Part shown: positions 1 through 64,000 of the stretch, piece by piece
How the letters are laid out: every line of letters starts with the position of its first letter
Numbering within the stretch: the stretch's first letter is position 1
From: Rhodothermus marinus
Lineage (GTDB): Bacteria; Bacteroidota; Rhodothermia; Rhodothermales; Rhodothermaceae
DNA: 64,000 nucleotides
NCBI RefSeq assembly: GCF_009936275.1
Contig: NZ_AP019797.1
Location: 611,501-675,500 of the forward strand
Direction: 5' to 3'
Translations under genes and position numbers: made by a program
The notes under the pieces: generated by a model
Databases searched by the model: none
What the model saw: the letters and a program-made list of their open reading frames with translations, nothing else
Told to the model about the DNA's origin: nothing

Positions 1-39
1 TTTCTGGGCGCTTCGAAGGATGAAGACTTCGTACGGCAC
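1..39 (-). CDS. RelE/ParE-type toxin, N-terminal fragment (cut by window edge)
   Basis: Only the first 13 codons are inside the window. Read on the minus strand from a GTG they give VPYEVFILRSAQK, which is how many RelE/ParE-family mRNA interferase or gyrase-toxin proteins begin. The frame lies inside the 3' part of the antitoxin frame, as expected for an antitoxin-first operon with overlapping genes. The GTG start, the family and the overlap length are inferred from this short stretch; the rest of the gene lies to the left of the window. Confidence 0.45.
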   Translation of the reverse strand, partial: MPYEVFILRSAQK

Positions 40-245
40 TGACGCTGCGCTTCTATTTCACGGAGCGCCTGCTCAAAAGGAATGGCTTCGTCTTCTGAAG
101 CTCTGGCCTGGTCATAGGCGCGAATGGCTTCGAGCTCCTCTTCGGCTTCCAGAAGCTCTCGATACCGCTTAAGCGGCAAAACGGCTCGAATACGCCGTCC
201 GCGTTGATCGGTAATGAACTGGATCCGTGCTTTTTCAGAGGGCAT
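1..245 (-). CDS. RelB/Phd-like antitoxin, open at window edge
   Basis: The minus-strand frame starts at the ATG at 245 (MPSEKARIQFITDQRGR...) and stays open for 81 codons to the edge. The pattern of a short N-terminal strand region, a K-R-Y-x-E-L-L-E-x-E-E-E-L-E block and an acidic helical C-terminus with many A/E/R resembles small RelB/Phd-type antitoxins that bind their operator and neutralise the partner toxin. The toxin-like frame beginning at 39 supports this. The stop is not seen, so the true C-terminus is unknown. The 72 bp between this gene and the ABC remnant (246-317) probably holds the promoter; no clear motif is visible. Confidence 0.6.
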   Translation of the reverse strand, partial: MPSEKARIQFITDQRGRRIRAVLPLKRYRELLEAEEELEAIRAYDQARASEDEAIPFEQALREIEAQRQCRTKSSSFEAPR

Positions 246-317
246 AAGCACCTGGTGGAGATTTTGGGATACTGGGCTTTTACACATCAGTCCGACAACC
301 TCGTTCCTTTCAGCAGC

Positions 318-870
318 TCAATCACTCTCCCGAAGCCAGCGCAGATAGGCGGTCTCCAGGGTGGCGGCTTCGGGCAGGTGATCGCGGAAAGCGGCCATCG
401 GTCCGGCGAAGCGCACGCGTCCCCGGTGTAGCACGACCAGGTGATCGCAGAGGCGTTCGAGCTTGTCGAGGCGGTGGGAGCTGATCAGGAGCGTGGCACC
501 TTCGCGGTGGCGCGCCTGCAGTAATGCGATGGCCGCTTCGATCGCCTGCGCATCCATGGCTTCGAAGGGTTCGTCGAGCACGAGCAGCCGCGGCCGGTGC
601 AGCAGCGCCAGCAGAAAAGCGAGCTGGCGGCGCATGCCGTGCGAATAGGTTTCGATCCAGCGATCGAGCGCCGTGGCGACCTCGAAAGGCGCCACCAGCG
701 CTTCGATCGTGGCCGTCGCCTGTTCCGGTGACAGACCGTAGAGCCGGGCGGCCAGTTCGAGCTGCTCGCGACCGGTGAGCCGCTCCATCAACGCCAGGTC
801 TTCGAGCATGAAACCCACCTGTCGCTTGTAAGCGTGCCGCCCCCATCGAAGCGGCTCGCCCAGACGGACA
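318..870 (-). pseudogene. ABC transporter ATPase remnant lacking Walker A
   Basis: The frame carries the second half of an ABC ATP-binding protein: a Q-loop-like region (VGFMLEDLALMERLTG), a degenerate signature (SHGMRRQ), Walker B (LLVLDEPFEAMD) and the switch histidine (LISSH). The N-terminal 60 or so residues with the P-loop are missing. Upstream of about position 870 the frame runs into unrelated sequence that shows no ABC similarity. ATP binding needs the P-loop, so this copy is very probably non-functional. No permease partner lies next to it. The 220 bp between the break and the next gene hold no recognisable gene and may be the scar of the deletion or insertion that removed the 5' half. 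Confidence 0.75.
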
Positions 871-1093
871 TACAGAAAGTTATGCAGCTTATTCCTGGCA
901 AAGATAAAACCCCGACGGTGGAAGCATGACAGGGCGAACTGAATTCGGATTGCTTCTAAATCTGGCATTTTCTGCATCCTGAAACGTTTCCCGGCGTTAG
1001 AGCATTCCAGAAGTCGTGGAGGATGCATTGGACGAGGCGCGTGGTGGAACTTGCAACACGGCGTCTGGAGTTTCTGCTGAAAAAAACAGGTCT

Positions 1094-1732
1094 ATGGCAA
1101 TCGTCACCGTTCCCAGGGTGTTGCGCGAGAAGCTCGGCGAGGAAGGGGCCGAGGCGCTCGTCGCGCTCCTTAACGAAGCGGCCCATCACGAACGCAATAA
1201 CCTGTTGGGCATCCTGGAAGAGCGCTTTGAGCGACGGGTGACAGACGAAGGCAAACGTCTGGACAATCGGATCACCGAAGTGGAGGCCCGTCTGAACGAA
1301 CGAATTACTGAGGTGGAGGCCCGCCTGAACGAACGGATCACTGAGGTGGAGGCTCGCCTGAACGAGCGGATCACCGAGGTAGAGGCGAAACTGGAAAAGC
1401 AGATCGCCGAGGTGGAGGGTCGGCTGAACGGACGGATCGCTGAGGTGGAGGCGCGTCTGAACGAACGGATCACCGAGGTGGAGGCGAAACTGGAAAAGCA
1501 GATTGCCGAGGTGGAGGGTCGGTTGAATGAACGGATCACCGAGGTGGAGAGTCGGCTGAATGAACGAATTACCTCGGTGGAAGCGAAGCTTGAAAAGCAA
1601 ATCGCTGAAGTCGAAGCGCGCCTCGGAGAGCGGTTGGCGGGTGTTCGGGCCGATCTGATCCGGTGGATGTTTCTGTTCTGGGTGGGTCAGATCGGCACGC
1701 TCGTCGCGCTATTGTTTGCGTTTCTCAGGTGA
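1094..1732 (+). CDS. Hendecad coiled-coil protein with C-terminal membrane anchor
   Basis: The 212-residue product starts at the ATG at 1094 (MAIVTVPRVLREKLGE). That start is chosen because the first 26 codons of the longer frame look non-coding and this N-terminus resembles a family of small bacterial coiled-coil proteins. Residues about 58-175 are a run of 11-residue units of the type ERITEVEARLN and EKQIAEVEGRL, giving a long right-handed coiled coil. The C-terminus (about 188-210: WMFLFWVGQIGTLVALLFAF) is one hydrophobic helix. The layout resembles the DUF1640/CCDC90-like architecture. The function is unknown; it is likely an oligomeric tail-anchored membrane protein. No operon partner is obvious, and the metal ATPase begins 25 bp downstream. 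Confidence 0.75.
   Translation: MAIVTVPRVLREKLGEEGAEALVALLNEAAHHERNNLLGILEERFERRVTDEGKRLDNRITEVEARLNERITEVEARLNERITEVEARLNERITEVEAKLEKQIAEVEGRLNGRIAEVEARLNERITEVEAKLEKQIAEVEGRLNERITEVESRLNERITSVEAKLEKQIAEVEARLGERLAGVRADLIRWMFLFWVGQIGTLVALLFAFLR
1264..1626 (+). repeat. Tandem 33-bp coding repeats
   Basis: About eleven near-identical 33-bp units encode the 11-residue coiled-coil period of the protein above. DNA identity between units is high (for example gtctgaacgaacggatcac recurs with single changes), so unit number may vary between strains by slippage or recombination. Confidence 0.8.
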
Positions 1733-1757
1733 AAACAGATAGTGGAGGTTATTCTTG

Positions 1758-4094
<2,337 letters not shown>

Positions 4095-5084
4095 TCATCT
4101 GTGGGCAAGTGCAGCGGGAGGGAGCAGCCGGCGAAACAGGCCGGAGGGGCCGGCCAGGTAGAGCCAGTTTCCCCGGCGATCCAGGCGTGTGATCGGCTCG
4201 TCGGGCAGATCGAGCCTTTCTGAAGAAAGGGGACGAGCCAGGTCGTATTCCATCACGCGCAGCTCCCGGAGACCACCGTGCGTATCGAAATGCGGCAGTT
4301 CGCGTAGCCAGACGAGTCCATCGTCCGTGGTCAGCAGGTAGCCGGACTCCGGCAGGTCCACCACGTCGTGGATGCGGTTGCCCGGGTGGCCGAGGTAGGC
4401 AAATTCGACGGGGTGATCTACTTCGTCGACCGGAAAGAAGCTCACGGCCTCGCTCATGATCACCCAGAGCCCCTCAGGCAATGCAACGAGCCGTTCGACG
4501 ATGTTGTCGGGCAAACCGTGGTTGGCCGTACCCTCTTCCGAATAGACCAGCCAGCCGTCGGATGTCTGTCGGAACAGGCCGATACCGGTTCCCACCCATA
4601 CGGTGCCGTCGGTCGTGGTGGCCAGCGCGTACACCGGCGCAGCGGCCAGCACCGGTCGCCAGCTCGTGTCGGCGCGCAGGAAGACGCCATGCTGCTCGGT
4701 AGCAACCCAGAGACGCTGCTGTGCGTCCAGTGTCAGGGCGGTCACCGAAGGGAAGCGATTCAGCGCCGGAAGCGGAACGCGTTCAGGTTGGGCCGTCGGT
4801 GCCACAAGCCGCACCAGACCCGCCCCGGTGCCCAGCCAGAGGACGCCTTCCGGATCGACGACCCCGCCCTGCACGGCCGCGGGCAGTGTCCAGCGGTGGA
4901 TCGGGCGTTCGTCGCGCAGCCACCACAACACCGTCCCGCCACCCAGTAGCCAGCCGTCGTGCCAGGGGAGCAGTACGGTGGGCGGCTCGGGAAGCGATGC
5001 GGGCAGCGTGACCGTGACGGGTTGCGTCGTGCGGCACCCGGCCACCACCAGCAGCACCATCCAGAGGAGCGCGCGGGGCGTCAT
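4095..5084 (-). CDS. Lipoprotein with beta-propeller-like repeats
   Basis: A 329-residue protein starting MTPRALLWMVLLVVAGC, a lipoprotein signal with lipobox VAGC. The body repeats short blocks of the type G-x-L-W-L-G-T-G-x-G-L-x-R, R-L-W-V-A-T-E-x-G-V-F and G-T-V-W-V-G-T-G-I-G-L-F. These match the two-component-regulator-propeller / YncE-like blade pattern, so a periplasmic or outer-membrane propeller is likely. There is no histidine kinase part, so it is not a hybrid sensor. The ligand or partner is unknown. It is divergent from the phosphatase gene, with about 250 bp between them. Confidence 0.7.
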   Translation of the reverse strand: MTPRALLWMVLLVVAGCRTTQPVTVTLPASLPEPPTVLLPWHDGWLLGGGTVLWWLRDERPIHRWTLPAAVQGGVVDPEGVLWLGTGAGLVRLVAPTAQPERVPLPALNRFPSVTALTLDAQQRLWVATEQHGVFLRADTSWRPVLAAAPVYALATTTDGTVWVGTGIGLFRQTSDGWLVYSEEGTANHGLPDNIVERLVALPEGLWVIMSEAVSFFPVDEVDHPVEFAYLGHPGNRIHDVVDLPESGYLLTTDDGLVWLRELPHFDTHGGLRELRVMEYDLARPLSSERLDLPDEPITRLDRRGNWLYLAGPSGLFRRLLPPAALAHR

Positions 5085-5210
5085 AATAGCAGCTCGGTTT
5101 TTCTCACGGGGAAATACGGATGGCTTGAAGCGTCCTGAAACATGCAGCGTGCAGTTTCCGGTGCTGCGAGTTTAGCATGCACAGACCGATCGGACAAGCC
5201 GCTGCCATCG

Positions 5211-5265
5211 GTTTAACGATTTGACTACCGTCTGCTAACGGATCGCTAACGGCCTCCTAACACCC
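5211..5265 (+). promoter_or_regulatory. Candidate Pho operator: five 11-bp direct repeats
   Basis: Five consecutive 11-bp units (gtttaacgatt, tgactaccgtc, tgctaacggat, cgctaacggcc, tcctaacaccc) share YTAAC or a close variant at the same offset. PhoB and PhoP response regulators bind direct repeats with an 11-bp period, and the next gene is an alkaline phosphatase starting 66 bp downstream. A TAGGTTGC at 5283-5290 resembles the Bacteroidota TAnnTTTG -7 element. Repeats and spacing are seen directly; the regulator is inferred. Confidence 0.55.
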
Positions 5266-5331
5266 GTTTTGCAGCAGTGCTGTAGGTTGCGGGCACCGGA
5301 AACACCGTTCACCCAACCTTCCACAAGCCCT

Positions 5332-7362
5332 ATGAGACGCGCGTTACAATGGGCCCTGATGCTGTTGCTCTGCCTGCCGGCGAGCCTGACGGCCCAGACC
5401 CGCAAGCATGTGATCCTGTACATCGGCGACGGCCACGGCATTGCGCCGCGCACGGCCACGCGGATGGCGCTCGGACAGGGACGGCCCGGTAGTCGCTTCA
5501 GCGACGAACCCAACTTTCATCTACTGGCGCAGGACCGCCTGCGTTACAACGCTATGGTGACCACCCACTCGCTCAACTCTTGGATTACCGACTCGGCGCC
5601 GGGCGCCTCGGTCTATGCCGTGGGCAAGCGCGGCAAGATCGACAACGAGTTCATTTCGCTCGACCCGGAGACGTTTGAGCCGCTGGAAACCATCCTGGAG
5701 GCGGCCAAAAAGGCCGGTTATGCGGTGGGCCTGGTGACCACGACGCGTGTAACGCACGCCACGCCGGCTGCCTTCGCCGCGCACATCTGGAATCGGGATC
5801 TGGAAGACTATATTGCCGCGCAGTACCTGTCGGCCAGCCAGGAAGAATACGAGGCCATTTTCAACGCCGGCCCCGGCTACGATCCGGCCCGCGACTGGGT
5901 GCTGCCCGAGCCCAAAGTGGGGGTGGAGATCGACGTGATTCTGGGCGGTGGCGCTCGCCACTTTCTGCCGCGTAACAATCCCGACGTGAACGGCAATGCC
6001 ACGGTGCGCGACCGCAACGGCCAGCCCATCACCGATGGCAACGGCCAGCCGGTGGTGCTGAGCGGCCGCCGCAGCGACAACGTGGACCTGATCGAAATTG
6101 CCAAAGATCGGGGCTACGTGTACGTCAACAGCCGTGATGCGCTGCTGGGCATTCTGGACCGCCTGGACGAGTTCTCTCCGGAGAACGACGCCAAACTGCT
6201 GGGCCTCTTCAGCAGCTCGCACCGCAGCTACGAGGCCGAGCGCCAGCAGCTCTATCCGTGGGAGCCGGCCCTCTGGGAAATGACCATGGTGGCCATCGAA
6301 GTGCTCAAACGCAAAAGCGACAAAGGCTTCTTCCTGGTGGTCGAGGGCGGTCGCATCGATCATCTGGAGCATGCCAACGCAGGCGGCATCGGCTACGAGG
6401 GCGATCGGTACACCGTCGTGGCCGACGTCGAGGCGATCATTGCCGACGACGTCTACGGGGGCGGAACGGATCGACTGGCCGGCGTCTATGGCTCGGATTA
6501 TATGATCAAAGAAGTGCTGGACTTCGACTATGCCATCGAGGAGGGGTTGAATTTCATGAATGACGCCACCGCAGGGCAGACCCTGATCCTGAGCACCTCC
6601 GACCATGAATGTGGCGGCTTCACGGTGGTCGGGTTGCACGATGCCGAAGACGCGCAGGGGAACGGCACGTTGATTCGCACCTATGCCCGCCAGCCCGAAA
6701 AGACCGACGGCCAGTTCACGCCCGTTCCGGAAAACATCGACCGTGGCGATGATGAAATCGGTGGCTGGTTTCCGGAGTACGAACTGGTGGAGTTTCAGGG
6801 CAAATTGTGGCCCGAGCCGGCCGGACCGAACGCCCGGCGTATCGTGATCGCCTACGGCTCGAACCCGCTCGTCAACGGCAACGGCGGTACGATCGGCACC
6901 ACGCCGGGCAACCACACGCCGCAGGACGTATGGGTCGGCGCCGACGACAACGTGGACGGGGCGTTTGCCAGCCGCATTACCGGCCGCGGGCTGCTCGACA
7001 ATACGGACCTGTTCCCGATTATGCGGGACTTTCTGGGCGTGACCACCACCAGCAACGAGCGGCTGCCGGACGAGAAGCGGTCCGGGCTGGGTGCCGTGGA
7101 GGCTTATCCGAATCCGTTTGGTGAAAAGCTGGCCGTGACGCTGGCGATCGATCGGCCGCAGACGGTCAGCCTTGAGGTGTACAATGCGCTTGGCCAGCGC
7201 GTGCGTGTGCTGCAGTCGTCGGCACGGCTGACGCCGGGCACGCATACGATTACCTGGGACGGACGGGACGACACGGGCGCCGGCGTCGCGTCGGGACTCT
7301 ACCTGGTGGTAGCCCGTAGCGGTGAACAGGTTGTCTCACGCCAGGTCGTACGTATTCGCTGA
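5332..7362 (+). CDS. Secreted alkaline phosphatase with C-terminal sorting-type domain
   Basis: A 676-residue PhoA-superfamily alkaline phosphatase. The start at 5332 (MRRALQWALMLLLCLPASLTAQ) gives a clean signal peptide; an upstream in-frame ATG at 5269 would bury it. Metal and active-site motifs are YIGDGHG near the N-terminus, ITDSAPGAS with nucleophile Ser about 88, GGRIDHLEHAN and TSDHECGGF. There is an insertion of about 50 residues rich in N-G repeats (around residues 210-245). The last 80 residues (PNPFGEKLAVTL, YNALGQRVRVL, GLYLVVA) match the FlgD-Ig-like / type IX secretion C-terminal domain family, which suggests export to the surface or medium. It hydrolyses phosphomonoesters to supply phosphate, fitting the Pho-like repeats upstream. 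A strong terminator follows. Confidence 0.9.
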   Translation: MRRALQWALMLLLCLPASLTAQTRKHVILYIGDGHGIAPRTATRMALGQGRPGSRFSDEPNFHLLAQDRLRYNAMVTTHSLNSWITDSAPGASVYAVGKRGKIDNEFISLDPETFEPLETILEAAKKAGYAVGLVTTTRVTHATPAAFAAHIWNRDLEDYIAAQYLSASQEEYEAIFNAGPGYDPARDWVLPEPKVGVEIDVILGGGARHFLPRNNPDVNGNATVRDRNGQPITDGNGQPVVLSGRRSDNVDLIEIAKDRGYVYVNSRDALLGILDRLDEFSPENDAKLLGLFSSSHRSYEAERQQLYPWEPALWEMTMVAIEVLKRKSDKGFFLVVEGGRIDHLEHANAGGIGYEGDRYTVVADVEAIIADDVYGGGTDRLAGVYGSDYMIKEVLDFDYAIEEGLNFMNDATAGQTLILSTSDHECGGFTVVGLHDAEDAQGNGTLIRTYARQPEKTDGQFTPVPENIDRGDDEIGGWFPEYELVEFQGKLWPEPAGPNARRIVIAYGSNPLVNGNGGTIGTTPGNHTPQDVWVGADDNVDGAFASRITGRGLLDNTDLFPIMRDFLGVTTTSNERLPDEKRSGLGAVEAYPNPFGEKLAVTLAIDRPQTVSLEVYNALGQRVRVLQSSARLTPGTHTITWDGRDDTGAGVASGLYLVVARSGEQVVSRQVVRIR

Positions 7363-7381
7363 GCTTTGCTGGTTTGACGAA

Positions 7382-7422
7382 CAAAGGGGACGGCTCATGC
7401 CGAGCCGTCCCCTTTGTCTTTT
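7382..7422 (+). terminator. Rho-independent terminator after the phosphatase gene
   Basis: A perfect 15-bp stem (7382-7396 with 7402-7416) around a 5-nt loop is followed by TCTTTT. A-rich bases on the 5' side mean it could also stop minus-strand transcription coming from glpD. Confidence 0.85.
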
Positions 7423-7430
7423 GCACAGCG

Positions 7431-7602
7431 TGATCGCCGATTTAGCGGTGCATGATGGTGCAATATCGATCCGCGAACATGATAGGGCGAAATAGCGCTC
7501 CGCCTCTACCTGGCGGCAACGTTGTCTTTTGTCCGGTAGAAGCGCACCACAGGGTGCCCCGTGCTTTTTCACATGCACGATGATTTTCCGGAAATCGTAT
7601 CA
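7431..7602 (+). repeat. Dispersed MITE-like element, copy A (diverged)
   Basis: It begins gatcgccgatttagcggtg and ends in ttccggaaatcgta. The inner ends GGTGCATG (7447-7454) and CATGCAC (7572-7578) are inverted. It shares its ends and the ccgtgctttttcaca block with the three copies at 12.3, 31.4 and 43.4 kb, but its internal palindromes have decayed. It fills the gap between the phosphatase terminator and the end of glpD. Confidence 0.65.
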
Positions 7603-9231
7603 GTCCCGGCGCGGTGCCGTTTGCTCAGAAGGCGATGCGTCGTTCGGGTCGTGGGCGTGCAGATCGGGCACGTAGCGGCGGACCAGAGCGACGAAGTCAC
7701 GGAGCTGCGCATTTACCCAGGTGTTGTCGCGGCCCAGCTCGGCGGCGAGCCGATGGGCCACGGCCGGTGCCGCTTCGAGCGCGGCGGCCGCGTCCAGAAA
7801 CAGCGCCCGCGTGCGCCGGGCCAGCACGTCTTCGACGGAGCGGGCCATTTCGTAGCGTGCAGCCCAGACGACTTCGACCATGCGATAGGGCAGTCGGGGA
7901 TGCAGCGGAGCCGCCAGTTCGGGTTCGGCTTCCATGAGTCGGCGCAGGTGCCGGGCGTCGGTGCCGTAGACGTGCCATGGATCGGCCACATTGACGTGCC
8001 GCGTGGCACCGTGCAGGCGTAGCGTGGCGGTGGGCGAAGTGCGGTGCGGCAGACCGGCCACCTGCAGCGCCCGGTCCACCGTCTCCTCGGCCATGAGCCG
8101 GTAGGTGGTCCACTTCCCACCCGTGACGGTCACCAGCCCCCGGCGGGAGACCAGAATCACATGTTCACGCGATAGATGGGCCGTGTCTTCCTGCATCCCA
8201 CCGCGCTGTACCAGCGGCCGAAGTCCGGCAAAGACGGCGCGGATGTCGGTCCGGGTGGGAGCCGGCTCCAGGTAGCGGCCGGCGTGCGTCAGCAGGTAGG
8301 TGATTTCCTCCTCGGTGGGCAGGGGCTCCAGCTCGGGATCCGGTACCGGCTCGTCGGTGGTGCCGAGCAGCACCTGTCCGTGCCAGGGGATCACGAACAG
8401 CACGCGGCCGTCGTCGGTGCGGGGAATGAGCAGGGCCGCTTCGCCCGGCAGAAAGCGTCGGGGCAGGACCAGATGCACGCCCTGGCTGGGTATGATGAGC
8501 GGGGTGGCGTTCGGGTTGTCCATACGGCGCACGGTGTCGGCGAAGACACCCGTCGCGTTGACGATCACACGTCCCCGCACTTCGAAGCGCTCGCCCGACT
8601 CCAGATCGCGCACGACGACGCCTTCCAGGCGCGACCGCGTGCCCATCAGCGCCTCGACGGGCATGTAGTTGAGCACGACGGCGCCGTGCTCGGCGGCCGT
8701 CCAGGCCAGATGCACCAGCAGCCGGGCGTCGTCGAACTGTCCGTCTGGGTAGGCCAGGCCGCCCCGCAGATGATTGCGCCGGAGCGTTGGCAGCAGGGCA
8801 TGCGTCTCGACGGCGTCAAGCCGGCGGGTCCGTCCCAGCCGGCCCTTGCCGGCCAGGCGATCGTAGAGCCAGAGTCCGATGCCGTAGAGGGGCCGCTCCC
8901 ACCAGCGGTAGCAGGGCACCACGAACAGGCGCGGCCAGACCAGGTGCGGCGCGTTGTGGCGGAGCCGGGCACGTTCGCGGAGCGCCTCGCGCACCAGCCC
9001 CAGATCGCCTTCCCGCAAGTAGCGCACGCCGCCGTGGATGAGCTTCGTGCTCCGGCTCGAAGTGCCTTTGCCGAAGTCGTGCTGCTCGAAAAGCACCGTC
9101 CGAAAGCCCCGGGCCGCTGCATCCAGCGCCACTCCCAGCCCCGTAGCCCCTCCTCCGATAATGAGCACATCCCACTGTTCTTGCTTGCGCAGGCGCTCCA
9201 GAAAAGCTTCTCGATGCAGAAGAGGTTGCAT
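7600..9231 (-). CDS. glpD: FAD-dependent glycerol-3-phosphate dehydrogenase
   Basis: A 543-residue flavoprotein of the GlpA/GlpD family that oxidises sn-glycerol 3-phosphate to dihydroxyacetone phosphate and feeds electrons to quinones. The N-terminus has the dinucleotide-binding motif DVLIIGGGATGLGVALDAA. It is followed by the family signature GTSSRSTKLIHGGVRYL, with IRAVFAGLRPLV and VTGGKWTTYR further on. The start chosen is the ATG at 9231 (MQPLLHREAFLERL); a GTG 18 codons upstream would add a tail without a clear ribosome site. No glpK or glpF is adjacent. The length is normal for the family. Confidence 0.92.
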   Translation of the reverse strand: MQPLLHREAFLERLRKQEQWDVLIIGGGATGLGVALDAAARGFRTVLFEQHDFGKGTSSRSTKLIHGGVRYLREGDLGLVREALRERARLRHNAPHLVWPRLFVVPCYRWWERPLYGIGLWLYDRLAGKGRLGRTRRLDAVETHALLPTLRRNHLRGGLAYPDGQFDDARLLVHLAWTAAEHGAVVLNYMPVEALMGTRSRLEGVVVRDLESGERFEVRGRVIVNATGVFADTVRRMDNPNATPLIIPSQGVHLVLPRRFLPGEAALLIPRTDDGRVLFVIPWHGQVLLGTTDEPVPDPELEPLPTEEEITYLLTHAGRYLEPAPTRTDIRAVFAGLRPLVQRGGMQEDTAHLSREHVILVSRRGLVTVTGGKWTTYRLMAEETVDRALQVAGLPHRTSPTATLRLHGATRHVNVADPWHVYGTDARHLRRLMEAEPELAAPLHPRLPYRMVEVVWAARYEMARSVEDVLARRTRALFLDAAAALEAAPAVAHRLAAELGRDNTWVNAQLRDFVALVRRYVPDLHAHDPNDASPSEQTAPRRD

Positions 9232-9327
9232 GCAGTCAGGGTAGAGCCGACTCGCGGGGATCCCTTTTTCAGAAAGATCTTCCACCGGTAGGGAATTACC
9301 CGGTTCCGCAGGTCTCTATCTAAAAAC

Positions 9328-12273
9328 ATGCTTTCGCAGATGCGCGCGTTGCTTTTGCTGTTGACGGGTCTGCTGCTGATCGAATCGGCACCGGCGCAGC
9401 CCCTGTCGTCGTACGTGCAGGACGCCTGTCCGGACGACTGCTTTGCTCTGGCCGAAAACGGCCGTGTCGTGTCGATCGTGGCGAGCCGGGCCGACGATCC
9501 GGTGGTGCTCCGGGCCATCGAGGATCTGGTGGCCGACCTGGAGCGCGTGACGGGGCGGCGTCCCGTCGTGCACTACGACACGTGGCCCGCCGAACCGTCC
9601 CTCGTCGTGGGCAGCCTGGCGCACAGTCCCCTGATCCGGGAACTGGTGGAGACCGGACAGCTCGCTCCAGGCGAAATCGAAGGACGCTGGGAGGCGTTTT
9701 TGCTGCAGGTCGTACCCGACGTCCGGGGAGCCGACCGCCTGGTCATCGCCGGCAGCGATCCGCGCGGGACGGTTTTCGGCATCTACGACCTGTCGCGGGC
9801 GATGGGCGTCTCGCCCTGGTACTGGTGGACCGACGTGCCTGTACCGCACCGGTCCGCGCTTTACGTGGCGCGTACGCTTCGCCGCACGGACTACCCGCGC
9901 GTGCGCTATCGGGGAATCTTCATCAACGACGAAGCGCCCGCGCTTTCGGGCTGGGCCTATGAAAAATTCGGCGGCTTCAACCACCGTTTCTACGCGCGCG
10001 TTTTCGAGCTGATCTTGCGCCTGAAGGGCAATTACCTCTGGCCGGCCATGTGGGGCCGCTCGTTTTTCGAGGAGGACAGTCTGAACATCCCCACGGCCGT
10101 CCGCTACGGCATCGTGATCGGCACCTCGCACCACGAGCCCATGCTCCGGGCGCACGTCGAATGGCAATGGCACGGCAAAGGACCCTGGGATTACACGAAA
10201 AACGCCGCGACGCTGCAGGCCTTCTGGCGGGAGGGGATCCGGCGCATGAAGCACAATGAGGCGATCGTGACGGTGGGCATGCGGGGCGACGGCGACGAGC
10301 CCATGAGCGAAGAGACGGCCATCGAACTGCTGGAGCGTATCATCCGCGATCAGCGGCGGATTCTGGCCGAAGAAACCGGCCGCGATCCCTCCGAAATCCC
10401 CCAGGCCTGGACCATCTACAAAGAGGTGCAGGACTACTACGAAAAGGGAATGCGCGTCCCCGAAGACATCACGATCGTGTTCACCGACGACAACTGGGGC
10501 AACGTGCGTCTGTTGCCGCCGCCCGGTAGTCCGCCGCGAAAGGGCGGCTACGGCATGTACTACCATTTCGATTATGTGGGGGCGCCGCGCAGCTACAAAT
10601 GGATCAACACGGTGCAGATCGAACGCACCTGGGAGCAGATGCGCCTCACCTACCGGCACGGCGTCGATCGGCTCTGGGTCGTGAACGTGGGCGACATCAA
10701 GCCCATGGAGCTGCCCCTCACTTTTTTCATGGACATGGCCTGGGATCCGGAGCGCTTCACGGCCGCCGACCTGCCCCGCTACTACGAACGCTGGGCCGCC
10801 GAACAGTTCGGGCCCCGGTATGCCGCCGAGATCGCGACGCTGCTGGCTACCTACACGAAGTACAACGCCCGTCGCAAGCCGGAGCTGCTCGACGCCGACA
10901 CCTACAGCCTGCACCACTACCGGGAGTTCGATCGCGTCGTCGCGGACTACCGGGCGCTGGCCGCCCGTGCGCAGGCCCTTCATGAGCGCATGCCCGCCGC
11001 CTACCGCGATGCGTTCTACCAGCTTGTGGCCTATCCGGTGATGGCCAGCGCCAACCTGTACGAGATGTACCATGCGCTGGCGCTGAACCGCCTCTATGCG
11101 CGCCAGCGGCGCGCCGCCACCAACCGGATGGCCGAAAAGGTGCGGCGTCTGTTCGCGCGCGACGCTGAACTGGCCGCCTACTACAATCACGTGATGGGCG
11201 GCGGCCGCTGGAACCACATGATGGACCAGCCGCGCATCGGCTACACGAGCTGGGACGACCCGGACGAGAACATCATGCCGGAGGTCGAAACGATCGCCGT
11301 GCCCGACACGGCCCTGCCGGCCGTGGCCGTCGAGGGACAGCCCGAGGCCTGGCCCGGACCCGACGCACCGGCCACGCTGCCCGTCTTCGACGATCTGACC
11401 CGCCCGGTGCATTACCTCGAAGTGTTCAACCGGGGGCGGCAACCGTTCCGCTTTCGCATTCAGGCCGAATCGCCCGGCCTGGTTTTCTCCTCCACCGAAG
11501 GAGAAGTGACCGAGCAGCAGCGCATCCAGGTGACCGTCGACTGGGCGAAGGTGCCGCCCGGAGCAGCGCAGCTCGTCTTCTACGTGGAAGGGCCAGGTAT
11601 GCGCGTGCCCGTCGTGGCCCCGCTGGAGCGGATCGTGGACCGCATACCGCCGGACTTCGAGGGCTTCGTGGCGCGTGACGGACACCTGGCCATCGAGGCC
11701 CACCATTTCAGCCGACAGGTGCCGGCCGGCGAAGCCCGCTGGGAAGTGATCCCCAACCTGGGACGAACGGCCTCGGCCGTCACTCCGCTGCCCGTGACGA
11801 TGCGGGCGCAAGCGCCCGGCGCCGACAGCCCGCGCCTGGAATACGACGTGCTGCTGCCCGCGCCCGGACGCATTCGCGTGCACCTTTACCTGACGCCTAC
11901 CTACAATTTCGTCAACCGCCCCGGTGGACTCCGGCTGGCCGTCTCGCTGGACGACGCGCCGCCACAGCTCGTCGAGGTACACGCCGCCGACACGATCCCC
12001 GACTGGCGCTACGGCCGCGTGTGGATGGACGCCGTCGCCCGCAACGTGCGCATCGTCACGTCCGTGCACGAAATCACCCGACCCGGCCCCCACACGCTCA
12101 AGCTCTGGGCGGTGGACGGCGGCGTCGTGGTGGAACGGATCGTCATCGACACGGGCGGGCTGCGCCCGAGCTATCTGGGACCGCCCGAAAGTCCCTTCGT
12201 GCGCAATCGCCGCACCCACTGGCCTCCGGAACCCGAAGCGGGTTCGGCCCACGCCGCCAGAGCTACCCGATAG
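9328..12273 (+). CDS. GH115 xylan alpha-1,2-glucuronidase, secreted
   Basis: A 981-residue glycoside hydrolase of family GH115, which removes (4-O-methyl)glucuronic acid from xylan. The signal peptide ends at about residue 24 (ESAPAQ); a second ATG at 9340 is equally possible as the start. Family blocks are visible: IFINDEAPALSGWA, LKGNYLWPAMWG, VGMRGDGDEPM, FTDDNWGNVR, GMYYHFDYVGAPRSYKWI and YNHVMGGGRWNHMMDQ. The C-terminal third is the beta-rich region usual for GH115. It lies head-to-head with glpD and monocistronically. The periplasmic or extracellular location and hemicellulose role fit the GH3 enzyme at 22 kb. Confidence 0.92.
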   Translation: MLSQMRALLLLLTGLLLIESAPAQPLSSYVQDACPDDCFALAENGRVVSIVASRADDPVVLRAIEDLVADLERVTGRRPVVHYDTWPAEPSLVVGSLAHSPLIRELVETGQLAPGEIEGRWEAFLLQVVPDVRGADRLVIAGSDPRGTVFGIYDLSRAMGVSPWYWWTDVPVPHRSALYVARTLRRTDYPRVRYRGIFINDEAPALSGWAYEKFGGFNHRFYARVFELILRLKGNYLWPAMWGRSFFEEDSLNIPTAVRYGIVIGTSHHEPMLRAHVEWQWHGKGPWDYTKNAATLQAFWREGIRRMKHNEAIVTVGMRGDGDEPMSEETAIELLERIIRDQRRILAEETGRDPSEIPQAWTIYKEVQDYYEKGMRVPEDITIVFTDDNWGNVRLLPPPGSPPRKGGYGMYYHFDYVGAPRSYKWINTVQIERTWEQMRLTYRHGVDRLWVVNVGDIKPMELPLTFFMDMAWDPERFTAADLPRYYERWAAEQFGPRYAAEIATLLATYTKYNARRKPELLDADTYSLHHYREFDRVVADYRALAARAQALHERMPAAYRDAFYQLVAYPVMASANLYEMYHALALNRLYARQRRAATNRMAEKVRRLFARDAELAAYYNHVMGGGRWNHMMDQPRIGYTSWDDPDENIMPEVETIAVPDTALPAVAVEGQPEAWPGPDAPATLPVFDDLTRPVHYLEVFNRGRQPFRFRIQAESPGLVFSSTEGEVTEQQRIQVTVDWAKVPPGAAQLVFYVEGPGMRVPVVAPLERIVDRIPPDFEGFVARDGHLAIEAHHFSRQVPAGEARWEVIPNLGRTASAVTPLPVTMRAQAPGADSPRLEYDVLLPAPGRIRVHLYLTPTYNFVNRPGGLRLAVSLDDAPPQLVEVHAADTIPDWRYGRVWMDAVARNVRIVTSVHEITRPGPHTLKLWAVDGGVVVERIVIDTGGLRPSYLGPPESPFVRNRRTHWPPEPEAGSAHAARATR

Positions 12274-12308
12274 TCATCGGAGCGTGTGGGCAGGCGGTGA
12301 TCCTATAG

Positions 12309-12480
12309 GATCGCTGATTTACCGGTGTATGAGGGTGACACATCCCTGGGTGCCGGACATAATCCGGCGGGTATGACCGGGCAGACACAGGGGGTCGCCC
12401 CTACAGGATGGGGAAAACGTCAGGGATCTGGCAGGGGCGTACCGCCGTGTGCGCCCGTGCTTTCTCACCTCCTTTCTTGT
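12309..12480 (+). repeat. Dispersed MITE-like element, copy B
   Basis: It starts ggatcgctgatttaccggtg. Inside are ccggcgggtatgaccgggca, ggggtcgcccctacaggatg, gggaaaacgtcagggatctg and gtgcgcccgtgctttctcac, nearly identical to the copies at 31.4 kb (inverted) and 43.4 kb. The right terminal inverted repeat is lost. The element lies in the 383-bp gap between the GH115 gene and the hydroxylase operon. Confidence 0.8.
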
Positions 12481-12543
12481 TCACATTGCTACATTCCGGA
12501 ATTGTTACAAACCGGTAACGCCCCGAAAGGCAAGGCCCATCTC

Positions 12544-12572
12544 TTGACTGAGCGATGGAAAATTTTTAATTA
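12544..12572 (+). promoter_or_regulatory. Possible sigma70-like promoter for the hydroxylase operon
   Basis: TTGACT at 12544-12549 and TAATTA at 12567-12572 are 17 bp apart in a locally AT-rich patch, 85 bp before the small-subunit start. Rhodothermota promoters need not follow this consensus, so this is a tentative call from spacing and base composition only. Confidence 0.3.
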
Positions 12573-12656
12573 ACCGGAAGTGAAGTTGTGGTGAATAGCA
12601 GTGGTTGTGGCCTTTTGGAAGCGCTTTTAATCGGGCGAATAAAAAAAGAGGGCGTC

Positions 12657-13172
12657 ATGCGGCACACGATTCAGGTCACGGTCAACGGGCAGACGCACCG
12701 GGTGGAGGTCGAGCCCCGCCTGCTGCTGGTCGAACTGATCCGCGACGTACTGGGGCTGACGGGCACGCACGTCGGCTGCGACACGAGCCAGTGCGGCGCC
12801 TGCACGGTGCACGTCAACGGCGAGGCCGTCAAGTCCTGCACCATGTTCGCCGTGCAGGCCGACGGCTGCGAGATCACCACGATCGAGGGACTGGCTCGAG
12901 ATGGCGCGTTGCATCCGCTGCAGGAGGGCTTCTGGCAGGAGCACGGCCTGCAGTGCGGTTTCTGCACGCCGGGCATCATCATGGCGGCGGCCGACCTGCT
13001 GCGGCGCAACCCGGATCCGTCGGAGGAAGAAATCCGGCACGCGCTGGAAGGGAATTTCTGCCGGTGCACGGGCTACCACAACATTGTGCGGGCCATTCAG
13101 TACGCGGCCGCCCGCATGCGCGGCGAGGCCGTCGTCCCGCGGGGCGAAGCCGCGTCCACGGGGGCATCCTGA
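12657..13172 (+). CDS. coxS: [2Fe-2S] small subunit of form II CO-dehydrogenase-like hydroxylase
   Basis: A 171-residue iron-sulfur subunit of a xanthine-oxidase-family molybdenum hydroxylase. The start at 12657 ([18 protein letters not shown]) follows an AGAGGG ribosome site; an in-frame ATG at 12588 would add an unlikely tail. It has the plant-type cluster CDTSQCGAC and the second cluster pair CGFCTPG ... CRCTGYHNI. It passes electrons from the molybdenum site in the large subunit to FAD in the medium subunit. It is first of three genes in the order small-large-medium, which is typical of form II clusters. Confidence 0.9.
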
Positions 13173-13211
13173 TCGGCGCATATCCACGAACCGGAAAACC
13201 TGTCTGGAGCC

Positions 13212-15584
13212 ATGGAAGCCAGAGGCTATATCGGCGCGCCCATTCGCCGGGTCGAAGACCGGCGTTTCGTGACAGGACGAGGGCGCTACACCGACGACAT
13301 CGTCCTGCCGGGCATGCTCTACGCCTGGATTGTGCGCAGTCCCCATGCGCATGCCCGGATCCGTGCCATTCGCACCGAGAAAGCCCGGCAGCATCCGGGC
13401 GTGGTGGCCGTCTTTACGGGCAAAGACCTGCTCGACGACGGCGTGGGATCGCTGCCCACGGGCTGGCAGATCGGTCCCGACATGAAGGAGCCGCCGCATT
13501 ACGCGCTGGCCGTCGACAAGGTGCGCTACGTGGGCGACGGGGTGGCCGTGGTGATCGCCGAAACGAAGGCGGCCGCCCGCGACGCCGCCGAGCTGGTGGA
13601 GGTGGACTACGAGGAGCTGCCAGCCGTGGTGGATGCGGCCGAGGCGCTCAAGGAGGGGGCGCCGCTCGTGCACGACGACGCGCCCGGCAACCTGTGCTAC
13701 GTCTGGGAACTGGGCGATCGGGAAGCCACCGACCGCGCGCTGGCTACAGCGCACCACGTCACGAAGCTGGAGTTCGTCAACCAGCGGCTCATTCCGAACG
13801 CCATCGAACCCCGCTCGGCCATCGGTCATTACGATCCGGGACGCGACGAGCTGACGCTCTACACATCGTCCCAGAATCCGCATCTGATCCGGCTGCTGCT
13901 GAGCGCCTTCGTGCTGAAAATTCCCGAACACAAAGTGCGCGTGATTTCGCCGGACGTGGGGGGCGGCTTCGGCTCGAAGATCTTTCACTATCCGGAAGAG
14001 GTCATCTGTGCCTGGAGCAGCCGCAAGCTGGGCCGGCCCGTAAAGTGGACGGCCGTCCGCAGCGAGAGCTTCGTGAGCGACGCGCACGGCCGCGACCACG
14101 TCACGACGGCCGAAATGGGCTTCGATCGCGATGGCCGCATCGTGGGGCTGCGCGTGCGGACGATCGCCAACCTGGGCGCTTACCTTTCGACGTTCGCACC
14201 GGGCGTGCCTACCTGGCTCTACGGCACGCTTCTGGCCGGTCAGTACAAGACGCCGCACATTCACGTCGAGGTCAAGGGTGTCTTCACGAACACGACCCCG
14301 GTCGATGCCTACCGCGGGGCCGGACGGCCCGAGGCGACCTACGTGGTCGAACGCCTGGTGGAACTGGGGGCCCATGAGCTGGGCATCGACCCGGCCGAAC
14401 TCCGGCGGCGCAATTTCATCCAGCCGGACGAATTCCCCTACCAGACGCCCGTCGTGCTCCAGTACGACAGCGGCAACTACGAGGGCGCGCTGAACAAGGC
14501 GCTGGAGATGGCCGACTACTGGAAGCTCCGCGAGGAGCAGAAGCGGGCACGTGAGCAGGGACGGCTCATCGGCATCGGACTTTCCTGCTACATCGAGGCG
14601 TGCGGCCTGGCGCCCTCGAAGGTGGCCGGCGCCATCGGCGTGCGGGCCGGCCTGTACGAAAGCGCGGCCATCCGGGTGATGCCCACCGGCAAGGTGCAGG
14701 TCTTCACCGGCACGCACTCGCACGGTCAGGGGCACGAGACCACCTTCGCCCAGATCGTGGCGCACGAGCTGGGTATCCCGCTCGAAGACGTAGAGGTCAT
14801 CCACGGCGACACGGCCGAGATCCCCTTCGGGATGGGCACCTACGGTTCGCGCAGCCTGGCCACGGGTGGTAGTGCCATCTATCGCGCACTCGAAAAGATC
14901 AAGGCCAAAGCCCGGAAGATCGCCGCGCACAAGCTCGAAGTGGCCGAAGAGGACCTGGAGTTCCGCAACGGTCAGTTCATCGTGAAGGGCACCGACCGGG
15001 CCATTGGCTTTGGCGACATTGCGCTGACGGCCTACGTGCCGCACGACTATCCGGAAGGGCTGGAGCCCGGTCTGGAGGAGAACGCCTTCTACGATCCGGC
15101 CAACTTCACCTTTCCCTTCGGGACGCACCTGTCGGTGGTGGAGATCGATCCGGAGACCGGCAGGGTGAAGCTGCTCCGCTACATTGCCGTGGACGACGTG
15201 GGACGCATCATCAACCCGATGATCGTTGAGGGCCAGATCCACGGCGGCGTGGCGCAGGGCGTCGGCCAGGCGCTGCTCGAAGGGGCGGTGTACGATCGCT
15301 CCAGCGGCCAGCTCCTGACCGGCTCGCTGCTGGACTATGCGCTGCCGCGGGCCGACGACCTGCCGTCGTTCGAGGTCGGGCACCAGGAGACGCCCTGTCC
15401 GCACAACCCGCTGGGCGCGAAGGGCGCCGGGGAGGCCGGCACGATCGCGGCCACGGCCTGCGTGGTCAACGCCGTCGTGGACGCGCTCTACCATCTGGGC
15501 GTGCGCGACATCCGCATGCCGCTGACGCCCGAGCGCGTCTGGCGCGCCATGCGCGGGCTCCCAACCGACGGACACGCTTCCTGA
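13212..15584 (+). CDS. coxL: Molybdopterin large subunit, form II (AYRGAGR) hydroxylase
   Basis: A 790-residue catalytic subunit of a molybdenum hydroxylase. The molybdopterin-binding blocks GGGFGSK and the C-terminal GAKGAGEAG are present. The active-site loop reads AYRGAGR (residues about 366-372), which defines form II proteins; true form I CO dehydrogenases have AYxCSFR with a copper-ligating Cys. The physiological substrate is therefore unknown (CO, an aldehyde, a purine or another heterocycle). The enzyme is expected to be a cytoplasmic (SLM)2 complex. It starts 39 nt after coxS. No maturation genes of the CoxDEF type are next to it. Confidence 0.88.
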
Positions 15585-15608
15585 CCAACGAAAACGACCG
15601 GAACGGCC

Positions 15609-16478
15609 ATGATTCCGCAGACCTTCGCATACAGAAAGGCGCACACGATCGACGAAGCGCTCGCGCTGCTCCGGGAGCACGGCGACGAAGCCAAGGTGCT
15701 GGCCGGCGGCCACAGCCTGATTCCGCTCATGAAACTGCGGCTGAGCACGCCGGAGCTGCTCGTCGACATCGGCGGCATCCGGGAACTGACGGAGATCCGC
15801 GAACGGGACGGTCGCCTCGAGCTGGGAGCGCTCGTCACGCACCGGACGATCGAATTTTCCGAGCTGCTCCGGCAGAAATGCCCGGTGCTGCCCGAAGCGG
15901 CCGCGCAGATCGGCGATCCGCAGGTGCGCAACAAAGGGACGATCGGGGGCAGCCTGGCCCATGCCGATCCGGCCGCCGACTACCCGGCCGTCGTGCTGGC
16001 ACTGGATGCCGAAATCGAGGCGACCGGGCCGGACGGCCGCCGCACCATTCCGGCGCGCGACTTTTTCCAGGGGCTTTTCACCACGGCACTTCGGCCTGGC
16101 GAGCTGCTCACGCGCGTGCGCGTGCCGGTGATGCCGCCGCGCAGCGGCGCCGCCTATCTCAAGTTCCCGAACCCGGCCTCGCGCTACGCCGTGGTGGGCG
16201 TGGCGGCTTTCGTCAAGCTGGCACCCGACGACACGTGCGCCGAGGTGCGCATCGGGATCACGGGTGCCGCGGCGGCCGCCTTCCGGGCCACCGAGGCCGA
16301 AAAGCGGCTCGTCGGGAAGACGATCGACGAACGGACGCTGGCCGCCTCGCTCGAAGACATGGTCGATCCCGACGACCTGCTCAGCGATCTGGCCGCCAGT
16401 GCCGAATACCGGGCGCACCTGTGCCACGTGCTTGCGCGGCGGGCGCTCCGGCAGGCCTTCGAGCGGGCGCGCGGCTGA
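15609..16478 (+). CDS. coxM: FAD-binding medium subunit of the hydroxylase
   Basis: A 289-residue flavin subunit with the two FAD-binding motifs of the CoxM/XdhB family, AGGHSLIPLMKLR (about residue 32) and TIGGSLAHADPAADYP (about residue 112), and a C-terminal CO-dehydrogenase-flavoprotein domain. It accepts electrons from the iron-sulfur subunit and hands them to an acceptor such as quinone. It is last in the three-gene operon, 24 nt after coxL, and converges on the KaiC-associated pair 63 bp further on. Confidence 0.9.
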   Translation: MIPQTFAYRKAHTIDEALALLREHGDEAKVLAGGHSLIPLMKLRLSTPELLVDIGGIRELTEIRERDGRLELGALVTHRTIEFSELLRQKCPVLPEAAAQIGDPQVRNKGTIGGSLAHADPAADYPAVVLALDAEIEATGPDGRRTIPARDFFQGLFTTALRPGELLTRVRVPVMPPRSGAAYLKFPNPASRYAVVGVAAFVKLAPDDTCAEVRIGITGAAAAAFRATEAEKRLVGKTIDERTLAASLEDMVDPDDLLSDLAASAEYRAHLCHVLARRALRQAFERARG

Positions 16479-16541
16479 CCCTCGTTCCGGCCCGGTGAAC
16501 CGGCTCCCGTAGCCTGGCCTCAGGTGGAAAATACCCGCCCT

Positions 16542-16913
16542 TCAACCAGCCCGGGCCGCCTCGCGCTGAAGCGCCTCGTAGGCCAGGCGGGCCAGGCCGC
16601 CGGCGATGTGCACGTTGCGTTCCGAGGGCTCTTCCTGCTCCAGCCGCTCTCGGACGGCCTCGGTCGAGGCCCGGAGCAGGTTGCGCGTGGCGGCCGTCGA
16701 AAGCCCCAGAAAACGGGCGATTTCATCCACCGAGCGATGATGCTCGGCTTCGAGCACGACGGCATAGGCGGCCTCCATCAGGCTGGGCAGCCAGGTCAGG
16801 CGTTTCCGCTCGAGCAGACCGCGTGGGCCGCCCGCCAGTTCAATGGCTTTCAGAAACACCTGCAGCGCGCGCTGGTCCAGATCGACCGGTTGCGGAGTGA
16901 CTTCGACCGGCAT
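16542..16913 (-). CDS. Small helix-turn-helix-like partner of the KaiC-like ATPase
   Basis: A 123-residue protein starting at the ATG at 16913 (MPVEVTPQPVDLDQRALQVF), 2 nt after the stop of the KaiC-like gene, so almost certainly co-translated with it. The middle (SVDEIARFLGLSTAATRNLLR) looks like a helix-turn-helix, and the rest is helical and charged. Similar small regulatory proteins accompany KaiC-like ATPases in thermophilic bacteria and archaea. DNA binding or modulation of the ATPase is inferred. No enzyme motif is seen. Confidence 0.65.
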   Translation of the reverse strand: MPVEVTPQPVDLDQRALQVFLKAIELAGGPRGLLERKRLTWLPSLMEAAYAVVLEAEHHRSVDEIARFLGLSTAATRNLLRASTEAVRERLEQEEPSERNVHIAGGLARLAYEALQREAARAG

Positions 16914-16915
16914 GG

Positions 16916-17821
16916 CTACGTCTGGTAGTTGGGTTCGACGGATGCTTCCTGATGGAATGTCTGCAGGCTGGGGCCGATGCGGACCAGCCCCGTCGGGGTG
17001 ATTTCCAGCAGGTGCGTGCTGGTGTCGTGCCCGCACAGCCGGCAGCCGTCGATCCGAAAGAGCCGGACCGTCTCGCCGATGGGCACGCGGTAGAGCCGGG
17101 CCTGCTGGGCGCTGGTGATGGGTTGCTTGGCCAGCACCAGCGTACCGTCGAGAATATGGCCTACCGCATAGCCGCCGGCCGCTTCGGCCGTGAGCAGTTC
17201 GTGACCGCTGCGCTTCTGCGAGACGAGCAGCGCCGTCTGGTGCCATTTTTTGAGGAACGTGAAGATCGGCCGCACCACGTCGCGGGCCAGCATTTCGCGG
17301 GCTTCGTAAAGGCCTGTGATCGAGTCGATCACCACGGCCCGTACGTGGTAGGTTTTGATGGCGTGCGCCAGCGTGTTGAACAGCGTGGGAAGGTCCTGCG
17401 TCAGGATCGTGTGCGTGGCCGCATCGACCAGCACGATCCGGTCTTCGATGGCGTTCCAGTCGGCGCCCATGGCAGCGGCCCGCGTACGCAGACCCATCGC
17501 CACGAACGGCGCCGGGCTCTCGGTGGTCAGAAACAGGCACACCTGCTCGCGCCGGGCCTGCGCGACGGCGAACTGCTCCACGAGCAGGCTCTTGCCGGTG
17601 TCGGCCACACCGGTTACCTGCAAAACGGCATAGCGAGGAATGCCCCCCAGGGGCTTGCGCACCGGACGACCTTCTCGCCACTCCGTCGTGAAAAACAGTT
17701 CGTCCAGACCCTCGACGCCCGTTGGGACGCCCTCCAGAGGCGGCGCGGCGGCGGCCGCATGCCGCAGCGATACGATCGCTTCGACCAGCGGTCCGGCCTC
17801 GCGCGAAACAGCTCCAGCCAT
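16916..17821 (-). CDS. KaiC/RadA-like RecA-fold ATPase
   Basis: A 301-residue single-domain KaiC-superfamily protein. Walker A is GVADTGKSLL (about residues 70-80), Walker B is AVVIDSITGLYEA (about 163-175), and the C-terminal region has a CRLCGH pair and an R-L-F-R-I-D-G segment. It is about half the length of cyanobacterial KaiC, with one ATPase domain, so not a clock oscillator by itself. Single-domain homologues are common in thermophiles with no agreed function, and signalling or DNA-repair-linked roles have been proposed. The ATG follows directly on the T-tract of a terminator hairpin, with no visible ribosome site, so the start or the expression mode is uncertain. Confidence 0.75.
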   Translation of the reverse strand: MAGAVSREAGPLVEAIVSLRHAAAAAPPLEGVPTGVEGLDELFFTTEWREGRPVRKPLGGIPRYAVLQVTGVADTGKSLLVEQFAVAQARREQVCLFLTTESPAPFVAMGLRTRAAAMGADWNAIEDRIVLVDAATHTILTQDLPTLFNTLAHAIKTYHVRAVVIDSITGLYEAREMLARDVVRPIFTFLKKWHQTALLVSQKRSGHELLTAEAAGGYAVGHILDGTLVLAKQPITSAQQARLYRVPIGETVRLFRIDGCRLCGHDTSTHLLEITPTGLVRIGPSLQTFHQEASVEPNYQT

Positions 17822-17856
17822 AAAAAAGCTACCGGCTGTTTGGGCAACCGGTAGCT
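17822..17856 (-). terminator. Terminator/attenuator hairpin between bpsA and the KaiC-like gene
   Basis: On the minus strand a 9-bp stem (AGCTACCGG with CCGGTAGCT) and a 12-nt loop are followed by a T-tract that ends exactly where the KaiC-like ATG begins. It can terminate bpsA transcription and must be passed for read-through into the downstream pair. Confidence 0.75.
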
Positions 17857-17911
17857 CGAACGTCGTTGTGCCAAAATCGCTTCAGCGCCTATGTAATGGC
17901 TTTGTAATACG

Positions 17912-19006
17912 TTAGGTGGTGGCAGCTTCTTCGTCGGTGAAGATGTCGCCCTCGACGGCCGCGTTTTCCAGTGCGGGCGTGTGCAGCAGCTCGATGCGGT
18001 GGAGCGCCGAGTAGTACCAGGGCCGCTCGGGGAGGCGGTGGGTGGGCAGCCATTCCCAGGAGCGCATCGATTCGATGTAGCCCCAGTTGACGTAGGCGCT
18101 GAAATCATCGATCAGATCGGTGAGCACGACGCCGCTGTCGAGCAAGAAGCGCTGGATTTGTGCCCATTTCTCGTAGCTCGACTCTACGTGCGTCAGCCCG
18201 AAGTAGCCCGCGCATCCCGGGCCGCGCAGTGCCAGCAGCCCGCGCTCGATCGTCGTTTTGAAGCCCAGAAAACTTTCGGTCGGGTCGGTCATGAACGTGT
18301 CGAACTTCCGAAGCCACGAAGTGGGAAGTGGTTCGCGCAGATCGTAGCGAACGGCTTCGAGCCGGTCGAGCCCCTCGCGCCGGGCCACGTCGTTGATGAA
18401 CTGAATCAGCCGGTCGTCGATGTCAACGGCCAGTACGTAGGCCGGTGCGCCGGTCAGCGCCGCGGCGATGCTCATCAGGTCGTCGTCGCCCAGGACGAGC
18501 AGTTGCTTGCCCTCCAGATCGCCCCGGTGCCAGGCGAACGCAATGCGCGCAAGGGTGGTCGCTTCGGTGACGAAGCCCTGGTCGTAGTCCTGAATGGCCT
18601 CGGGGCGGTGCCGACAAATTTCCGCAAAGCGTTCGACCACGTCGTCGGGGAGCGTGCGATAGTCGACGCTCCGGCCCTCGCAATGCACACAGGTGGCCTC
18701 GCGGACGGGGGCCGCGCCCAGTGCCTGGGCCAGCGCCTGACCACTTTCGGTCAGGCGCAGCGCGCCATCGTGCGCCTCCAGCAGACCCTCGGCAATCAGC
18801 TGATGCCAGAAGGCACTGAGCACCCGCAACGGCACGCGGCTCATCCGGATGGCGTCCCACAGATTGTCGGTGGTCAGCAGGGCCGCCAGTGCCCGCTCGG
18901 CGTCGCGCTCGGTGAAGGGCACCGGCACCTGCTGACGGACCGTTTCCAGCAGACGATCCCGCAGTTCGACCGCTGAGGTTTCCGGGAAGGTTTTCGTATG
19001 TGGCAT
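17912..19006 (-). CDS. bpsA: N4-bis(aminopropyl)spermidine synthase (branched polyamine synthase)
   Basis: A 364-residue protein of the BpsA family, which adds two aminopropyl groups from decarboxylated S-adenosylmethionine to the same nitrogen of spermidine. The catalytic GDDD motif is present (LVLGDDDLMSIA), with a Rossmann-like core and the DPTESFLGFK segment. The N-terminal 90 residues form a winged-helix-like region, and two Cys (CVHC, about residue 107) may bind metal. Branched polyamines protect nucleic acids in thermophiles, matching a hot-spring host. It stands alone upstream of a terminator. The 457 bp before it must contain its promoter. Confidence 0.85.
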   Translation of the reverse strand: MPHTKTFPETSAVELRDRLLETVRQQVPVPFTERDAERALAALLTTDNLWDAIRMSRVPLRVLSAFWHQLIAEGLLEAHDGALRLTESGQALAQALGAAPVREATCVHCEGRSVDYRTLPDDVVERFAEICRHRPEAIQDYDQGFVTEATTLARIAFAWHRGDLEGKQLLVLGDDDLMSIAAALTGAPAYVLAVDIDDRLIQFINDVARREGLDRLEAVRYDLREPLPTSWLRKFDTFMTDPTESFLGFKTTIERGLLALRGPGCAGYFGLTHVESSYEKWAQIQRFLLDSGVVLTDLIDDFSAYVNWGYIESMRSWEWLPTHRLPERPWYYSALHRIELLHTPALENAAVEGDIFTDEEAATT

Positions 19007-19463
19007 AACACAGACCGGTTGTTTCGAGGGTACGCGTAAACGAATGCCTTAAGGCAAGGATGGCAATGAAGCCATGATCGACAGGAGAATCGGTAACTTA
19101 CGAACCTTCAGCGCCTGAAACAACCGACTGCATGACCATATTTTGCATACGAGGCGAATTTTTCCGAAAAAGTGGATTGCGGACGAACGTTGCCGACGTG
19201 CTCCAATCCGTTGATAACGGTCCGGTGTCAACCGCCTACAATTCGATCGACTCGTTGCCCTGTGGTCGTCCGCGCGAAATACCTGAACCTGATCCGTAGG
19301 TACCCGCCAGCAGATGCATGAAGCGCATGGCTTGTCGGAGCAAGAATGAGGCCACATCCCGGATGCCCGACGCGAGCCGTGGACACGACTGGCGGAAAGG
19401 TGTCGTTTGCCTGGCAAGGGCGCACCGCCAGCTCAGCCTCGGGCGGGGTTGAATGAGGGCCAG
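19007..19463 (-). other. 457-bp gap without a recognised gene
   Basis: It lies between the bpsA start and the end of the cupin-decarboxylase gene. Short frames here have no recognisable similarity and poor codon pattern. Local composition just upstream of bpsA (19080-19260) is more AT-rich, as expected for a promoter region. No hairpin repeat or mobile sequence was seen. Confidence 0.5.
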
Positions 19464-20276
19464 CTACTGACGGGCGAGAACTTCCCGGGCACTCTGAAGC
19501 GCCGTGACTGCGTTCGGCCATCCGGCGTAAAAAGCCAGATGAACGATGGTGCTGATCAGTTCGCTCGGGGAAACCCCGTTTTGCAGCGCCAGGGCAAGGT
19601 GCGATCGAAGCTGGTCCGGCCGGTTCAGGGCGATCAGCGCCGCCACCGTGATCAGGCTCCGATCCCGGGGTGAAAGCGTCGGATCGGCCCATACCCGGCC
19701 GTACAGCACCCGGTCGGTTAACTCGGCCAGTTCGGGTGCGATTTCGCCAAAGAGTTGCTGCGCCCGAGAAGGCCGAAGTTCGCCCGCGGCGGCTGCGGCA
19801 CCAGCCAGCGCTTCGGCGTACCGGGCATCGGTAACCGCCTCCATCCAGGTGGTCGCCGCTCCCGTTTCGGGGCGTTCCACCAGGGCCACGTGCGTCAGAC
19901 GGGTGTCGGGGAATGCCCCGTGCCAGTGCTTGACGCCGGGCGGAATCACCACAACGTCCCCCGGCCGAATTTCCCGGGCCGGTCCGTTCCATTCCTGAAC
20001 GATGCCTCGACCGGCCGTAACGACAAGGATCTGGCCGAGTGTGTGGACGTGCCAGTGCGTTCGGGCCCCCGGTTCAAAAGTGACCGTGGCTCCATAGGTG
20101 CGTGCAGGCGAAGCGGCCTGAAAATTTCCCCCCACACGGGCGACCCCTGTAAAATGCTGCGCCTGCGCCGTATCCACCGGAGCAACACCGCTTATGACCC
20201 GGATCGCGCCCTGTCCGTGGGATGCGTTTGCGAGCATTGCACCGGTCAGGATCAGCAAAACGAGCAATCGCACCAT
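19464..20276 (-). CDS. Exported cupin / carboxymuconolactone-decarboxylase fusion
   Basis: A 270-residue protein with an N-terminal signal peptide (LLVLLILTGAMLANASHGQ). Residues about 45-135 form a cupin with the metal motif HWHVHTLGQIL and the second block GDVVVIPPGVKHWHG. Residues about 160-265 are an AhpD/CMD-like domain (LTDRVLYGRVWADPTLSPRD). The usual CMD Cys-x-x-Cys is absent, so a decarboxylase-like or binding role is more likely than peroxidase activity. It is third in a minus-strand operon after the NTF2-like and alpha/beta-hydrolase genes, with a 22-bp spacer. The substrate is unknown. Confidence 0.8.
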   Translation of the reverse strand: MVRLLVLLILTGAMLANASHGQGAIRVISGVAPVDTAQAQHFTGVARVGGNFQAASPARTYGATVTFEPGARTHWHVHTLGQILVVTAGRGIVQEWNGPAREIRPGDVVVIPPGVKHWHGAFPDTRLTHVALVERPETGAATTWMEAVTDARYAEALAGAAAAAGELRPSRAQQLFGEIAPELAELTDRVLYGRVWADPTLSPRDRSLITVAALIALNRPDQLRSHLALALQNGVSPSELISTIVHLAFYAGWPNAVTALQSAREVLARQ

Positions 20277-20298
20277 GTCGCCTTGCAGGTTGGTCAGC

Positions 20299-21402
20299 TC
20301 ATTCGGTCAACCCCTTCTGCTGGAGCCATTTGAAAAGGTGGTCCGCAATTTCCACGTTGTTCAGGTCGGACATGGGAAAGTGGGTGTTGCCGTGAATCCC
20401 GATTTTCGGTAGTTCGATCAGCGTAACATCTCCGCCGTGGCGGTTGACGGCCTCCTGCCACAGGCGGGCCATGGCCAGAAAAGCCCGCCACTGATCCTGG
20501 CCCGGGTAGGGCGACGGTTCCTCAGGGATATTGTCGCCGTAGTAAAGCAGAATGGGGATCCGGGTCAGTTGTAGAAAATCTTCCAGCGGGGCCGACGTAG
20601 CCCACGCCTGGCCTCCGGCAAACGGAATGGGTTCGGGCACCTCTCCTTCCGGAAAGACGAAATTGCTACCGGGCTCGAAGGAGACGATGGCCCGAACGTT
20701 CGGGTTGCGCATGGCCACACGCCATCCCAGACCGCCGCTTGCTGAGTGCGTGACCAGAATGGCCGGGCCGATGCGGTCGAACAGGGCCGAGACGGCCTCG
20801 ACGAACACCGGAGGTTCGTACGGGCCGGTGTTCGGCGTGATCTGACGAAAGAACTGCTCCAGCGCCTCCGGATCGCGCGAAAACTGCACGTTGGGAAAGA
20901 ATTCCGGCCAGATTCCCAGGCGGAAGATGCCAAACCAGAACGGTTCGTCCGGTGTGGCCTGAATCGTTGTGGGCTGGGTGCTGCGACCGGCCCTTCCCCG
21001 GCGTGGCTGATCGATCAGGTAAACGGCAAAGCGACGGCGCAGGAACAGGTTCTGAAAGCCTTCCCGGCCATCCGGCGTCGTCTCCCAGGTTTTGGCCGAT
21101 TGGCCGTAGCCGTGCCAGAAGACAAGCGGCAGTTTACGTGCGTCGGCCGGAATCTGATAGAACACGTAGGCGTGGTCGCCGTGCAGCGTCTGGCCCTGAG
21201 GGTCCGGCCCGGCCGGATTGAAGGCCCCCTGGCGTATGGGGTCAAACGTACCCGGGGCCGAGATGACCGTCCCGCCTACGAAAAAGCTCCCCTGTTCCTG
21301 AATGATCAGCGCGGATGGATCAACCCGATGCCTTCCGCATGCGCTGAGAAGCATTACGGAAAGCAGCGTAAGCGCGCCGCCTCTGAAGAAGGTGGGTTTC
21401 AT
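20299..21402 (-). CDS. Alpha/beta-hydrolase lipoprotein (esterase-like)
   Basis: A 367-residue protein starting at the ATG at 21402 (MKPTFFRGGALTLLSVMLLSAC), with a lipobox LSAC. The fold markers are the oxyanion region LVFWHGYGQSAKTW, the nucleophile elbow THSASGGLGW (Ser replacing the usual G-x-S-x-G centre spacing only slightly) and a C-terminal catalytic-His candidate GIHGNTHFPM. It is a probable periplasmic esterase or lactonase. Its ATG overlaps the TGA of the NTF2-like gene (ATGA), showing translational coupling. The substrate is not predicted. Confidence 0.8.
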   Translation of the reverse strand: MKPTFFRGGALTLLSVMLLSACGRHRVDPSALIIQEQGSFFVGGTVISAPGTFDPIRQGAFNPAGPDPQGQTLHGDHAYVFYQIPADARKLPLVFWHGYGQSAKTWETTPDGREGFQNLFLRRRFAVYLIDQPRRGRAGRSTQPTTIQATPDEPFWFGIFRLGIWPEFFPNVQFSRDPEALEQFFRQITPNTGPYEPPVFVEAVSALFDRIGPAILVTHSASGGLGWRVAMRNPNVRAIVSFEPGSNFVFPEGEVPEPIPFAGGQAWATSAPLEDFLQLTRIPILLYYGDNIPEEPSPYPGQDQWRAFLAMARLWQEAVNRHGGDVTLIELPKIGIHGNTHFPMSDLNNVEIADHLFKWLQQKGLTE

Positions 21403-21854
21403 CGTTCGAGCAATCGGGTAAAGGCCAGGGTTCCCAGTTTCCATCGGTTGTTTTCCCGCACGTACACTTCGGTCACCATGAAAGGATTGGTCACCTCGTT
21501 GCCGCCCACGACGGCATCCAGGCGAATGCGATTGAGCAGGACGGCAGTAGTCGGCGAAAGAAACCGTACGGACACCTCAAAAATCTCGGCATGTTTGTAG
21601 TGAATGCGGCCGGTTCGAATGACTTCGAGTTCCTGTTCACGAGTCAGCGTGCCGCCCATGTGCACGAAGACCGCCTCCGGATGGAACAGCACCTCCAGCG
21701 AGTCCACCAGCCGATCGGCCATCCATTGCCATTTCTTCTGCGACAGGGTAATGATTTCTGTGGCGGTGGCCTCCGAAGTAGCTCCGGCAGGCTGCTGGGC
21801 ATAACTGCTCGTAACCATCCAGAACAAACAGCAGGGAAGCAACAGGCGAACCAT
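21399..21854 (-). CDS. Exported NTF2/SnoaL-like (DUF4440-type) protein
   Basis: A 151-residue protein with a signal peptide (MVRLLLPCCLFWMVTSSYAQQ) and a cone-shaped NTF2-like fold pattern: W-x-x-M-A-D-R-L-V-D-S-L-x-x-L-F-H-P-E-A-V-F-V-H, then strands ending in V-T-E-V-Y-V-R-E-N-N-R-W-K-L-G-T-L-A-F-T. Such domains bind or isomerise small hydrophobic molecules. It is first gene of the three-gene operon, coupled by ATGA to the hydrolase. It is divergent from the GH3 gene, with 222 bp between them for two promoters. Confidence 0.75.
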   Translation of the reverse strand: MVRLLLPCCLFWMVTSSYAQQPAGATSEATATEIITLSQKKWQWMADRLVDSLEVLFHPEAVFVHMGGTLTREQELEVIRTGRIHYKHAEIFEVSVRFLSPTTAVLLNRIRLDAVVGGNEVTNPFMVTEVYVRENNRWKLGTLAFTRLLER

Positions 21855-22076
21855 GGCAGCTCGATTGGTGGGTGGCCGGATACGCTACAAGCATAGCAAA
21901 ACGTGCGCAATACGAGGTATAACAATTTTCCCGAAGTATTGGACGATCTTCCATATCCGCACCGTGATCGATAGGGAAAACGGCGGGGGGGACTGTCTCC
22001 TGAAAAAAGACTTGCCGGAAAGAGGCCGGCGTGTTAACCTTCCCGACAGACACCTGAACCCGTCGTTTGAAGCACC

Positions 22077-24350
22077 ATGCGCGCGTTACGCCTGCTTGTG
22101 CTGAGCCTGTTCTGGAGTGGCTGGTTGTTCCCTGCTGTGGCACAGCCGGTGGACCGGGCTCGCGAGGACTCGCTCATCGAAGCGTTGCTGGTCCGCATGA
22201 CGCTCGAAGAAAAGCTCGGCCAGCTCACGCTCTACAACGGCGGCATGGCCGAAACTGGTCCGGTCGTGCGCGAAGGCGAGCCCGACGCCATACGTCGCGG
22301 CCGCGTGGGCGCCGTGATGAATTTCTTCGGGGCCGAGGCCGTCTGCGCCATGCAGCGCCAGGCCGTCGAGGAGAGCCGGCTGGGCATTCCGCTGCTGTTT
22401 GCGCTGGACGTGATCCATGGCTTTCGGACGATTTTTCCGGTGCCGCTGGCCGAGGCGGCCACGTTCGACCCGGCGCTGGTCGAGCAGGCGGCCCGCGTGG
22501 CGGCCGTGGAGGCGTCGGCGGTGGGGCTCAACTGGACGTTTGCGCCGATGGTCGACATTGCGCGGGATGCCCGCTGGGGCCGGATCGTCGAGGGTAGCGG
22601 CGAGGATCCGTATCTGGGCGCGGTGATGGCGGCGGCGCGCGTGCGGGGCTTTCAGGGGCGCGATCTCCGGGATCCGACGACGATTCTGGCCACGGCGAAG
22701 CACTTTGCGGCCTACGGGGCGGCCGAGGCCGGACGCGACTACAACACGGTGGATGTTTCGGAGCGGACGCTTCGGGAGGTGTATCTGCCGCCGTTCGAGG
22801 CGGCGGTGCGCGCCGGGGCGCTTTCGATCATGTCGGCCTTCAACGAGATCGGGGGCGTGCCGGCCACGGCCAACCGCTGGCTGTTGACCGACGTGCTCCG
22901 CAACGAATGGGGCTTCGAAGGGCTGGTGGTGAGCGACTGGACGGCCATCTGGGAGCTGCTTTTCCATGGAATTGCGGCCGACAGTGCCGAGGCGGGGCGC
23001 AAGGCGCTTGAGGCGGGGGTGGACATGGACATGGTCAGCGGGATTTACGTGCGGAAGCTGGCCGAGGAGGTGCGCGCCGGACGGCTTCCGGAGGCGGTGG
23101 TGGACGAGGCGGTGCGGCGCGTGCTGCGCGTGAAGTATCGGCTGGGCTTGTTCGAGGATCCCTACCGCTACTGTCGGGACGTCAGCCGCGAGCAGGTGTT
23201 GCTGTCGCCGGAGCACCGGCGGCTGGCGCGGGAGGTGGCGCGTAAGGCGATCGTGCTGTTGAAGAACGAGGGGGAGCTGTTGCCGCTGGCCGACACGTTG
23301 CAGCGGGTGGCGGTCATCGGGGCGCTGGCCAACGATTCGGCGAGTGTGCTGGGGCCGTGGGCGGCGGCGGGGCGTCCGGAGGAGGCCGTGACGATTCTGG
23401 AGGGGATCCGGGCGGCGCTCCCCGGGGCGACGGTGCGCTACGCGCCGGGTTATGCGGAGGTGCCTCCGGGGAGTTTTCAGGAGATGGTGGCGGCGGCGTT
23501 GAGTACGGACACGAGCGGTTTTGCGGAGGCGGAGGCGGTGGCGCGCTGGGCGGAGGTGGTGATTCTGGTGCTGGGTGAGCACCGGGAGTTGAGCGGGGAG
23601 GCGGCCAGTCGGGCGTCGGTGGAGCTTCCGGGGGTGCAGCTGGAGCTGGCGCGGCGCCTGCTGGCGCTGGGTCGGCCGGTCGTGGTGGTGTTGATGAACG
23701 GGCGGCCGCTGGCGATTCCGGAGCTGGCCGCTTCGGCACCGGCGATCGTGGAGGCGTGGTTTCTGGGGACGGAGATGGGGCACGCGGTGGCGGACGTGCT
23801 GTTCGGGAAGGCGAGTCCGGGGGGACGGCTTCCGGTGTCGTTTCCGCGGGCGACGGGTCAGGAGCCGCTCTACTACAACCACAAGCCGACGGGACGGCCG
23901 CCGCGGGCCGAGGAAAAATACACGTCGAAGTACGTGGACGTGCCCTGGACGCCGCTGTATCCGTTTGGGTACGGGTTGACCTACACGACGTTTGTGTACG
24001 ACAGTCTGCGGTTGAGCCGGACGCGGCTGGGTTTGGACGACACGCTGGAGGTGGTGGTGTGGGTGACGAATACGGGTCGGCGTCGGGGGGAGGAGGTGGT
24101 GCAACTCTACGTGCGGGACGAGGTGGCGTCGGTGACGCGTCCGGTGAAGGAGTTGAAGGGCTTTGCGCGGGTGGAGCTGGCGCCGGGCGAGACGAAGGCG
24201 GTGCGGTTTCGGTTGCCGGTGCGTGCGCTTCGGTTCTGGGGTTTGGAGGGGGGCTGGGTGGTGGAGCCGGGCTGGTTCACGCTGTGGGTGGGTCCCTCGT
24301 CGGCCGAAGGGCTGCAGGCACGGTTCGAGGTGGTGGCCTCGGATTCGTAA
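22077..24350 (+). CDS. bglX: GH3 beta-glucosidase, secreted
   Basis: A 757-residue family-3 glycoside hydrolase. The signal peptide ends near residue 23 (FPAVAQ). The N-terminal TIM barrel carries GRIVEGSGEDPYLG, ATAKHFAAYGAAE and the nucleophile motif VVSDW. The C-terminal alpha/beta domain has LLKNEGELLPL, and the end is a fibronectin-III-like domain (VTNTGRRRGEEVVQLYV). Hydrolysis of beta-linked gluco- or xylo-oligosaccharides in the periplasm is expected, complementing the GH115 enzyme. The 3' half (from about 23200) is strikingly G-rich on the coding strand compared with the 5' half. Confidence 0.92.
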   Translation: MRALRLLVLSLFWSGWLFPAVAQPVDRAREDSLIEALLVRMTLEEKLGQLTLYNGGMAETGPVVREGEPDAIRRGRVGAVMNFFGAEAVCAMQRQAVEESRLGIPLLFALDVIHGFRTIFPVPLAEAATFDPALVEQAARVAAVEASAVGLNWTFAPMVDIARDARWGRIVEGSGEDPYLGAVMAAARVRGFQGRDLRDPTTILATAKHFAAYGAAEAGRDYNTVDVSERTLREVYLPPFEAAVRAGALSIMSAFNEIGGVPATANRWLLTDVLRNEWGFEGLVVSDWTAIWELLFHGIAADSAEAGRKALEAGVDMDMVSGIYVRKLAEEVRAGRLPEAVVDEAVRRVLRVKYRLGLFEDPYRYCRDVSREQVLLSPEHRRLAREVARKAIVLLKNEGELLPLADTLQRVAVIGALANDSASVLGPWAAAGRPEEAVTILEGIRAALPGATVRYAPGYAEVPPGSFQEMVAAALSTDTSGFAEAEAVARWAEVVILVLGEHRELSGEAASRASVELPGVQLELARRLLALGRPVVVVLMNGRPLAIPELAASAPAIVEAWFLGTEMGHAVADVLFGKASPGGRLPVSFPRATGQEPLYYNHKPTGRPPRAEEKYTSKYVDVPWTPLYPFGYGLTYTTFVYDSLRLSRTRLGLDDTLEVVVWVTNTGRRRGEEVVQLYVRDEVASVTRPVKELKGFARVELAPGETKAVRFRLPVRALRFWGLEGGWVVEPGWFTLWVGPSSAEGLQARFEVVASDS

Positions 24351-24424
24351 ACAACGTGACTTGCGGGGGGTGAAGCTCGGCGCTGGCAACACAATGCCGC
24401 CATGCGGAAGAACCGAATCGTCCG

Positions 24425-25063
24425 TTATGCTTCTGATCTGATTTTTGAGAGCGGTTGAGGGGGCAGGGTGACGACGGGCCGGGACGAAGCAGGTCGGCGC
24501 AGGCGCAGCAGAAACAGCACCAGCAGGATGAGACCGTAGGCCAGCGGCGGGCGCCAGTCGAACTTGACGGCCCACCAGTAGTGCAGCACGCCCAGCACGG
24601 CGATGGCATAGACCAGCCGGTGGAGACGGCGCCAGGTGCGTCCGCCCAGGCGGCGGATCCAGCCGGCCGTCGAAGTAACGGCCAGCGGTACCATCAGGCC
24701 GTAGGCCAGCAGCCCCACGGTGATGAACCGGCGCTCGAGAATGTCCCGGCCGATCTCGCCCCAGTCGAAGAACTGGTCCAGCCAGAGGTAGAGCAGCAGG
24801 TGGATCGAGGCATAGAAGAAAGCGGCCAGCCCCAGTCGGCGCCGCCAGCGGATCCAGCCGTTCCAGCCCGTCAGGCGCCGGAGCGGCGTGATGGCCAGCG
24901 TGGCGAGCAGAAAACGGAGCGTCCAGCGGCCGGTCTGGTGCGTGATCTCCTGGATGGGGTTGGCGCCGAGCCGATCCATCCAGAGTCCCCAGGTCAGGTA
25001 GAGCAGCGGCGCGGCCACGCCCAGCCAGACCAGCCCGTTGAGCCAGGGTGTCAGCCTGCGCAT
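24425..25063 (-). CDS. msrQ: MsrQ heme-binding membrane subunit
   Basis: A 212-residue membrane protein of the MsrQ/YedZ (ferric-reductase-like) family with five to six hydrophobic helices and conserved helix histidines (ITHQTGRWTL, YASIHLLLYL, WRRLHRLVYAIAVLGVLHYWW). It carries electrons from quinol to MsrP for repair of oxidised methionines in envelope proteins. Its ATG overlaps the MsrP stop (TGATG), so the pair is translated together. It converges on the GH3 gene. Confidence 0.9.
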   Translation of the reverse strand: MRRLTPWLNGLVWLGVAAPLLYLTWGLWMDRLGANPIQEITHQTGRWTLRFLLATLAITPLRRLTGWNGWIRWRRRLGLAAFFYASIHLLLYLWLDQFFDWGEIGRDILERRFITVGLLAYGLMVPLAVTSTAGWIRRLGGRTWRRLHRLVYAIAVLGVLHYWWAVKFDWRPPLAYGLILLVLFLLRLRRPASSRPVVTLPPQPLSKIRSEA

Positions 25064-26010
25064 CAGAAGTACTTCCTCAGGTCCATGCCTTCGTACAGGT
25101 GCGCCACCTGGTCGGCGTAGCCGTTGAACATCAGCGTCTTGCGCTTGCGGAATTCCCCGATGCGGCGTTCGGTTTTCTGACTCCAGCGCGGGTGGTCCAC
25201 GTTCGGGTTGACGTTCGAGTAGAAACCATACTCGTGCGGCGCCGCCTTCATCCAGGTGGTGATCGGCTGCTTTTCCACGAAGCGGATGCGCACGATCGAT
25301 TTGATCGACTTGAAGCCGTACTTCCAGGGCACCACCAGCCGAATCGGAGCGCCGTTCTGATTGGGCAGCATTTTGCCGTAGAGTCCGACGGCCAGGATCG
25401 TCAGCGGATGCAGCGCTTCGTCCAGTCGCAATCCCTCGACGTAGGGCCAGTCGAGAATGGGGGCCTTCTGACCGGGCATCTGCTCCGGATCGTACAGCGT
25501 GGTAAACTCGACGAACTTCGCGCTGGCCATGGGTTCGGCCCTTCGGATCACCTCGGCCAGCGGAAAGCCCAGCCAGGGGATCACCATGGACCAGCCCTCG
25601 ACGCAGCGGAGCCGATAGACGCGCTCTTCGAGCGTGTAGGGTTTGACGAAATCCTCCAGCTCGTAGGTGGCCGGTCGGTGGCAGAGCCCTTCGACACGGA
25701 TCGTCCAGGGGCGTGTGCGCAAACGGTGGGCGTTGCGGGCCGGGTCGCGTTTGCCCGTGCCGAACTCGTAGAAGTTGTTATAGGTGGTGATGTCTTCGTA
25801 GGAGGTCCAGGGCTCGTCGGTGTCGTAGGGCCCGGGGTTCGCCTTGTGGCGTACCTGCTGGCCTTCGGCCCGGCAGCCCGGCGTCAGCAGTCCGGTGAGG
25901 GCCGCTCCGGCCAGCAGCCCGGCCTGACGCAGCCATTCCCGGCGGTTCCAGTACAGGCGCTCGTCGGTGATCTCGGACGAAGGAATCGGCGTTTCGGTGC
26001 GGATCAGCAT
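25063..26010 (-). CDS. msrP: MsrP periplasmic methionine-sulfoxide reductase (Mo)
   Basis: A 315-residue molybdopterin protein of the YedY/MsrP sulfite-oxidase superfamily. The Tat-like signal has RREWLRQAG followed by a hydrophobic stretch. The Mo-ligating Cys sits in [15 protein letters not shown] (about residue 137), and [17 protein letters not shown] and [11 protein letters not shown] are family blocks. It reduces methionine sulfoxide in exported proteins using electrons from MsrQ. Together with the coxSLM operon it makes this window demand molybdenum cofactor twice. Confidence 0.92.
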
Positions 26011-26100
26011 GACGGTCTGCTTTTTACGGGCAAAGCCCGGTCGGTCTCGGAGTTCCTGACCGGGTTAGTGGCCGGCCGGACCTTTTTGTTACAGGACCAT

Positions 26101-27282
26101 TCAATCGACGAAGCGCGGGCGTGAAGCGGCCACGCCAAAGCCCAGCATCAGGAGGGTGACGCCCAGCAACATCCCGAGTGATGCGGTAAATCGATGCGTC
26201 TGGTCATAAAGGAAGCCAAAGGCCGTCGGTCCGACGGCGGCCAGCAGGTATCCGATCGCTTGGGCCATGGCGGAAAGATCCGCTGCACGCAGGGGAGTGC
26301 GGGTGCGCAGAGGAAAGAGCGTCATGGCCAGCGAAAAACCCATGCCGGCCCCGGCGCCGGCCAGGATGGCAGCGCTCCAGAGCATCACCCCCTTGCCGAT
26401 CATAAAGCCGACCACGCCGGCTATGGTCAGCAGACCTGCTGCGAGGGCCAGGGATTGTTGATGCGGCCGTCGCTCGGCCAGCACAGGCGTGATGAACAGC
26501 AGCGGAAGCTGCGCCAGCAGAAAGGCAAACAGGATCCAGCCAGCTGTTGTGGCCGAAAGGCCGCGATCCTGTGCCAGGGCGGGGATCCAGGTGATCATGC
26601 AGTAGAAAAAGAAGGACTGCAGGCCCATGAACAACGTGACCTGCCAGGCCAGCGCGGAGCGCCAGGGCAGGGATCGCCGCGTTGGTTCAGGAGACGTTGT
26701 CGGAGAAGAACGACGTGCTGGCGGAATCCAGAGCAGGGCCGCCACAAAAGCCAGCAGGGCCCAGCAGCGTAAAGCTCCCTCCCAGCCCAGTCCCCAGGTT
26801 TCGGCCATCGGTATACTGAGTCCCGAGGCCAGCGAAGCCATCAGGTGCATGGTGGCCAGATAAAGGCCGGTCAATACGCCCAGGCGGGCTGGGAACGATT
26901 CTTTGACGACGGCTGGCAAGAGCACGTTGTCGACAGCGATAGCAACACCTACCAGGAGCGTTCCGATAAACAGGTAGAAAGGGGCCGGAAACGGCCGGAC
27001 CAGTTCGCCTATGGTCAGCAGTATCATCGAGAGCAGCAGCACGCGCGCCATTCCGAACCGTGCAGCCAGTCGGGAAGCCCCGAACGAGCCCAGCCCGAAA
27101 GCCAGCAACGGTAACGTCGTCAGAAGACCTACGGCCGTATGAGAGAGCGAGAGGTCGCGTTGCAGGTGCGGAATGAGGGGACCCACCGCCGTAAGCGGAG
27201 CGCGTAGATTGGCGGCGGCTGCCAGAACGCCTGCAACGATCCATCCATGCTGGATCTGCACATCAGATTCTACAGATCGCAT
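26101..27282 (-). CDS. MFS transporter, CynX/NimT-like
   Basis: A 393-residue protein with about twelve hydrophobic helices. The start of helix 1 (AANLRAPLTAVGPLIPHLQ) and the loop GASRLAARFGMARVL match the cyanate/nitroimidazole (CynX/NimT) branch of the major facilitator superfamily. The substrate cannot be told from sequence. It lies between msrP and tesA on the same strand, but with 22-90 bp gaps and no shared theme, so operon membership is uncertain. Confidence 0.8.
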   Translation of the reverse strand: MRSVESDVQIQHGWIVAGVLAAAANLRAPLTAVGPLIPHLQRDLSLSHTAVGLLTTLPLLAFGLGSFGASRLAARFGMARVLLLSMILLTIGELVRPFPAPFYLFIGTLLVGVAIAVDNVLLPAVVKESFPARLGVLTGLYLATMHLMASLASGLSIPMAETWGLGWEGALRCWALLAFVAALLWIPPARRSSPTTSPEPTRRSLPWRSALAWQVTLFMGLQSFFFYCMITWIPALAQDRGLSATTAGWILFAFLLAQLPLLFITPVLAERRPHQQSLALAAGLLTIAGVVGFMIGKGVMLWSAAILAGAGAGMGFSLAMTLFPLRTRTPLRAADLSAMAQAIGYLLAAVGPTAFGFLYDQTHRFTASLGMLLGVTLLMLGFGVAASRPRFVD

Positions 27283-27304
27283 GGCAGGTACCGACCTGTT
27301 CGGT

Positions 27305-28063
27305 TTACGATGTGTTTCGAGTCGGCCGGGAAAGCTGTCGCTCCAGTACGGGGCGCAGCACGCGCCAGACGTTTTCGGCCACGATGCGCTGCCCTTCGGC
27401 CGTGGGATGAATGCCGTCGGCCTGGTTGAGCTCGGGCACGCCCCCGACGCCTTCGAGCAAGAAGGGAATCAGGTGCGCGTCGTTGGCACGGGCCAGCTCG
27501 GGATAGATGGCGCGGAAGGCGGCCGTGTAATCGGGGCCCAGGTTGGGGGGCAGTTGCATGCCGGCCAGGATGATGTCGGCGTCCGGGTAGCGGGCCCGCA
27601 CTTTGTCGATGATGCCCTGCAGGTTGCGGCGTGTCACTTCGGGGTCGATGCCGCGCAGCCCGTCGTTGGCGCCCAGTTCCAGAATGAGCACATCGATGCG
27701 TTCGCGGAGCAGCCAGTCGATACGGCGCAGACCGCCGGACGACGTCTCGCCGCTCAGTCCGGCGTTGATGATGCGCACGGGCCATCCCAGCGAATCCACT
27801 TTGCGCTGCAGGACGGCCGGAAAGGCTTCTTCTGGCGACAGGCCGTAGCCGGCGGCCAGACTGTTGCCCAGTACGAGCACGTTGATCGTGCGCTCCGCGC
27901 GGGCGGTGTCGCGGGCGGCCGGGGCCGTCGTATCCGGCGAAGCTTCAGGGCGGGGCGATTCGGACGCACCGCCGCAGGCAGCCAGCAGCATGAGCAGCGG
28001 CAAAAGGAGCAGTTTCAGAACCGAATCGGTCGGACCGGTTATAAGGAGGTCGAATCTGTGCAT
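27305..28063 (-). CDS. tesA: SGNH/GDSL esterase lipoprotein, TesA-like
   Basis: A 252-residue protein with a lipobox (LMLLAACGG), a low-complexity linker (about 25-55) and an SGNH hydrolase domain. Block I is VLGNSLAAGYG (Asn replaces the usual Asp after Gly), block II is NAGLSGETS, block III is ELGANDG and block V is DGIHPTAEG. The family hydrolyses acyl esters and thioesters in the periplasm. Its start codon (28063) overlaps that of the divergent ABC ATPase gene (28058), the same neighbour arrangement as tesA / ybbA-ybbP in enterobacteria. Confidence 0.85.
   Translation of the reverse strand: MHRFDLLITGPTDSVLKLLLLPLLMLLAACGGASESPRPEASPDTTAPAARDTARAERTINVLVLGNSLAAGYGLSPEEAFPAVLQRKVDSLGWPVRIINAGLSGETSSGGLRRIDWLLRERIDVLILELGANDGLRGIDPEVTRRNLQGIIDKVRARYPDADIILAGMQLPPNLGPDYTAAFRAIYPELARANDAHLIPFLLEGVGGVPELNQADGIHPTAEGQRIVAENVWRVLRPVLERQLSRPTRNTS
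28043..28050 (+). promoter_or_regulatory. Strong ribosome binding site fixing the GTG start of ybbA
   Basis: AAGGAGGT lies 7 nt before the GTG at 28058. The downstream ATG at 28079 would be 28 nt away, so the GTG is the better start. The site sits inside the 5' end of the opposite-strand tesA upstream region. Confidence 0.7.
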
Positions 28064-28780
28064 CAGCCCGATGTTTGCATGTTACAGGTTGCGCATCTGA
28101 CGAAGACGTACCGGAGCGGCACCCGGACGCTGACAGTACTCCAGGATGTCTCGTTTTCGGTGGCCGAAGGAGAAATCTGTGCCGTGGTTGGCCCTTCGGG
28201 CAGCGGTAAAACGACGCTGCTGGGGTTGTGTGCCGGTCTGGACTTGCCCACGGCGGGCAAGGTGTGGCTGGACGGCCAGGACCTGACCGTGCTCGACGAA
28301 GACGCCCGCGCGGCGCTTCGCAATCGGCTCGTGGGCTTCGTTTTCCAGACTTTTCAGCTATTGCCGACGCTGACCGCGCTGGAAAACGTCATGGTACCGG
28401 CCGAGCTGCGGGGCGACCGCACGGCCCGCCGACGGGCTGTCGAACTGCTGGAACGGGTGGGTCTAAGCGATCGGCTGCATCACTATCCGCGCCAGCTCTC
28501 GGGCGGTGAGCAGCAACGGGTGGCACTGGCGCGGGCTTTCATCAACCGTCCCCGCATGCTGTTCGCCGATGAGCCGACCGGCAACCTGGACGCCGAGACC
28601 GGGGCGGTCGTCGAGGATCTGCTTTTCGAACTGAACGCGACGGCCGGCACCACGCTGGTCATCGTCACACACAACCTGGAGCTGGCCCGACGCACCGGCC
28701 GCATTCTGCACCTGCGGGCCGGACGCATCGTGGCCGACGAGCCGGTCCACGCCACCACCAATGCGACACGTCATGGCTGA
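28058..28780 (+). CDS. ybbA: ABC transporter ATPase, YbbA/LolD-like
   Basis: A 240-residue ATP-binding protein with Walker A GPSGSGKTTLL, Q-loop VFQTFQLLP, signature LSGGEQQRV, Walker B MLFADEPTGNLD and the switch His (VTHN). It belongs to the LolD/MacB/YbbA class that energises FtsX-like permeases working on lipids, lipoproteins or toxic compounds at the envelope. The GTG start is set by a perfect ribosome site. It overlaps the permease gene at its 3' end. The tesA neighbour suggests a role linked to lysophospholipid or acyl-ester handling, as proposed for the enterobacterial locus. Confidence 0.9.
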   Translation: MHQPDVCMLQVAHLTKTYRSGTRTLTVLQDVSFSVAEGEICAVVGPSGSGKTTLLGLCAGLDLPTAGKVWLDGQDLTVLDEDARAALRNRLVGFVFQTFQLLPTLTALENVMVPAELRGDRTARRRAVELLERVGLSDRLHHYPRQLSGGEQQRVALARAFINRPRMLFADEPTGNLDAETGAVVEDLLFELNATAGTTLVIVTHNLELARRTGRILHLRAGRIVADEPVHATTNATRHG

Positions 28781-31304
28781 GCCACGTACGGGGACGCTGC
28801 GCTGGGCCCTTCGCATGGCCTGGCGCGACAGCCGGGGCAGCCGTCGGCGGCTGCTGCTGTTTCTGTCGGCCATGGTGCTGGGGCTGGCCGCGCTGGTGGC
28901 CATCAGCGGCGTCGGGGGCAATCTGCGGCGGGCCGTGGACGAGCAGGCCCGCCAGCTGCTGGGCGCCGATCTGCGCCTGGAGCGGGAAGCGCCGTTCGGC
29001 GAACTCGAAGCGCTCATCGACTCGATCGGCGGCCGCCAGACCCGCGTGGTCTCGTTCGCTTCGATGGTCTACTTTCCGCGGACCGGCCGGGTGCGGCTGG
29101 CGTCGGTGCGGGCCGTTGCCGGCACCTGGCCCCTGTACGGACGACTCCAGACCGATCCGCCAGAGGCGGCCACGCGCTACCTGCAGGAAGACGGCGCGCT
29201 GGTCGACGGCACGCTGCTCGACGCCTACGGCGCCCGCGTGGGCGACTCGGTGCGTGTGGGGCGCCGGAGCTATCCGATCCTGGGACGGCTGCTCGCCACC
29301 CCGTCGGAGTCGGCCGCCATGGCACTGGCCGCGCCCCGCGTGTACATTCCGCTGGCCGGGATCGATACGCTGCTGCTCGGTTTCGGTAGCCGCGCCGAAT
29401 ACGCGGTTTACTTTCGCTTCGACGACGGCCGGGATGCCGAGGCGCTGGGCGACCGGCTCCGCCGGGAGTTGCGGCCGCTGCGCGTGCGCGTCGATACCGT
29501 CGAAGAAATCCGCGAGGACTGGGACGAAGCGCTGACGAACCTGTACCGCTTTCTCGGGCTGGTGGGCTTCATCGCGCTGATTCTGGGCGGGATCGGCATT
29601 GCCAGCGCCGTGCATGTGTACGTGCGCCAGCGCGTCGATGCGGTGGCCGTACTCCGGTGCCTGGGGGCGACGCCCGCGCAGACCGTGGCGGTCTATCTGC
29701 TGCAGGCGCTGGCGATGGGACTGGTGGCCGGTGTAGCCGGCACGCTGCTGGGACTGGGACTGCAGGCGCTGTTGCCGCGGCTGCTGGCCGAATTCCTTCC
29801 GGTCGCGGTACCGCTGCACATCGAGCCGGCCGCCGTGGGGCTGGGGCTGCTGAGCGGACCGGCCATCACGTTGCTGTTTGCCCTGCTTCCGCTGCTGCCC
29901 GTGCGCCACGTGACGCCGCTGCGGGCGCTGCAGGCTTCGGTCGATCCCGTGCCCGCCGGACGCGATCCGCTGCGCTGGCTGGCCTGGCTGCTGCTGGCGG
30001 GCGGACTGACCGCGTTCGCCATGCTGCAGGCGCCCGCTCCGGCCATCGGGGCCGGCTATGCCGTCGGGCTGATGCTCGTCTTCGGTGCGCTGACGCTGCT
30101 GGCCCGCGGGCTGATGCGCCTGCTCCGGCGCGCGGTCCCGGACCGCTGGCCGTACGTGTTCCGCCAGGGGCTGGCCAACCTGTACCGCCCGCACAACCAG
30201 ACGCTTGTGCTGATGCTGGCGCTCGGGCTGGGGACGTTCCTGGTCGTGCTGGTGCTGCTCGTCGAGCGGACGTTGCTGGCCCAGGTTCGTCAGGCCGGAG
30301 GCGGCGAGCGGCCCGATCTGGTCTTTTTCGACGTACAACCCGATCAGCGCGACAGCCTGGTCGCGCTCGTCGAGGCGCACGGGGCACCGGTGCTCGAAAC
30401 GGTCCCGATCGTCACGATGCGGCTGGCGGCCGTCAACGGACGCCGGATCGAGGCCCTTCGTGCCGATACCACCGTGCGGTTGAGCTGGGCCTTCCGGCGT
30501 GAGTACCGTTCGTCCTATCGCGATTATCTGACCGACACCGAAACGTTGCTGGCCGGCACCTTCACGCCTTCGGTGCCGCCCGGTACGGCCGTGCCGCCTG
30601 TCTCGCTCGAAGAAGAGATCGCTGCCGAGCTGGGCGTGACGCTCGGCGACACGCTCGTGTGGAACGTGCAGGGTGTCGAGATCCCCACAGTGGTGGGAAG
30701 CATCCGGCGTGTGGACTGGCGGCGCTTCCGGACGAACTTTTTCGTGCTGTTTCCGCGCGGCGTGCTGGAGGAAGCGCCCCAGATGTTCGTGCTGCTGGTG
30801 CGGGCCGGGGAGGCTTCGCCCCGCATCCAGCGGGCCGCCGTCGAGGCGTTCCCGAGCGTGTCAGCCATCGATCTGCAGCTTATTCTGAACGTGGCCGACG
30901 AAATCTTCGGGCGGGTGGGGCTGGTACTGCAGTTCATGGCGCTGTTCAGCGTGCTGACGGGCGTGATCGTGCTGCTGGGAGCGATTGCCGTGACGCGTGT
31001 GGCCCGCGAGGAGGAGACCGTGCTACTCAAGACGCTGGGAGCTTCGCGACGCCAGGTGCTTCAGATCACGGCCGTGGAGTACGGGCTCCTGGGGTTGCTG
31101 GCAGCGACGGTGGGACTGGTACTGGCCGTGGGCGCGGCCGGATTGCTGGCCGGGCTCGTGTTCGAGGCGCCGCCCGTGGGGGCGCCGGACGTACTGGCTG
31201 CGGCGTTGCTGAGCGCCGTAGCATTGACGCTGGGCGTCGGGCTGCTCGGCAACCGCCGCGTCTATGGCCGTCCGCCGCTCGACGTGCTCCGCGCGGCAGG
31301 ATAG
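28773..31304 (+). CDS. ybbP: FtsX-like ABC permease, YbbP-type
   Basis: An 843-residue permease with the MacB/FtsX layout duplicated: an N-terminal helix (LLLFLSAMVLGLAALVAI), a periplasmic domain, three helices around residues 260-390, a second set of helices (about 415-510), a second periplasmic part and a final three-helix FtsX domain (about 715-840) containing EEETVLLKTLGASRRQV. The start at 28773 overlaps the ATPase stop by 8 nt; an ATG at 28761 is an alternative. It works with the preceding ATPase, probably moving lipids or hydrophobic substances within the envelope. Confidence 0.88.
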   Translation: MAEPRTGTLRWALRMAWRDSRGSRRRLLLFLSAMVLGLAALVAISGVGGNLRRAVDEQARQLLGADLRLEREAPFGELEALIDSIGGRQTRVVSFASMVYFPRTGRVRLASVRAVAGTWPLYGRLQTDPPEAATRYLQEDGALVDGTLLDAYGARVGDSVRVGRRSYPILGRLLATPSESAAMALAAPRVYIPLAGIDTLLLGFGSRAEYAVYFRFDDGRDAEALGDRLRRELRPLRVRVDTVEEIREDWDEALTNLYRFLGLVGFIALILGGIGIASAVHVYVRQRVDAVAVLRCLGATPAQTVAVYLLQALAMGLVAGVAGTLLGLGLQALLPRLLAEFLPVAVPLHIEPAAVGLGLLSGPAITLLFALLPLLPVRHVTPLRALQASVDPVPAGRDPLRWLAWLLLAGGLTAFAMLQAPAPAIGAGYAVGLMLVFGALTLLARGLMRLLRRAVPDRWPYVFRQGLANLYRPHNQTLVLMLALGLGTFLVVLVLLVERTLLAQVRQAGGGERPDLVFFDVQPDQRDSLVALVEAHGAPVLETVPIVTMRLAAVNGRRIEALRADTTVRLSWAFRREYRSSYRDYLTDTETLLAGTFTPSVPPGTAVPPVSLEEEIAAELGVTLGDTLVWNVQGVEIPTVVGSIRRVDWRRFRTNFFVLFPRGVLEEAPQMFVLLVRAGEASPRIQRAAVEAFPSVSAIDLQLILNVADEIFGRVGLVLQFMALFSVLTGVIVLLGAIAVTRVAREEETVLLKTLGASRRQVLQITAVEYGLLGLLAATVGLVLAVGAAGLLAGLVFEAPPVGAPDVLAAALLSAVALTLGVGLLGNRRVYGRPPLDVLRAAG

Positions 31305-31365
31305 GCGCAACACGTCCGCCACACAGAAGGACGCCTCCTGCACGGGTAAATCATATGATTTCTGG

Positions 31366-31552
31366 AAAATCGTGGTGCATGTGAGAAAGCACGGGCGCAC
31401 ACGGTGGTGCGCCCCTACCAGATCATTGACAGCTTCCCTATCCCGTAGGGGCGGACCATTGTGTCCGCCCGATCATACCCGCCGGATCACGTCCGCCACA
31501 TGGGGTGTGGCCCCTCATGCACCAGTAAATCACGATTCCATATCAGCGATCC
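31366..31552 (-). repeat. Dispersed MITE-like element, copy C (most complete)
   Basis: Read on the minus strand it has GGTGCATG near the start and CATGCACC near the end as terminal inverted repeats. Two internal palindromes lie between them, gggcggacacaatggtccgc and ggggcgcaccaccgtgtgcg. It is nearly identical to the copies at 12.3 and 43.4 kb. It fills most of the 252 bp between ybbP and the next gene. Confidence 0.85.
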
Positions 31553-31556
31553 CACA

Positions 31557-32117
31557 TTAACGCACTTCGAGGTGCATCCGGGGCACGAAGCGCCAGCGGC
31601 AATCGGGCTCGGCCTGGATCGAGCGCCGCACTTCGAAAAGCAGTCGGTAGGTGTAGGCCCGATCCGGATCCAGGGTCAGCGTCACGGGCAGGGCCAGCGT
31701 GTCGGTTTCGACGGTCAGCGTGCCGCCGGCGTTGGGACCGAAGCGCATCGACACGTCGGATAGCCTGATCCACAGCGTGTCGTAGTGGCCGGGCGGAACG
31801 GGCGCGGCTTCGAGCAGGGTCCAGGCACGAAGGGTCGTGGCAGAGAACGTCAGGGTGCGTCGCGCGAAAGGAAACGGCTGGCGGTGGCCGTCAGAGCGGC
31901 GCAACGCCAGCGGGTGTAGCGTCAGCGTGAGCGCCTGAAAGGGAGGAGGTAGCACGGAATCGGCCGCAACGGTCAACGACAGACGGGCCGGGGCGGCGGC
32001 GCTGTCGGGCATGCCCGGCGCGGCCGGTCGGGGCGGTGCCATCACGATCTCGCGGGCGCCTCCGCAGCTTGCCAGCAGGCCGATCAGCAACGCGATCAGG
32101 TATCCGCAGCGTCCCAT
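31557..32117 (-). CDS. Lipoprotein with DUF4382-like domain
   Basis: A 186-residue protein starting at the ATG at 32117 (MGRCGYLIALLIGLLASC), with a lipobox LASC, a Pro/Ala-rich linker and a beta-rich body. The segment W-T-L-L-E-A-A-P-V-P-P-G-H-Y-D-T-L-W-I-R-L resembles the DUF4382 pattern, in which a value is computed along a strand and paired with P-x-G-x-Y. Its start lies 22 nt inside the preceding DUF2461 gene, so the two are coupled. The function is unknown. Confidence 0.65.
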   Translation of the reverse strand: MGRCGYLIALLIGLLASCGGAREIVMAPPRPAAPGMPDSAAAPARLSLTVAADSVLPPPFQALTLTLHPLALRRSDGHRQPFPFARRTLTFSATTLRAWTLLEAAPVPPGHYDTLWIRLSDVSMRFGPNAGGTLTVETDTLALPVTLTLDPDRAYTYRLLFEVRRSIQAEPDCRWRFVPRMHLEVR

Positions 32118-32791
32118 CCGAATTCCAGCAGCGGCAGCACGATTTCGGCAAAGCGGAGCACGGTCTGTGCGAAGTCGGGGTGCAGCACGGCTTCGTCCGG
32201 CACGTCCTGCGACACCAGAAACGAATTCCAGCGCAGGTATTCGGCGACCGGACTGTTGGCGGCCTCCTCGAAACCCCGGGGCATGCGCTTGCGCATCGAA
32301 TCGGTTTCGAGGGTCAGGCCGTGCGTCTGAAGTTGCCGGACGATGTCCAGAAATGCCTCGGCCTCCTGCCACAGCTTGCGGCGCCAGCGCCGCAGGAAGG
32401 TCGCCTCGGGCTTCCAGAAGCCGGCCCCCAGAAACGAGTCGCCGGGCTCCACATGAATGTACACGACGCCCAGATCCCGGCGGCTTCCCGTGCGCGAGAG
32501 CACGGCGCCGATGTGCGTTTTGTAGGGGCGCTTGTCTTTCGAGAAGCGCGTGTCCCGGTAGATCCGGAACAGTCCCTGTTCCGGATCGCCACGTAGCGGC
32601 AGGCCCCGCCGAATCAGCTCGCGGCCCACGTCGGCCACCAGGCACTGCATGGGCCAGCGTACTTCGTCTTCGTAGATCGCCTTACGTGGCCGGAACCAGT
32701 CGCGGCGGTTGTGCTGCTTCAGCGCGCGCAGAAAGTCCAGCGCTTCAGGCCGAAAACCCGGAAACGGCGGGAAATCGTAGAGTGTGCTCAT
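32096..32791 (-). CDS. DUF2461 (TIGR02453) family protein
   Basis: A 231-residue cytoplasmic protein of the DUF2461 family. Recognisable blocks are the N-terminal F-P-G-F-x-P-E-A-L-D-F-L-R-x-L-K-x-H-N-x-R-D-W-F, the central FRIYRDTRFSKDKRPYKTHI and GAGFWKPEATFLRRWR. The family is widespread and uncharacterised. Its ATG overlaps the stop of the M20 gene (ATGA) and its 3' end overlaps the lipoprotein start, giving a tight three-gene unit. Confidence 0.88.
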   Translation of the reverse strand: MSTLYDFPPFPGFRPEALDFLRALKQHNRRDWFRPRKAIYEDEVRWPMQCLVADVGRELIRRGLPLRGDPEQGLFRIYRDTRFSKDKRPYKTHIGAVLSRTGSRRDLGVVYIHVEPGDSFLGAGFWKPEATFLRRWRRKLWQEAEAFLDIVRQLQTHGLTLETDSMRKRMPRGFEEAANSPVAEYLRWNSFLVSQDVPDEAVLHPDFAQTVLRFAEIVLPLLEFGWDAADT

Positions 32792-33990
32792 GCCGCCGAT
32801 TGCAGATAGCGCCAGGTCAGATAGGCCATGAAGCCGGGCGCGATGCGCAGCGCCTCTTCGTCGATCGTAAAGCGCGGCGTGTGCAGGCCGTGCACGATGC
32901 CCTTTTCTGGATTGCCCGTGCCGATGCGGTAGAAGCAGCCCGGCCGCTGTTGCAGGAAGTAGGCGAAGTCCTCGCTGGCAAACCAGGGCTCGAGTTCCAC
33001 CACCCGGTCGGGACCCACGTACTCGCGGGCGGCCTCGCGTACCAGCTCTGTGGGCTCCTCGTGGTTGTAGAGGGCCGGGTAGCCCACGACGATCTCCACG
33101 TCGGCCTCGGCCCCGAAGGCGCGGGCCGTCTGCTCGACGACGCGGCGGATGAGTGCGTGCGCCCGGAAGCGCCAGTCTTCATCCATGGCCCGAAACGTTC
33201 CTTCCATGCGCACGGTGGGCGGTAGCACGTTCGTGGCGCCTTCGGCCAGCACGCGCCCGATCGAGAGCACCGTGGGGACGTCGGGCGGGGCATTGCGGCT
33301 GACCACGGACTGCAGCGCCACGATGATGTGGGCGGCCACCAGCACGCCGTCGGCCGCCAGGCGATGGGGGGCGGCGGCATGGCCGCCTTCGGCCCGGACC
33401 GTGATGTAGAGTTCGTCGGCCGAGGCCATGTACATGCCGCTACGCACGCCGATCGTGCCTACCGGTAGATCCGGCTGCACGTGCTGGGCGAAGACGACCG
33501 AAGGCGCCGGTACGCTGTCGGACGCTTCCAGCACGCCTTCACGGATCATGGCCTGGGCGCCGCCGGGCAGCTTTTCCTCGCTGGGCTGAAAGATCATCCG
33601 CACCTGGCCGTGCAATCGATCGCGCAGCCGCGACAGGATCATGGCCGTGCCCAGCAGCGAGGCCGTGTGCGCGTCGTGGCCGCAGGCGTGCATCTTGCCC
33701 GAATTCCGGGAGCGGAATTCAAAGTCGTTTTCTTCCTGGATGGGCAGCGCGTCCATGTCGGCCCGCAGCAGGACGGTCGGGCCCGACTCGGCCCCGCGCA
33801 GCGTGGCCACCACGCCGGTACGGGCCACGCCGGTCTGAATCTCCAGGCCCAGCGGCCGCAGCGTCTCGACGACCAGCCGGGCCGTTTCGTATTCCTCGAA
33901 GGCCAGTTCCGGATTCGCATGGATGGTCCGCCGAAGCCGGACCACTTCCGGAAAGATTTCCTCACTCAGCGCCTGAATCTCGCGCAGCAT
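32788..33990 (-). CDS. M20-family amidohydrolase (N-acyl amino acid / hippurate type)
   Basis: A 400-residue metallo-amidohydrolase. The metal-binding motif ACGHDAHTASLLG and the catalytic region DMDALPIQEEN are present. MIFQPSEEKLPGGAQAMIREG and AEGGHAAAPHRLADG-like blocks mark the AbgA/HipO/YxeP branch that cleaves N-acyl or indole conjugates of amino acids. It is probably cytoplasmic (no signal peptide). It is first gene of the unit with DUF2461 and the lipoprotein, and 10 bp downstream of the M28 peptidase gene. Confidence 0.9.
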   Translation of the reverse strand: MLREIQALSEEIFPEVVRLRRTIHANPELAFEEYETARLVVETLRPLGLEIQTGVARTGVVATLRGAESGPTVLLRADMDALPIQEENDFEFRSRNSGKMHACGHDAHTASLLGTAMILSRLRDRLHGQVRMIFQPSEEKLPGGAQAMIREGVLEASDSVPAPSVVFAQHVQPDLPVGTIGVRSGMYMASADELYITVRAEGGHAAAPHRLAADGVLVAAHIIVALQSVVSRNAPPDVPTVLSIGRVLAEGATNVLPPTVRMEGTFRAMDEDWRFRAHALIRRVVEQTARAFGAEADVEIVVGYPALYNHEEPTELVREAAREYVGPDRVVELEPWFASEDFAYFLQQRPGCFYRIGTGNPEKGIVHGLHTPRFTIDEEALRIAPGFMAYLTWRYLQSAA

Positions 33991-34000
33991 GGTTCGTCGC

Positions 34001-35740
34001 TCAGTTGAAGCCGGTGCCCGTGACGGCCGGGCGGTTGTCCTGGTTGGCCACCTGCCAGGCCGTGCCGAAAATCAAACGGACGATCCGCGCCATGCGGTCG
34101 TAGTCGATCTTGTGCGGCTCGTCGTCCACGCCGTGATAGTCTTCGTGGGTACCTGTGAAGAAGAAGATGAACGGAATGCCGTGCTTGCCGAAGTTCCAGT
34201 GGTCGGAGCGGGCGTAGAACCGGTTCGGATCGTCTTTGCTGTTGAAGCGCTCGTCGAGCACGAGGCGCGTGCCGGTGATTTCGTTCACGCGCAGGTTGAT
34301 CTCGTGCAACTCCTGTGAGATCAGGTTCGAGCCGATGATGTACACGTAGTTGGGATCGCCTTCCCGCGTGGGGTCGTGGCGGCCGATCATGTCGATATTC
34401 AGATTCGTGACGGTCTGTTCGAGCGGGAAGACCGGTTCGTGATCGGTGTAGTAAGCCGAGCCGAGCAATCCCTTTTCTTCACCCGACACGTGCAGGAACA
34501 GGATGGAACGGCGGGGTGGGTAGCCGTCGCGTGCGGCCTGCATGAAGGCTTCGGCAATTTCGAGCAGGGCGACGGTGCCCGTGCCGTCGTCGTCGGCGCC
34601 GTTGTAGATGCCGTCGCCTTCGGCCGTCGGATCGACACCCACGTGGTCGTAGTGTGCCGAGAGAACCACCACTTCATTTTTGAGCAGCGAGTCGGCGCCT
34701 TCGATGTAGGCCAGGACGTTTTCGGTCTGGGCCTGGTAGGTTTCCTGCACGAGCCGGCCGTGCACGGTGACCTCGGGCACGGCGAACACGACGGGCCGGC
34801 GGCTTTCGTCGATCTGCTGCTGCAGCTCGGCGATGGTATGGCCACTCGGGGCCAGCAGCGCGTCGGCCACCTGACTGCTGACCACCCAGATCGGCGGCAG
34901 TTGAAAGCCGCCCTGTTGCGGCGGTGTAAGCGAAAGGCGTCCGACGCTGGTCCGCGCGCGCAGTGCGGCACGGGCGGCACGTTCGGCCAGCGGCTCGTCG
35001 GCCCGCGGGGAGCGGTCGCCTACCAGAAGCACGCCGGCCACGCCGGCCTCCAGCGCCCGGCGCAGCTTGAGGAACGGCTGGGCCGTCCGGCGTGAGGGGC
35101 GGCCGTCGGGCGTCAGCAGGCTGGTCGAGTCGTTGGCCAGCGGCTCGTCGGCCAGGATCAGCAGCCAGCGGCCGGTCAGGTCGATGCTGTCGGCCGCCAG
35201 CGCGGCGTAGTCGTCGTAGCCCAGCTCGGGATCGGCAATGCCATAGCCGCCGAAGACCAGTTCGCCGGCGCTTTCGGGCCGGACGCCCAGCCACAGGTAG
35301 CCGTTCGGGTCGGCCTGCTCCGGGCCGAACGCCAGCGCGGCCAGCGTGTCGGCGCCCTGCACGGCGATCAGATGCGCTTCCTGCAGCCGCTGGCCGTAGA
35401 CGGTGAACGGCTGGAAATAGGCTTCCGGTGCGTAGGGATGGTCCGGCTTCAGCGTGCCGGCGGGCTCGAGGCCCAGTTTGCGATACTGGGAGGCCAGATA
35501 GTAGGCGGCCAGCTTCTGGCCACGCGTGGTGGTTTCGCGGCCTTCAAAGTAGTCGGAGGCCACGATGAACAGGTGCGCGGCCAGGTCTTCGGGCGTGATC
35601 GTCGCCTGATAGCGCTGCACGAGCGCCGGGTTATCGAACACGGTGGGGGTGACGGCGGGACGCTGGCTCTGCGCCTGCGACAGCAGGGGCCAGCATGTCA
35701 GCAGGATTCCGAAAAACGTCCGTGCAATACGTTGCCGCAT
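34001..35740 (-). CDS. M28-family zinc aminopeptidase, secreted
   Basis: A 579-residue protein starting at the ATG at 35740 (MRQRIARTFFGILLTCWPLLSQAQ), which gives a clear signal peptide; a longer in-frame extension does not. It has a protease-associated insertion in the middle and a C-terminal M28 domain with all zinc ligands: SAHYDHVG, NGADDDGTG, SGEEKGLLGS, NIDMIGRHD and GTHEDYHGVDDEP. It is a probable periplasmic or surface aminopeptidase for peptide use. It lies 10 bp before the M20 gene, suggesting a peptide/acyl-amino-acid degradation operon. Confidence 0.9.
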   Translation of the reverse strand: MRQRIARTFFGILLTCWPLLSQAQSQRPAVTPTVFDNPALVQRYQATITPEDLAAHLFIVASDYFEGRETTTRGQKLAAYYLASQYRKLGLEPAGTLKPDHPYAPEAYFQPFTVYGQRLQEAHLIAVQGADTLAALAFGPEQADPNGYLWLGVRPESAGELVFGGYGIADPELGYDDYAALAADSIDLTGRWLLILADEPLANDSTSLLTPDGRPSRRTAQPFLKLRRALEAGVAGVLLVGDRSPRADEPLAERAARAALRARTSVGRLSLTPPQQGGFQLPPIWVVSSQVADALLAPSGHTIAELQQQIDESRRPVVFAVPEVTVHGRLVQETYQAQTENVLAYIEGADSLLKNEVVVLSAHYDHVGVDPTAEGDGIYNGADDDGTGTVALLEIAEAFMQAARDGYPPRRSILFLHVSGEEKGLLGSAYYTDHEPVFPLEQTVTNLNIDMIGRHDPTREGDPNYVYIIGSNLISQELHEINLRVNEITGTRLVLDERFNSKDDPNRFYARSDHWNFGKHGIPFIFFFTGTHEDYHGVDDEPHKIDYDRMARIVRLIFGTAWQVANQDNRPAVTGTGFN

Positions 35741-35857
35741 GGTTTGCCCTGTATCGGGTGAACGAATTCGCTGTGCCTTCAAGGTAGAACTTATCCGGAA
35801 AACAAGGGGAGATCCGGTAAGCTGGCGCTTTGCGCTGCATCTCAGAAGCACGTGTTT

Positions 35858-36084
35858 GTAGTAAGCCACGAAGGCGCTAGCCGTAGTGGCGTTACCCGGG
35901 ACGGCACTCCGCTTCGCTCCGTGCCTGACTACAAGCACGTGGGTTGTGCTTCAAAGCTCAGCGGAACGCTATGCAAGGTCGAAATCGCGAATTCCCTGGA
36001 CTTATTTTTCGGATGACTTCTAGTCAGGTGGTGCTTCCAGATCGTTGTCTGACGCCACTCCGCTTCGCTCCGTGGCTTACTACG
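35858..36084. repeat. Hairpin-forming intergenic repeats with conserved 13-nt loop
   Basis: The 470-bp gap 35741-36210 has no gene. It holds two copies of a hairpin with the same loop TCCGCTTCGCTCC but different stems, GGCAC/GTGCC (35903-35925) and GCCAC/GTGGC (36054-36076). Both are followed by CTGACTAC or CTTACTAC. A partial inverted copy (tgtagtaagccacg) lies at 35858-35871. The upstream promoter of the M28 gene should also be here. Confidence 0.65.
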
Positions 36085-36210
36085 AGCCGATGCATGCCGT
36101 CGTCGGATGCGAAGCGTAAACGGCAGGGCTCGACCCCGGCGGGAGCGTAGCACCTTTCCTCAATGGTGTGAAGGAAGATAAGCACGGCGCGGGCACCGAT
36201 GCACGGTCTT

Positions 36211-37143
36211 TCAGTGCAGCCGCTGGCGTTTGTTCAGGTAGGCCAGCAGGGCGGTGTCGTAAGGCTGGCCGGTGTCGAGTTCGACGAAGTCGATCCGGTG
36301 CTCCAGACAGCGGCGACGGAACTGCTCGGTGAACGCCTGCACGGCCTGCACATAGGCGTCACGGAACTGGGCCGGATGCAGCGTCATCTCCTCACCGGTT
36401 TCCACGTCGACAAGTCGCAGCGGGCGGTCCGGAAGTTCGAAGCGTCGCTCGGTGGCGCCTTCCAGCACGTGAAACACCAGCACTTCGTGCCCGCGATGTC
36501 GCAGGTGGCGCAGCGCACGCAGCAGTTCGTCGTGTGCCGAGCGGTTGTCGAACAGGTCCGTGATCAGCACCACGAGCGATCGGCGGTGGATGCGTTCGGC
36601 CACTTCGTGCAGCACCGACGCCACGGCCGTGCGGCGCGTCTCGGCGTCTTCCAGACGCACCAGGCGCTCGAGATGAGTCAGCAGCGTGTGCAGGTAGCCC
36701 GGCTTGCTTTTCGGGGGGATCAGCGTATGCACGCGCTCGTCGAAAGCGATCAGTCCCGTGGCGTCCCGCTGACGCAGCATCAGAAAGTGCAAGGCGGCCG
36801 CCAGATAGGCGCCGTACTCCAGTTTGGTCAGGGGCGCCCGGTAGCGATAGCGCATCGACGGCGAGGTGTCGAGCACCACGTAGTGGCGCAGGTTCGTCTC
36901 CTCCTCGTACTGCTTCACGTAGAAACGGTCCGTTTTGGCGTACACCTTCCAGTCGATGTGGCGCAGCTCGTCGCCCGGATTGTAGGGCCGGTGCTCGGCA
37001 AATTCCACCGAAAAGCCGTGGTATGGACTGCGGTGCAGTCCCGTGATGAAGCCCTCGACGATCAGCCGCGCCCGCAGTTCCATGTTTTTCAGGCGCGAAA
37101 GCACGGCCGGATCGAGGTACTGCAATGCCGTCGGACGGGCCAC
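36211..37143 (-). CDS. DUF58 family protein (vWA-like, MoxR-associated type)
   Basis: A 310-residue DUF58 protein. It has the family core YNPGDELRHIDWKVYAKTD and then a vWA-like domain with a MIDAS-type D-T-S-P-S at about 92-96 (VVLDTSPSMRYRYR). It also has a second acidic turn (LITDLFDNRSAHDELLRALR). The start is a GTG at 37143, since the block PTALQYLDPAVLSRLKNMEL belongs to the family. DUF58 proteins usually sit beside a MoxR AAA+ ATPase; none is adjacent here. The role is probably chaperone-like or in envelope stress. Confidence 0.85.
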   Translation of the reverse strand: MARPTALQYLDPAVLSRLKNMELRARLIVEGFITGLHRSPYHGFSVEFAEHRPYNPGDELRHIDWKVYAKTDRFYVKQYEEETNLRHYVVLDTSPSMRYRYRAPLTKLEYGAYLAAALHFLMLRQRDATGLIAFDERVHTLIPPKSKPGYLHTLLTHLERLVRLEDAETRRTAVASVLHEVAERIHRRSLVVLITDLFDNRSAHDELLRALRHLRHRGHEVLVFHVLEGATERRFELPDRPLRLVDVETGEEMTLHPAQFRDAYVQAVQAFTEQFRRRCLEHRIDFVELDTGQPYDTALLAYLNKRQRLH

Positions 37144-37254
37144 AGGGAGCCTGCAGGTTGGTCGTGGGTATCAGAAACCGATCCTGTTAGAACCTTCGGG
37201 GGTGTGGGAGTTCCAACGTAGCCTGGTCGTTTTTGCAACAACTTCCGTCTGGAA

Positions 37255-37563
37255 ATGAAAACCCAGATCCCTGAACTTGAAAGGCTACGGCAACAGCTGC
37301 GCGTATTGCTGCCCGAATTGCGAGAGCGGTTTGGCGTTGTTTCGCTGGCGCTGTTCGGATCGTACGTGCGGGGACAGGCCGGGGCTGAAAGCGATCTGGA
37401 CGTGTTGGTCGAGCTGGACGAGCGGCCTTTCAGTCTGCTACAGTTCATTGAGCTTGAACAGTGGCTGAGCGATCGACTGGGCGTGCGTGTGGATCTGGTA
37501 GAGAAAAGTGCACTTAAAGAGGAACTCAGACCTTTCATTTTGCAGGAAGCCGTACCGATATGA
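37255..37563 (+). CDS. MNT-type minimal nucleotidyltransferase without HEPN partner
   Basis: A 102-residue protein with the polymerase-beta nucleotidyltransferase core FGSYVRGQAGAESDLDVLVEL (G-S then D-x-D) and a third acidic residue in RVDLVEK. It is the MntA-type antitoxin that modifies or neutralises a HEPN RNase. The HEPN gene that normally follows (often overlapping at ATGA) is missing. An ATG at 37560 opens only a short frame without HEPN similarity, and the 205 bp to vapB hold no recognisable gene, so the partner has been lost or replaced. Confidence 0.85.
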   Translation: MKTQIPELERLRQQLRVLLPELRERFGVVSLALFGSYVRGQAGAESDLDVLVELDERPFSLLQFIELEQWLSDRLGVRVDLVEKSALKEELRPFILQEAVPI

Positions 37564-37768
37564 CCGGAATTTATCGGCGTAGAAATGCACCGCCGTGTGC
37601 TTTGGGCTCAAAGAATGAGGCGTGGTCGCGGGATTCCGTGCATATGCACCATGATGGTGATCTGTGCGTCGGTGGCGCCATCAAGAAAGCTCAGGCGCAA
37701 CACCGGGGAACCCGATGACCCAATGGGTATAGCTCTCTTTCGCGTTACACATCAACCGACAGGGCGTG

Positions 37769-37981
37769 ATGCGAACAAGCATCGAAATTGATGACGAACT
37801 GATGCGGGAAGTCCTCCGCGTAACAGGCCTGAAGACAAAGCGCGAGGCGGTGGAACTGGGGCTACGGACATTGCTGCGCCTCAAACAGCAGGAGCGCATT
37901 AAAGACTTCCGGGGTAAGCTCCGTTGGGAAGGAGATCTGGATGTCCTGCGTACCGACCGGCCGGAGCATGATCGTGGTTGA
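37769..37981 (+). CDS. vapB: VapB-type antitoxin
   Basis: A 70-residue protein starting at the ATG at 37769 (MRTSIEIDDELMREVLRVTG). The ribbon-helix-helix-like N-terminus R-T-S-I-E-I-D-D-E-L and T-K-R-E-A-V-E-L-G-L-R-T-L-L are typical of VapB (DUF2191) antitoxins, which bind the operator. The C-terminus (L-R-W-E-G-D-L-D-V-L-R-T-D-R) is the toxin-wrapping tail. It overlaps the toxin gene by 14 nt. Confidence 0.9.
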   Translation: MRTSIEIDDELMREVLRVTGLKTKREAVELGLRTLLRLKQQERIKDFRGKLRWEGDLDVLRTDRPEHDRG

Positions 37982-38359
37982 CTCCAGCGTCTGGATTGAT
38001 TACTTCAACGGTCGCGCCACCCCGCAAACCGACCGGCTGGACGCGTTGCTGGGGGTCGAACCACTGGCCATCGGCGACGTCATGCTGGTTGAGGTGCTGC
38101 AGGGATTTCGTCGCGAGGCCGACTATCAGACGGCGCGGTCGTTGCTGTTATCGCTGACGGTCTTCGAAATGCTGGGCGTATCGTATGCGTTGCGCAGTGC
38201 CGAAAATTATCGCCGGCTTCGTCGCCAGGGTATTACGATTCGGAAGACCATCGACGTAATTATCGCCACGTATTCCATTGAAAAGGGCACGCGCTGTTGT
38301 TTTCTGATCGGGATTTTCTTCCGTTTGTCGAACATCTGGGCCTGCAGATGGTCGTGTAA
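37968..38359 (+). pseudogene. vapC: VapC PIN-domain toxin, frameshifted near the 3' end
   Basis: The frame from the ATG at 37968 (MIVVDSSVWIDYFNG) gives a PIN domain with Asp5 and the TIRKTIDVIIATYSIEKG block. Then the reading frame changes: the expected ending GHALLFSDRDFLPFVEHLG is encoded in the +1 frame and stops at 38357-38359. One base is missing within the AAAAGGG run at 38281-38287. The last PIN acidic residue (in SDRD) lies beyond the break, so the in-frame product should be inactive as an RNase. In the shifted frame the protein instead runs on into the nucleotidyltransferase gene. A sequencing error cannot be excluded. Confidence 0.85.
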
Positions 38360-38411
38360 CGCCGACGTGCCCTCAGGCGGGTCCGAACGTCGGGGAGGTA
38401 TCAGAAGCAAT

Positions 38412-38732
38412 ATGGATCCCGGCACGACAACGCTTCCATTTCATGCGGAGATCGACCTGGCCGAGGTTCGGCGTATCCTCCGTGAGCATCTGGCCGGGCT
38501 TCCGGTACGCATCTATCTTTTCGGCTCGTTTGCCCGGGGCACGCCACACCGCGGCTCCGATATTGACGTGGCTGTCTGGTCGGAGCAGCCTATCGATCGG
38601 GAACGCTGGATTGCGCTGCGGGATGCGCTTGAATCTGCAAACATACTTTTCAAGGTGGATCTGGTCGATCTGTCAGAAGTAGATCCAGCTTTTCGTGAAC
38701 GAGTGCTCCGAGAAGGAATTCCATGGAACTGA
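38412..38732 (+). CDS. MNT-type nucleotidyltransferase, antitoxin of HEPN pair
   Basis: A 106-residue protein starting at the ATG at 38412, with the core YLFGSFARGTPHRGSDIDVAVW and a third acidic strand (FKVDLVDLSEVD). It pairs with the HEPN gene that overlaps its last 10 nt. Because of the vapC frameshift the same frame is open back to vapC, so a VapC-MNT fusion could be made if vapC is translated in the unshifted frame. The separate start is favoured by family length. Confidence 0.85.
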   Translation: MDPGTTTLPFHAEIDLAEVRRILREHLAGLPVRIYLFGSFARGTPHRGSDIDVAVWSEQPIDRERWIALRDALESANILFKVDLVDLSEVDPAFRERVLREGIPWN

Positions 38733-39115
38733 ATCGCGTGCAGGAACGGCTTGCCGTGGCACGTCGTGCAGTGCGTACGCTTCAGGCGGTCCTTCAGGTG
38801 CAACCGGTCACCGACATTGTGCGCGATGCGGCTATTCAGCGATTCGCGTATTCGTTTGAAACAACCTGGAAAGCGGCGCAGCGCTATCTTCGCGTCTTTG
38901 AAGCGATCGAAGCGACCTCGCCACGACAGGTGATTCGAGCAGCTTTTCAAGCAGGATTGCTGGATGAGCCGGAAGCGCGCCAGGCTTGCATGACCGTACG
39001 CACCTACAACGAAGTGCTGGCCCGGGCGTTATTTGCCCGTCTGCAGGATTATGCGGTGCTCATGGATCGCTGGCTTCAGCGCATGGAGACCCGGCTGGAC
39101 ACGTCGCTTCTCTAA
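38723..39115 (+). CDS. HEPN-domain protein (nucleotidyltransferase substrate-binding type), degenerate active site
   Basis: A 130-residue four-helix HEPN protein of the HI0074/TIGR01987 type: RDAAIQRFAYSFETTWKAAQRYL, then SPRQVIRAAFQAGLLDEPE, and a final TYNEVLARALFARLQDYAVL. The RNase motif R-x4-H that normally precedes T-Y-N-E reads A-C-M-T-V-R, so both the catalytic Arg and His appear replaced. It may act as a scaffold or be a decayed toxin. Its start overlaps the nucleotidyltransferase end. Confidence 0.85.
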   Translation: MELNRVQERLAVARRAVRTLQAVLQVQPVTDIVRDAAIQRFAYSFETTWKAAQRYLRVFEAIEATSPRQVIRAAFQAGLLDEPEARQACMTVRTYNEVLARALFARLQDYAVLMDRWLQRMETRLDTSLL

Positions 39116-39188
39116 ACGGTCGGGATCCTTGGCCCGGCTCCGGGCGTGTGGCCGACAGAATGGTTAAGCGAGCTCAGTTACCGGACAC

Positions 39189-39767
39189 ATGGAAGCTCAG
39201 GATCGCATCAAGGCACAGCTCATGGACGCGGCCGACCTGGACCGCACGCTCGAACGCATGGCCCGGCAGATCATCGAACGGGCGGCGCTCGACGCGGGCG
39301 GCGAGGAGAAGCTGGCGCTGGTCGGCATGCAGACGCGCGGCGTGTATCTGGCGCGCCGCCTGCAGGAAAAAATTCAGAAGGCCGCCGGGCTGGAGGTGCC
39401 TGTCGGCATCCTCGACGTCACCATGTACCGCGACGACGTGCGGCTGCGGGTGCATCAGCCCGTGGTGCGTCCCACCCACATTCCCTTCGATGTGACGGGC
39501 CGCCACCTGGTGCTCATCGACGACGTGATCTATACGGGCCGTACGGCGCGGGCCGCGCTCGATGCGCTCATGGACCTGGGGCGCCCGGCCGCCGTCTACC
39601 TGCTGGTGATGATCGACCGGGGGCTGCGCGAATTACCCATCTGCCCGGACATCGTCGGCCGCCAGGTGCCCACGCTGCCCGGCGAGGAGGTGCGCGTGCG
39701 CCTGCGTGAGGTGGACGATCGCGAAGGCGTCTGGCTCGTGGAAACCGCCCCCACGTCGACTCCGTGA
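39189..39767 (+). CDS. pyrR: PyrR bifunctional pyrimidine regulator / uracil phosphoribosyltransferase
   Basis: A 192-residue PyrR. The PRPP-binding loop VLIDDVIYTGRTARAA is intact, the flexible-loop block VGILDVTMYRDDV is present and RGLRELPICPDIVGR is the C-terminal signature. In Gram-positives PyrR binds pyr mRNA leaders. Here no pyr biosynthetic gene or attenuator hairpin is adjacent, so the phosphoribosyltransferase activity may dominate. It is likely co-transcribed with the lipoprotein gene that follows. Confidence 0.92.
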   Translation: MEAQDRIKAQLMDAADLDRTLERMARQIIERAALDAGGEEKLALVGMQTRGVYLARRLQEKIQKAAGLEVPVGILDVTMYRDDVRLRVHQPVVRPTHIPFDVTGRHLVLIDDVIYTGRTARAALDALMDLGRPAAVYLLVMIDRGLRELPICPDIVGRQVPTLPGEEVRVRLREVDDREGVWLVETAPTSTP

Positions 39768-39886
39768 TTTTTGGTCGGAATCTCAAAGAAACGAAGCCGC
39801 GCGCTCTGGATCTTTACAAGCCCTGCCAGGCATCGCCGATTGGGCGGTGCGGCCGTCTTTGTCTGGAGAAAGGAACCGAAACGGGA

Positions 39887-40249
39887 ATGACACGCTGGCA
39901 AAGTCTGGCGCGATGGAGCGGACGCCTCGGGCTGCTGCTGATGCTCGTGGTGGCCGGATGCGGGAAAGAGGAGCCGTCGGATAGCCCGGTAAAAGTCGAA
40001 GACTTTCGCTATCAGGAGCTGCCCGGCGGTACGCGGATCGTAACCGGCGTCGTGCGCAACCTGACCGACCAGCCCATCGCGAACCTGCAGCTCGAAATTG
40101 GCCTCTACGACCGGCACAATCGCCTGATCGGTACGATGCAGGTGCCCGTGCAGGACGTTCCACCGAAAGGACGCAAACGCTTCCGGCAACCACTCGACAC
40201 CGATCAGGACGTGCAGGGCGCCCGTGTGCGCAGCGTGCTCGTGCTCTGA
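39887..40249 (+). CDS. FxLYD-domain lipoprotein
   Basis: A 120-residue protein starting at the ATG at 39887 (MTRWQSLARWSGRLGLLL...), with a lipobox VAGC and an FxLYD-type beta domain: V-x-G-V-V-R-N-L-T-D-Q-P-I-A-N-L-Q-L-E-I-G-L-Y-D-R-H-N-R-L-I-G-T. The start gives a lipoprotein signal; the longer frame is not plausible. It is an envelope protein of unknown role, between pyrR and gntK (3 nt before gntK). Confidence 0.75.
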   Translation: MTRWQSLARWSGRLGLLLMLVVAGCGKEEPSDSPVKVEDFRYQELPGGTRIVTGVVRNLTDQPIANLQLEIGLYDRHNRLIGTMQVPVQDVPPKGRKRFRQPLDTDQDVQGARVRSVLVL

Positions 40250-40252
40250 GCC

Positions 40253-40756
40253 ATGGTGATCGTCGTCATGGGCGTCTCCGGCGCGGGCAAGACGACCGTG
40301 GGCCGCGCCCTGGCCGAAACGCTCGGCTGGCCGTTCTACGATGGCGACGACTTTCATCCGCCGGCCAACATCGAAAAAATGCGCCAGGGCGTGCCGCTCA
40401 CCGACGCCGACCGCCTGCCCTGGCTGGAGGCGCTTCGGGCACTGATCGCACGGCACCTGCAGGAAGGACGTCCGGCCGTCGTGGCCTGCTCGGCTCTGAA
40501 GCGCAGCTACCGCGACGTGCTACGCCGCGCCGGTGAGGGCGTCCGGTTCGTCCACCTGGCGGCCGACTACGAGACGATCCGCCGACGACTGGAGGCGCGG
40601 CGGGGGCATTTTTTCGACCCGAAGCTGTTGCAGAGCCAGTTCGACGACCTCGAAGCGCCCGACGCCGACGAAGCGCTGATTCTCGAGGCCACCCGACCCG
40701 TAAGCGAGCTGGTGCGTGCGATCGTCACGCGGTGGAATCTGCAGGGCCGTCGCTGA
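40253..40756 (+). CDS. gntK: Gluconokinase
   Basis: A 167-residue kinase phosphorylating gluconate to 6-phosphogluconate. P-loop VMGVSGAGKTTVGRALAE, the gluconokinase blocks YDGDDFHPPANIEKM and LTDADRLPWL, CSALKRSYRDVLR and GHFFDPKLLQSQFDDLE are all present. It converges end-to-end with the gluconate permease gene on the other strand (4 bp between stops), so the two form a functional pair without sharing a transcript. Confidence 0.95.
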   Translation: MVIVVMGVSGAGKTTVGRALAETLGWPFYDGDDFHPPANIEKMRQGVPLTDADRLPWLEALRALIARHLQEGRPAVVACSALKRSYRDVLRRAGEGVRFVHLAADYETIRRRLEARRGHFFDPKLLQSQFDDLEAPDADEALILEATRPVSELVRAIVTRWNLQGRR

Positions 40757-40760
40757 GCGG

Positions 40761-42101
40761 CTACACCACCAGACTGAGCAGCAGCACCACGATCAGGCCA
40801 CTCACGCCGAGAATCGTTTCCAGCACGGTCCACACGCGGAGCGTGTCGGCCTCCGAAAGGTCCAGGTAGCGGCTCACCAGCCAGAAGCCCGAGTCGTTCA
40901 CGTGCGAAAAGGCCGTGGCCCCGGCGGCGATGGCGAGCGTGGTCAGGGCCAGCAGGGGTTGCGAATAGGTGCCGGTCTGCACGACCGGCGCGATCAGTCC
41001 GGCGGCCGTCACCATCGACACGGTGGCCGAGCCCTGCGCCACGCGGGCGGCCAGTGCGATCCCGAAGGCGAGCACGACCAGCGGAAGCCGCGAGGCAGCC
41101 AGTTGCTCGGCCAGCGCCTGCCCGACGCCGGTTTCGACAAGCACGCGGCTGAGCACCCCGCCCGCGCCGGTCACCAGCAGGATCAGGCCCACCGGCTCCA
41201 GCGCCTTCGAGACGATCTGCTGCACGGTGCGCATCGGGTAGCCCAGCCGCACGCCCAGCAGGTAGCAGGCCAGCAATGTGCCCAGCACGAGCGCCGTGAA
41301 CGGGTGTCCGAGCAGCCGGAGCGGCGGCCGCAGGGCATGATCTTCGGGTAGGAAGGCGCCGGCCGCCGTGCCCATCAGGATCAGCGCCAGCGGCACCAGA
41401 ATCACGCTCAGCGCCTGAAGGAACGAGGGCAGGGGGCGGGTTTCATCCGTCGCTTCGTCGAACAGATGGGCCGGGACGGGCACGTGCAGCCGGGCAGCCA
41501 TCCAGCGTCCGAAGACGATGCCGCCCAGGATCGTGGCGGGCAGCCCCACGATCACACCGAACAGAATGACCCAGCCCAGGTCGGCGCCCAGCAGACCGGC
41601 CACGGCGACCGGACCAGGCGTCGGCGGCACGAAGCTGTGCGCCACGGCGATGCCGGCCGCCAGCGGGAGGGCGTAGTAGAGCAGCGAGCGACCCGTGCGA
41701 TGCGCCAGGCTGTAGACGAGCGGCAGGAGCAGGATCAGCGCCACATCGAAGAAGACCGGAATGGCCACCAGAAAGCCCGTCAGCGCCAGCGCCCAGGGTG
41801 CCCGGTGCTCGCCGAAGCGGTCGAGCAGCGAGCGGGCGATACGGGCCGTGCCGCCGCTGTGCTGGAGCAGTTCCCCGATCATGGCGCCCAGCCCGATCAC
41901 CACGGCGATGTAACCCAGCGTGCTGCCCATGCCTTCGCGCAGCACATCGGCCACGCGCTCGGGCGGGATGCCGCCGAGCAGGGCCACGAGCAGGCTGGTC
42001 AGCAACAGCGCCACGAAGGCGTGCAGGCGCACGAGCAACACCAGGATGAGGAGCACGGCGACGGCCAGCAATACCAGGCCGGTCAGGGCAAGCGTGTTCA
42101 T
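40761..42101 (-). CDS. gntP: Gluconate:H+ symporter, GntP family
   Basis: A 446-residue membrane protein with about twelve helices and GntP-family blocks: LGGIPPERVADVLREGMGST near the N-terminus, ALPLAAGIAVAHSFVPPTPGP in the middle and HVNDSGFWLVSRYLDLSE near the end. It imports gluconate for the convergent gluconokinase. The 114 bp upstream to the coiled-coil gene shows no clear motif. Confidence 0.92.
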   Translation of the reverse strand: MNTLALTGLVLLAVAVLLILVLLVRLHAFVALLLTSLLVALLGGIPPERVADVLREGMGSTLGYIAVVIGLGAMIGELLQHSGGTARIARSLLDRFGEHRAPWALALTGFLVAIPVFFDVALILLLPLVYSLAHRTGRSLLYYALPLAAGIAVAHSFVPPTPGPVAVAGLLGADLGWVILFGVIVGLPATILGGIVFGRWMAARLHVPVPAHLFDEATDETRPLPSFLQALSVILVPLALILMGTAAGAFLPEDHALRPPLRLLGHPFTALVLGTLLACYLLGVRLGYPMRTVQQIVSKALEPVGLILLVTGAGGVLSRVLVETGVGQALAEQLAASRLPLVVLAFGIALAARVAQGSATVSMVTAAGLIAPVVQTGTYSQPLLALTTLAIAAGATAFSHVNDSGFWLVSRYLDLSEADTLRVWTVLETILGVSGLIVVLLLSLVV

Positions 42102-42215
42102 GGTCAGCGAAGCGCGGGTGAACCGAAGCGTTCCAAGATCGAAGCGCCCCCGCGCAAATGCAAGGGAAAGAAAAGCGCGGCGTGATCCGAAAAAGAAAAC
42201 GAGCCGTGGCGAGGA

Positions 42216-43286
42216 TCAGGGCTCCGGCGACAGCACGTGGCCATCGGTAACGCACCAGACCCCGCGCTGCGCGGCCAGCGCCTGCACGTCGGTCGGAAGC
42301 GTCTCGCCGGCCACAGCGGCAATGACCGGCCGCTCGGTCGCCCGTGCCAGCGCCTGCGCCCGGTCCACGGCCCGGCGCACGTCGTCTTCGGAAATCAGCC
42401 CGGAAATCTCGGCCACCAGGTACATGTCCTGTTCTTCGCGGCGGCCCTGCAGCACCAGATCGGCCAGGAGCAGGTCGCGCCGGTCCGCTTCGGTGAGGCG
42501 TCCGGCTTCCAGCGCTTCGTCCAGGAGCTGCACCAGTTGCTCGCTGCTGAGCACCCGGATGCGCGACAGGATCGGCGCAAAGTAGGCGTGCGCCCGCTCC
42601 CGATAGCGACTTTCCAGAAAGCCACCCCAGACTTTCGACAGGCGGTCTTCCGTCTTTTCCAGACGTTTTTCGACTCCGTCCAGCCGGATTTCTACGTGCT
42701 CCAGGCGTTTTTCGACATGCTCCAGCCGTTTTTCCACCCGCTCCAGGCGCTTTTCGACGCGCTCCAGTCGGGCTTCTGCACGCTGGAGGCGTTCTTCGGC
42801 TTTGCGCTGGGCTTCGATGAGCTGTGCAACGGTGGCCTCCAGGCGGTCAAGCCGTTCTTCGGCGCGGCGATGCGCTTCGACGAGTTGGGCGACGGTAGCC
42901 TCCAGGCGGTCGAGCCGTTCTTCGGCTTTGCGCTGGGCTTCGATGAGTTGGGCGACGGTGGTCTCCAGACGCTCAAGCCGTTCTTCGGCTTTGCGCTGGG
43001 CTTCGACGAGCTGGGCGACGGTGGTCTCCAGGCGCTCGAGCCGTTCTTCGACGTGCTGGAGGCGTTCTTCGGCCTTGCGCTGGGCTTCGACGAGCTGGGC
43101 GACGGTGGCCTCCAGGCGCTCGAGCCGTTCTTCGGCGCGGCGGTGCGCTTCGATGAGCTGCTGCACCAGTTCGGGAAGGCGGAGCAGTTCTTCGCTCAGG
43201 ACGAGCCGGCGCAGCTCGGCCCGCCACTCCGGATGGGCCTCCAGGAGTCGAACGAGGTCGTGAAAGTCCTGAATTTCGAAAGGCAT
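42216..43286 (-). CDS. Long coiled-coil protein with DUF3782/nuclease-like C-terminus
   Basis: A 356-residue protein. Residues about 45-220 are tandem coiled-coil repeats, first a 21-residue unit (E-E-R-L-E-R-L-E-x-T-V-A-Q-L-V-E-A-Q-R-K-A) and then pure heptads (K-R-L-E-H-V-E). The C-terminal 130 residues (VWGGFLESRYRERAHAYF ... DLLLADLVLQGR ... YLVAEISGLIS ... PVIAAVAGE) match the DUF3782-type proteins common in thermophiles, which are thought to carry a PD-(D/E)xK-like fold. No signal peptide or membrane helix is seen. The function is unknown. Confidence 0.75.
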   Translation of the reverse strand: MPFEIQDFHDLVRLLEAHPEWRAELRRLVLSEELLRLPELVQQLIEAHRRAEERLERLEATVAQLVEAQRKAEERLQHVEERLERLETTVAQLVEAQRKAEERLERLETTVAQLIEAQRKAEERLDRLEATVAQLVEAHRRAEERLDRLEATVAQLIEAQRKAEERLQRAEARLERVEKRLERVEKRLEHVEKRLEHVEIRLDGVEKRLEKTEDRLSKVWGGFLESRYRERAHAYFAPILSRIRVLSSEQLVQLLDEALEAGRLTEADRRDLLLADLVLQGRREEQDMYLVAEISGLISEDDVRRAVDRAQALARATERPVIAAVAGETLPTDVQALAAQRGVWCVTDGHVLSPEP

Positions 43287-43375
43287 GGCCTGTCGTTGAA
43301 GGACCTGCTGGCCCGCCAGATACGCACGCGTTGGGGGACGGTTTCGGATCGCGGTGGGGTCGCATCCTGGTGTGG

Positions 43376-43523
43376 GATCGCTGATTTACCGGTGCATGCG
43401 GGTACCACACCCCGTGTGGCGGACGTGATCCGGCGGGTATGATCGGGCGGACACAGGGGTCCGCCCCTACGGGATAGGGAAAACGTCAAAGATCTGTAGG
43501 GGCGCACACAGGTGCGCCCCGGA
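43376..43523 (+). repeat. Dispersed MITE-like element, copy D
   Basis: It begins ggatcgctgatttaccggtg with GGTGCATG at 43391-43398. It includes both palindromes (gggcggacacaggggtccgc and ggggcgcacacaggtgcgcc) and ends near 43523, where the right terminal repeat is missing. A further weaker hairpin of similar type follows at about 43552-43576. Confidence 0.85.
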
Positions 43524-43870
43524 TTGTTTGGGATGGGCGCGATGTTCTGGGGCAAACACATGGGGCCGCCCCTACCGGAGTGGACGTTGGGGGTGGCGAT
43601 TCGTTTTGAACAGGGCCGGTTTCCTATCGTAACGCCTGGATACGGCCGCTTTCGATTCATACGGGCTTGAAAAAACGCATTTCTATCAGAAACGGGCCTT
43701 CGGGGGAAAGAGGACCGGGGTGCTGGCACGGCGTGTGTACCCGGCACCGATCGGCTTTCGGGGAGATGCGCGGCCGGGCAGGGCGCGCCGCCCGCGGCGC
43801 TTAAGCATCCGAAGCGGCCGCCGATACTTCCCGGGAGACCTGTCCAGACGAAAACCCGAACCAACATCCA
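43524..43870 (+). other. Leader region upstream of the pilus-like locus
   Basis: Together with copy D this makes a 609-bp gene-free stretch. It is GC-rich, with several self-complementary blocks (for example gcgccgcccgcggcgc near 43786), and should contain the promoter of the pilin operon. No known riboswitch pattern was recognised. Confidence 0.4.
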
Positions 43871-43889
43871 TTAACCAAACCAACGGAGG
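43871..43889 (+). promoter_or_regulatory. Shared 14-nt leader plus Shine-Dalgarno, pilin-like gene 1
   Basis: TTAACCAAACCAAC followed by GGAGG, 6 nt before the ATG. The identical 14 nt precede the fourth pilin-like gene (52239-52252), which points to a common ancestor or a shared translational control site. Confidence 0.6.
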
Positions 43890-43895
43890 CTCGTT

Positions 43896-44372
43896 ATGGG
43901 TCAGCAACAGCTTCTGCTCCTCGTGCTCGGCATGGTGATCGTCGGGATCGCCGTTGTCGCCGGCATCCAGGCCTTCTCGGAGGGGCGTCAGAAAGCCGCT
44001 ACCGATGCAGCCGTGAGCGATGCGCTGCGTATCGCTACCGACCTGCAGGCATGGGCTATGAAGCCCGAAGCTTTTGGTGGAGGTGGAGGTGATCTTCAGA
44101 AAGGAGGTGAAGACGTAACTTTTGCAGATCTGGGATATCCAGAAAAGGGAGATGGTGCATATGGATATGCAGACGATAATATCTACATAACTCCTAACGG
44201 ATGCTTTGAGCTTACAATTGATAACGCTGCTTCTGTACAGGCTACCATTGATGCTTACGAGTCCTTGGATGGGACTGAGTGCGGTGGTACGCACTACGCG
44301 CAGGTCAAAATTACGGGCACTGATGTGGGGGATGTGACGACGGTGGTTAACCCTGGCTCTAACTCTGGCTAA
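43896..44372 (+). CDS. Pilin-like subunit 1 with AT-rich variable head
   Basis: A 158-residue protein. It begins MGQQQLLLLVLGMVIVGIAV, one uninterrupted hydrophobic helix starting at residue 5, followed by a charged helix (FSEGRQKAATDAAVSDALRIATDLQAW) as in type IV pilins. There is no long leader, no [GA]-F-T-L-I-E and no Glu5; if a prepilin peptidase cuts, it must do so after Gly2. The C-terminal head (from about residue 62) has a Gly run, many Asp/Tyr and two Cys. It is encoded in much more AT-rich DNA than the 5' half. As first gene of the locus it is probably the major fibre subunit. Confidence 0.75.
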   Translation: MGQQQLLLLVLGMVIVGIAVVAGIQAFSEGRQKAATDAAVSDALRIATDLQAWAMKPEAFGGGGGDLQKGGEDVTFADLGYPEKGDGAYGYADDNIYITPNGCFELTIDNAASVQATIDAYESLDGTECGGTHYAQVKITGTDVGDVTTVVNPGSNSG

Positions 44373-44433
44373 TTCAGTAAGTCTTAGAGCGCTTAAAGAG
44401 GCTTCATAAGGATCTTGAATCCTTTCAAAAACC

Positions 44434-45948
44434 ATGTTTCCCGCACAGACCCAGGCACCCGTGCTGCAGCGTGTATGGCCGGTTTTCGAAGGAGGCCGGC
44501 AGGCGCGCTTCGGGGTGGTGCTTCTGGGTCTGTGCGGGATCGTGGTGTTGCCGGCCTTTCAGGTGCTGCCGGTGCGCGGGCTGGAGCCTTACGACGCGCA
44601 CCGGCTGGTGCAGGTCGGGGTCCTGTTGGCTGGAGCACTGGCGCTGGTTGTGCACCGGGGGCTCCGACAAGAAGCGGCGAAGAGCTGGCGGCGCCTGCCC
44701 GGGTGGGCCCGCCTCGGGCTGCTTGCGGTGGGCGGTCTGGGACTGGCGTCGGCCCTGCAGGCGGCCGTGCCCGTCGTGGCGTTGCTGGAATGGGGGCATC
44801 TGGTGCTGCTGTGGCTGCTGGCGTTGCTGGTGGCTGCGGCTTTCCGGATCTGGGAAGAACGCGGCGACCGGTTGCTGCTGGCCGTGGTGCTGGTTTCGGC
44901 GGGATGCTATCTGCTTCGCTTTGGCGCCACGACGCTGGTGCACCTGGGCTGGGGACTGCCGGCCTGGCCGAAAAGCGGGCTGGGGTTTTCCCATCCGCGG
45001 TTCTTCAACCAGTATCAGAGCTGGGTACTGCCACTTTTGGTGGTGCCGTTGATCTGGCGGGGCGCGTCCGTCTGGCTGAAGCGGGGAAGCCTTCTGGCGA
45101 CGGTGTGCTTCTGGATGCTGTTGTTGGGCTCGGGAGGAAGGGGTACGCTCGTGGCGCTGGGGGTAGCCGGCCTGACCGTTGCGCTGCTGATGGGACGACC
45201 CGGTCGGCGCTGGCTGTTTGTGCAGCTGGGCGCTGCAGGGGCCGGCCTGCTGCTTTTTCTGGCGGGACATGCTCAGGGCTGGATTGCCTCGGGCGGACTG
45301 CTGGCACGTGACGTGCTGACCGACAGCGGCCGGCTGGCCATGTGGCGCCACGCCTGGGAATTGATGGAGCAGCATCCATGGCTGGGCGTGGGCCCCATGC
45401 ATTTTGCCTATGCGCCCTATGGCTCCGGGCTGGCGCATCCGCACAGCGTACTTTTCCAGTGGCTGGCCGAATGGGGCGTGCCGGCTACGCTGGTGCTGGG
45501 TGCGCTGGTGATGATCGGCATGTTGCACTGGCTGGGCTATGCCCGGCGTCGGGTACGGCATGCGGGCACCGACTTCGAAGGCGCAATGCGGGTCGGTCTT
45601 ACCGCCAGCCTGGTGGCCGGTAGCACCCATGCCCTGGTCAGCGGCGTGGTGGTCATGCCGGTCAGCCAGCTGTTGCTGGCGGTCATCATAGGACGCTTGC
45701 TCGCCGAGCTGCCCGCATATCGGGTCGAGCAGCGGCCGACCTGGAGTCGGCGGGGGGTCGCGCTGGCGGCTGTCGTGGGGCTTCTGGCCATGGCGCCGGC
45801 GCTGATCCGCGATCTGCCCGCGCTGACCGAACGCAAAGAACAGTACTACGAAGCAACGGGCTCGCTTCGGTTGAGTCCGCGCTACTGGCAACAGGGACGC
45901 TTCGGGTATGAAGCGTCGGCTTTCGTGGCATCCGAACGGAAGAAGTAG
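44434..45948 (+). CDS. O-antigen-ligase-like (Wzy_C/PglL-type) membrane glycosyltransferase
   Basis: A 504-residue membrane protein with about eleven helices and the large periplasmic loop of the Wzy/WaaL/PglL superfamily: WELMEQHPWLGVGPMHFAY ... HPHSVLFQWLAEWG. The C-terminus is soluble. It lies between the pilin-like subunit and pilC, and related enzymes at such positions (PglL, TfpW/TfpO types) transfer glycans to pilin. Pilin glycosylation is therefore the best inference; LPS ligase or polymerase is the alternative. Confidence 0.75.
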   Translation: MFPAQTQAPVLQRVWPVFEGGRQARFGVVLLGLCGIVVLPAFQVLPVRGLEPYDAHRLVQVGVLLAGALALVVHRGLRQEAAKSWRRLPGWARLGLLAVGGLGLASALQAAVPVVALLEWGHLVLLWLLALLVAAAFRIWEERGDRLLLAVVLVSAGCYLLRFGATTLVHLGWGLPAWPKSGLGFSHPRFFNQYQSWVLPLLVVPLIWRGASVWLKRGSLLATVCFWMLLLGSGGRGTLVALGVAGLTVALLMGRPGRRWLFVQLGAAGAGLLLFLAGHAQGWIASGGLLARDVLTDSGRLAMWRHAWELMEQHPWLGVGPMHFAYAPYGSGLAHPHSVLFQWLAEWGVPATLVLGALVMIGMLHWLGYARRRVRHAGTDFEGAMRVGLTASLVAGSTHALVSGVVVMPVSQLLLAVIIGRLLAELPAYRVEQRPTWSRRGVALAAVVGLLAMAPALIRDLPALTERKEQYYEATGSLRLSPRYWQQGRFGYEASAFVASERKK

Positions 45949-45950
45949 CG

Positions 45951-47315
45951 ATGCCTGTCCGTGAGTTTCGCTTCAGTGGGATCAGTGTGAGCGGGGTGCC
46001 TGTGCAGGGCACGGTGCTGGCCCCCTCGATGCGGGCGGCCCGCAAGAAGCTCGCCGAGCTGGCCGAAAAGCACGGCTTCCGGCCCCAGCTTCTGCAGCCG
46101 CGCCGCACCTTCATCTACAAGGTGCGGCATCCCAGCGGACGGGTCATCACCGGCGAGCAGAAGGCCTACACGGCCGAAGAGCTGGCCCAGGCCCTGCGCA
46201 AGATGGGCCTGGAGGTGATTCGCATCGAGCGCAAGGTGCTCGATTTTCAGATGAAGCCGCCGCGGACCGACATCATCATGTTCGTGCGTCTGGCGGCCAA
46301 CCTGCTCCGCGAAAAGCTGCCCTTCGACGAAGTTCTGAACCTGCTCGTCAACGACGTTTCGTCCAACGCGCTGCGCCAGGTCATCCGCGACCTGAACGCC
46401 GACCTGAAGGCGGGCATGGAGGCGCAGCAGGCCTTCATGAAGCACCAGCACGTGCTGGGCAAGTTTACGGCCTACATGCTCGGCCTGGCCTCGAAAAGCG
46501 GCAACATGGCCGAGATCTTCGAATCGACCGCGCGGTTTCTGGAGCGCCAGAACGAGTTTCGCAAAAGCATCCGTAGCGCGATGATCACGCCGGCCATCAC
46601 GATCATCGCGCTGGTGGCCACGTTCATCTGGTACGTCTGGTACATCTTCCCGATGACGGCCGGGCTGCTGGCCGACCTGGGCATGGAGCTGCCGCCCATG
46701 ACGGCCGCGACGCTGGTCTTTTCGCAATGGCTCGACCGTAACATCCTGTGGCTGACGCTTGCCTTCACGGCCGCGGTGGTCGGCTTCGTGGCGTTCGCGC
46801 GCTCGCCCAGAGGCCAGCTCATCGTTCATCGCTGGCTGATCAAGCTGCCCATCATCGGCGGCCTGCTGCACAAGCTCAACATCGAAATTTTCTGCCGGGT
46901 GTTCGCCATCCTGTATTCGAACAGCGGTGAAAACATCAGTGTGATCAAGATCGCCGCCGAGGCCTGCGGCAACCGCTACATGGAGCACCGGATCAAGACG
47001 GTCACGGTGCCGCTGATGGTGGCGCAGGGGATGGACCTGGTGCGGGCCATGGAAGCCAGCGGCGTCTTCACGCAGATGGCACTGGCCCGCTTCCGCAGCG
47101 GCTCGGAGACGGGGAACGTGCGGGGCGCGGCCGAGCAGATGGCCAATTATTACGAAAGCGAAACCACGCTGAAGCTGAAGGCGGTGGTCGAAGGCATTCA
47201 GACGATCATCGCCATCCTGATAACGATCGCCATCGCCGTCCTGACGATCATTTCCTCCGAGGTGGCCCTGATTCAGCCGTCGTCCACCGACCTGATGCGG
47301 ATGGGCGGGCGATGA
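45951..47315 (+). CDS. pilC: PilC/GspF-like platform protein
   Basis: A 454-residue inner-membrane platform protein. Two T2SSF domains are visible (about 100-225 with F-V-R-L-A-A-N-L-L-R-E-K-L-P-F-D-E-V and A-S-K-S-G-N-M-A-E-I-F; and about 300-425 with FCRVFAILYSNSGENISV and FRSGSETGNVRGAAEQMANYY). Three hydrophobic segments are also present. The N-terminal 100 residues form an extra soluble domain with F-R-F-S-G-I-S-V-S-G. It anchors the ATPases PilB/PilT. The ATG is 2 nt after the ligase stop, and its stop overlaps the PilB start (ATGA). Confidence 0.92.
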   Translation: MPVREFRFSGISVSGVPVQGTVLAPSMRAARKKLAELAEKHGFRPQLLQPRRTFIYKVRHPSGRVITGEQKAYTAEELAQALRKMGLEVIRIERKVLDFQMKPPRTDIIMFVRLAANLLREKLPFDEVLNLLVNDVSSNALRQVIRDLNADLKAGMEAQQAFMKHQHVLGKFTAYMLGLASKSGNMAEIFESTARFLERQNEFRKSIRSAMITPAITIIALVATFIWYVWYIFPMTAGLLADLGMELPPMTAATLVFSQWLDRNILWLTLAFTAAVVGFVAFARSPRGQLIVHRWLIKLPIIGGLLHKLNIEIFCRVFAILYSNSGENISVIKIAAEACGNRYMEHRIKTVTVPLMVAQGMDLVRAMEASGVFTQMALARFRSGSETGNVRGAAEQMANYYESETTLKLKAVVEGIQTIIAILITIAIAVLTIISSEVALIQPSSTDLMRMGGR

Positions 47316-50300
47316 ACGGGCGCTGGAGGGACGGTATCGACATACCAACCACGCGCAAGCGCGCCAGAACGATCGAGCCTATGAGCTGGAGTGATCTGTT
47401 CGGGCGCCGTCGTTCGCCTCGTGAATGGAACGAAGAGCTGCGGCGGCTGAAGTTCGGAACGAAGCCAGAGGAATCCGAAGAGAACGGTGCGTCCGAGGCC
47501 GCCAATCAGGCTTCGGCAAAGCACGAGCCGGAAAACCAGAAAACGCCGGTAAGCCGTAAGGATCCGCCGTTGACAGGGCTTTGGCTGGAGCTGGCCGGGG
47601 ACGGGCATGCCGAGGATGCGCTGCCGGAATTGCCGGAGATCCCGGAGCCGGAGGAAGCTGAGGCCGAAACCGCGGAAGCCGAGCCTTCGGATCGGGCCGC
47701 TGCGCTGACGGACGTGTCCGCCGAAGCGACGTCAGTCCGGCCACAGGCCAGCCTGGCCGATGCCACGCCGGGACGCGAGGGGGCGCGGCAGGAGCCGCCT
47801 CGTCCGAAACAGGAACCCGCCGGTGCGCAGCTGGACGGAACGGCCGACCGTGGCAGTGTGCCGCCGGCAGCGCGCGATCCGCAAGGCGCTTCGCTGCCGG
47901 AGGGCGCCTTCATCCCCGAGTTGGCCGAGATGTTCGAAGACGACGTCGTGATGGCGCTGCTCTACGGCGGGGCGGTACGGCTGGATCAGATCGCGCGGGC
48001 CATCGTGCTGCGGCGGCGTCGGCAGGAGCAACGGCTCTGGCGTTGCCTGCTGGAAGTGCCCGGGGTCGATCGAGAGACCGTGCTGGCCGAGGCGGCCCGT
48101 GTGGGCGGCATCGCACCGGCCCCGGTCGACGAAGAGCGCCCTTCGGTCGAATTCATCAAGGCCATTCTGTTGCTCCTGCCGCCTTCGGTGCAGCATGCGC
48201 TGTTCGCGTGGCAACTGTTACCCTGCGGATTCGCTCAGGGGAAAGAAGGCGGCCGCGTGCTGCTGCTGGCCACGCACGATCCGATGCGGCCGGAATTGAA
48301 GCAGGCGCTTCAGGAACTGCGGCTTCCTGCAGAACTCCGGTACGCGCCCGAGCGCATTCTGACGAAGCGGCTGGCCGAGCTGGAGAACTTCCGGCCGCCT
48401 GTGTCCGGCCTCGAGGCACCCGCCGGCGAGGCGTCTCCTTCGGTGAAGGAGGATGATTCCGGGGCGCAGCCGCAGGCCTGGGCACCGGAGCCCGAAATCG
48501 ATAGAGCGCCCGCGCAGCCAGAACCTGAGCCGCCGGAACCCGTCGCCGAAACGCCGACGCCAGATGCGGCCGATACGGATGCGGTCTGGGAAACGGCGCT
48601 TCCGGAGTTTCCGGCAGACGACGAGCCGGAGGCGGGTGTCGGCCTGCAGGAGGCCGGAACGGCCGAGGTGTCCGAACCAGCCGCGCCGGAAATCCATCCT
48701 GCGGAAGAGGTTCCCACCACTTTTGCCCGGGAGGCTCCGCCGGTCGCAGAACCTCCGGCGGAATCTCTGTTTGAGCCGTTACAGGAGGAAACCCCGGAGG
48801 AGCCCCGGGCGGAAGCTACGCTCGACGCTCAGGCCGAAGCAGCGCTCGAAGCAGCTCCGGAAGTCGCCGTGGAGACGCTGGATGCAGCCTCCGACGCGAT
48901 CGGCGACGAAAGACAGGAGGCCGACGCCTCGGAAGCAGCGGACGATGGCGAGGACGTCCCGCCGCCTGTCAAGATCGTACTGGACGACCTGCCCGAGCTG
49001 AAGGCCGCCATCGCACGCGACCGGGTGGTGAGCCGGCTGCTCGAAAAAGAGGTGGTGGCGCTCCATCAGGTCTATCAGGCCTATCAGCGGCAACAGGACG
49101 AAGGGCTCAAGGAACCGCTCTGGCGCGTGCTGGCCCAGAGCGACCACGTGCCGCAGGATGCCATCTACGAAGAGGCCGCCCGGCTGTACGCCTTCCCCAT
49201 CGCCAAGCTCGAACCGGGCAAGCCCAGTCCGGAGTTCGTGCGCTCGGTGATGGACACCTTCGAAGAGGAGGTGCGCGAGCGCCTGATCGAACTGCGCGTG
49301 GTGCCTTTCGAGGTCGATCTGGATGCCCAGACCGGCGCCGTCAAGCTCGTGCTGGTCACGCACGATCCCATGCGGCCCGAGGTGCACCGCCTGGTGCACC
49401 GGCTCAAGCTGGAGCGCTTCGAACTCCAGTATGCGCCCCGGGGCGTGATCATGCAGGCGCTGATGGAGGCCTATCCGCGTCGCAACGAGTATCTGGAACG
49501 CGTCAAAGAAGAAGCCGCCTACGATCTGGGCACCAGCTACGACGCCGAAACCGAACTGATCGACGAGGATGCGCTGGAGGCCGAGATCAACCGCTCGAAG
49601 CTGATCAACCTCTTCGAAGCGACGCTCGTCGAAGCCGTCCGCCAGGGCGCCTCCGACATCCACATCTTCCCGAACAATCAGAAAAAAGTCGAAATCCATT
49701 TCCGCATCGACGGGCGGCTCACGCGCTGGCACGTCGAGGATAAGGTCCACCCCGAAGCATTCATCGCGGTGATCAAGGACCAGTCGATCAACGTGGACCG
49801 CTTCGAGCGCGATGCGGCGCAGGATGGTTTCATCCAGCGCTGGATCGACGACCACCTCATCCGCTTCCGCGTCTCCGTGCTGCCGATCGCCAACGCGCTC
49901 GAAGACCTGCGCTCGGAGTCGATCGTCATCCGTGTGCTCGACGACCGCAAGGTTATCAAAGACCTGCGGCTGCTCGGTCTCAACAAGAAGGCGCTGGAGC
50001 GCTTCGAGCGGGCCATTCGCCAGCCGCACGGCATGGTGATCGTCACCGGTCCCACCGGCAGCGGTAAAAGCACCACGCTCTACGCCGCCCTCCACCAGGT
50101 CGTCAGTCCCGAGGTGAACGTGCTGACGATCGAAGATCCGGTCGAGTACATCATTCCCGGCGTGCGCCAGATCAAGCTCAACCACAAGCTGGGGCTGGAG
50201 GACGCGCTGCGGGCCATCCTGCGGCACGACCCCGACATCGTGATGGTCGGTGAGATGCGCGACCGCCAGACGGCCGAGCTGGCCATCAAGCTGGCCAACA

Positions 50301-50797
50301 CGGGGCACCTGACGTTTTCGACGCTGCACACGAACGATGCGCCCAGTGCGGTGAGCCGGCTCTACAAGATGGGGATCGAGCCGTTCCTGATCGCCTATGC
50401 GATCAACCTGGTCGTGGCCCAGCGTCTGATCCGCAAGGTGTGTCCGGCCTGCAAGGTGGAAGACAAAGACCCCGACTACGTGATGCTCCGCAAACTGGGT
50501 TTCACGGACGAGGAGATCGAGCGCACCACCTTCTACAAGGCCGGTCGTGACCGTAACTGCAAGGTCTGCAAGGGCGTCGGTTACAAGGGCCGGCGGGCGA
50601 TCGTCGAGGCCATGTACTTCTCGCGGACGATCCGCCACATGATCGTCGAGGCGCAGGGATCCATCGACGAAGACGCGCTGCGTGAGCAGGCGATCAAAGA
50701 GGGCATGCAGACGCTGCGCGATGCCGCCCGCGAGGTCGTACTGGCCGGCGAAACGACCGTCGAGGAGATGGTCCGCGTGACGACGACCGAGGAGTAG
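47312..50797 (+). CDS. pilB: PilB/GspE-like assembly ATPase with duplicated N-terminal domain
   Basis: An 1161-residue secretion ATPase, about twice the usual 560. After a variable N-terminus come a first MshEN/GspE_N-like domain (about 212-360) and an acidic Pro/Glu/Ala linker (about 365-565). A second copy follows (about 570-735); both copies contain THDPMRPE. Then comes the ATPase with Walker A GPTGSGKSTT (about 912), Walker B DIVMVGEMRDRQTAELA, a His box (STLHTND) and a four-Cys zinc site (CPAC about 1043, CKVC about 1083). It powers fibre extension. The start at 47312 overlaps the pilC stop (ATGA); ATG 47381 (MSWSDLFGRRR) is a good alternative. Confidence 0.9.
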   Translation: MNGRWRDGIDIPTTRKRARTIEPMSWSDLFGRRRSPREWNEELRRLKFGTKPEESEENGASEAANQASAKHEPENQKTPVSRKDPPLTGLWLELAGDGHAEDALPELPEIPEPEEAEAETAEAEPSDRAAALTDVSAEATSVRPQASLADATPGREGARQEPPRPKQEPAGAQLDGTADRGSVPPAARDPQGASLPEGAFIPELAEMFEDDVVMALLYGGAVRLDQIARAIVLRRRRQEQRLWRCLLEVPGVDRETVLAEAARVGGIAPAPVDEERPSVEFIKAILLLLPPSVQHALFAWQLLPCGFAQGKEGGRVLLLATHDPMRPELKQALQELRLPAELRYAPERILTKRLAELENFRPPVSGLEAPAGEASPSVKEDDSGAQPQAWAPEPEIDRAPAQPEPEPPEPVAETPTPDAADTDAVWETALPEFPADDEPEAGVGLQEAGTAEVSEPAAPEIHPAEEVPTTFAREAPPVAEPPAESLFEPLQEETPEEPRAEATLDAQAEAALEAAPEVAVETLDAASDAIGDERQEADASEAADDGEDVPPPVKIVLDDLPELKAAIARDRVVSRLLEKEVVALHQVYQAYQRQQDEGLKEPLWRVLAQSDHVPQDAIYEEAARLYAFPIAKLEPGKPSPEFVRSVMDTFEEEVRERLIELRVVPFEVDLDAQTGAVKLVLVTHDPMRPEVHRLVHRLKLERFELQYAPRGVIMQALMEAYPRRNEYLERVKEEAAYDLGTSYDAETELIDEDALEAEINRSKLINLFEATLVEAVRQGASDIHIFPNNQKKVEIHFRIDGRLTRWHVEDKVHPEAFIAVIKDQSINVDRFERDAAQDGFIQRWIDDHLIRFRVSVLPIANALEDLRSESIVIRVLDDRKVIKDLRLLGLNKKALERFERAIRQPHGMVIVTGPTGSGKSTTLYAALHQVVSPEVNVLTIEDPVEYIIPGVRQIKLNHKLGLEDALRAILRHDPDIVMVGEMRDRQTAELAIKLANTGHLTFSTLHTNDAPSAVSRLYKMGIEPFLIAYAINLVVAQRLIRKVCPACKVEDKDPDYVMLRKLGFTDEEIERTTFYKAGRDRNCKVCKGVGYKGRRAIVEAMYFSRTIRHMIVEAQGSIDEDALREQAIKEGMQTLRDAAREVVLAGETTVEEMVRVTTTEE

Positions 50798-51033
50798 AGA
50801 AGCAGGGGTGAGCGTAACCGGCGGATACGAACGCTGACGGGGGCGAGCCCACGGGTTCGCCTCACCATGTATCCCCTCCGAACGCGGGTCTTTCACGAAA
50901 TCGATGACAAAACGAAATCGCTCGGATTACGATTGGAAACGTCGGGAAGGGGCGGAGATCGCCGATTAAATCAGCAGCAATGCGGGAACGGGCCTTGCGA
51001 TCGTTTTCCTGAAACCATCGTCCGGAAAACATC

Positions 51034-51585
51034 ATGGCCCAGTCGTTTTTCGCGTTGCTGGCGCTGGTACTGACCGTCAACTTCGCGATGTCGGTCAATC
51101 AGTGGTATGCCACCTTCCAGCGGGCGACGCTTTACCGCGAAATGGAAGAAATGGCCCAGTCGGTGGCCGTCGAGACGATGGAGATCGTGCGGACGCGGGC
51201 CTTCGACCAGGCGGTTGTGGACGGCACAACAACCGGCACGGCGGCCGATCTGACGCTTTTCAGTGATTCAACTGAGTTTGGTACGCCGGGCAATGCCACC
51301 TGTCAGGCATTCGGGGGCACGGCCACGTGTGACGACATCGACGACTTTCACGGCCAGCAGGTGTTGCGGCCGTTCGTGATGGGTCAGGATACCATCTGGT
51401 TCAGCGTGGATCTTACGGTGCGCTATGTCGACTGGGACGCTTCGACAGGCCAGGCGACGCCGGCCTCCGGCAAGACGTTTTACAAACAGGTCATCGTCAG
51501 GGTACAGGACGACTGGGGCGGCGACCTGAAGCCGTTTCTGCCCACGCCTATCCAGCTGGATCGAGTCTTTGCCTACGGATTCTGA
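51034..51585 (+). CDS. Pilin-like subunit 2
   Basis: A 183-residue protein starting MAQSFFALLALVLTVNFAMSV, then a long amphipathic helix (ATLYREMEEMAQSVAVETMEIVRTRAFDQ) and a beta-rich head with a Cys pair (CQAFGGTATC). It lacks the canonical prepilin site and Glu5 but has the pilin layout of N-terminal hydrophobic helix plus globular head. It is first of three consecutive subunit genes after pilB, behind a 236-bp gap that contains a hairpin (about 50849-50869) without a T-tract. Confidence 0.65.
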   Translation: MAQSFFALLALVLTVNFAMSVNQWYATFQRATLYREMEEMAQSVAVETMEIVRTRAFDQAVVDGTTTGTAADLTLFSDSTEFGTPGNATCQAFGGTATCDDIDDFHGQQVLRPFVMGQDTIWFSVDLTVRYVDWDASTGQATPASGKTFYKQVIVRVQDDWGGDLKPFLPTPIQLDRVFAYGF

Positions 51586-51597
51586 TCGGAGGAAGCC

Positions 51598-52242
51598 ATG
51601 TGGTTCATTTTTGACAACCTGAATGCGCTGATCGTCGGCGGCATGTTGTTTCTGATGCTGCTGGGCATTCAGCAGCGGGTGGCCGAGATGAATCTGGAGC
51701 AGACGGTCAACTATATCGTCAAGCGCCAGGCGGGGGATCTGGCCACCTGGCTGGAAGACGATCTGCTGAAGCTGGGGCGCAATGTGGACTGGGAGAGCGA
51801 AACACCCTTCGAAAATCCGGTCGATTCGGCCGGCGTGACCGTCCGGTTCGTGTTTTTCCACGACTCGACCGATGCCGGTGGCAACGCTGTGCGCGTGTAT
51901 GTCCGCTATCGGCTGACACCCGCCGGAGAGCGGATAATCCGCAACGATACGATCCCGGTCTATCGGCTCTATCGCGAAGAATGTGTCGGAAGCGGGTGCC
52001 CTTCAGGGGGCTGGAAGGCCAGTGGAGGCGGTCCCGGTCTGCTGAGCTATTTCAAAATCGATCTGCTCGATCAGGATGCACAGCCGGTGGCCGACCCGGT
52101 AAACAATGCCGATCAGGTGCAGAACACGCGCGTGCGCTTTACGATGGCGGCACCCTTTGAGGTAGCCCGCTCACAGGTGCTCCGGCAGGTGTACTACGGC
52201 TCGACGCTCTTGATTCAACGGCAGATGCAGCAGGGTTCTTAA
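51598..52242 (+). CDS. Pilin-like subunit 3
   Basis: A 214-residue protein starting MWFIFDNLNALIVGGMLFLM, with a hydrophobic helix at about 9-24, then a helix (QQRVAEMNLEQTVNYIVKRQAGDLATWLEDDLLKLG) and a beta-rich head that includes VRVYVRYRLTP and a Cys pair (CVGSGC). It has minor pseudopilin topology without a recognisable processing site. A GGAGG lies 5 nt before the ATG. Its stop codon overlaps the 14-nt leader of the next gene. Confidence 0.65.
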   Translation: MWFIFDNLNALIVGGMLFLMLLGIQQRVAEMNLEQTVNYIVKRQAGDLATWLEDDLLKLGRNVDWESETPFENPVDSAGVTVRFVFFHDSTDAGGNAVRVYVRYRLTPAGERIIRNDTIPVYRLYREECVGSGCPSGGWKASGGGPGLLSYFKIDLLDQDAQPVADPVNNADQVQNTRVRFTMAAPFEVARSQVLRQVYYGSTLLIQRQMQQGS

Positions 52243-52258
52243 CCAAACCAACAGGAGG
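52239..52258 (+). promoter_or_regulatory. Shared 14-nt leader plus Shine-Dalgarno, pilin-like gene 4
   Basis: TTAACCAAACCAAC followed by AGGAGG, 5 nt before the ATG. It is identical to the leader of pilin-like gene 1 and overlaps the TAA stop of subunit 3. Confidence 0.6.
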
Positions 52259-52263
52259 TAGCC

Positions 52264-53445
52264 ATGGGGAAGGCAATCTTACTGGCCGTGACCGCCGTTG
52301 TGGTGGGGGCCAGCGTGATGCTGCTGGAAAGCAGCACAAACCGCCTGCAGGCTGACACCCGGCAGGCGGCGCGTCAGGAAGAGGCCCTGGCCCGTGAAAT
52401 TGCGCGCTCGGCCTACAACCTGATCGTGTCGCGCGCGCGGCAGCTCGAGGTGGAACAGCCCGACATCGAGCTGGACGAGCTGGTAGCGGAGGTTAACGGC
52501 ACAGCCGGTAAGCTGACCGGCGAGCTCAACGGTGGTTCCTACGAGGCCTGGATCTATCCGATCGGAGCTTCGTCCTACGGTGCCGTGGCCATCGGCCGCT
52601 ACGGAGACGCCTCGCACCAGATCGGTAACCATCGGGTGTTGCGCAACGTGCTGGAGGTCGATCAGCCCAGCCAGGTAAAGGTGACGTTCCTGGAGTCGAT
52701 GACTGGATGTTGTATTGCAATTTATCTGCAGAGGTATGTTCCCAAAAATAACAATGGTATGGGAAATAATCTGGGAGGGTGTGATCCAAGTAATCCAGCA
52801 CATGGTAGTAGTTGTGACATTCAACAAGATATTGAATTAAAAGGAAACGGAAAAGGAAAATATATTGCTCTTGAACCTGAGCTTATTTTTGCTCCGGGAA
52901 ATAATAGAGATGGAGAGCAAACTCAAGTTTCCACCATTTTAAATCCGGGTGAAAGAGCAAATATCATATTTGCGGTGCATGCGCCTTTTGATAATTGTGG
53001 AGCTAAAAAAGGTAAAAACAGAAGAGGTGATACGTCGATTGAGATAGATGATCCATTTTTTGATTATGTTCGTCCTGCTTTAGTTGAAAGTGTTGATGAT
53101 TTTGCTCAAATGCAAGAAGGACCTTATGTAATGATACAGCCTCATCCAACCAAGCCTAATACATGGCGTATAGCATTTGAAGATCAGAAATTATCTGGAA
53201 ACGAAAGTGATAAATTAATGGATGTAAAAAGATATGGATATGGCGATATGATATGGCAGAAAAGAATTGGGAAACAATGGGGAGAGCGTAATGGAAAGTT
53301 TAGTTATGGGGGAATGGGCTGGAATGAGTTTGATCAATTTGGGTATTATAAGTTGAAAAATTATTATAAAGTAAACGGACAAATCGTCCCCGATTTCAGC
53401 GACCAGGTGATCGAAATCGAGTTCATCCCGGTTCCGGCTTCCTGA
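52264..53445 (+). CDS. Large pilin-like subunit 4, mosaic gene with AT-rich core
   Basis: A 393-residue protein starting MGKAILLAVTAVVVGASVML, then a charged helix (LQADTRQAARQEEALAREIARSAYNLIVSRARQLEV). The 5' part (to about 52700) and the last 65 bp have the GC-rich codon use of the neighbours. The middle 680 bp (about residues 146-372) are AT-rich with A/T-ending codons. They encode a Cys-, Asn- and Lys-rich head (for example NNNGMGNNLGGC and GAKKGKNRRGD). The size suggests a tip adhesin-like minor pilin. The composition break suggests a recently imported or variable head module. Confidence 0.7.
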   Translation: MGKAILLAVTAVVVGASVMLLESSTNRLQADTRQAARQEEALAREIARSAYNLIVSRARQLEVEQPDIELDELVAEVNGTAGKLTGELNGGSYEAWIYPIGASSYGAVAIGRYGDASHQIGNHRVLRNVLEVDQPSQVKVTFLESMTGCCIAIYLQRYVPKNNNGMGNNLGGCDPSNPAHGSSCDIQQDIELKGNGKGKYIALEPELIFAPGNNRDGEQTQVSTILNPGERANIIFAVHAPFDNCGAKKGKNRRGDTSIEIDDPFFDYVRPALVESVDDFAQMQEGPYVMIQPHPTKPNTWRIAFEDQKLSGNESDKLMDVKRYGYGDMIWQKRIGKQWGERNGKFSYGGMGWNEFDQFGYYKLKNYYKVNGQIVPDFSDQVIEIEFIPVPAS

Positions 53446-53469
53446 TCCCCTCGCGTTTCGCGATAGGAC

Positions 53470-53517
53470 GGCGGCGTTACGGCAGAAGTGGGCTTCGCTG
53501 TAACGCCGTCTTTTTTT
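53470..53517 (+). terminator. Rho-independent terminator after the pilin-like genes
   Basis: A stem of about 14 bp (53470-53483 with 53497-53510, two G-T pairs) and a 13-nt loop are followed by seven T. It splits the locus into subunit/assembly and retraction/alignment transcripts. Confidence 0.85.
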
Positions 53518-53586
53518 GCCCGTCGGACTTAAGCGATGGGCTTTCGAGGCGATACCTGTAAGGGCAAACCGATCTGGAGGCGTACC

Positions 53587-54885
53587 ATGTCGAACGGCAA
53601 TCCCGCGCTTGCTGAAGTGCTGGCACAGCATGCCTCGGCGGCCCAGCGGCCGCGCCTGCGGCCTGTGCCCCCATTGCCCAAGATTTGCAAGACCGTGCTG
53701 GATTCGGTACCGCCCTCTTTGGTCGGTGAAGACCGCGCGCGCTATCTAGCCGAACAGGTCAATGCCCTGTTGGATAAAGACCGCACGGTGTTGCGGGAGC
53801 ACATGCAGCTGCTGGTTAAGCGCATGCTGGACCTTAATGCCAGCGACCTAGATATGGGTGGCCCGGCCTCGAACGGCTACGTCTGGTACCGCGTGCACGG
53901 CGACAAGCGGCCCTACGAAGAAATGGGCACCTACTCCTGCGACGAGGCCGCGCTGCTCATCCTGAACCTGCTCACCGAGCGCCAGCTCCAGCTCTTTTTC
54001 GAGGAGTGCTCGCTGGACTTTTCCTACGAGCTGCCCATCGAGGGCCGCAACGGCATGCCCCGGCGCTTCCGCGCCACGGTCTATTTCGACATGGACTACG
54101 TGGCGCTGAACATGCGCGCCATCAGCGACGAGATCCGCCCGCTCAAAAGCCTGGGCTTCCATCCGCTGATCGAGCGCGGCCTGATGTTCCGGCACGTGCG
54201 CGACGGGCTGACGCTCGTGACAGGCGTTACGGGCTCCGGTAAGAGCACGACGCTCGATGCCATCATTGACGCCAACAACGACGACGTTTACGCGCACGTG
54301 GTCATCATCGCCCGGCCGATCGAGTACGTGCACCGCTCGCGCAAATGCCTGATTCGCCACCGCGAGGTCGGACGCGACGTGCGCACCTTCAAAGACGGCA
54401 TCGTGCAGGCGCTCCGCCAGGACCCCGACATCATCGTCATCGGCGAGATGCGCGATCCCGAGACGATCTCGGCCGCGCTGGAAATCACCGACTCGGGGCA
54501 CAAGGTCTTCTCCACGCTGCATACCAGCTCGGCCGTGGAGACGATCGACCGTATCGTGGCCGAGTATCCGCCCGACGAGCAGGACCGCGTGCGCAACCGC
54601 CTGGCCGATGTGCTGCGCTGCGTGATCTCCCAGAAGCTGGTACCCAAGATCGGCGGCGGACGCATTCTGGCCAAGGAAGTGCTCTGGATGACGCCGTCGG
54701 CGCGGGCGGCCATCAAAAACAAGAACACCAGCGAAATCTACCAGATGATGTGGGAAGGCGGGGCGCTGGGCATGACGACCCTGGAACAGGATTTGTACCG
54801 CCTGGTCCGGCAGCAATTGATCACGCCGGAAGTGGCGTTCGATTTCGCCAACAACAAGCGTCGCCTGCAGCAATTGCTGCAATGA
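53587..54885 (+). CDS. pilT: PilT-like retraction ATPase
   Basis: A 432-residue ATPase starting at the ATG at 53587 (MSNGNPALAEVLAQH), 6 nt after GGAGG. PAS-like N-terminus, then GVTGSGKSTTLDAIID (about 214), Walker B DPDIIVIGEMRDPETISAALE and the His box FSTLHTSSAVETIDRIV. The C-terminal region A-A-I-K-N-K-N-T-S-E-I-Y-Q-M-M aligns with the AIRNLIRE region of PilT rather than with PilB, and there is no zinc site. The N-terminus is about 60 residues longer than usual. Its presence argues for a retractile pilus rather than a type II secretion system. Confidence 0.88.
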   Translation: MSNGNPALAEVLAQHASAAQRPRLRPVPPLPKICKTVLDSVPPSLVGEDRARYLAEQVNALLDKDRTVLREHMQLLVKRMLDLNASDLDMGGPASNGYVWYRVHGDKRPYEEMGTYSCDEAALLILNLLTERQLQLFFEECSLDFSYELPIEGRNGMPRRFRATVYFDMDYVALNMRAISDEIRPLKSLGFHPLIERGLMFRHVRDGLTLVTGVTGSGKSTTLDAIIDANNDDVYAHVVIIARPIEYVHRSRKCLIRHREVGRDVRTFKDGIVQALRQDPDIIVIGEMRDPETISAALEITDSGHKVFSTLHTSSAVETIDRIVAEYPPDEQDRVRNRLADVLRCVISQKLVPKIGGGRILAKEVLWMTPSARAAIKNKNTSEIYQMMWEGGALGMTTLEQDLYRLVRQQLITPEVAFDFANNKRRLQQLLQ

Positions 54886-54936
54886 GCGGCCGTTCCGGAT
54901 TCCAAAACGTTACGCCAACGACGGTTTCGTAATCCC

Positions 54937-56670
54937 ATGAAGGCGAAGCAGCAGAAGGTCGCACGCACGAAGGCCCCTTACGTACTGGGCGTTACGATTG
55001 CGGGCCGTACGGTTTACGCCGTGCTGCTCAAGCGCGAAGGAGACGCGCTGGAGGTCGTGCGGCGCTTTACGCGCCAGCGCGTGGCCCGTTTTGCCAGCGT
55101 GCAGCAGGGGGTGCCGGAAGTCAAAGGCCAGGAAGCCGGCGGCGACTTCTCCATCCAGTTTGGCGGGGGAGGCGGGGGCGCGACGCCGTTCCTGAAGTCG
55201 GAGTTCGATCTGAGCGGCGACGGAGCCGGCGGAGAACAGGCGCCGCCTGCTTCGCTCTTCACGATGGAGCTTTCCGACATCCTGGCCGAATGCCGGGAAG
55301 CCGGCTACGGCGATCCGGAAGTGGCCTTCTGCCTGCCCTCGGTGGAGCTGGCCTATGTGGAACTCCGGTTGCCGCGGCGCGCGCGGGTGAAGGAGCAGGA
55401 AACCGGTCCGGTCGATCGCAAGGCGCTGCTGGAACTGCTGGAGCAGCAGGTAGGAACGGCGCTCGAGGAGGAGCAGGTGGCCTTTCTGCCGATGACGCCC
55501 TCCGACGCCGAGACGCATCGGTTTCTGGCCATCTACCCGCGTCCCAGCGAACCGGTGACGGCCACGCTCCAGGCGCTCAAGGCCGAGTCGAACCGAAAGC
55601 TACCCCGCACGCGGCTGTTCGAGACCGAAGTCTCGCTCTACTTGGGGCTGGTGCGAACGGCCCTGCGCCAGCTTGCTCCGGAGACGTCCGATACGCGCTC
55701 GCTGGTGCTGCGCGTGGGTTCCGACGATACGCTGGTGCTCTTCGTGCAGGGCGAGACGCTCCAGCACGCCGAAAGCCTGCGCTCGCTGACCGTGCACGAC
55801 ACGCCCGAGACGGTATGCAGCCGCATCCTGCTGCTGCAGGACGAGTACGGCATCGGTGAGGTGTCGCACGTCTTTCTGGTCAGCGAGCACGGAGAGACCG
55901 AGATCCATCGGAGCCTGGAAGTTTTCTTCCCGAACGCTCGCGTCGAAAACCTGCGGCACTACCTGCCACTGGACGATCAGGAGATCGGACCCGGATCGCT
56001 GGCGGCGCAACTGGCCGCGCTGCGCCTGGTGGGCGATCCGGAGTTCCTGAAGGCCTTCGAGCCGGTCAACCTCTTTCCGTCCAGCCTGCGGCGGCGCTGG
56101 GAGCTGCCCTTCGGCTGGCACGTGTGGGCGCTCTACGCGCTGCTGTTCGTCACCACGCTCTTTTTCGTGTGGCGCTACCTGACGCTCGAAGCCGAACTCA
56201 GCGAGCGCCAGGAGCGGCTGCGTCGGCTCCCGCCGGCCATTGCCGAGACCGACGCGCGGGCGCTGCAGGCCCGGATCGACAGCCTCAACGCGCGCACGCA
56301 GCAGGCGCTGCGGGCACTCGACGTGCTCGACTCGCTGCTGGTGGGGAGCGACCGCTGGAGCCGGTCCCTGGCCCAGCTTTCCCGCGAGGTAGCCGCCGTG
56401 CGGGGCATCTGGGTCGATAGCTGGAGTCCGCGCACCAGCGGCGTCGAACTGAAAGGCAGCGCCGTCGCGCGCGACCGTGTCGTCGAGCTGGCCCGGCGGC
56501 TCAACGGCATCATTCGTTCGCTGACCTTCTCCGAGATCCGCGAGTGGCCGGTTTACGCCTTCGTGATCGAAATCCCCCTGCCCAACGAACTGCCCGAGCC
56601 GGCCCGCTACCTGCGCGAACAGTTTGCCGCCAACACCCAGGCTTCGCAGTCGAAACCCTCGAATCCGTAA
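54937..56670 (+). CDS. PilM-PilN fusion-like protein
   Basis: A 577-residue protein. The first 375 residues resemble the actin-like PilM (YVLGVTIAGRTVYAVLLKREGD; SLVLRVGSDDTLVLFVQG), with a Gly-rich insertion near residue 75. Residues about 390-412 are one membrane helix (WALYALLFVTTLFFVWRYL). The rest is a PilN-like coiled-coil and ferredoxin-like periplasmic domain. In most T4P systems PilM and PilN are separate proteins joined by a short PilN peptide binding PilM. Here they seem covalently linked, fixing the alignment-complex stoichiometry at 1:1. Confidence 0.75.
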   Translation: MKAKQQKVARTKAPYVLGVTIAGRTVYAVLLKREGDALEVVRRFTRQRVARFASVQQGVPEVKGQEAGGDFSIQFGGGGGGATPFLKSEFDLSGDGAGGEQAPPASLFTMELSDILAECREAGYGDPEVAFCLPSVELAYVELRLPRRARVKEQETGPVDRKALLELLEQQVGTALEEEQVAFLPMTPSDAETHRFLAIYPRPSEPVTATLQALKAESNRKLPRTRLFETEVSLYLGLVRTALRQLAPETSDTRSLVLRVGSDDTLVLFVQGETLQHAESLRSLTVHDTPETVCSRILLLQDEYGIGEVSHVFLVSEHGETEIHRSLEVFFPNARVENLRHYLPLDDQEIGPGSLAAQLAALRLVGDPEFLKAFEPVNLFPSSLRRRWELPFGWHVWALYALLFVTTLFFVWRYLTLEAELSERQERLRRLPPAIAETDARALQARIDSLNARTQQALRALDVLDSLLVGSDRWSRSLAQLSREVAAVRGIWVDSWSPRTSGVELKGSAVARDRVVELARRLNGIIRSLTFSEIREWPVYAFVIEIPLPNELPEPARYLREQFAANTQASQSKPSNP

Positions 56671-56676
56671 GCGGCC

Positions 56677-57633
56677 ATGTGGAAGAAGTACGGAAACGCC
56701 CTGTTGCTGTTTGTTGCCTGGCTGATCCTGACCGGCGTGGGCGTCTATTTGACATACTTCAAACTGCCCGATGAGATTGCCCACTACGAGAAGCTGGAAA
56801 AGCTGGCGCACATGCGCGAGACCGAGATGGGCTCGCTGCTGGCCGAATACAGCGCCTCGGAAGAGCGGGCCCGTGAGGTCGAAAGCCGCTGGCGCTCGCG
56901 CTATCGCTACATTCCGGCCTCGCTGAGCACGCCGGAGGTGGTCGCCCGCCTGAACGAACTCTCGCGGCAGGGCTTCGAAACCTTCAACGTCCAGTTCATG
57001 GGGAGCGGCCAGACCCAGAGCGTCAATTACTACACCTTCCGCATCGAGGGCCGCGGTTACTTCTATCATCTGTACCGCTTCGTCTGGGAGATCGAAAACA
57101 CGCCCGAACTGTACCGCATCCGCAATCTGTCGCTGGACCACATCGACCTGGTCAAGGCCGATCGCGCAAGCGGCAAGGAGCGGATGATGGTCATGGTCTC
57201 CTTCAACATGCAGCTGGAAGCCTACTACGGGGGGCTGCCCGACCTGCAGGTAGCCCACATGGCCGACAGCCTCTACCGGCGGCTGCCGCGGGCCGTCTTT
57301 CCGGAAAAGAACCCGCCGGTCAACCCCTTCTACCCGGGCATTCTGGAGCAACTACCGCCCAATTCCGACAACCTGATCGACATCGAAAAGGCAAAACTGG
57401 TGTCGATCGTGGGTGGTCGGGCGGTCTTCCAGGATGCTTCAGGGTTGCGTACGGTGGGGGTCGGGGAAAACGTGTACCTGGGCCAGATCACCGAGATCGA
57501 TCCCATCGAAGGCCGCGTGGTGGCCCGGCTGAACCGCGGCGGGATTCTGGATGAAGTCGAACTTCACCTGGAAACCGGGGAGCGCTACCGTCAGGCGCTG
57601 GGCCCTGTGTTGCTCACGCCGCTGAACCAGTGA
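56677..57633 (+). CDS. PilO-PilP fusion-like protein
   Basis: A 318-residue protein. The N-terminal membrane helix (ALLLFVAWLILTGVGVYLTYF) is followed by a coiled coil and a PilO-like ferredoxin domain (about 80-205). The C-terminal 100 residues (KLVSIVGGRAVFQDASGLRTVG ... VYLGQITEIDPIEGRVVARL) have the PilP/GspC HR-domain pattern that contacts the secretin. It starts 6 nt after the PilMN-like gene. PilP is normally a separate lipoprotein. The fusion is inferred from fold-level resemblance. Confidence 0.7.
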   Translation: MWKKYGNALLLFVAWLILTGVGVYLTYFKLPDEIAHYEKLEKLAHMRETEMGSLLAEYSASEERAREVESRWRSRYRYIPASLSTPEVVARLNELSRQGFETFNVQFMGSGQTQSVNYYTFRIEGRGYFYHLYRFVWEIENTPELYRIRNLSLDHIDLVKADRASGKERMMVMVSFNMQLEAYYGGLPDLQVAHMADSLYRRLPRAVFPEKNPPVNPFYPGILEQLPPNSDNLIDIEKAKLVSIVGGRAVFQDASGLRTVGVGENVYLGQITEIDPIEGRVVARLNRGGILDEVELHLETGERYRQALGPVLLTPLNQ

Positions 57634-57657
57634 ACGAAGCCAACCTGAAGCGTCGCC

Positions 57658-59019
57658 ATGGAGCATGTGCAGACAAGAACCTGGATTGCGACCGCGCTCG
57701 GTCTGCTATTGATCGGGAGTCTGCTGGCCTGGCCCGGTCTGTCGCAGGACCGGCCGCCCCAGCGGGTCATGCGCACCTACGTGCCGCCCGATCAACTGGT
57801 GTCGTTTCTGCCCACGACGCCGCTGAATCAGTTCTTCGAGCTGCTCAACCCGATCTTTCAGCGGGTGACGGGCAAGCAGATCGTCGATCCCGAGGAGCGC
57901 ACCGACCCGATCGGGGTTTCCATCTCGGGCATGCACTTTTTCGATGCGTTCGAACTGGTATTGCAGACGAAAGGACTGACCTACCGGGAGACCGACAAGT
58001 TTTTCATTGTCGAAAAAGCACCGGAGCGCACCGAGGTGGTGGTCGGGCCGCGCCGGGCTACTGAAGAGGTCGGTACCGTGCAGGCCGGAGCCGTGTTGCC
58101 GGCCACCGTCGATACGCGCGAAATCCAGATCAACGCGATTCTCTTCAGCGTAAACCTGACCAAGGCGCGGGACATCGGCATCAACTGGGATCAGTTTTTC
58201 GGGCTGACGAGCGGCACGGGCACCGGAACCGGAGGGGGGACCGGCGGCGGAACGAGCGGTACCGGAGGACAGAATAACGTGGAGTTTTACCTGAAGACAG
58301 AAGATATTTTCGATCCGCTGGCACCCCTGATCGAAGCCCCTAACCGCATCAGCTTTCGTCAGCTCACCAACTTTCTGCGCTTTCTGGAAACGGAAGGCAT
58401 CGGCGAAACCGTTGCCAGCCCGCAGATCACGGTGCAAAGCGGGGAGCAGGGACGGATCCAGATCGGATCGGACGTGCCCATTCAGACGCGCGACTTTGCC
58501 GGCAACACGATCACGCAGTTCGTCTCGACGGGTATCATCATCGACGTGACGCCCACGCTGCTGGTCGAGCCGGCGGCCGACACGGCCGGGGCTCCGATGA
58601 TCGAGTTCGTGCACCTGGACGTGATGGTCGAAAACTCCAGCGCCACGCCGTCGGCGGCCGGCCTGATCATCGATCGCAATACGGCCGACACGCAGGTACT
58701 GCTGCTCGACGGCGAGCAGACGATCATCGGAGGACTGTACTCGACGCGCGAGTCGATCTCGCGCAAGGGTATTCCCTTCCTGAAAGATCTGCCCTGGTGG
58801 TTCTTCGGGTTGCGCTACATCTTCGGGCGCACGCAGCGCACGATCACGCAGTCGGAGCTGCTGATCGTGCTGCAGGTGAAGGTGCTCGATCCGCTGACGG
58901 CGCGGGCCCGACGGCCGCTCGAGCGCAACCTGCTGGAACGCAGCCGGCGTGAGTTGATGGAACGGTTGGAACGGTTCAGCGAGCAAACGGCGCGTCAGAC
59001 GCGCATGCCGCGCAACTGA
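57658..59019 (+). CDS. pilQ: Short PilQ/GspD-like secretin
   Basis: A 453-residue outer-membrane secretin. The signal peptide or anchor is at about 9-30, one STN/N0-like domain at about 45-120 (GISGMHFFDAFELVLQTKGLTYRE minus spacing), then the secretin domain (about 165-415). That domain includes ETVASPQITVQSGEQGRIQIG, VDVTPTLLVEP-like strands and the end signature TITQSELLIVLQVKVLD. A Gly/Thr-rich stretch at about 180-202 replaces part of the gate region. AMIN and extra N domains of typical PilQ are absent. It forms the channel for the fibre. It is last gene before a strong terminator. Confidence 0.88.
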   Translation: MEHVQTRTWIATALGLLLIGSLLAWPGLSQDRPPQRVMRTYVPPDQLVSFLPTTPLNQFFELLNPIFQRVTGKQIVDPEERTDPIGVSISGMHFFDAFELVLQTKGLTYRETDKFFIVEKAPERTEVVVGPRRATEEVGTVQAGAVLPATVDTREIQINAILFSVNLTKARDIGINWDQFFGLTSGTGTGTGGGTGGGTSGTGGQNNVEFYLKTEDIFDPLAPLIEAPNRISFRQLTNFLRFLETEGIGETVASPQITVQSGEQGRIQIGSDVPIQTRDFAGNTITQFVSTGIIIDVTPTLLVEPAADTAGAPMIEFVHLDVMVENSSATPSAAGLIIDRNTADTQVLLLDGEQTIIGGLYSTRESISRKGIPFLKDLPWWFFGLRYIFGRTQRTITQSELLIVLQVKVLDPLTARARRPLERNLLERSRRELMERLERFSEQTARQTRMPRN

Positions 59020-59044
59020 CATCTGTAGCAGCACCTCGAGGCAG

Positions 59045-59075
59045 GCGGGAAGCCCTGTGCGGCTTCCCGCTTTTT
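59045..59075 (+). terminator. Rho-independent terminator ending the pilus-like locus
   Basis: A perfect 10-bp stem GCGGGAAGCC/GGCTTCCCGC with a 6-nt loop, followed by five T and a further TTTG. Confidence 0.88.
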
Positions 59076-59142
59076 GTTTGCGGGCTGGTCGGCGAAACGC
59101 GGAGCAGGGCCTGAGGGTTAAGGCCTGACCGCCGGAATCGCC

Positions 59143-60531
59143 ATGTACAACATGTATCGTCTGCTGCTCATTTCGGGCCTTGCGCTGGCGCTGGCGGCCT
59201 GCGGGCCGGCGCCGCGTCCGGCAATGGAGGGCCCGGTTCAACTGCATGAGCCGGACGATCCGCTGTGGCTGGCCGAGCATCTGGACGTGCTGTTGCGGCC
59301 GGAAATGCGAGGGCGGGTGACAGGGTCGCGCAGCTTCGCGCTGGCGGCGCAGTACGTGGAGGACCGCATGCGGGAATTTCGGCTGCAGCCGGCGCTGGAA
59401 GGACATTATCGTATCGTTTACGAAGCCCGCGTGCATCTGCCCTGGCCGGCCGTGTTGGGCTGGGCCGATCAGGATACGGCGGCCTTTCTACCCGGACTGG
59501 AATTCTGGCCCGATGCGCGTAGCGACACCGGGCGCGTGGTGGCCGATCAGGTGGCGCTCTGCGCGCAACCGAGGACCTGTCCCGCGGCGCCGGTCTGGGT
59601 GCTGCCGAGCGCGTCTGCAGCGGAAGCTCCGGTCCTGGCAAAGGCACGTTCGGCGCAGGCTGTGCTGCTGGTGGGGCCGCTGCGTCCCGCGCTGACCGAC
59701 GCCCCGATTTCCGGGCTTCGGCTTCTGCAGCTCACACCGGAGGCGGCCGCTCGCCTGCTGGCTCTGCCGACGTCCGCGCTGCGGGCTCATCTGACCGACA
59801 CGGCGTCCGTGACGCTGCGGCTCCGACGTCCGATCTTCCTCCGGGTGCGGCGCATGGGCGAAACGCGCGCAGGCGCGCTGAACGTGCTGGGCTTCGTGGC
59901 GGGCAAAGATCCCGGGCTGCGCGACGAGCTGGTGATCGTATGTGCGGATCTGGATGTTATTGCGCTGCCGGGTAGTCCGCTGCTTTTCGATGGGGCTCAT
60001 CTGGGCGAAGGGGTGGCGGCGCTGCTGGAGCTGGCCCGTTTCTACAGTACGCTGGCCGCCTACTGGCCGCAGCCCCGCCGCACGTTGCTGTTTGCGGTCT
60101 GGTCGGGGGCCCGGCAGGGCCACCAGGGATTGCGCGCCTATCTCCGGCGGCCACTATGGGACCCGGCCGCCACGCGCCGGATCGTCTATCTGGACCCGGA
60201 TCCCGAAGCGCTCGCCGAACTGCACCGGTTGGCCGAGCAATATGGCATGACGCTCACGCCGGTTCTACCGCCCGATTCGCTGCAGGAGGACCGACAGGTT
60301 TTCTGGCGGGTGCCCTCCGAGTGGCAACAGATCTACCGGCGGATCTACAACGCCTCGGCCGCTGTTTCAATACCTGAGCCTGAAAGACTTCGCATACGCG
60401 CATTGCAACGTGCCCGTGCGCTGGTCCGGGCGGCACAGGCGATCCTGTTACCGGAGGCGATCACCCCGGACCCGTGGGTGCCCGTGCGTGAAGATACGCT
60501 TCGCCCGCCCGTAACCGAAAACCACCCATGA
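59143..60531 (+). CDS. M28-peptidase-like lipoprotein lacking zinc ligands
   Basis: A 462-residue lipoprotein (MYNMYRLLLISGLALALAAC). It follows the M28 architecture, including the inter-domain segment and N-V-L-G-F-V-A-G-K-D-P-G-L-R-D-E-L-V-I-V-C-A. The metal motifs are changed: AHYDH reads ADLDV, the GADDDGTG loop reads GAHLGEG and SGEEKGLLGS reads SGARQGHQGL. The final His region is not recognisable. A non-catalytic binding or structural role is likely. It overlaps the isomerase start (ATGA) and may head an operon running to plsC. Confidence 0.75.
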   Translation: MYNMYRLLLISGLALALAACGPAPRPAMEGPVQLHEPDDPLWLAEHLDVLLRPEMRGRVTGSRSFALAAQYVEDRMREFRLQPALEGHYRIVYEARVHLPWPAVLGWADQDTAAFLPGLEFWPDARSDTGRVVADQVALCAQPRTCPAAPVWVLPSASAAEAPVLAKARSAQAVLLVGPLRPALTDAPISGLRLLQLTPEAAARLLALPTSALRAHLTDTASVTLRLRRPIFLRVRRMGETRAGALNVLGFVAGKDPGLRDELVIVCADLDVIALPGSPLLFDGAHLGEGVAALLELARFYSTLAAYWPQPRRTLLFAVWSGARQGHQGLRAYLRRPLWDPAATRRIVYLDPDPEALAELHRLAEQYGMTLTPVLPPDSLQEDRQVFWRVPSEWQQIYRRIYNASAAVSIPEPERLRIRALQRARALVRAAQAILLPEAITPDPWVPVREDTLRPPVTENHP

Positions 60532-61343
60532 TTCCCGCACTGCTGACCGACACGGTGACGCTGAACCTGGATCGTGCGCTCTACCTGACGCTGCTCTGGG
60601 GCCTGGAGGGCGTGGAGCTGCGCACGATCGGCGGGCCGTCGGACCGCGTGCCGTTTGTCAATGAGGAAAAACTGCGTCGGCGTCTGCTGGAAAACGAACT
60701 GCCGGCGGTGGCCGTCGTGCCGGGCATGTTCGAAGGCTCGGTGCGCGACCGGCGCACGTGGATGAACGAGGTGGCTGCTTTCGATGAAGTGCTGAGCTTC
60801 TGCCGGCGCATCGATTGTCCCTGTGTGGTGGTGTCGGCCTTCGCGGCCGAAGAGGAAGGGGCGCCGGTAGAAGAAGCGGCGCGGGCGCTGCGGATGGCCG
60901 GTGACAAAGCGGCCGACTACGGCGTGCGGGTGGCCGTGCTCAATGAGCCGGGCGGTGCATTTCCCACGGGGCGGGCGCTGGCCACGCTGCTGGAAGCCGT
61001 GGATCACCCGGCCGTGGGGGCCGCCTGGAATCCCGGGGCGGCGCTGCAGGCAGGCGAAAATCCGGCCGAAGGGCTAAAAGCACTGGCCGGGCGTGTCTTC
61101 CTGGTGCGCTGCAGCGACTGGCGGCTTGATCCGGATCGGGGCGAGTGGGAGCCGGCCCCCTTTGGCGAGGGGGCCGTGGGGTGGCCTGCACAGCTCCGAC
61201 TGCTGCGTGCGATGAATTTCACCGGGCCGTTGAGCCTCGAAGTGCATGCGGAGCCGCGCACGAAGCGGGGGCTGTACGACGCGACCCGTCTGCTGCAGCT
61301 GCTGCGTCAGGTGCGCAAACCCTCCGCTGCAACCTCCGAATAA
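60528..61343 (+). CDS. Sugar phosphate isomerase/epimerase-like TIM barrel
   Basis: A 271-residue protein of the AP-endonuclease-2 / xylose-isomerase-like TIM-barrel superfamily. The strand-1 to strand-3 pattern G-L-E-G-V-E-L-R-T, V-V-V-S-A-F and V-A-V-L-N-E-P and the late acidic E-V-H-A-E-P are visible. Several metal positions are not the usual residues, so the activity is uncertain. The start overlaps the upstream gene by 4 nt, and plsC begins 9 bp downstream. There is no signal peptide. Confidence 0.7.
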   Translation: MIPALLTDTVTLNLDRALYLTLLWGLEGVELRTIGGPSDRVPFVNEEKLRRRLLENELPAVAVVPGMFEGSVRDRRTWMNEVAAFDEVLSFCRRIDCPCVVVSAFAAEEEGAPVEEAARALRMAGDKAADYGVRVAVLNEPGGAFPTGRALATLLEAVDHPAVGAAWNPGAALQAGENPAEGLKALAGRVFLVRCSDWRLDPDRGEWEPAPFGEGAVGWPAQLRLLRAMNFTGPLSLEVHAEPRTKRGLYDATRLLQLLRQVRKPSAATSE

Positions 61344-61352
61344 TAGACCGCA

Positions 61353-62168
61353 ATGGCTGAACTCAGAGAAACCTCCTCTGTGGCACCGCTGCTGGCTCCG
61401 GCGTCCGTCGAGGCACCGGTCGAGGGTGCTCCGCCGGCCACGCTGTGGACCCGGCTGCACTTCTTCTGGTTCGTGCTGGTGGGCATTTTCAGCACGCTGA
61501 TCATTGCCCCGTGCCAGGTGCTCACGCATCGCTTTCACCCGACGGCGGCCAACTTCAAAAAATGGGCACGGCGCTGGGCGGGCATCATTCTGAAAGCCTG
61601 TGGCTGGCGGGTGGTGTGCGAAGACCACGCACGCCTTCCCGAGGGGCAGCCCTGCATTTTTGTGGCCAACCATCAGTGCGCCCTCGACATTCTGGTGCTG
61701 TCCTACGCACTTCCTTATCCCTTCGGGTTTGTTGCCAAGGCGGAGCTGGAGCGGGTGCCCGTGCTGGGCTGGGCCATGCGGCATTCGGCCTCGCTCTTCA
61801 TCGACCGCAACAATCCGCGTCGCTCGCTGGAAAGCCTGCAACTGGCCGGCGAGCGCATCCGCCAGGGGCATCCCGTGCTGCTTTTTCCGGAAGGCACGCG
61901 TGGCTACCGGAAGGAGCTGCGGCCGTTCAAAAAGGGGGCGTTTCTGCTGGCTGTCGAGGCCGGCGTGCCGCTGGTACCCGTGGTCATCTTCGACAGCTAC
62001 CGCCGGCTGGACGAGCGGCGAATGGTCTCGCGGCCGGGAACGATTCGAGTAGTGATCGGCGAACCCGTCCCGACAGCGGGACTCCGACGGCGGCATCTGA
62101 CCACGCTGATGGAGACCGTGCAGGCCCGCATGCAGGCGCTGCTCCGGGAGGCGGGGAACTCCGCTTAG
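61353..62168 (+). CDS. plsC: 1-acyl-sn-glycerol-3-phosphate acyltransferase
   Basis: A 271-residue PlsC-family acyltransferase. The membrane helix FFWFVLVGIFSTLIIAPCQV comes first. It is followed by the catalytic HxxxxD (ANHQCALDILVL), motif II (LFIDRNNPRRSLESL), FPEGTRGYRKELRPFKKG and VPLVPVVI. It makes phosphatidic acid for phospholipid synthesis at the inner membrane. It is probably co-transcribed with the two preceding genes and separated by 70 bp from gatC. Confidence 0.9.
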   Translation: MAELRETSSVAPLLAPASVEAPVEGAPPATLWTRLHFFWFVLVGIFSTLIIAPCQVLTHRFHPTAANFKKWARRWAGIILKACGWRVVCEDHARLPEGQPCIFVANHQCALDILVLSYALPYPFGFVAKAELERVPVLGWAMRHSASLFIDRNNPRRSLESLQLAGERIRQGHPVLLFPEGTRGYRKELRPFKKGAFLLAVEAGVPLVPVVIFDSYRRLDERRMVSRPGTIRVVIGEPVPTAGLRRRHLTTLMETVQARMQALLREAGNSA

Positions 62169-62238
62169 CGCTGCGCGGTAGCGGTCGCGCCCGGCATTTG
62201 CTATCTTGCGACATCCACAACCTGACGATCGGCAAGCG

Positions 62239-62526
62239 ATGGCGATCTCCGTCGAAGAAGTCCGCTATATTGCCCGGCTGGCCCGCCTGGAGTTCTCGGA
62301 AGAAGAGGAGCGGATGCTGGCCGAACAGATGGGCGAGGTCCTGGACTACGTGGCCAAGCTGAACGAGCTGGATACGCGCGACGTCCCGCCCATGTCGCAC
62401 GTGCTGGACCTGTACAACGTCTTCCGGGAGGACGTCGTCGAACAGCGCATTTCGCACGAGGACGCGCTGCGCAACGCACCCGATGCCGACAGCGACTACT
62501 TCCGGGTGCCCAAGGTGATCGAATAA
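62239..62526 (+). CDS. gatC: Aspartyl/glutamyl-tRNA amidotransferase subunit C
   Basis: A 95-residue GatC starting at the ATG at 62239 (MAISVEEVRYIARLARLEFS), with the family blocks V-L-D-Y-V-A-K-L-N-E-L-D-T and V-P-P-M-S-H, R-E-D-V-V and a final D-Y-F-R-V-P-K-V-I-E. It stabilises GatAB, which converts Glu-tRNA(Gln)/Asp-tRNA(Asn). A TATCTTGC at 62202-62209 resembles the Bacteroidota -7 element and may be its promoter. gatA and gatB are not in the window. Confidence 0.93.
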   Translation: MAISVEEVRYIARLARLEFSEEEERMLAEQMGEVLDYVAKLNELDTRDVPPMSHVLDLYNVFREDVVEQRISHEDALRNAPDADSDYFRVPKVIE

Positions 62527-62543
62527 CCCGTCGCGCTGCATCT

Positions 62544-64000
62544 ATGGCTGCTTCGGCCCGCTCGTCCCGCTCCCGGAAGGCGTCCACGGTCGCCCTGCCG
62601 GCCTGGCATGGCCTCTGGGATCGCCTTCCGGAACGGCATCGGCATCTGATCTGCCTGCTGTTGCTGCTGGCGCTCTCGCTGGCCTTTTTTGCGCCGATTC
62701 ATTTCGGGGGTAAGCGGCTGATCGGCAGCGATACGGTCAACTGGCGGGCCATGGCCCAGTCGGTCATCGCCTATCGCGATTCGACGGGCACCGAACCGCT
62801 CTGGGCCACGAATGCGTTCGCCGGCATGCCGGCCTATATGATTTCCTATCCGGCAAAGGTGCCCCAGGTCGATAGCCTGCTGAACTGGCTGCGAGGCTTT
62901 CTGTGGCCGACCTCCCATTTCTTCTTTCTGCTGGCCGGTACCTACTGGCTGGTGGTCTATCTGACGCGCCGACAATGGGCGGGCATGCTGGCGGCCGTGG
63001 CCTACGGACTGACCACCTACATTCCGATCATTCTGAAAGCAGGACACAACTCGAAATTCATCGCGCTCTGTTTTGCGCCCTGGCTGGTGCTGGCTTTTGT
63101 GCATGGGTTGCGGCGGCCCCGGTTGCTGTCGGGCCTGTTGTTTGCCGTGGTGCTGGCCGCCAACCTGCGGGCCGGGCACGTGCAGATCACGTACTACGTG
63201 GCGTTTCTGCTGGGGCTCTGGTGGCTGGTGGAAGGCGTGGCCGCCTGGCGCGAAGGACGTCTGGCCGTATTCGGACAGGCGACGGGCTGGCTCGCGCTGG
63301 GAAGCATGCTGGCGCTGCTGATGATTGCCCAGCCCTACTGGCCGGTCTACGAGTACAAACAGTACACGATCCGGGGTGGAAGCGAAGCCACCGGAGGGGG
63401 CGACGGGCTGGACTGGGACTATGCGATGGGCTGGAGCCAGGCGCCCGGCGAACTCGTCACGCTGCTGATTGCCGACGCCTACGGGGGCGGCAGCCCCACC
63501 TACTGGGGGCCCAAGCCGTTCACCGAGGGGCCGCACTACGTGGGCGGTATCGTGCTCTGGCTGGCCCTGCTGGCGCTCTGGCGTCGGCGGGGGCGCACCG
63601 CCTGGATCCTGGGCGCCGGCACGCTGCTGATGATCCTGTTCTCGCTGGGCAGCTACTTTCCGCTGCTCAACCGCTTCATGTTCGAGTATTTCCCGCTGTT
63701 CGATGCCTTTCGGGTGCCGGAAACCTGGCTGAGCACGGCGGCTCTGGGACTGGCCCTGCTGGCCGCACTGGGCGGCGGCTGGCTGCTCGAACAGCAGCCG
63801 GAGCGGTCGCGGACGCTGCGGCCGGCCTATCAGGTGTGGCTGGGACTGGTCGGGCTGGTACTGGTGCTCTGGCTGGCGCGGGGCAGCCTGTTTTCCTTTG
63901 AGCGACCGGGCGAAGTGGAACAGATCGCCCGGCAGGTGGCCGCCGCCAACAACGTGGCCCCGGACGATCCGCGCCTGCTGCAGGCGGTGCGACAGTACGT
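62544..64000 (+). CDS. YfhO-family multispanning membrane protein, 3' end outside window
   Basis: The frame starts at the ATG at 62544 and runs open to the window edge (485 codons). After a basic N-terminus come many hydrophobic helices and the YfhO/GT-C-like pattern: LLALSLAFFAPIHFGGKRLIG, GSDTVNWRAMAQSVI, NAFAGMPAYMISYP and YVGGIVLWLALLALW. A periplasmic loop has E-Y-K-Q-Y-T-I-R-G-G-S. YfhO homologues are linked to glycosylation of lipoteichoic acid or to membrane glycan modification. The function in Bacteroidota is not established. It lies 17 bp after gatC. Confidence 0.8.
   Translation, partial: MAASARSSRSRKASTVALPAWHGLWDRLPERHRHLICLLLLLALSLAFFAPIHFGGKRLIGSDTVNWRAMAQSVIAYRDSTGTEPLWATNAFAGMPAYMISYPAKVPQVDSLLNWLRGFLWPTSHFFFLLAGTYWLVVYLTRRQWAGMLAAVAYGLTTYIPIILKAGHNSKFIALCFAPWLVLAFVHGLRRPRLLSGLLFAVVLAANLRAGHVQITYYVAFLLGLWWLVEGVAAWREGRLAVFGQATGWLALGSMLALLMIAQPYWPVYEYKQYTIRGGSEATGGGDGLDWDYAMGWSQAPGELVTLLIADAYGGGSPTYWGPKPFTEGPHYVGGIVLWLALLALWRRRGRTAWILGAGTLLMILFSLGSYFPLLNRFMFEYFPLFDAFRVPETWLSTAALGLALLAALGGGWLLEQQPERSRTLRPAYQVWLGLVGLVLVLWLARGSLFSFERPGEVEQIARQVAAANNVAPDDPRLLQAVRQY

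Follow-up and report, generated by a model that had tools for sequence, protein, structure and literature searches.

Results

A pilin-like subunit gene in a pilus-like operon

We analysed a window of 64,000 nucleotides from the genome of Rhodothermus marinus AA3-38 (G000), a single closed contig of 3,430,829 bp. As reference served the 3,261,604-bp contig of a near relative resembling strain DSM 4252 (G004). The two strains AA3-38, which stems from Arima Onsen in Japan, and DSM 4252 share an average nucleotide identity (ANI) of about 95.2% (PMC6952675). The window contains a type IV pilus / type II secretion-like operon (Table 1), in which the gene studied here lies among the assembly ATPases and the secretin, i.e. 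at the location of a pilin or pseudopilin. The PilB/GspE-like ATPase at the start of the operon carries an N-terminal extension of ~650 residues before its MshEN/ATPase region (47312-49500), which is acidic and partly of low complexity.

An earlier note on this DNA had named the gene product a pilin-like subunit. The label rests on the gene context and on a hydrophobic N-terminal helix, both of which were found, but it is not backed by family models: no Pfam or NCBIfam model matches the subunit. By eye, the helix is without the textbook GFxxxE motif. A profile search with the subunit against solved structures yielded no credible match. An AlphaFold2 model built from three sequences was poor (pLDDT 47.7), and its Foldseek matches were not meaningful. 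Any function of the inner domain, called the core in the following, is something that we infer.

Table 1. Features of the operon and of the mosaic gene (positions within the window).
Feature	Position	Strand	Remarks
PilB/GspE-like assembly ATPase	47312..50797	+	PF00437, E 4.5e-103; under the TIGR equivalog cut-offs
Small membrane-anchored pilin-like subunit, differs between species	51034..51585	+	
Small membrane-anchored pilin-like subunit, differs between species	51598..52242	+	
Whole mosaic gene, pilin-like subunit 4	52264..53445	+	393 aa, single copy
Native GC-rich 5' part, codons 1-146: N-terminal hydrophobic helix and first domain	52264..52701	+	GC3 0.82; identity to G004
Conserved 5'-joint block, codons 134-146, QPSQVKVTFLESM	52663..52701	+	Codon table, changepoints; likely crossover homology
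AT-rich core domain, codons 147-373, probably imported	52702..53383	+	ML segment, composition, tree conflict
Native GC-rich 3' end, closing FSDQVIEIEFIPVPAS, then stop	53384..53445	+	DNA equals G004 except first codons; likely crossover homology
Terminator-like inverted repeat, then T7, downstream of mosaic gene	53472..53508	+	Present in G004 too
PilT-like retraction ATPase	53536..54885	+	PF00437; TIGR01420 318.5 bits vs cut-off 319.1
Conserved operon gene, PilM/GspL-like by position only	54937..56670	+	No family match; 96% identical to G004
Conserved operon gene, PilN/PilO-like by position only	56677..57633	+	No family match; 99% identical to G004
Secretin-like gene	57658..59019	+	Close counterpart in L038 matches PF00263, E 1.2e-28

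The core is AT-rich with sharp edges

The reading frame of the mosaic gene is intact and open throughout. Its GC content is ~0.63-0.65 up to position 52701, falls to 0.36 between 52702 and 53383 and is high again until the stop codon. At third codon positions the GC content is 0.82 before the core, 0.22 within it and 0.80 in the last 20 codons; the remainder of the gene and its neighbours have ~60-66% GC overall and ~80% at third positions. Maximum likelihood (ML) segmentation, run on codon-position-specific base frequencies, placed the core at 52702-53383 with a gain in log-likelihood of 137 nats. The AT-rich stretch between GC-rich ends of an open frame that the earlier note had placed at 52700-53380 is thus recovered within a few bases, and the composition of the gene is far from uniform. 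Compared to the other 680-bp windows within the 64 kb (mean GC 0.651, SD 0.037, minimum 0.531) the core with a GC content of 0.362 corresponds to z = -7.8, and it is the only AT-rich island in the window.

For the 5' edge no ramp described the data as well as a step at codon 146 (lnL -129.2; ramp of 8 codons -132.3, of 16 codons -135.1), and both edges are sharp to within a few codons. In a 904-kb genome sample, which comprised two sets of partly overlapping stretches and about a quarter of the genome, we found no second gene whose third-position GC was as low across an extended inner segment flanked by GC-rich ends. Under the core's own base composition an open frame of 227 codons would arise by chance with P of about 2e-9. 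We rejected pseudogene decay in view of the open frame and the conserved protein.

The core has diverged far from that of the near relative

The other proteins of the operon are 91-99% identical between the window and G004, and the 5' part of the mosaic gene follows this trend with 93% identity in protein and 90% in DNA. For the core these values are only 69-71% in protein and 61-62% in DNA, and the refuting condition of the earlier note, a core diverged to the same degree as housekeeping genes, does not apply. At codons 143-146 a changepoint (gain in lnL 58.8) takes the DNA identity from 0.90 down to 0.62, while the last 50 or so bases of the gene match G004 exactly. Fourfold degenerate sites are shared with G004 at 61 of 82 positions in the 5' part versus 10 of 54 in the core, where 9.6 are expected from composition alone. 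This agreement with the composition expectation indicates that the two cores parted long ago. Despite the divergence the core protein is conserved and its frame open, and the core has therefore been kept under selection. The core is far too diverged from that of G004 to have originated in place since the split of the two strains.

Across the genus, DNA is conserved in the last 16 codons of the gene and strongly so at codons 134-146. We found no direct repeats or marks of site-specific recombination at the core edges. A changepoint near codons 129-138 is common to several species pairs. As independent reuse of one crossover site it was rejected, since it occurs in pairs of widely differing depth, and much of the pattern is explained by the 5' part evolving faster.

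The core belongs to another branch of the same family

Relatives of the subunit turned up only in the order Rhodothermales, where they occur in 33 of 114 genomes. The 245 genomes of the class gave the same number, and a phylum sample of 394 genomes contained 14 with relatives, all of them Rhodothermales. The core represents the same Rhodothermales-only domain but from a different branch of its tree. The earlier note had spoken of a swapped or imported variable head; the swap is supported, but the domain exchanged is homologous, from within the family, and not a new head.

Conserved ends around a divergent core, which the note expected across Rhodothermus strains, are not supported as a general rule. 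In the other Rhodothermus species it is the core that is better conserved (83-87% identity among a-type copies, closest pair left out), with the 5' part varying more (mostly 60-75%). At positions invariant in 14 relatives the core of the mosaic gene departs in 8 of 52 cases, its 5' part in 0 of 29. Among about 40 copies in the order only the AA3-38 gene is a mosaic. An AT-rich core was absent from the six other Rhodothermus genomes, all copies elsewhere in the genus being GC-rich, and none of the 245 class genomes has a core of similar base make-up (lowest whole-gene GC3 0.48). In some Rhodothermus species the subunit gene occurs twice in tandem (L038:4354-6702 in G005 and the equivalent place in G003 and G006), and the second, b-type copy is without a ~35-residue asparagine-rich stretch of the core.

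Trees of the two parts of the gene disagree. In the tree of the 5' part the mosaic gene pairs with G004 (support 99/98), and forcing it to group with G001 and the b paralogues was rejected (p-AU 7e-5). In the core tree it joins G001 and the b copies of G003, G005 and G006, inside the Rhodothermus clade (99/98). Forcing the core to group with G004 (p-AU 0.035) or with the a-type copies (p-AU 0.010) was disfavoured, both moderately; these clade tests were picked after the tree had been seen and base composition can bias protein trees, so that the mismatch as such is surer than the precise branch. Ahead of the C-terminal PDF motif lies a derived insertion (YYKVNGQI / YYMVEGKI / YYREPGG..) that is common to the core of G000, to G001 and to the b copies and is absent in a-type and outside copies. 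The earlier note had read the gene as a core exchanged by recombination between native ends, and the jumps in identity and composition, the conflicting trees and the conserved DNA at the joints agree with this. The sharp in-frame change, the differing phylogenies and the conserved joints would all be accounted for by intragenic recombination.

Other AT-rich surface genes

Within the 904-kb sample two other surface-related genes join a GC-rich to an AT-rich part. One encodes a GT2 glycosyltransferase beside flagellin (L084:9858-11018; contig positions 949858-951018), whose first ~116 codons are GC-rich and conserved, while the rest has a GC3 of 0.33. Over the first 90 residues its identity to G004 reaches 97% (95% in DNA), versus 40% for the AT-rich part. 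That part is AT-rich in every Rhodothermus copy read over it, and its sharing pattern among species is unlike that of the first part. The other gene encodes a polysaccharide flippase (L085:2446-3837; contig positions 968446-969837) with GC-rich codons 1-168 and AT-rich codons 169-464 (GC3 0.28). This hybrid is present in G004 too, with a DNA identity of 98.4% for the AT-rich half versus 95.2% for the GC-rich half. An AT-rich glycosyltransferase gene and a polymerase-like gene adjoin the flippase gene.

The core, the flippase, the GT2 gene and one unnamed ORF have a similar composition at fourfold sites (A.33-.40, C.07-.14, G.14-.17, T.38-.44). This base signature, common to the core, GT2 and flippase, suggests a shared pool of AT-rich alleles, though low-GC donors or a common mutational balance could yield the same signature. 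A wider idea is that Rhodothermus species draw the variable halves of surface-related genes from a shared AT-rich pool, that these halves are joined by recombination to conserved GC-rich ones, and that they remain AT-rich over long times by escaping the force that maintains the high GC content of the remaining genome. This idea is tentative and in our view rather improbable. If it were true, the AT-rich and several GC-rich forms of the pilus core would lend themselves to testing why surface loci of bacteria are AT-rich. Two further AT-rich ORFs, an unnamed one (L101:10779-12113, GC3 0.27) and a group 1 glycosyltransferase (L104:4332-5474, GC3 0.33), have a similar base signature.

Origin of the AT-rich core

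The core was very probably swapped for a homologous, long-diverged allele by crossovers in the conserved blocks at its edges. Programmed antigenic variation, by silent cassettes as in Neisseria pilE/pilS or by a diversity-generating retroelement, would likewise produce a pilus-cluster gene whose middle differs while its ends are conserved. The silent cassettes raised in the earlier note were, however, not found: neither core type has a second copy in the closed genome, at the level of DNA or of protein. Together with edges that lack direct repeats and with changes at nearly all synonymous sites, rather than at the adenines of one template, this makes a programmed origin extremely improbable. 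The core might instead have become AT-rich in place, having escaped the force that keeps the GC content high (selection or GC-biased repair) and drifted to an AT-biased mutational balance. Mutation is generally AT-biased in bacteria (PMC2936535), and the other AT-rich parts of the genome have the similar fourfold composition that a common balance would give. We nevertheless consider this very unlikely given that synonymous sites are saturated versus G004 next to a 5' part with 90% identity, that the core joins a different clade with which it shares an indel, that the edges are sharp to a few codons and that the remaining copies in the genus stayed GC-rich.

Less easily set apart is an old balanced polymorphism, in which AT-rich and GC-rich cores have long circulated in R. 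marinus or the genus and AA3-38 has the rarer one. It overlaps with the swap for a long-diverged allele, the difference being where, and over what time, the AT-rich allele existed; given a single genome per species it is inseparable from import. The AT-rich halves of the flagellin-linked GT2 gene, exchanged between Rhodothermus species, and the place of the core within the Rhodothermus part of the family tree are in its favour, whereas 0 of 6 other Rhodothermus genomes have an AT-rich core. We regard it as possible but doubtful.

In the favoured scenario, the swap for a long-diverged allele, a single event or a few in succession would have replaced codons 147-373 of the surface subunit. If the crossovers of homologous recombination fell within the conserved blocks, at codons 134-146 and among the final 16 codons, the gene would have kept its own N-terminal helix, first domain and C-terminal strand as well as its frame. 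The replacing allele would belong to the Rhodothermus clade of the family and have long evolved in an AT-rich setting, either in an unsampled low-GC lineage or in a pool of AT-rich surface alleles common to Rhodothermus. The direction was presumably import into the AA3-38 lineage, and natural transformation or another form of DNA uptake may have been the route. A benefit could lie in an altered exposed part of the appendage that is met by phages, surfaces or partners. The mosaic is known from one strain of the species. Neither the class genomes nor the phylum sample contained a donor-like copy, and searches of phages, plasmids and IMG/VR gave no relatives, only a single chance phage match (E 0.8).

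Comparison with known systems

Mosaic surface-protein genes arise via intragenic, domain-level homologous recombination with a foreign allele. The present gene resembles them in its sharp edges of composition and identity, the conflicting trees of its parts, the conserved DNA at the joints and the preserved frame. Unlike in these genes, the incoming domain lies more than 20 GC points below its host, while its protein relatives are all GC-richer. GC-rich bacteria also have low-GC variable loci for surface polysaccharides (O-antigen-like clusters), which the flippase and GT2 genes of G000 resemble. With such loci the core shares the relation to the surface, the variation between close strains and the unusual AT-richness, but only a single inner domain is affected here and every known Rhodothermus relative has a GC-rich version. 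In Neisseria pilE/pilS, antigenic variation of the pilin proceeds via silent copies. As there, a subunit of an appendage cluster has kept its N-terminal part and exchanged a later part; here, by contrast, we see one large, long-diverged allele without silent copies or repeated short exchanges.

The mosaic is ordinary in kind and striking in clarity. One inner domain of an appendage-cluster subunit would be exchangeable as a whole across long-diverged lineages by way of joints in conserved DNA, and owing to the extreme base contrast the edges can be read to a few bases. The core suggests either that Rhodothermus has an undiscovered relative of low GC content or that there is a pool of AT-rich genes inside a GC-rich thermophile.

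Within the genus, the genes located between the two ATPases differ widely as a block. Between G005 and G000 the ATPases are 92-93% identical in DNA and the pilin-like proteins 57-69%. The two small pilin-like proteins of G005 (L038:3139-4347) share 57-60% identity with those of the window (51034-52242), next to flanking ATPases with 89-96%, which looks like a block replacement of pilin-like genes.
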